Of a stretch of 18,108 nt of DNA, positions 1-18,108 are shown piece after piece. The stretch comes from Rhodospirillales bacterium (GTDB lineage Bacteria > Pseudomonadota > Alphaproteobacteria > Rhodospirillales_A > JACZKS01), in contig JABGRG010000084.1 in the NCBI GenBank assembly GCA_018648445.1, positions 1-18,108 on the forward strand, in the 5' to 3' direction. The position numbers were made by a program, and so were the translations under genes. The notes under the pieces were generated by a model. That model saw only the letters and a program-made list of their open reading frames with translations. It did not search any database and had not been told where the DNA came from. Every line of letters starts with the position of its first letter. The first letter of the stretch is position 1.

Positions 1-341
1 TGCCGATCAAACAGGCCGGATACATATCAGCGACTTCCGATATCCAGCAAATTCTCTCTTGCAAACAGCAGCCGGTCCATACATGGGGTCAAAAGCGGTT
101 GTCAGAGAGGACCTGTTTCCACTTCTGCTTAACTCCGGAAAGCGGCGGTTAACGCGTCCAGGAATTCGAACATGTTGGAACGAACGCCTCCGAGACCATG
201 CAGGGCAAGAGGAAGTGCTTTAGAGGAAACACGAATTCCCCATGGATCACGGTGGTTGGGTTTCTTGAAAAACCAAGTGCCACCAAAGGAGCCGGTATCA
301 CATCGGTATGTGTATCCACCAGGACCACCACTCGAATTGAC
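1..341. other. Non-coding or decayed stretch
   Basis: No intact gene is visible in these bases. The three plus frames are broken by stops near 124, 148 and 229, and no usable ribosome binding site precedes the short frames. The right-hand part, from about 129, has a protein-like reading on the minus strand that is listed separately as a possible relic. The region directly precedes the surviving 3' end of a GHMP kinase gene, so it is best read as sequence that replaced the missing N-terminal part of that gene. Confidence 0.5.
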
Positions 342-347
342 GTGCAT
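129..347 (-). pseudogene. Possible relic of an unrecognised protein gene
   Basis: The minus strand from the ATG at 347 to the TAA at 129 reads as 72 residues of protein-like composition, with two Trp, several Phe and Gly-rich turns (for example a segment reading FFKKPNHRDPWGIRVSSKAL, then LHGLGGVR). It vaguely recalls replication-initiation-type proteins of small phages and plasmids, but that is memory-based and weak. It has no Shine-Dalgarno site, is short, and its 5' end coincides with the point where GHMP kinase homology begins on the other strand. It is therefore at best a gene fragment next to a recombination junction, and it may be a chance frame. Confidence 0.22.
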
Positions 348-518
348 CTTGACGCACTTCTTCAAGACGCGCTCAAGGCCGGTGCCGTCGGCGCGCGACT
401 GATCGGCGGGGGATTTGGCGGTTCCATTGTTGCTCTCATCGAAAGTGGAAACGCCGACGCATGGTGCATAACAATCAAAGATATGTTTCCCCAGGCGAAG
501 GTATTGGCCTTTTCCTAA
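342..518 (+). pseudogene. C-terminal remnant of a GHMP kinase (galactokinase type)
   Basis: The frame ending at the TAA at 516-518 contains a segment reading GAVGARLIGGGFGGSIVALI at about 381-440. It corresponds to the C-terminal glycine-rich motif of galactokinase-type GHMP kinases, the family signature GA-GAR-TGGGFGG. It is preceded by LDALLQDALKA, which fits the helix just before that motif, and followed by about 25 residues to a natural-looking C-terminus. The ATP-binding P-loop motif and everything else expected in the 300 or more N-terminal residues is absent: upstream of about 342 the reading no longer resembles the family and stops interrupt all frames. The fragment cannot encode an active kinase. 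It marks a truncated or recombined gene. Calling it galactokinase rather than another GHMP sugar kinase is a guess. Confidence 0.6.
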
Positions 519-562
519 TCGTCGTGAAGATTGTCCGGACCCCCCTTGCGAAGCGAATTACG

Positions 563-1153
563 CTATTTAGGGGCGAACGCAGCCAGCCCAACTACGGCTA
601 ACATGGACAACGCCATGGCGATGTTGATGCGAGATTGGATGTGGGCCGGGAGGTTGAGGCGGTGCAACGTCACGCCTGCAAATAACCAAAGAAAATGGAT
701 CGGGATCCAAATTCCGTTGAGAATTAGAAACTTGAGCATTGTTTCCGTGACGAGGTTCTCGGGCCAGAATGCAAATCCGGTAAACAGCGCCGTATTTACG
801 GCATACGCTTTCGGGTTGACGGCTTGCAGCGTTATGCCGCCCCAAAATCCCGGCGCTTTCACCGCTTCGATAAATGCGATCTTGGTTCCTGAAAACGCAA
901 TTCGTGCAGCAAGAAACGTCAGATACGCCGCTGACGCAATCAAAAGAACGTGACGGATATTGGCGTCGGCCAGAGCTATCGCCGCCAAACCCGAAACAAC
1001 CGCTAACGCCACCAGATTTGTTCCGACAAGCAATCCGGCGATATAACGGATGCCTGGCCGTGAACCGAACGCCGAACCGACGCCAGCGACGGATAAGACG
1101 CCGGGTCCGGGGGTAATAATGAGGAAGAAAACGGCGACGGCGAACGTAAGCAT
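563..1153 (-). CDS. LysE/RhtB family amino-acid exporter
   Basis: A 196-residue inner-membrane protein of the LysE/RhtB superfamily, which exports amino acids or their derivatives (lysine, homoserine, threonine, cysteine relatives) by proton exchange. The N-terminal helix carries the family hallmark TPGPG at residues 14-18, and about six hydrophobic segments follow, matching the usual length of 195-210 residues. The ATG at 1153 is preferred over an in-frame TTG at 1165 because family members normally start directly at the MLTF-like first helix; a weak GCGAGA lies upstream. It sits 91 bases downstream of an SDR gene on the same strand, so co-transcription is possible but not demanded. The substrate cannot be deduced. 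The family assignment is firm. Confidence 0.9.
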   Translation of the reverse strand: MLTFAVAVFFLIITPGPGVLSVAGVGSAFGSRPGIRYIAGLLVGTNLVALAVVSGLAAIALADANIRHVLLIASAAYLTFLAARIAFSGTKIAFIEAVKAPGFWGGITLQAVNPKAYAVNTALFTGFAFWPENLVTETMLKFLILNGIWIPIHFLWLFAGVTLHRLNLPAHIQSRINIAMALSMLAVVGLAAFAPK

Positions 1154-1244
1154 GGTGTCTCGCAAGTCTTGATACGGCGCCCGTCAACACCCTTCACGGC
1201 GTGAATGGGCTATTTGACGGGAGCCATTTTTCGCAGATGGCGGC

Positions 1245-2084
1245 CTAATCGAAATCGGTGGCGGCACTGGGCCCGCGCCAGCGTTCGATTTCTTCCAGCA
1301 GGTTCTGAAGTTTTTCCCCGGCCCGCTCCATCGCCGGGTTGCCCAACACCAGATGAAGCGGCGGTTCCGGAGCCTCGACGGCCTCGATAATCACACGGGC
1401 CGCCTTGTCGGGATCGCCCTGCTGTTTTCCGTGGCTTTTGCTAATCTGGGTCCGGAAGGCCCCCGCCGTTTCTGCGTAGTCGTCAATACCATTTGCGGGG
1501 TTGTGCATGGAACGGCCGGCGAAGTCGGTGCGGAACGGGCCGGGCTCGACCACCGTTACGCCGATGCCCAGCGGTTTCAGCTCGTGGTACATGGCTTCGC
1601 TGATGCCTTCGAGGGCGAATTTGGTGGCGGCGTAAATTCCCGATCCGGCGATGGCCCGCAGGCCGCCGACCGAGCCGATATTGACCACGGAACCGGACCG
1701 GGCGGCACGCATGGAAGGAAGTACCGCACGGGTCACGTTGAGCAGACCGAAGACGTTGGAATCAAAAACCGTGCGCGCCTCGGCGTCGCTGATTTCCTCG
1801 ACCGCGCCGAACAATCCATGACCGGCATTGTTGATCAGCACGTCGATGCGCCCGAATTTGGCGATTATTTCGTCAACGGCGCGGCGGCATTGTTCGGCGT
1901 CGGAAACTTCAAGGGACACGGCGAGCCCATGTTCCGCCTCTCTGATCCGCGGGTCCAGGCGGGCCGTGTCACGCGCCGTTGTCGCCACGAAATCGCCGCG
2001 GGTCAATAATTCCAGGGCTAGCGATTTGCCGATGCCCGTTGATCCGCCCGTAATGAACCATACCTTTGCGTCGTTTCCGGCCAT
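1245..2084 (-). CDS. SDR family oxidoreductase
   Basis: A classical short-chain dehydrogenase/reductase of 279 residues, cytosolic and NAD(P)H-dependent. The cofactor loop TGGSTGIG is at residues 12-19, the NNAG motif at 85-88, and the catalytic Ser138, Tyr151 and Lys155 have the standard spacing. It is about 30 residues longer than the minimal SDR, with an Arg/Asp/Glu-rich C-terminal tail ending near PSAATDFD, as in the subgroup often annotated as oxidoreductase/SDR family NAD(P)-dependent. An in-frame ATG at 2099 overlaps the Shine-Dalgarno GGGGAG, which lies six bases before the ATG at 2084, so the latter is the start. The substrate is unknown; the neighbours (an exporter and a spaced second SDR) give no clear pathway. 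Confidence 0.92.
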   Translation of the reverse strand: MAGNDAKVWFITGGSTGIGKSLALELLTRGDFVATTARDTARLDPRIREAEHGLAVSLEVSDAEQCRRAVDEIIAKFGRIDVLINNAGHGLFGAVEEISDAEARTVFDSNVFGLLNVTRAVLPSMRAARSGSVVNIGSVGGLRAIAGSGIYAATKFALEGISEAMYHELKPLGIGVTVVEPGPFRTDFAGRSMHNPANGIDDYAETAGAFRTQISKSHGKQQGDPDKAARVIIEAVEAPEPPLHLVLGNPAMERAGEKLQNLLEEIERWRGPSAATDFD

Positions 2085-2754
2085 GATTGTCTCCCCCATT
2101 TTGATTAATCCGACATTCCCCAGATAACGTTCCAGTTGATGTGGATTATACGTCGCGCTCTTGTCGAGTGAACGGGTTTCTTGGGAGATTTTCGACTTTC
2201 TGACAATCGTGCCGGCGATGTGACGTTGGACGGATGCGTTTCAGTGCAAGTGCTTCCGTCAGGACCAGGTTTTCCTGGCTGTCCTGCCGACCCATCACGC
2301 CTTTGCTGAAGGTCTTTGCCATTTTGATCGAGTTCGGCATAGGTTGTTGCGTGCCCCCGCAACCATAACCAACCGTGGAAGCATATAGGAAGCAGGCGGG
2401 GGCGCGAATGAGCGTGGTTCTAGGATAGCTAGACGCCAAGGTCCGGTTCAATGCGTCTCAATTCCGGAGTGGTTCCAAAAGCGGACTAACTCGGAACCCA
2501 GCCCGGTCTTCCGGTCGTGACCCTGAGCAGTCATCAGGCTCCATGGACCCGCAAAAAATGGAGAAATCGCAGTTTTCTCTGCACTCCCGCCCATGCCCAT
2601 CGAGTCCGATTCGAGTGAAATTTGACCGTGTTCGTCATCGGAAGCTTCCCGTTTTTCCAACAAAAGCGGAGGGCATTCACCCTCCGCCTCCCGAAGCACG
2701 CCAGTTATCTGTTCCGAACTGTACTAGGAAGACTCTCTTGTGTGACGTCAGCGC
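2085..2754. other. 670-base intergenic region, no convincing gene
   Basis: Short frames exist on both strands (for example minus 2322-2146 and minus 2699-2448), but none has a good ribosome binding site, recognisable domain or steady codon bias, so I do not call them. The region holds the presumed promoter of the 1245-2084 gene, the terminator of the 2755-3510 gene at 2661-2687, and the motif AAGCGGAC at 2479-2486 that recurs in two other gaps. It may be the scar of a lost gene between two SDR genes. Confidence 0.55.
2661..2687 (-). terminator. Rho-independent terminator of the FabG-like gene
   Basis: On the minus strand a perfect 8-bp stem GCGGAGGG/CCCTCCGC closes a 6-base loop (2674-2679) and is followed by TTTTG, then more U-rich sequence. 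It lies 68 bases downstream of the stop codon of the SDR at 2755. The plus-strand reading is not followed by a T run, so it acts on the minus transcript. Confidence 0.7.
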
Positions 2755-3510
2755 CTATGGCACGGTCACCCGACCGCCGCTAACCGCCAGCGTTTGCCCG
2801 GAGATGTAGCTGGAGCGATCCGAGAGCAAGAAGACGACGGCGTCGGCTATCTCCTCGGGTTGGCCTATCCGTTTCAGCGGGGTAGCAGCAATCATTTTCG
2901 CACTGGCATCCGGGCCGACTTCGCTTCCCAGGTCGGTATCGATCAAGCCCGGAGCCACGCAATTGATGCGGACATTTGGCGCAAACACTTCGGAACAACT
3001 GCGGGCAAACGAAATCACCGCCGCCTTGGCGGCGCTGTAGCTGATCAGCGCAGGCCGCGCCCGCAGGGCGGCAATAGAAGCCACGCAAACGATACGCCCG
3101 TATCCGCGTTCGGCCATGCCCGAAGCCAGGGCGGCGACCGGCAGGAACGTGCCATCGGCATTGACAGACATCATCCACCGCCATGTTTCAAAGGACAGCT
3201 TGCCGTGTTCCTCTAAGGCTCCGTAACCGGCGTTGGTGACGAGAAGATCGACCGGACCGAGATCAGCTTCGATGGCCTCGATCATCCGATTTACCTGACC
3301 GGCGTCCGATACGTCGGCCTTGTAAGTGTGGCAATCAATGCCCTGCGCCGCGACGGCTGTGCGGGTTTCCTCCGCCGCCTCGTCATTGGCCACATAGTTG
3401 ATAGCGACAGCAACGCCCTCCGCCGCCAGAGCAAGCGACACCGCCCGCCCAATGCCGCGCGAGCCCCCAGTTACCAGCGCCGTTTTTCCGGCTAAGCCAC
3501 TGTTGTTCAT
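2755..3510 (-). CDS. FabG-like SDR family oxidoreductase
   Basis: A 251-residue classical SDR close to the 3-oxoacyl-ACP reductase/glucose dehydrogenase subgroup, NAD(P)H-dependent and cytosolic. It has TGGSRGIG at residues 14-21, TNAG in place of NNAG at 92-95, and catalytic Ser145, Tyr158 and Lys162. The C-terminus has the typical FLLSDRSSYISGQTLAVSGG ending. The Arg18 of the TGGSRGIG loop favours NADPH. Several in-frame starts exist (3552, 3531, 3513); ATG 3510 is chosen because AGAGG lies six bases upstream and because the earlier starts would overlap the preceding gene, which ends at 3528. No fatty-acid genes surround it, so it is not the housekeeping fabG; a catabolic or secondary role is likely. 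Confidence 0.92.
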   Translation of the reverse strand: MNNSGLAGKTALVTGGSRGIGRAVSLALAAEGVAVAINYVANDEAAEETRTAVAAQGIDCHTYKADVSDAGQVNRMIEAIEADLGPVDLLVTNAGYGALEEHGKLSFETWRWMMSVNADGTFLPVAALASGMAERGYGRIVCVASIAALRARPALISYSAAKAAVISFARSCSEVFAPNVRINCVAPGLIDTDLGSEVGPDASAKMIAATPLKRIGQPEEIADAVVFLLSDRSSYISGQTLAVSGGRVTVP

Positions 3511-3527
3511 CATATGCCTCTCTTCGC

Positions 3528-4211
3528 TCATTGCAGTGCGGGAAGCCGCCAACCAAGCCGGTAAACTTCTCCGCCCGCCTGCTGCACACTCAGTGAGAAC
3601 GCCTCAACCTCGTTCCAGTCATGCTCTGCGGGAAGTTGAATGGCAAGTCTTCCCCGCGCGGCGTACATGTTGCCTCCCATGGCGCGTTCCTTGGTCACGG
3701 CATACTCAAGCATATCAAACGTTTGCGAGCGTCCCGACCCGCTTTCGAATACGATTGCAAGGTTCTGTTTTTCAAGGCTTTCCCGCGTTTCGGAAATGAA
3801 GATGAAGGAAAAAACCATCTGTTCATCCGGATTGCGGAACGTTTCCAGCAACCGCTTGTCCGCCGCCGAGGGAGAAACCCGGTTTTTCACAGCCCAGGCG
3901 CGGCTTTCAAGAAAAAAAGTGGTCGGCAGAAACGGTGTTGCACCCGCAGATATCCAGGGTTTGGCTAGGTAGTCCGAAGACATGTTTGCCATTGAATGGT
4001 TATAAAACAGGCCGCCCCATCCGATTGTTGCTGCCTGAGTACGCAAGTGCTCTCTTGACGAGTCGTCGAATGGCGTATTCGGCCGGCCATCCAATGTCAA
4101 AATTCCCGCTGCAGCCGCAGAGAGAATCGCGAGTATCGACAGCGCAACGGTGGCTGCAAAAAGTGATAATCGGGAGCAAACATTACTGCGATATTTTAGC
4201 GTGGAGCTCAT
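3528..4211 (-). CDS. Unrecognised membrane-anchored protein
   Basis: A 227-residue protein that I cannot assign to a family. Residues about 14-38 form one long hydrophobic segment after a basic N-terminus, which looks like a signal anchor or an uncleaved signal sequence, so the rest probably faces the periplasm. The remainder is mixed alpha/beta in composition, with two Trp in the middle and two near the C-terminus, and no obvious cysteine pairs or repeats. The start is ATG 4211, with AAAGG eight bases upstream; a TTG at 4253 is less likely. It ends 17 bases before the start of the SDR at 3510 and is on the same strand, so the two may form an operon. The composition looks like a genuine gene; the function is unknown. 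Confidence 0.65.
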   Translation of the reverse strand: MSSTLKYRSNVCSRLSLFAATVALSILAILSAAAAGILTLDGRPNTPFDDSSREHLRTQAATIGWGGLFYNHSMANMSSDYLAKPWISAGATPFLPTTFFLESRAWAVKNRVSPSAADKRLLETFRNPDEQMVFSFIFISETRESLEKQNLAIVFESGSGRSQTFDMLEYAVTKERAMGGNMYAARGRLAIQLPAEHDWNEVEAFSLSVQQAGGEVYRLGWRLPALQ

Positions 4212-4315
4212 GTGTGGAACCTTTGCGACCAACTTTAGCCCGGACGGCGACAAACCGGTATATGGGTGCCAAACGCCAAATTTACATCACCACGGATGAT
4301 GGCGGGAAATCCACC

Positions 4316-4344
4316 TTGACTCTTTCCGATTTCTTAATGCTAAC
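4316..4344 (+). promoter_or_regulatory. Candidate promoter upstream of the PF07090 gene
   Basis: TTGACT at 4316-4321 is a five-of-six match to a sigma-70 -35 box and is followed 17 bases later by the poor -10 GCTAAC. The surrounding 4310-4430 stretch is clearly more AT-rich than its neighbours and precedes the first plus-strand gene of the sugar locus. Support is limited to position and one good hexamer. Confidence 0.22.
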
Positions 4345-4458
4345 TATTGGAGAACGAATGCGTAATGCAACCAAGAATGAATATATCTAGAAAAGAGAAT
4401 ATTGCACAAACAAAAAACTGACGATACGAGCATGGCAGTTTCCAAGGGGGAGGTAGCG

Positions 4459-5208
4459 ATGTCTGGTTCTGTTCTTTTTGTTGGAGAATCTTGGTCGTCG
4501 ATTGGGTTTCATTTAAAGGGCTTTTCCGTATACACTACAGGCGGGTATGAAGAGGGCGGAAAACCTCTGATTGATGCATTGGAGAACTCTGGGCATCCCG
4601 TAACCTACGTTCGCAACCACGAGGTTGATTCTCAGTTTCCCATTATCGCCAAAAAGTTGGAGAAATACGGCGCGGTCGTGCTTAGCGACGTGCCTGCCGA
4701 CACGTTTCTCTTACACCCCGACACCTTGGGCAAATCCATAATTCGACCCAACTCGCTACGCGAGATGGCCGAGTATGTGGAAAATGGCGGCGGTTTCCTG
4801 ATGGTTGGCGGGTACATGTCGTTTTCCGGTTTCGAGGGGAAGGCGCGCTACCAGAATACGGCAATAGCCGACATTCTACCGGTAACCATGCTCGGCACCG
4901 ACGACCGCATTGAAATGCCGGAAGGCGTGACCCCCGAAGTGGTGGCGGATCACCCGATATTGGAGGGATTGGAGGCGAAGTGGCCCCCGTTCCTTGGCTA
5001 CCAACGACTGGTGGCCAAGCCAGATGCCCAAGTGTTAATGACGATCGGAAACGACCCGTTCCTCGTTTTAGGTCGTTACGGTAAAGGGCGGGTTGCGGCG
5101 TTTGCGTCAGACTGTTCGCCCCATTGGGGCCCTCCCGAATTCCTTAATTGGCCGTCATACACGCCATTTTGGTCGCGTTTGATTGATTGGCTTTCCGAAA
5201 CCGACTGA
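4459..5208 (+). CDS. Glutamine amidotransferase-like protein (PF07090)
   Basis: A 249-residue cytosolic protein of the putative glutamine amidotransferase family (DUF1355, flavodoxin-like class I GATase fold). The N-terminal VLFVGESWSS and the GGGFLMVGGYMSFSG segment at residues 110-124 are typical of the family. At the nucleophile elbow (GGYMS, 117-121) there is no Cys; the only Cys is at 219 in a SDCSPHWGP segment. It therefore cannot work as a normal Cys-dependent amidotransferase and may be a binding or non-glutamine hydrolase variant. The start is set by GGGGGAGG five to six bases before ATG 4459; upstream in-frame starts lack this. It precedes the TRAP genes by 177 bases on the same strand. 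Family members often sit in sugar catabolic loci, which fits here; the role is not established. Confidence 0.85.
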   Translation: MSGSVLFVGESWSSIGFHLKGFSVYTTGGYEEGGKPLIDALENSGHPVTYVRNHEVDSQFPIIAKKLEKYGAVVLSDVPADTFLLHPDTLGKSIIRPNSLREMAEYVENGGGFLMVGGYMSFSGFEGKARYQNTAIADILPVTMLGTDDRIEMPEGVTPEVVADHPILEGLEAKWPPFLGYQRLVAKPDAQVLMTIGNDPFLVLGRYGKGRVAAFASDCSPHWGPPEFLNWPSYTPFWSRLIDWLSETD

Positions 5209-5385
5209 TTGAAGCCGTGCTCGGTTGAGCGAGAATTTGTTTGTCCGTGGCAAAGCGGACTGAGATTCCCGATCGGGCAGGGCTGGAGGAAAAACGTGGG
5301 GCGTCGCGATCCCGCGGGTAAGAAAAACGGTTGGCGGTCGTTTCATGATGGGGCGACCGAATGGAAAAAGTAGCAGGAGGTTTAC

Positions 5386-6444
5386 ATGAATTGTTTGGTG
5401 AAACTGTCCATGACTGCTGTGGCCGGGGCGGCGCTGCTGGCCTTGGCCGGAACCGCTGACGCAGCTGAGTTCAAGTTGCGTGTTACCAACCCCGACGCAC
5501 CGTATGTGTCGGTAAGCGGACTAAAATATCCGTATTACGTTTATGGCATGATGACCTCTTTTGCCAATACGGTTGAGGCGCTGTCAAAGGGTCGCATCGA
5601 CGCCGAAGTCTATCATAGCGGCACCCTTGGCGATCTGCGCGAAAACATGGAGTCCGTAAAACTTGGTGTCTTGGAAGCAACGACGCCGTCCGAAGGGCCG
5701 GTTTCAATTTGGTATCCGGACATCCAGGTGATTGCGATCCCTTATATCTTTAAGAACGCTGCCGTGGCTTGGGAAGTGATGGACGGGCCTTTCGGCCAGA
5801 AGCTGTTTGACGGCATGCAGGCTAAAGGTTTCCGCGCAGTCGGCATCGGTGAAAACGGTGGGTTCAGGATCTGGGGCAACAACGTGCGCCCGATCGAATC
5901 TCCGGCCGACATGAAGGGCATGAAAATCCGCACCATGCAGACTCCGGCCCATCAGGAAATGGTTCGCAGCCTGGGTGCCTCACCGACCGCAGTGCCGTGG
6001 ATGGAAGTCTACAACGCCCTGCAAACCGGTGTCGTCGATGGGGCCGAACTGCCGACCGTGGGCTCGCTCCAGCAGAACCTGCATGAAGTTCTGAAATACA
6101 TTACGGTGGATAGCCATGTGTACAGCCTGTCGCTGATCGTGGTTAGCGAAAAATGGTTCCAGAAACTGCCAGCCGACTTGCAAGAGGCGGTTTTGATTGC
6201 CGGTCGTATCAGCACGGTTACCAGCCGTGGCCTGGTGCAAACGGCGGTCGATGACGTGTTGAAATACTATGCGGAAGAGGCTGGTATCAAGGTATCCTTC
6301 GTTGCCGGTGCGGCCCAGGAAAAATTCCGCAATCTGGCTCAGCCCGGCGTCCTCAAGTGGATGCGCAAGCAGGTGGGTGACCAACTGGTTGACGAATTCA
6401 TGAAAGCCGTAAAAGCGGCCGAAGCGAAGCTAGGCATGAAGTAA
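5386..6444 (+). CDS. dctP: TRAP transporter substrate-binding protein
   Basis: A 352-residue periplasmic solute-binding protein of the DctP family, the high-affinity receptor of a TRAP transporter driven by a Na+ or H+ gradient. The signal peptide spans residues 1-26 (basic start, hydrophobic core, TADA cleavage site). The mature part shows the family pattern: KGMKIRTMQTPAHQEM, whose Arg normally binds the substrate carboxylate, followed by the SLGASPTAVPWMEVYNALQT and GVVDGAELP segment. AGGAGG five bases before the ATG is an optimal ribosome site. A 6-bp inverted repeat (CGGTCG 5335-5340, CGACCG 5354-5359) lies just upstream and could be a weak operator. dctQ and dctM follow. The conserved Arg suggests an acidic ligand such as a sugar acid, but the neighbouring sugar kinases suggest a sugar or polyol; the ligand is open. 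Confidence 0.94.
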   Translation: MNCLVKLSMTAVAGAALLALAGTADAAEFKLRVTNPDAPYVSVSGLKYPYYVYGMMTSFANTVEALSKGRIDAEVYHSGTLGDLRENMESVKLGVLEATTPSEGPVSIWYPDIQVIAIPYIFKNAAVAWEVMDGPFGQKLFDGMQAKGFRAVGIGENGGFRIWGNNVRPIESPADMKGMKIRTMQTPAHQEMVRSLGASPTAVPWMEVYNALQTGVVDGAELPTVGSLQQNLHEVLKYITVDSHVYSLSLIVVSEKWFQKLPADLQEAVLIAGRISTVTSRGLVQTAVDDVLKYYAEEAGIKVSFVAGAAQEKFRNLAQPGVLKWMRKQVGDQLVDEFMKAVKAAEAKLGMK

Positions 6445-6529
6445 CGTCGAGACTTACGGATAAGAGGGGCGGGGTGTGGGCCATGGGTCCGCGCCCTGTC
6501 TTCGCCGGTTATCAGAGGCCACTTCCTTC

Positions 6530-7072
6530 ATGATCACAACTTACAACCGTTTCGCCGAGATCGTCTCGAAGTTATCTCGCTGGGCTTGCATTATCAGCCT
6601 GAGCGCTATGACGATCGCGATTCTTATTAATGTATTTTTCCGTTATGTCCTGAATGATCCTTTGTCATGGCCGCCCGAATTTGCCCGCTTCACGCAGGTC
6701 GCCGTGACGATGCTGGCCAGCGGCCTTGCCGTGCGTTATGGCCGCCATGTAGGCGTTACGGTTCTGGTCATGCGCCTGCCCATGCGAATGCAAACGGCGG
6801 TCTTTATCGCAACCAATTTTCTGGTTCTGTGTTTTCTCGCCGTGGTGCTGTTTGAGGGCTACAAGCTGGCCTTTTTCGAGGGGCCGAGCCAACTTGCTCC
6901 GTCACTGCAAGTGTCGATGATGTGGGCGTTTATCGCGGTGCCCCTGGGGGCGTTTCTTATGATTGTTCATGTGATTGAGGTTTCGCTCAATGCCGTGGTC
7001 AATGCGCGCGTGGGACTATCGCCATATGCCCTTCCGGGTTCCGTTGAAAAAACCGAAGAGCCCGAGGGGTAG
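6530..7072 (+). CDS. dctQ: TRAP transporter small permease (DctQ)
   Basis: A 180-residue inner-membrane protein with four predicted helices. It carries the DctQ signature around residues 34-51 (VFFRYVLNDPLSWPPEFAR), in the loop between helices 1 and 2. DctQ pairs with DctM to form the TRAP translocator. ATG 6530 is used because the first helix then follows after a short tail; AGAGG lies 11 bases upstream, a longish spacing. The 85-base gap after dctP contains a G-rich potential stem (GGGCG at 6467-6471 with CGCCC at 6492-6496), of the kind that lowers permease expression relative to the binding protein. The dctM start follows nine bases after the stop. Confidence 0.92.
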   Translation: MITTYNRFAEIVSKLSRWACIISLSAMTIAILINVFFRYVLNDPLSWPPEFARFTQVAVTMLASGLAVRYGRHVGVTVLVMRLPMRMQTAVFIATNFLVLCFLAVVLFEGYKLAFFEGPSQLAPSLQVSMMWAFIAVPLGAFLMIVHVIEVSLNAVVNARVGLSPYALPGSVEKTEEPEG

Positions 7073-7081
7073 GAAACGGCA

Positions 7082-8377
7082 ATGGATGCATCACTTCTAA
7101 TTTTCCTGCTTTTCTTTGTCCTGCTACTGCTAGGGATGCCCATCGCGTTCGTGCTTGGGATTACCGGGACGGCGGCACTTTTGCTGCAAGGAGACCTCCT
7201 TTTCCTATCCTTGGTGCCGCAACGAATGTTCGCCGGTCTCAATATGTTCACCATCATGGCAATCCCGTTCTTCTTCCTTGCCGCCGAGTTGATGTCGGCG
7301 GCCCGCATAACTGAGGATTTGATCAAGTTTGCCGACGCCATCGTCGGGCGGATCAAGGGTGGCCTCGCCCACGTTAACATCGTCGCCTCCATGTTTTTTG
7401 CGGGAATTTCCGGTTCAGCCATATCCGACGTAGCGGGCCTGGGCTCCATCGAAATCAAGGTAATGACGAAGGCCGGATATCCATTGAAATTCGCCGCCGC
7501 GCTCACCGTCGCATCATCGCTGATCGGGCCGATGATTCCGCCCAGTATTATCATGGTGATCTACGGCTCGATTATGCAGGTCTCGATCGCCGCCATGTTC
7601 ATCGGCGGCCTGATTCCGGGCGTGCTTATGGCGCTGATGCTGATGACCATGGTTCGCTTCATGGCCGGAAAATACAATTTCCCAAGGCGAACCGAGAAAA
7701 TGCCACTTCCCCAGATTTGGCAGGCGACAAAGAATTCCATCCTCGCGTTGATTATGCCGGGCATTATTCTCGGCGGCATTCTTTCGGGTGTGTTCACCGC
7801 CACCGAGGCGGCTGCGGTTGCCGTGCTCTACGCCTTCCTCATCGGTTTTTTTGTTAAGCGCACACTTCGGCTTCACCACCTTCCGGAAATTCTGCATAAA
7901 GTATCGATCCTGACTTCGGTGGTGTTCATGGTGCTGGCCTCGGCCAGTATCGTCGCCTGGTACATTGGGCTTGAACGACTGCCCGCCGGCATCGCCAAGG
8001 CGATGACCGATATTACCGAAAACCCCTATCTGCTGCTGCTTCTTGTCAATCTGCTGTTGCTGGTTGTCGGCATGTTCATGGATATCGGCGCGGCAGTTAT
8101 TGTGATGGCACCAATTCTCGCCCCGACCATGGTCGAATATGGCGTCCACCCGGTCCATTTCGGTATTGTCATGTCGATCAACCTGCTGCTTGGCCTCAAC
8201 ACCCCGCCTGTTGGGCCTTGTCTGTTCGCGGCAGCCGGTATCACCGGCCTGAGGATTGAGGATATCTCTGTGGCCTTGCTGCCAATGTACCTGTTGCAGG
8301 TGATTTTTCTTCTTCTGGTCACCTACATCCCGGCGCTGACACTGACCCTGCCGCAATGGTTCGGCTACATTAAATAA
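7082..8377 (+). CDS. dctM: TRAP transporter large permease (DctM)
   Basis: A 431-residue, highly hydrophobic protein of the DctM family (about 12 helices), the ion-coupled translocation subunit of the TRAP system. Family features include the N-terminal LLLLGMPIAFVLG, the FFAGISGSAISDVAGLGSIE segment around residue 105-120, PSIIMVIYGSI, and the GLNTPPVGPCLFAAAGIT segment near residue 370-390, which is conserved in the second half. The length is typical for the family. The ribosome site AGGAAACGG lies just before the ATG. It is co-transcribed with dctQ and with the PfkB kinase gene, which begins 12 bases downstream. Confidence 0.95.
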   Translation: MDASLLIFLLFFVLLLLGMPIAFVLGITGTAALLLQGDLLFLSLVPQRMFAGLNMFTIMAIPFFFLAAELMSAARITEDLIKFADAIVGRIKGGLAHVNIVASMFFAGISGSAISDVAGLGSIEIKVMTKAGYPLKFAAALTVASSLIGPMIPPSIIMVIYGSIMQVSIAAMFIGGLIPGVLMALMLMTMVRFMAGKYNFPRRTEKMPLPQIWQATKNSILALIMPGIILGGILSGVFTATEAAAVAVLYAFLIGFFVKRTLRLHHLPEILHKVSILTSVVFMVLASASIVAWYIGLERLPAGIAKAMTDITENPYLLLLLVNLLLLVVGMFMDIGAAVIVMAPILAPTMVEYGVHPVHFGIVMSINLLLGLNTPPVGPCLFAAAGITGLRIEDISVALLPMYLLQVIFLLLVTYIPALTLTLPQWFGYIK

Positions 8378-8388
8378 CGGAGGAACAT

Positions 8389-9315
8389 ATGGCCGAAGCC
8401 GGTGTTGTTATTCTCGGTGTATACGTAGCTGACTTGGCCTTTTGGGCGGAACGCCTGCCGGTCATGGGTGAAACCCTGCTGGGTGGAAATTTCAAGATCG
8501 GGCCGGGCGGCAAGGGTTCCAATCAGGCCGTGGCGGCGCGGCGCGCCGGCGGTGACGTCGCCTTTATCAGCAAGGTGTCGGACGATGAATTCGGTGCGAT
8601 GGCGCGCGCCATGTATGAATGCGAAGGGATCGACCAAAACCATGTTTACCCGAGTGACGTTGCAACCGGTGCTGCATTTATCATGGTTCAGGAAAAAACC
8701 GGTGAGAACGCCATCATCATATACCCGGGTGCCGCCGAGACGTTGACAAACGAGGAAGTCGAAGCGGCCTCGCCGGTGGTTGCCGGGGCTCGGGTTTTCG
8801 TTACCCAATTGGAATTAAAGATGCCCCAGGTGGAGTGCGGTCTGGCCCTGGCCCGAAAACATGGCGTGTCGACCGTCCTTAACCCGGCACCAGCGATGGT
8901 ATTGCCCGATCATATTTATCCGATGGTTGACAACTTTACTCCCAACGAGAGTGAAGCCGCGGCGTTGGCCGGTTGTCCCGTCGAAAATGTCGCGCAAGCG
9001 GAGCAGGCGGCTGAGATTTTCATCGCCCGCGGCGTCGGCGCGGTTCTCGTGACCCTGGGTGGTGACGGCGTCCTGGTCAAGGATGAGCAAGGTGCGACCC
9101 ACATTCCTGCATTCGACATGGGGACCCCGGTTGACACCACCGGGGCCGGGGATGCTTTCAACGGCGGTTTTGCCGTAGGCCTTGCCGAAAACATGGATGT
9201 GCGCGAAGCCGCGCGATTTGGTTGCGCGGTCGGTGCGTTGTCGGTGACCCGGCAAGGGACTGCGCCTTCTATGCCCTCGCGGGACGAGGTTGAGGAACTT
9301 CTGCAAAAGCCCTGA
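8389..9315 (+). CDS. Ribokinase-like PfkB sugar kinase
   Basis: A 308-residue cytosolic kinase of the PfkB family, ribokinase branch, which phosphorylates a sugar hydroxyl with ATP. Motifs in order: GPGGKGSNQAVAARRAG near residues 38-54 (PfkB signature 1), QLE with Glu142, NPAPAM at 165-170, TPNESEA at 184-190, and DTTGAGDAFNGG at 249-260 with the catalytic base Asp255. Compared with E. coli RbsK from memory, Asp16, Lys43, Asn46, Glu143 and Asp255 are kept (here Asp15, Lys42, Asn45, Glu142, Asp255), but the ribose ligand Asn14 is Val13 in the sequence LGVYVAD. The substrate is therefore probably not ribose itself. GGAGG five bases before the ATG and the 11-base gap after dctM make it the last gene of the TRAP operon. 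Confidence 0.93.
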   Translation: MAEAGVVILGVYVADLAFWAERLPVMGETLLGGNFKIGPGGKGSNQAVAARRAGGDVAFISKVSDDEFGAMARAMYECEGIDQNHVYPSDVATGAAFIMVQEKTGENAIIIYPGAAETLTNEEVEAASPVVAGARVFVTQLELKMPQVECGLALARKHGVSTVLNPAPAMVLPDHIYPMVDNFTPNESEAAALAGCPVENVAQAEQAAEIFIARGVGAVLVTLGGDGVLVKDEQGATHIPAFDMGTPVDTTGAGDAFNGGFAVGLAENMDVREAARFGCAVGALSVTRQGTAPSMPSRDEVEELLQKP

Positions 9316-9333
9316 ATACTAACCGGCGTGTAT

Positions 9334-9963
9334 TTAGGCAAAAAAATCCAGGATACCCGATAGGTCGCACACGATATGGTCGGCCTCAATGCGGGGCGCG
9401 CCGACACACTGAAATCCAACTGCGTACAGTCCGGCGGCCGTGGCCGACGCAAGTCCGGCCTCGCTGTCTTCAACGGCGAGAATTTCGTGCGGCGGGGCAC
9501 CGAACTGTTTGGCCGCCAGCAAATACGGTTCGGCAGATGGTTTCCCTTTCGTGACGTCGTCGAAGCTAATGCTAAACTCGATAGCCTCGGCGATGCCCAG
9601 TGCATTCAGGTTGGCGTTGACAATAACCCGTTCGGAGTTCGACACGCAGGCTTGACGAATTCTCATATCGGCAAGAGCACGTACCGTTTTTACTGCCCCC
9701 GGCATCTCGACGAGTTCGCCCTGGCGTTCAACGTAAAAACGGTTGATTGCATCGAGCCAGACGGTCTCCTCTAGCCCTGCCGGCAACCGGGTGCGGACCC
9801 GAAGCCAGACATCCGCCATATGAATGCCGAGGAATTCATCAGCGGGCAGATCCGAAAGATCGGCACCGAAGGAAAGGCAAGTCGCCAGCAGCGCCCGAAG
9901 ATGTAACGGCTCACTATCAACCAGTGTGCCGTCGATATCCCATGCGACGGCGCACGGCTTCAT
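9334..9963 (-). CDS. HAD hydrolase, beta-phosphoglucomutase-like
   Basis: A 209-residue cytosolic phosphatase or phosphomutase of HAD subfamily IA, beta-PGM-like. The catalytic Asp9 and Asp11 are in WDIDGTLVDSEP. The cap domain spans about residues 18-85, motif II Ser108 is in VSNSE, motif III Lys141 is in KGKPSAEPY, and motif IV Glu165-Asp166 is in VEDSEAG. All catalytic positions are intact. Its ATG overlaps the TGA of the FGGY kinase (ATGA at 9960-9963), so it is translationally coupled and belongs to the same pathway. It probably dephosphorylates or isomerises a sugar phosphate made by the kinases, or acts as a house-cleaning phosphatase. Its 3' end lies only 18 bases from the end of the convergent PfkB gene, with no clear terminator between them. 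Confidence 0.92.
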   Translation of the reverse strand: MKPCAVAWDIDGTLVDSEPLHLRALLATCLSFGADLSDLPADEFLGIHMADVWLRVRTRLPAGLEETVWLDAINRFYVERQGELVEMPGAVKTVRALADMRIRQACVSNSERVIVNANLNALGIAEAIEFSISFDDVTKGKPSAEPYLLAAKQFGAPPHEILAVEDSEAGLASATAAGLYAVGFQCVGAPRIEADHIVCDLSGILDFFA

Positions 9964-11471
9964 GCCGTGGCTCCTAAATCCGCTTCGCGCAGTTTATTGT
10001 AAAGATCGCGAAATCGCTGATATCCGGCGCGGTAGGTTTTCGCGTTGGCCGGGTTTGGCTGCAAGCGGTCGGCCAAACTGACGAACTTCATGATTCCCCC
10101 CCAATCGTCGACCAGTCGGGTGCCAATGGCCGCCGTCCACGCCGCCCCCATACACGAGCCGGGGTGCCCCGACAGGCGCTGCACCGGAGATTCGAGAACG
10201 TCGGCAACGATCTGCATCCAAATTTCGCTGTGCGATCCGCCGTCGGAGACGATAAACCGGTCCGTCCGGTAGCCGATGTCGTCCAGCACTTCAACATGGT
10301 GGCGGATGGCATAGGCATAGGCTTCAAGAAGTGCGCGCCAAAGATGGCCTATATCGTGGGAAAAGGTCAGTCCGTCAAACATGCCACGCGCCGACGGGTC
10401 GTGAACCGGCGTCTTCTCGCCGAGGAAATAGGGCAAGACTATCAGGCCGTCAGAGCCAGCCGGGCAATCAACTGCTAACCGGTCAAGGTATTGGTGAACG
10501 GAGACACCCTCTCTTTGCGCCGTTGCCGCCTCGCCACCGGCAAAGGTCTTGACGAACCAGTTCAGTCCCGAACCTCCGGTCGACATGCAGCCGTTCGGCA
10601 TAAACAGTCCGGGCACTAGGTGATAATCCAGATAAAGCCTAGCGTCGGGCCGGACTTGATCGGTGGCGATCAGGATATCGACGGCACCGCCAAATTTCAC
10701 AAGAACGTCTCCGGCCTCGACAATGCCTGCACCAAGGGCCGAGGCGATCATATCGGCTGCGCCCCCAACCACAGGAGTGCCGGCTGCAAGACCCGTTTCC
10801 GCCGCACCGCGCGCGTCGACCCTCCCGAGTATGTGGTGCGAGTTTACCTTACGCGGTATTGCCGAGCGCGGGACGTGGGCAAGGGCGACAAGATCATCAT
10901 CGATGCTGTGGGTGGAGATATCGACAAAGCCAGCTTCAAGCGCCCAGTTTTGTTCGATGGCCCGCTCTCCGGTCAGGCGAAAGTTGATGTAGTCGTAGGA
11001 ACCCATCACGGTCGCGATGCTCGCGAAGATCTCTGGTTCGTGGCGTTCGATCCAGCGCAACTTGGCGGTGACGAGTTGTTGGTTGATACCGTTACCGGCT
11101 TTTTCAAGAAAGGCGGCTTCGTCAAATTCATTGCGAAGCTCGGCGGCTTCTGCGCTGCAACGTCCATCGCTTTGCTGGATGCTGGGACGAAGCAGTTCCC
11201 CGTCATCATCAAGAAGCACCACCGCGGGCAGCATGCCGGTAGTTCCGATAGCGGTGATTTCGGCTGGAGACACGCCCGCCGTGGAAATCAGATCGGCGAT
11301 GATGGCGCGGGAGTTGTTCCACCATTCAAGTGGGTCTTCCTCGGCCCATCCGGCATGGGGCGAGCTCAGATTTACCGGTCGGGACGCAATGGCCAGCACC
11401 TCATCGGGCGCCCGAACGAAAATGCCGGTCGTCGAGGTGGTGCCGATATCGATGCCAAGAACGATGCTCAT
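9960..11471 (-). CDS. FGGY family carbohydrate kinase
   Basis: A 503-residue cytosolic sugar kinase of the FGGY family (xylulokinase/gluconokinase/glycerol kinase fold: two actin-like ATPase domains). N-terminal phosphate loop GIDIGTTSTTG at residues 6-16; GWAEEDPLEWW at 41-51; the catalytic Asp240 in GGAADMIASALG; STGGSG at 297-302; LPYFLGEKTP at 346-355; and the C-terminal signature DGGSHSEIWMQIVADVL at 410-426. The length is typical. The start is ATG 11471; GGGAGG lies about 11 bases upstream and the start follows the BtpA-like stop by 16 bases, whereas the TTG at 11507 would overlap that gene. It most resembles xylulokinase-like members, but FGGY specificity cannot be read by eye; candidates are ketopentoses, polyols and aldonates. 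It is the middle gene of the three-gene minus operon. Confidence 0.94.
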   Translation of the reverse strand: MSIVLGIDIGTTSTTGIFVRAPDEVLAIASRPVNLSSPHAGWAEEDPLEWWNNSRAIIADLISTAGVSPAEITAIGTTGMLPAVVLLDDDGELLRPSIQQSDGRCSAEAAELRNEFDEAAFLEKAGNGINQQLVTAKLRWIERHEPEIFASIATVMGSYDYINFRLTGERAIEQNWALEAGFVDISTHSIDDDLVALAHVPRSAIPRKVNSHHILGRVDARGAAETGLAAGTPVVGGAADMIASALGAGIVEAGDVLVKFGGAVDILIATDQVRPDARLYLDYHLVPGLFMPNGCMSTGGSGLNWFVKTFAGGEAATAQREGVSVHQYLDRLAVDCPAGSDGLIVLPYFLGEKTPVHDPSARGMFDGLTFSHDIGHLWRALLEAYAYAIRHHVEVLDDIGYRTDRFIVSDGGSHSEIWMQIVADVLESPVQRLSGHPGSCMGAAWTAAIGTRLVDDWGGIMKFVSLADRLQPNPANAKTYRAGYQRFRDLYNKLREADLGATA

Positions 11472-11487
11472 GTGCGCAGGGACCTCC

Positions 11488-12288
11488 CTAGCGGAGAGAT
11501 TCGACAACGTCCATGAAACGCTTTACCCGGGATCCGTCCACCGGATTCCAGGTGTCACCGTCGACCTTGAAATGGGTGCCGATGATAACACCCTGAGCCA
11601 AGGAAAAAATGTCTCGGATGTTATCGAGATTGGCCCCGGTATTGGCGAAAACGGGCACGTCCGTGACCGCCTGGCAAACCTTTTTCAGATCCGATTGGTC
11701 GGCCGGTTGGCCGGTAATCGGGCCGGAAACGAGGATGGCGTCGGCCTTGGATGAAAATACAGCGCTTTTGGCGCGCAGCTCGATTGGCCGCTGGTCCAGC
11801 GAATGGGCAAACTCGGCGTTGATGTTGAACAGCATCTTCATGTCGTCGCACCCAAGATTATGACGAAGGCGCGCGGCTGCCGCGCAATCGGGTTGCCACA
11901 ATCCCATATCGGAAGCGAACAGACCGGTAAATATCTCGCGAACAAAATTAGCGCCGGTGGCCGCTCCGATGGCGACACTTGCCACGGGGTCCCACAGGTA
12001 GTTCACACCGAAAGGAACGGTGAGCGATGGCTTGACGGCCTGAATGACGGCGGTCATCGCCGCGATGCCTTCGGGCGTTGCCTGAAAAACATATGGGCGG
12101 TCGTTTTCGTTGCCGAACATGATGGCATCCACCCCGCCCGCCTGCAGGTTTTCGGCATCGGCCATCACATCGTCGGTCAATTTCTGAATGCCGCCGTCTG
12201 GATCGTAGAGCGGAGCCCCCGGCAACGCGCCGATATGGGCCATGGAAATAACGGCCTTCGTCCTGTTCCCAAAAAAATCGAACACCAT
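11488..12288 (-). CDS. BtpA/SgcQ family TIM-barrel protein
   Basis: A 266-residue cytosolic protein of the BtpA family (PF03437), a TIM barrel. Recognisable blocks are KAVISMAHIGALPGAP at residues 11-26, FGNENDRPY at 58-66, the PFGVNYLWDP-containing strand at 92-101, ATGANFVREIFTGLF at 110-124, VSGPITGQP at 187-195, and the phosphate-gripper-like IIGTHFKVDG at 235-244. The family name comes from a cyanobacterial photosystem I protein, but in heterotrophs members such as SgcQ lie in sugar loci, as here. The enzymatic activity is unproven; an aldolase-like or isomerase-like step on a sugar phosphate is a reasonable guess. GGAGG ten bases before the ATG sets the start. It is the first gene of the operon with the FGGY kinase and HAD genes. 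Confidence 0.92.
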   Translation of the reverse strand: MVFDFFGNRTKAVISMAHIGALPGAPLYDPDGGIQKLTDDVMADAENLQAGGVDAIMFGNENDRPYVFQATPEGIAAMTAVIQAVKPSLTVPFGVNYLWDPVASVAIGAATGANFVREIFTGLFASDMGLWQPDCAAAARLRHNLGCDDMKMLFNINAEFAHSLDQRPIELRAKSAVFSSKADAILVSGPITGQPADQSDLKKVCQAVTDVPVFANTGANLDNIRDIFSLAQGVIIGTHFKVDGDTWNPVDGSRVKRFMDVVESLR

Positions 12289-12559
12289 ATCTTCCGTTCC
12301 TCCCCATTATTGTCTTTTTCGGGTTATCCATGAGCCGGTTTTGGTCGGCCATGAACGAGAACACGTATCTCGACCACCCGTTGCCGTCATTGATGCCCGG
12401 AGTTTTGCAACGCGATTTGTCAGGTTTGCGGACGATCGCAAGATTGGCTGAAAGCCCAGAAACAACCATCCGCGACGAAGTCAGCGATAGCCCCCCAAGC
12501 ATCTGGAATTTAGATTAATTATGCCCTTGTTTTGATGTTAAGCGGCAACCGGCTGTCGT

Positions 12560-12589
12560 TGCAACCAACAATTTCGTTTGATGGTTGCA
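12560..12589. promoter_or_regulatory. Operator-like inverted repeat
   Basis: TGCAACCA at 12560-12567 and its reverse complement TGGTTGCA at 12582-12589 flank a 14-base spacer. The left arm is part of GTTGCAAC, itself a perfect palindrome. Centre-to-centre spacing is 22 bases, about two helical turns, which suits a dimeric or tetrameric repressor. It lies 272 bases upstream of the btpA-like start in a gene-free stretch. No regulator gene is in the window to pair with it. Confidence 0.3.
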
Positions 12590-12759
12590 CGGCGGAATTT
12601 TGTGCTTGGCCTGCTAATTTAACGGAATCGAATCAAATGAACCCGAAGGAGAAATCCCCTCATCAGACAATAATAACGCCTTCGACCAAAATATGGGCTC
12701 GCGTGTTCGCAACCGTCGCCGTCTGCAAAGCTTGACCCTGTCTGATATTGACGGTGGGA

Positions 12760-12775
12760 TGTGATTTAGGTCACT
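12760..12775. promoter_or_regulatory. CRP/FNR-superfamily-like binding site
   Basis: The sequence TGTGATTTAGGTCACT matches the E. coli-type CRP consensus TGTGA-N6-TCACA at every conserved base except the last. Its centre (12767.5) is about 44 bases before the likely first base of the candidate small RNA, close to the class II activator position. Alphaproteobacterial CRP/FNR relatives often use other half-sites (for example TTGAT), so which factor would bind is open. Confidence 0.35.
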
Positions 12776-12808
12776 GCGATATTGTCAAAAAAATGTTTTT
12801 ATCATTAT

Positions 12809-12894
12809 GTCAGATGAGGTTCTTTCTCCGCGCATCATGCGCGTCTCTGACAACCTCCCTGTTAAACTTGCCGGGCCTTCGGGCCCGGTTTTTT
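12809..12894 (+). ncRNA. Candidate orphan structured small RNA
   Basis: There is no protein gene upstream on this strand, yet a very strong terminator is present, so something non-coding appears to be transcribed. The preceding bases hold a CRP-like site (12760-12775) and a -10-like TATCAT (12800-12805). The 86-base segment contains a 6-bp hairpin CGCGCA/TGCGCG with loop TCA (12829-12843). It also has two perfect 6-bp complementarities in crossed order: GTCAGA (12809-12814) with TCTGAC (12846-12851), and GAGGTT (12816-12821) with AACCTC (12852-12857). Crossed pairs imply either an H-type pseudoknot or two alternative folds. It ends in the UUCG terminator hairpin and a U6 tract. I do not recognise it as 6S, tmRNA, SRP RNA or a known riboswitch. 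Confidence 0.38.
12870..12894 (+). terminator. Strong UUCG-loop Rho-independent terminator
   Basis: CCGGGCC (12871-12877) pairs with GGCCCGG (12882-12888) around the extra-stable loop TTCG and is followed by six T (12889-12894). The reverse strand lacks a T run after the hairpin, so it acts only on plus-strand transcripts. It lies 201 bases before the DUF1349 gene and does not follow any visible protein gene. Confidence 0.88.
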
Positions 12895-13095
12895 GCGTTA
12901 TCTCTTTCGCATCACGACACACGACACACGATACTGGGGGTACATAGCGCTTTCCCTTAAGAAGACCACCGTGATTGATCGCAAGAATCCCTTGAAACGT
13001 CCACTTCTCGGGATTGACAAAGTATCTGATGACGGACATGAAACTGGGGTCATTGAGACGATCTGAGGACCCGGCGACTGAAAGGCGGGCGTTCG

Positions 13096-13671
13096 ATGAA
13101 AATTTCCGGAATCGTGAACAAGGACAAATTGGATTGGTCAGAAGAAGGCGGCCAGCTCTCGATGCGAGTAGCTGGCAAAACAGATTTCTTTCTCGATCCT
13201 GCCGAGCAATACACAGCAGACAGCGCACCGATTCTTTTTCAGGAAATACCGAACGTCGATTTCTCGTGTGAGGTGACCATTCGTTCGGAGTTGGCGAGTA
13301 CGTTTGACGCCGCCGGGTTTTTCTTGCGCTGCGGTACAGACTGGTATTTGAAATTCGAGGCGGAACGTGCGCCGACCGGAGAGTTGCTGATCGTATCAGT
13401 GTTGACGACGGGTTTCTCCGATGATTGCAACGGTCCAGAAGTCTCGGGTCCAGTAACACTGCGCGCCAACCGGATCGGCAATACAGTGTCAATGCACTTG
13501 AAATTAGAGGATAGCAGCTGGCGGCTAATCCGTTATTGCCGTCTGCCAAGTCCAGGCGCCCTGGAGCTCGGTTTCACCGTTCAATCCCCTTTGGGCGGAG
13601 GCGTTTATGCAACGTTCTCTGATGGACATATTTCCGAGAATGTCCCCCAAGACATCCGATCAGGCACCTAG
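13096..13671 (+). CDS. DUF1349 domain protein
   Basis: A 191-residue soluble protein of the DUF1349 family, a concanavalin-A-like beta-sandwich related to yeast regulation-of-enolase protein 1. Family features: a Trp-containing first strand (LDWSEEGG), FFLDP near residue 31-35, the FDAAGFFLRCGTDWYLKFEAE segment at about 70-90, LLIVSVLTTGFSDD near 97-110, and VTLRANRIGNTVSMH at about 119-133, then SSWRLIRYCRL. No signal peptide is present, so it is likely cytosolic. AAAGGCG lies 8-9 bases before the ATG. It stands alone, with 201 bases to the upstream terminator and 467 bases to the next element downstream. Members are thought to bind or act on carbohydrates, but no activity is established. 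Confidence 0.85.
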   Translation: MKISGIVNKDKLDWSEEGGQLSMRVAGKTDFFLDPAEQYTADSAPILFQEIPNVDFSCEVTIRSELASTFDAAGFFLRCGTDWYLKFEAERAPTGELLIVSVLTTGFSDDCNGPEVSGPVTLRANRIGNTVSMHLKLEDSSWRLIRYCRLPSPGALELGFTVQSPLGGGVYATFSDGHISENVPQDIRSGT

Positions 13672-14138
13672 TGTGAATACTTTTCCGTCCTAGGCGGGGC
13701 TGATCGCCTATGGTGTTCTTTCATTCATGCTGATTGGTGCGATCGCAACCTCCGACGACACATCTATGCCCCTGTTTCAAGAGGACCTTGAGCTCTCTCT
13801 GAGTCACTGGAGGCAAACACTTGGTCGTTACGGCATTGAGTCTCTTATTGGCTAAAAACAGCCGTTCAACACCGAGCGACGTGACGGCTGCTTTTCGGGG
13901 GTAAGCCGACATTTTGCGCGTTTATGCCCGCTGTCGAGGGCAAAGCAGACCAATTTTGGGGCTGGCTCTTACGACCGTTGATGACCCGAAGCGGACACTC
14001 GCAACGAAGTCGCTAAAGGTTCAAATGGAAAAGTTGGTTGTTGAAAAAAAACCCGCCTGCCGGAAGCGCGAAGCAGGCGGGTCGGAGGAAGCGTTCTCTG
14101 TCATTTGTCGGAAATGACGGAACGCCGGGAGGACGTGC
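13672..14138. other. 467-base gap with a possible membrane-protein remnant
   Basis: From 13694 to the TAA at 13853-13855 one plus frame reads 53 residues: a hydrophobic stretch (GLIAYGVLSFMLIGAIA), then an amphipathic tail ending in HWRQTLGRYGIESLIG. It has no good start or ribosome site, and a stop (TAG 13691) precedes it. It is followed at once by a weak hairpin (CAGCCGT 13859-13865, ACGGCTG 13884-13890) and CTTTTC. It could be the 3' end of a lost gene. The rest, to 14044, holds the motif AAGCGGAC at 13989-13996 and nothing else I can name. The right end is the terminator of the Ldh_2 operon. Confidence 0.4.
14044..14082 (-). terminator. Rho-independent terminator of the ABC/PAL-like/Ldh_2 operon
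   Basis: On the minus strand a perfect 10-bp stem, ACCCGCCTGC paired with GCAGGCGGGT, encloses a 12-base loop and is followed by seven more T. It lies 56 bases downstream of the Ldh_2 stop codon. The plus-strand reading has no T run, so it ends only the minus operon. Confidence 0.9.
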
Positions 14139-15218
14139 TCACAGGGAGTTCGGGGCACGGTCCACAGAGGTGAATTTTTGCATCTCGATACCAAATTTTC
14201 CTGCCCAACCGTTCAATTCATCCAAATCCTTCCGGGCGAAGACCAAGCCGTCGCGTCGCGCAATTTCCGCCGCCATTGCTTCGGGTTCCCCTGGAACCAA
14301 AACAGCTTCGAAGCCATCGGCGCGGGGACAGCCGCGGATCCGGGCAACGAGTTCGTTCATCCGAACCGCGAAATCACCGGCGGGAAGGAATAGGTCCGGT
14401 CGAAAGACCATGAAAAAATGTCCGACATTTTGCGGAGCTTCGAAGTCAATGTTCTGATTGCCGACCTCACCGCCGAACGCCGCGCCTGAGACGACACCGG
14501 AAAGCGCATCAACCATCAGGGCCAAGCCGGATCCCTTGGCGCCGCCCAACGGCAGCACGACACCTCGCAGAGCCGCAGCGGCATCCGTCGTGGGTTGCCC
14601 ATATTCATCGAGCGCCCAGCCGGTCGGAATTGTCTCACCTTGGTTAGCAGCGCGGCGAATTTTCCCTTTCGCGACCGTCGATGTCGCCATATCCAGCATC
14701 AGCGGAGAATCGCCACCGGGCATGGCGAGACCAATGGGATTGGTGCCCAGAAGTGGTTTCTTACCGCCCCAAACGGCCATCGCCGGCGGGGCATTGGTCA
14801 GCACCATCGCCGCCAAACCGGCATCCAACGCCTGCTGCAGGTAATTGGCCGCAATGCCGAAATGGTTACTGTTAAAGACGGCGGCCACTGCGACGCCGAA
14901 AGCCTCGGCACGGTCAATGGCCTCGTTCATGGCACGCCGCGCGACGATAAACCCCAATCCATTGTCACCGTCCACATGAACGGCGGCGGGTGCAGCCTCA
15001 CGCACCTTGATTTCAGGGGGTGTTTTGACAATCCCTTGTTCGAGGCGGCGCAGATAGACGGGCAACCGCGCGACACCGTGTGAGCGCACACCGCGCAGGT
15101 CGGCCTCAACCAGGTATTCTGCCACACCTCGCGCGTCAGGTGTCGGAACGCCGACTGCCGTGAACAAATCAGCCGCGAAACGTGTCAGCTGCTCGGGGGC
15201 AATGACGACCGTGTTCAT
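14139..15218 (-). CDS. Ldh_2 family (malate/L-lactate-type) dehydrogenase
   Basis: A 359-residue cytosolic NAD(P)-dependent oxidoreductase of the Ldh_2 family (PF02615). The family includes archaeal malate dehydrogenase, ureidoglycolate dehydrogenase AllD, sulfolactate dehydrogenase ComC and piperideine-2-carboxylate reductase. Visible hallmarks: [18 protein letters not shown] (residues 38-55, His47), the catalytic-type His119 in [16 protein letters not shown] at 153-162, LDMATS at 175-180, KGKIRRA at 184-190, and the cofactor loop [15 protein letters not shown] at 223-237. The start is ATG 15218, whose ATGA overlaps the upstream ATPase stop; longer frames would run deep into that gene. Substrates of the family are 2-hydroxy or 2-keto acids and relatives. 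Its place behind the PAL-like lyase and peptide transporter genes suggests it handles glyoxylate or an alpha-hydroxyglycine derivative. Confidence 0.93.
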
Positions 15219-16264
15219 GAATTTTCGCCGGTGTGCTCGGCCAGGGGCCAGTTGACCCCCTGTTCGTGCAGGTGGCAGGATACCTGGTGCCCCGGTTCGA
15301 CCTCTCGGAGAACCGGGGTGTCCGTTTTGCAGCGGTCCATCGCATAAGGACAACGGTTATGGAAGTGGCAGCCCGGTGGCGGCTTGATGGGGCTCGGCAC
15401 ATCGCCGGTCAGGATGATCCGCTCCCGACGCTCGGCGTTCGGGTCAGGCAGCGGAACGGCCGAGAGCAGAGCTTCTGTGTAAGGATGCAGCGGCTTCGCG
15501 AACAGGGCCTTCTTTTCGGCCAGTTCAACTATCCTTCCCAAATACATCACCGCGATACGATGGCTTATGTGCTGAACCACCGCCAAGTCGTGAGCGATGA
15601 AAAGGTAGGACAGGTCCAGATCCTTTTGCAGATCGATCAGCAGATTGATCACCTGCGCCTGGATCGAGACGTCAAGGGCCGAGACCGGTTCGTCGCATAT
15701 AATCAGGCTGGGATGTAGCGACAATGCGCGAGCGATGCCGATACGCTGGCGCTGTCCGCCGGAAAACTGGTGCGGGTACTTGGCCATGGATTCCCGCGAC
15801 AGCCCGACCCGTTCGAACAGGGTAGCGACTTGCTCCTCCTTCTCGCGTCCCGACGCCAGCCCGTGAATGGTCAAGGGTTCTCCGACGATGGCGCCCGCCG
15901 ACATGCGCGGGTTCAGCGACGAATACGGATCCTGGAAAATGATCTGCATGCCACGGCGATAGGGGCGCATGGCTTCCGGCTTCAACGGCGTGATGTCCTG
16001 GCCGTCGAAATGCACAGTGCCGTCGGTGGGCTCGATCAGCTTCAGGACGCCCCGGCCAACGGTGGATTTGCCGCCGCCGCTCTCGCCCACCAAGCCGAGG
16101 GTCTCGCCGCGCCCGATATGGAATGACACCCCATCAACGGCATGAACGTGGCCGACAGTCTGCGACAGGAGCCCCTTGCGGATTGGGAAATGAACCTTCA
16201 GGTCGGCGACTTCGAGCAAGGGTGTCGTTTCGGTCGCGGCGGTGGGGGAGGTGGGCGTGTTCAT
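15215..16264 (-). CDS. Peptide-type ABC transporter ATP-binding protein (DppF/OppF-like)
   Basis: A 349-residue ATPase of the dipeptide/oligopeptide/nickel ABC importer group. Walker A is GESGGGKST at residues 60-68, the Q-loop is Gln111 in [12 protein letters not shown], the signature is SGGQRQR at 168-174, Walker B is LIICDEP at 187-193, and the H-loop is His225. The C-terminal oligopeptide-type extension has four Cys (299, 305, 312, 330), as in members that bind an iron-sulfur cluster. It is the second ATPase that pairs with the DppD-like subunit at 17272. The start is ATG 16264, with GGGGA seven bases upstream and a four-base gap after the propeller stop; a longer frame to 16306 would overlap that gene. 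The permeases and binding protein must lie outside the window to the right, or elsewhere. Confidence 0.93.
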
Positions 16265-16268
16265 GGCG

Positions 16269-17267
16269 TCATCCCCGGCGAATGAATTTCTGGAAACAGC
16301 GGGCATTCAACGGATCTTCGGGGCAATGGTGGCGGGCGCCGCCCGAGGTCTGAGACACTTCGCCGACATAGAGGCTGCCTTCGCTGTCAACCCAGAGACC
16401 ATGGGGCGCGATGAAGTTGCCCGGCAGCACCGCTTCATGTCCGCCGATCTGCTTGATGATTTCGCCGTCAGGATTGCACACGCTCACGCGGGCGATGGGG
16501 TCGTGCCCCGGTTTCGGGTAAAAGCAGTTACGGAAATGCAGGCTTGGCTTGGCTATGACGAACCCCAACTCCGCGATGTAAATGGTGTCCTCAGCATCAA
16601 TGAAGATGTCGGTCGGGCGGCTGACCCAGTCCCAGACGCGCTGGAATTCGCCGTCGCCGGAAAAGATCTGGATTCGCGAATTTTCGCGGTCGCACACATA
16701 GACTTGGCCTTGACTGTCGACCCCAATTCCGTGCGGCAGGTTGAACTCGCCGAAATCGTTACCTTGCTCACCCCAGGTATTGAGCAGCGTCCCTTCGGGC
16801 GAAAAACAGTGGACCCGCGCATTGCCGTATCCGTCGGCGGCATAAATACGCCCGTCGGGAGCAAGCGCAACGTTGGTAACCTCGTTGAAGGGTCCGGCGG
16901 ACTGCATGACCGGTGACGCGCCGCGTTCGAATCCGGTTTCCGATTTGGCGCCGCCGATCCGCATTTGTCGGTTGCCGTCCAGATCGTATTTGAAGACCGA
17001 ATGCCCTTCGTCGTCGACCAAGAATACCTCGTCCTTCGCCGAGATATAGATGCCGTGCGGACGGCTGAAGTCATCTTCGCCCCAGGCATCGAGGAACTTG
17101 CCATCCTTGTCGAAGACGATGACGGGATGATCGCCACGACAGTAGACGTAGACTCGGTCGCTCGAATCCACGGCCACCCCCGCGACCTCGGTAAATGACC
17201 ATCCCTCGGGCAACTTTTCCCAGCTTTGAACGACATCGAATTCAAGATTGTGGGGACCAGTCGCCAT
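16269..17267 (-). CDS. NHL beta-propeller, PAL-like (alpha-hydroxyglycine amidating lyase type)
   Basis: A 332-residue six-bladed NHL propeller. Aligned by eye with my memory of the rat peptidyl-alpha-hydroxyglycine alpha-amidating lyase (PAL) sequence, the catalytic set is present. Arg44 in CRGDH matches Arg533; His71 in RPHGI, His179 in LPHGI and His289 in APHGL match the zinc ligands His585, His690 and His786; Tyr147 in DGYGNAR matches Tyr654. Met784 of rat is Ala287 here. PAL cleaves N-acyl-alpha-hydroxyglycine to an amide plus glyoxylate. There is no signal peptide, so it should act in the cytosol, and no copper monooxygenase partner is nearby. AGGAGG eight bases before the ATG; the gene lies four bases from each flanking ATPase gene. 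A non-enzymatic NHL scaffold is the alternative. Confidence 0.82.
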
Positions 17268-17271
17268 CGCC

Positions 17272-18108
17272 TCAGCCTCCTATTTCCGCAGCGATGACGG
17301 TCTCGAGGACATGGCAGGCGCGGGCCCGGCCGGGACCGCCCGCTTCGCGCAAGTCCGGAATCTCGCTCGTGCACCGTTCGGTGGCGAAGGGACAGCGCGG
17401 ATGAAAGGCGCAGCCCGACGGAATATGCGCCAGATCCGGCGGTTGACCGGGAATCGGCACCAGCCGACGATCCGTCTCGCCGACATGGGCGATCGATGTC
17501 AGCAGGCCCAGGGTATAAGGGTGGGCGGGGCGGGCGAACACGTCACGGACCGTGCCGGTCTCTACCACCCTGCCGGCATACATGACCGACACGTGGTCGG
17601 CAATCTCGGCCACCACGCCCATGGAGTGGGTGATCAGGATCAAGCCCAGCCCCTGTTCACGCTGCAATTTTTTCAGCAGGTCGAGAATCTGCGCTTCGAC
17701 AGTCACATCCAGCGCCGTCGTGGGTTCGTCGGCGATGACCAGTGCAGGATCGACGGCCAGCGCCATGGCGATGATGACACGCTGACGCATGCCGCCGGAA
17801 AATTGGTGCGGGAAATCGTCGAAACGGTCGCGCACGCTGGGAATGCCGACCCGCTCCAACAATTCCAAGGCGCGTTCGTCGGCCTCTTGCTTCGATGCAC
17901 CAAGATGCACGCGGACCATTTCGGACAATTGCCAACCCACAGTGAAGACCGGATTCAGGGAAGACAGCGGGTCCTGAAAGATCATCCCGATATGGCGGCC
18001 GCACATGGAGCGGCGTTCGCGGGCCGGCAGATCGAAGAGATTGCGTCCCTGATAACGCGCCTGGCCGCCGGGGACGAAGCCGGGCGGCGGTTCCAAAATT
18101 CCCCACAC
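17272..18108 (-). CDS. Peptide-type ABC transporter ATP-binding protein (DppD-like), partial
   Basis: The last 278 residues of a DppD/OppD-type ATPase; the gene continues past the right edge of the window, so about 50 N-terminal residues, including Walker A, are missing. In fragment numbering the Q-loop is Gln45 in MIFQDPLSSLNPVFTVG, the signature is SGGMRQR at 104-110, Walker B is ALVIADEP at 122-129, and the H-loop is His161. The C-terminal extension keeps four Cys (233, 239, 246, 265), typical of the oligopeptide subgroup. The GTG at the very edge is not the real start. It is the first visible gene of the minus operon and is followed after four bases by the propeller gene, an unusual insertion between the two ATPase genes. 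Confidence 0.93.
   Translation of the reverse strand: MWGILEPPPGFVPGGQARYQGRNLFDLPARERRSMCGRHIGMIFQDPLSSLNPVFTVGWQLSEMVRVHLGASKQEADERALELLERVGIPSVRDRFDDFPHQFSGGMRQRVIIAMALAVDPALVIADEPTTALDVTVEAQILDLLKKLQREQGLGLILITHSMGVVAEIADHVSVMYAGRVVETGTVRDVFARPAHPYTLGLLTSIAHVGETDRRLVPIPGQPPDLAHIPSGCAFHPRCPFATERCTSEIPDLREAGGPGRARACHVLETVIAAEIGG

Follow-up and report, generated by a model that had tools for sequence, protein, structure and literature searches.

A gene for a putative PAL-family lyase inside a Dpp-type importer operon of a Rhodospirillales bacterium, and a possible catabolic role for bacterial PALs

The window analysed here, an 18,108-nucleotide stretch of DNA from a Rhodospirillales bacterium, carries a gene wedged between the two ATPase genes of a Dpp-type importer, and the predicted product of this gene, judged by its residues, is a member of the PAL family and not a bare NHL scaffold. 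That the product is a zinc lyase of the PAL family, working in the cytosol as part of a catabolic operon, is a reading to which we assign about even chances. A cytosolic, importer-linked and dehydrogenase-linked catabolic role for bacterial PALs is put forward as a hypothesis that is supported but unproven. If it is true, an enzyme that makes hormones in animals has a large bacterial branch with a catabolic role, which would bear on the origin of animal peptide amidation, and cytosolic, disulfide-free PALs might find use as reagents.

The PAL gene and its active site

The gene and its likely translation signal are placed as follows.

16269..17267, minus strand: PAL-family NHL beta-propeller of 332 amino acids (open reading frame; ATG 17265-17267, TGA 16269-16271)
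17276..17281, minus strand: AGGAGG within the 3' end of dppD, read from the sequence as the likely site of ribosome binding for PAL

The protein matches the NHL family of Pfam (E 4.1e-28), along with six-bladed propeller families, and is related to rat PAL (PDB 3fvz) by phmmer (E 5.1e-20) and by a profile search (E 3.7e-29), with 27% identity over 280 aligned residues. The model predicted for it by AF2 has a mean pLDDT of 91.5, and its best Foldseek hit is again rat PAL 3fvz (E 8.1e-19, 365 columns). Alignment with the rat sequence, verified against PDB 3fvz, places the active-site codons as listed.

17136..17138, minus strand: Arg44 (rat Arg533)
17055..17057, minus strand: His71, blade 2 (rat zinc ligand His585)
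16827..16829, minus strand: Tyr147 (rat Tyr654)
16731..16733, minus strand: His179, blade 4 (rat zinc ligand His690)
16686..16688, minus strand: Arg194 (rat Arg706)
16401..16403, minus strand: His289, blade 6 (rat zinc ligand His786)

A preliminary description of this DNA had named Arg44, Tyr147 and the three histidines as the rat catalytic set, and these fall at exactly the positions that it gave, all of them aligned and conserved; Arg194 was absent from it. At each of the six positions no more than one row of the alignment departs from the residue in either group (255-256 of 256 bacterial and 101-102 of 102 animal-type rows have it), so these are not chance matches. By our own blade assignment, blades 2, 4 and 6 each carry a PHG motif at the equivalent position.

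The window protein shares with rat PAL (PDB 3fvz, 5wm0) the propeller fold and the six residues listed, but differs in the absence of a PHM domain, a recognisable signal peptide and the disulfide cysteines, and the rat insertion after Arg533 has no counterpart. Rat Asp787, which we take to be a calcium ligand, is replaced by Gly290; glycine occupies this position in 250 of 256 bacterial rows, whereas animal-type rows have Asp (86/102) or Glu (12/102). Similarly, the positions of Cys634, Cys655, Cys702 and Cys713, which form the animal disulfides, hold cysteine in 94-101 of 102 animal-type rows each but in just 0-1 of the 256 bacterial ones, and the four cysteines are a trait of the secreted animal branch and not of PAL chemistry. 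The N-terminus (residues 1-40) lacks a long hydrophobic stretch, the highest mean Kyte-Doolittle value over 12 residues being 1.03, in line with the earlier claim of a protein without a signal peptide, and the secretory location of the peptide amidation system is not indicated. The loss of Asp787 and of the disulfide cysteines, together with the N-terminus, fits an enzyme of the reducing cytosol.

Bacterial PALs as such are not new, as relatives of the window protein already carry the name in NCBI and one has become a laboratory reagent. Excerpts of two reports describe a PAL from Exiguobacterium sp., which was expressed and used with rat PHM to amidate peptides (PMC9155641) and was engineered for denaturant tolerance (PMC11685837); it is likewise a bacterial PAL, and is set beside the window protein by description alone. 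Hence, of the proposal that a bacterial, cytosolic PAL would represent a different use of this chemistry, the PAL-family site and the cytosolic features stand, but bacterial PAL was already known (PMC11685837, in the excerpted text). A search of the open-licence literature turned up no work on what bacterial PALs do in nature or on the genes around them.

The operon in the window

Three further genes of the minus strand adjoin the PAL gene or follow it.

17272..18108, minus strand: DppD/OppD-like ABC ATPase, truncated at the edge of the window (ABC_tran and oligo_HPY, Pfam)
15215..16264, minus strand: DppF-like ABC ATPase (ABC_tran and oligo_HPY, Pfam)
14139..15218, minus strand: Ldh_2-family 2-hydroxyacid dehydrogenase (PF02615, E 4.5e-122)

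Both flanking ATPases combine the ABC_tran domain with the oligo_HPY C-terminal region by which Dpp/Opp importers are recognised. The DppF-like protein exceeds the cut-off of NF008453 (423.9 versus 408 bits), and the best NCBIfam matches of the DppD-like protein are Dpp/Opp ATPase models, at scores under their cut-offs for this cut protein. Four bases separate the dppD stop, which ends at 17272, from the PAL start, and four separate the PAL stop from the dppF ATG at 16262-16264, confirming the wedged arrangement that had been described; the longest dppF reading frame would start at 16306 and overlap PAL by 38 bases. The dehydrogenase frame, read from the ATG at 15216-15218, overlaps the end of dppF by four bases. 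From these gaps and this overlap, dppD, PAL, dppF and the Ldh_2 gene look like one operon, which is seen only downstream of the point in dppD where the window ends, and the part within the window includes no permease or binding-protein gene of a Dpp-type importer. The Ldh_2 protein has relatives among sulfolactate, malate/lactate and ureidoglycolate dehydrogenases, and no NCBIfam model matches it above its cut-off.

The preliminary description had also remarked on the lack of a monooxygenase, and this holds for the 15 proteins of the window that went through the Pfam scan (two SDRs and a DctQ-like reading frame lay outside the scan), among which there is neither a copper monooxygenase nor an oxygenase of any other kind. 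PF03712 (PHM) was found in none of 45 PAL-bearing genomes, and likewise in none of 14 control genomes, so that this search carries no weight either way.

Elsewhere in the window, a separate cluster at 4402-12288 encodes a glutamine amidotransferase-like protein, a TRAP transporter (DctP, DctM), a PfkB kinase, a HAD phosphatase, an FGGY kinase and a BtpA-family protein, and looks like a system that takes up a sugar-like compound and phosphorylates it. A 241-residue reading frame on the minus strand at 3528-4253 has no Pfam match at 1e-5.

Relatives of the window protein

Matches to the window protein at E <= 1e-10 number 6366, some of which may not be PALs, and the best 120 of these were examined. 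The relative P0001 is 91% identical, and three relatives named PAL in NCBI, by similarity, are 64, 59 and 57% identical (P0024, P0046 and P0105). Of 385 genomes sampled from the class to which G007 belongs, 36 contain a match with an E-value no higher than 1e-40. In a collection of species genomes, 348 stretches encode a relative, the best 80 of which gave 79 loci. The survey of gene neighbourhoods comprises 122 loci, the window included, with a PAL reading frame above 200 bits (L148 falls under this score); L117, L118 and L150 repeat L032, L042 and L006 and were dropped from the set used for adjacent genes. For closer relatives with the dpp operon, two orders were examined, one with 15 genomes and the other with 14, and neither gave a match at E 1e-133 or better, a result that proves little.

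Several metagenome-assembled genomes (MAGs) hold tandem arrays of PAL-family genes, with six copies in L009 (9001-15173), four in L007 (7874-12094) and two in L027 (3-2000), and the genomes G002 and G004 have ten and nine PAL-family matches. The titles of some MAGs, namely Bordetella parapertussis for L036, L038, L039 and L044 and Klebsiella pneumoniae for L053, look wrong, as the genes around PAL in these loci are arranged much like those in environmental MAGs of the survey.

Importers and dehydrogenases beside PAL genes

The order dppD-PAL-dppF occurs in the window alone among the 122 loci. At a wider scale, association with importers was compared with background in 53 PAL loci, where neighbours observed with our own profiles were set against expectations from whole-genome Pfam counts of 45 PAL-bearing genomes (for SBP_bac_5, where a count was a lower bound, the higher number of first-look candidates was taken). 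A Dpp-type binding protein (SBP_bac_5) lies within 5 kb of PAL in 12 of the 53 loci versus 3.6 expected, and within 1.5 kb in five versus 1.5 expected. An arrangement of PAL, amidohydrolase and binding protein is common to five of the 12 loci (L028, L031, L116, L117, L118), which leaves about eight independent cases, and p-values for neighbour enrichment are crude, since clusters give several chances and the loci are related. On the plasmid pSfreNXT3a of Sinorhizobium fredii, genes for a Rieske protein, a VanB-type reductase and VOC proteins are followed by PAL and then by an ABC importer laid out as ATPase, binding protein, two permeases and ATPase, with an ATPase that matches our own Dpp profile.

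Dpp-type binding proteins are thus a recurring, but not a universal, neighbourhood of PAL. The suggestion of a transport-coupled PAL finds support in the operon with Dpp-type ATPases and in the binding-protein enrichment, with the amendment that Dpp is one of several importer types; likewise, the search for PAL propellers near dppD/dppF that had been proposed recovered binding proteins in excess, but the exact gene order in the window only.

Genes on the same strand within 250 bases of PAL were counted as adjacent; 125 were found and 122 were scanned with Pfam, the other three being PAL copies (two in L007, one in L027). Among the 25 families listed of the 84 encountered, 2-Hacid_dh_C is the commonest (15 of the 122 genes), followed by TctC and Glyoxalase (11 each), Ldh_2 and Amidohydro_3 (7 each), ABC_tran (5, the window's own two ATPases being among the scanned proteins) and SBP_bac_5 (3), so that TctC receptors adjoin PAL more often than SBP_bac_5 does. 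The family found most often directly beside PAL is therefore that of the D-2-hydroxyacid dehydrogenases, which had gone unmentioned in the preliminary description.

With our own profiles, a 2-Hacid or Ldh_2 dehydrogenase adjoins PAL in 18 of the 89 loci that have an adjacent gene of this kind, 13 with 2-Hacid and seven with Ldh_2, two having both. These counts are inflated by related loci, as eight of the 13 operonic 2-Hacid loci are alike (L052, L057-L059, L061-L064; MAGs titled Binatia or Binatota in seven cases and Desulfurellaceae in one), much as five of the 12 binding-protein loci are. Single-linkage clustering left the 120 loci lumped in 6 to 16 groups; PALs were instead clustered greedily at 65% identity, which gave 19 clusters, 17 of them with an operonic neighbour, and in five of the 17 a dehydrogenase lies beside PAL. 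Against background, 2-Hacid_dh is found within 1.5 kb in six of the 53 loci versus 1.3 expected and within 5 kb in nine versus 3.4, and Ldh_2 is not enriched, being present in one of the 53 loci at both distances (0.6 expected for 5 kb). The presence of two unrelated dehydrogenase families beside one gene is the best hint to the chemistry; the wide variation of neighbours (TctC, glyoxalase-fold, amidohydrolase and others) speaks against a single substrate. In L075-L078, PAL is followed by Ldh_2 and a Peptidase_C15-like protein, and in L076-L078 a PQQ-dehydrogenase-like gene precedes it.

Proposed role

By analogy with rat PAL, we read the window enzyme as a putative zinc hemiaminal lyase that would release glyoxylate in catabolism. 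His71, His179 and His289, contributed by alternate blades (2, 4 and 6), would hold zinc in the central channel, where Tyr147 with Arg44 and Arg194 would bind and activate a substrate of the type R-CO-NH-CH(OH)-COO-, and cleavage of the N-C bond would yield an amide and glyoxylate. Less securely, the neighbours suggest that the importer may take up either the substrate or a precursor that still lacks the hydroxyl group, and that the 2-hydroxyacid dehydrogenase may either reduce glyoxylate to glycolate or oxidise the alpha-hydroxyglycine itself, as ureidoglycolate dehydrogenase oxidises ureidoglycolate. Candidates for assay thus follow from the neighbours, namely the importer ligand, glyoxylate and glycolate. 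Several observations count against this reading: the replacement of Asp787 by glycine in nearly all bacterial rows, neighbours too varied for a single substrate, the lack of Ldh_2 enrichment in the class sample together with the position of dppF between the window Ldh_2 gene and PAL, and the lack of a hydroxylating oxygenase among the window proteins scanned.

A comparable system is the MgdH/MgdL pathway for methylguanidine, in which, according to excerpts of its description (PMC12508155), a dioxygenase and a hemiaminal lyase are encoded in an operon with an ABC importer. It resembles the proposed system as a catabolic hemiaminal lyase beside an importer; MgdL differs in having no sequence homology with PAL, which the authors, in the same excerpts, name as the only similar activity known to them (PMC12508155).

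A more speculative extension, which we hold to be rather doubtful as a whole, is that the PALs of bacteria are a widespread branch of catabolic enzymes that work in the cytosol. Where animals use a copper monooxygenase, this branch would depend on other ways of hydroxylation or take up hydroxyglycine conjugates that are already formed, and glyoxylate would pass to either of two 2-hydroxyacid dehydrogenases that are unrelated to each other. On this view the enzyme of animal hormone synthesis would be an offshoot, secreted and carrying calcium and disulfides, of a lyase that scavenges nutrients.

Alternative readings

One alternative, unlikely on present evidence, is that PAL-type proteins act in oxidative N-dealkylation, where an intracellular N-carboxymethyl-like compound would be hydroxylated by a non-copper oxygenase (Rieske or luciferase-like flavin enzyme), leaving a hemiaminal for the PAL-type protein to cleave. 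In L122 the stop of the PAL frame and the start of a Rieske oxygenase frame share one base, making this pair a possible non-copper counterpart of PHM-PAL, and the Rieske, reductase and VOC genes of S. fredii come before PAL. Excerpts of the methylguanidine report show that such a pairing of dioxygenase and hemiaminal lyase exists, with an unrelated lyase (PMC12508155). Only three loci, however, were found to have a Rieske gene no more than 6 kb from PAL (L081, L121 and L122, the last two by a one-seed profile), and the window itself offers no oxygenase among its 15 scanned proteins. Luciferase-like genes lie at most about 500 bases from PAL in nine loci, a count that stands without a background rate, and eight of the nine are on the opposite strand. 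In L122 (5644-9888), the Rieske frame after PAL is of the LigXa type and is followed by a flavin monooxygenase-like gene.

Ureidoglycolate is the carbamoyl analogue of N-acyl-alpha-hydroxyglycine, which would allow the enzyme to be a lyase of ureidoglycolate or another N-carbamoyl-hydroxyglycine in ureide catabolism, with Ldh_2 as an AllD-like dehydrogenase acting on the same compound. The window Ldh_2 does match ureidoglycolate dehydrogenase structures and AllD models, but its model scores of 226.8 and 214.7 bits lie under the cut-offs of 356 and 496.2, and sulfolactate and malate dehydrogenases score better. No allantoin-pathway family appears among the 15 scanned window proteins or the 25 listed of 84 neighbour families, and we consider this reading distinctly improbable.

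An equally slim prospect is that a chance insertion placed PAL in the dpp operon and that its substrate has nothing to do with the importer. The uniqueness of dppD-PAL-dppF among the surveyed loci and the many different contexts of bacterial PAL genes would agree with such an event; the four-base gaps and overlap across four genes, which suggest coupled translation, and the enrichment of Dpp-type binding proteins near PAL argue for the catabolic operon instead.

A non-catalytic NHL protein, serving as a scaffold or for binding, is highly improbable, since a scaffold has no reason to keep the six positions across bacteria and animals. Homologues lacking the histidines and the tyrosine, which the preliminary description had named as the case that would speak for a scaffold, are not what the alignment shows, these residues being kept in 255-256 of the 256 bacterial rows. 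It is residue conservation that disfavours the scaffold; neither the scores for the fold nor the ranks in the searches tell it apart from PAL. The NHL domains of Thin, TRIM71 and Brat, a weak control, lack the full active-site set in repeat-shifted alignments, and none of the five aligned TRIM71 repeats (8j72) has a histidine at the position of His179.
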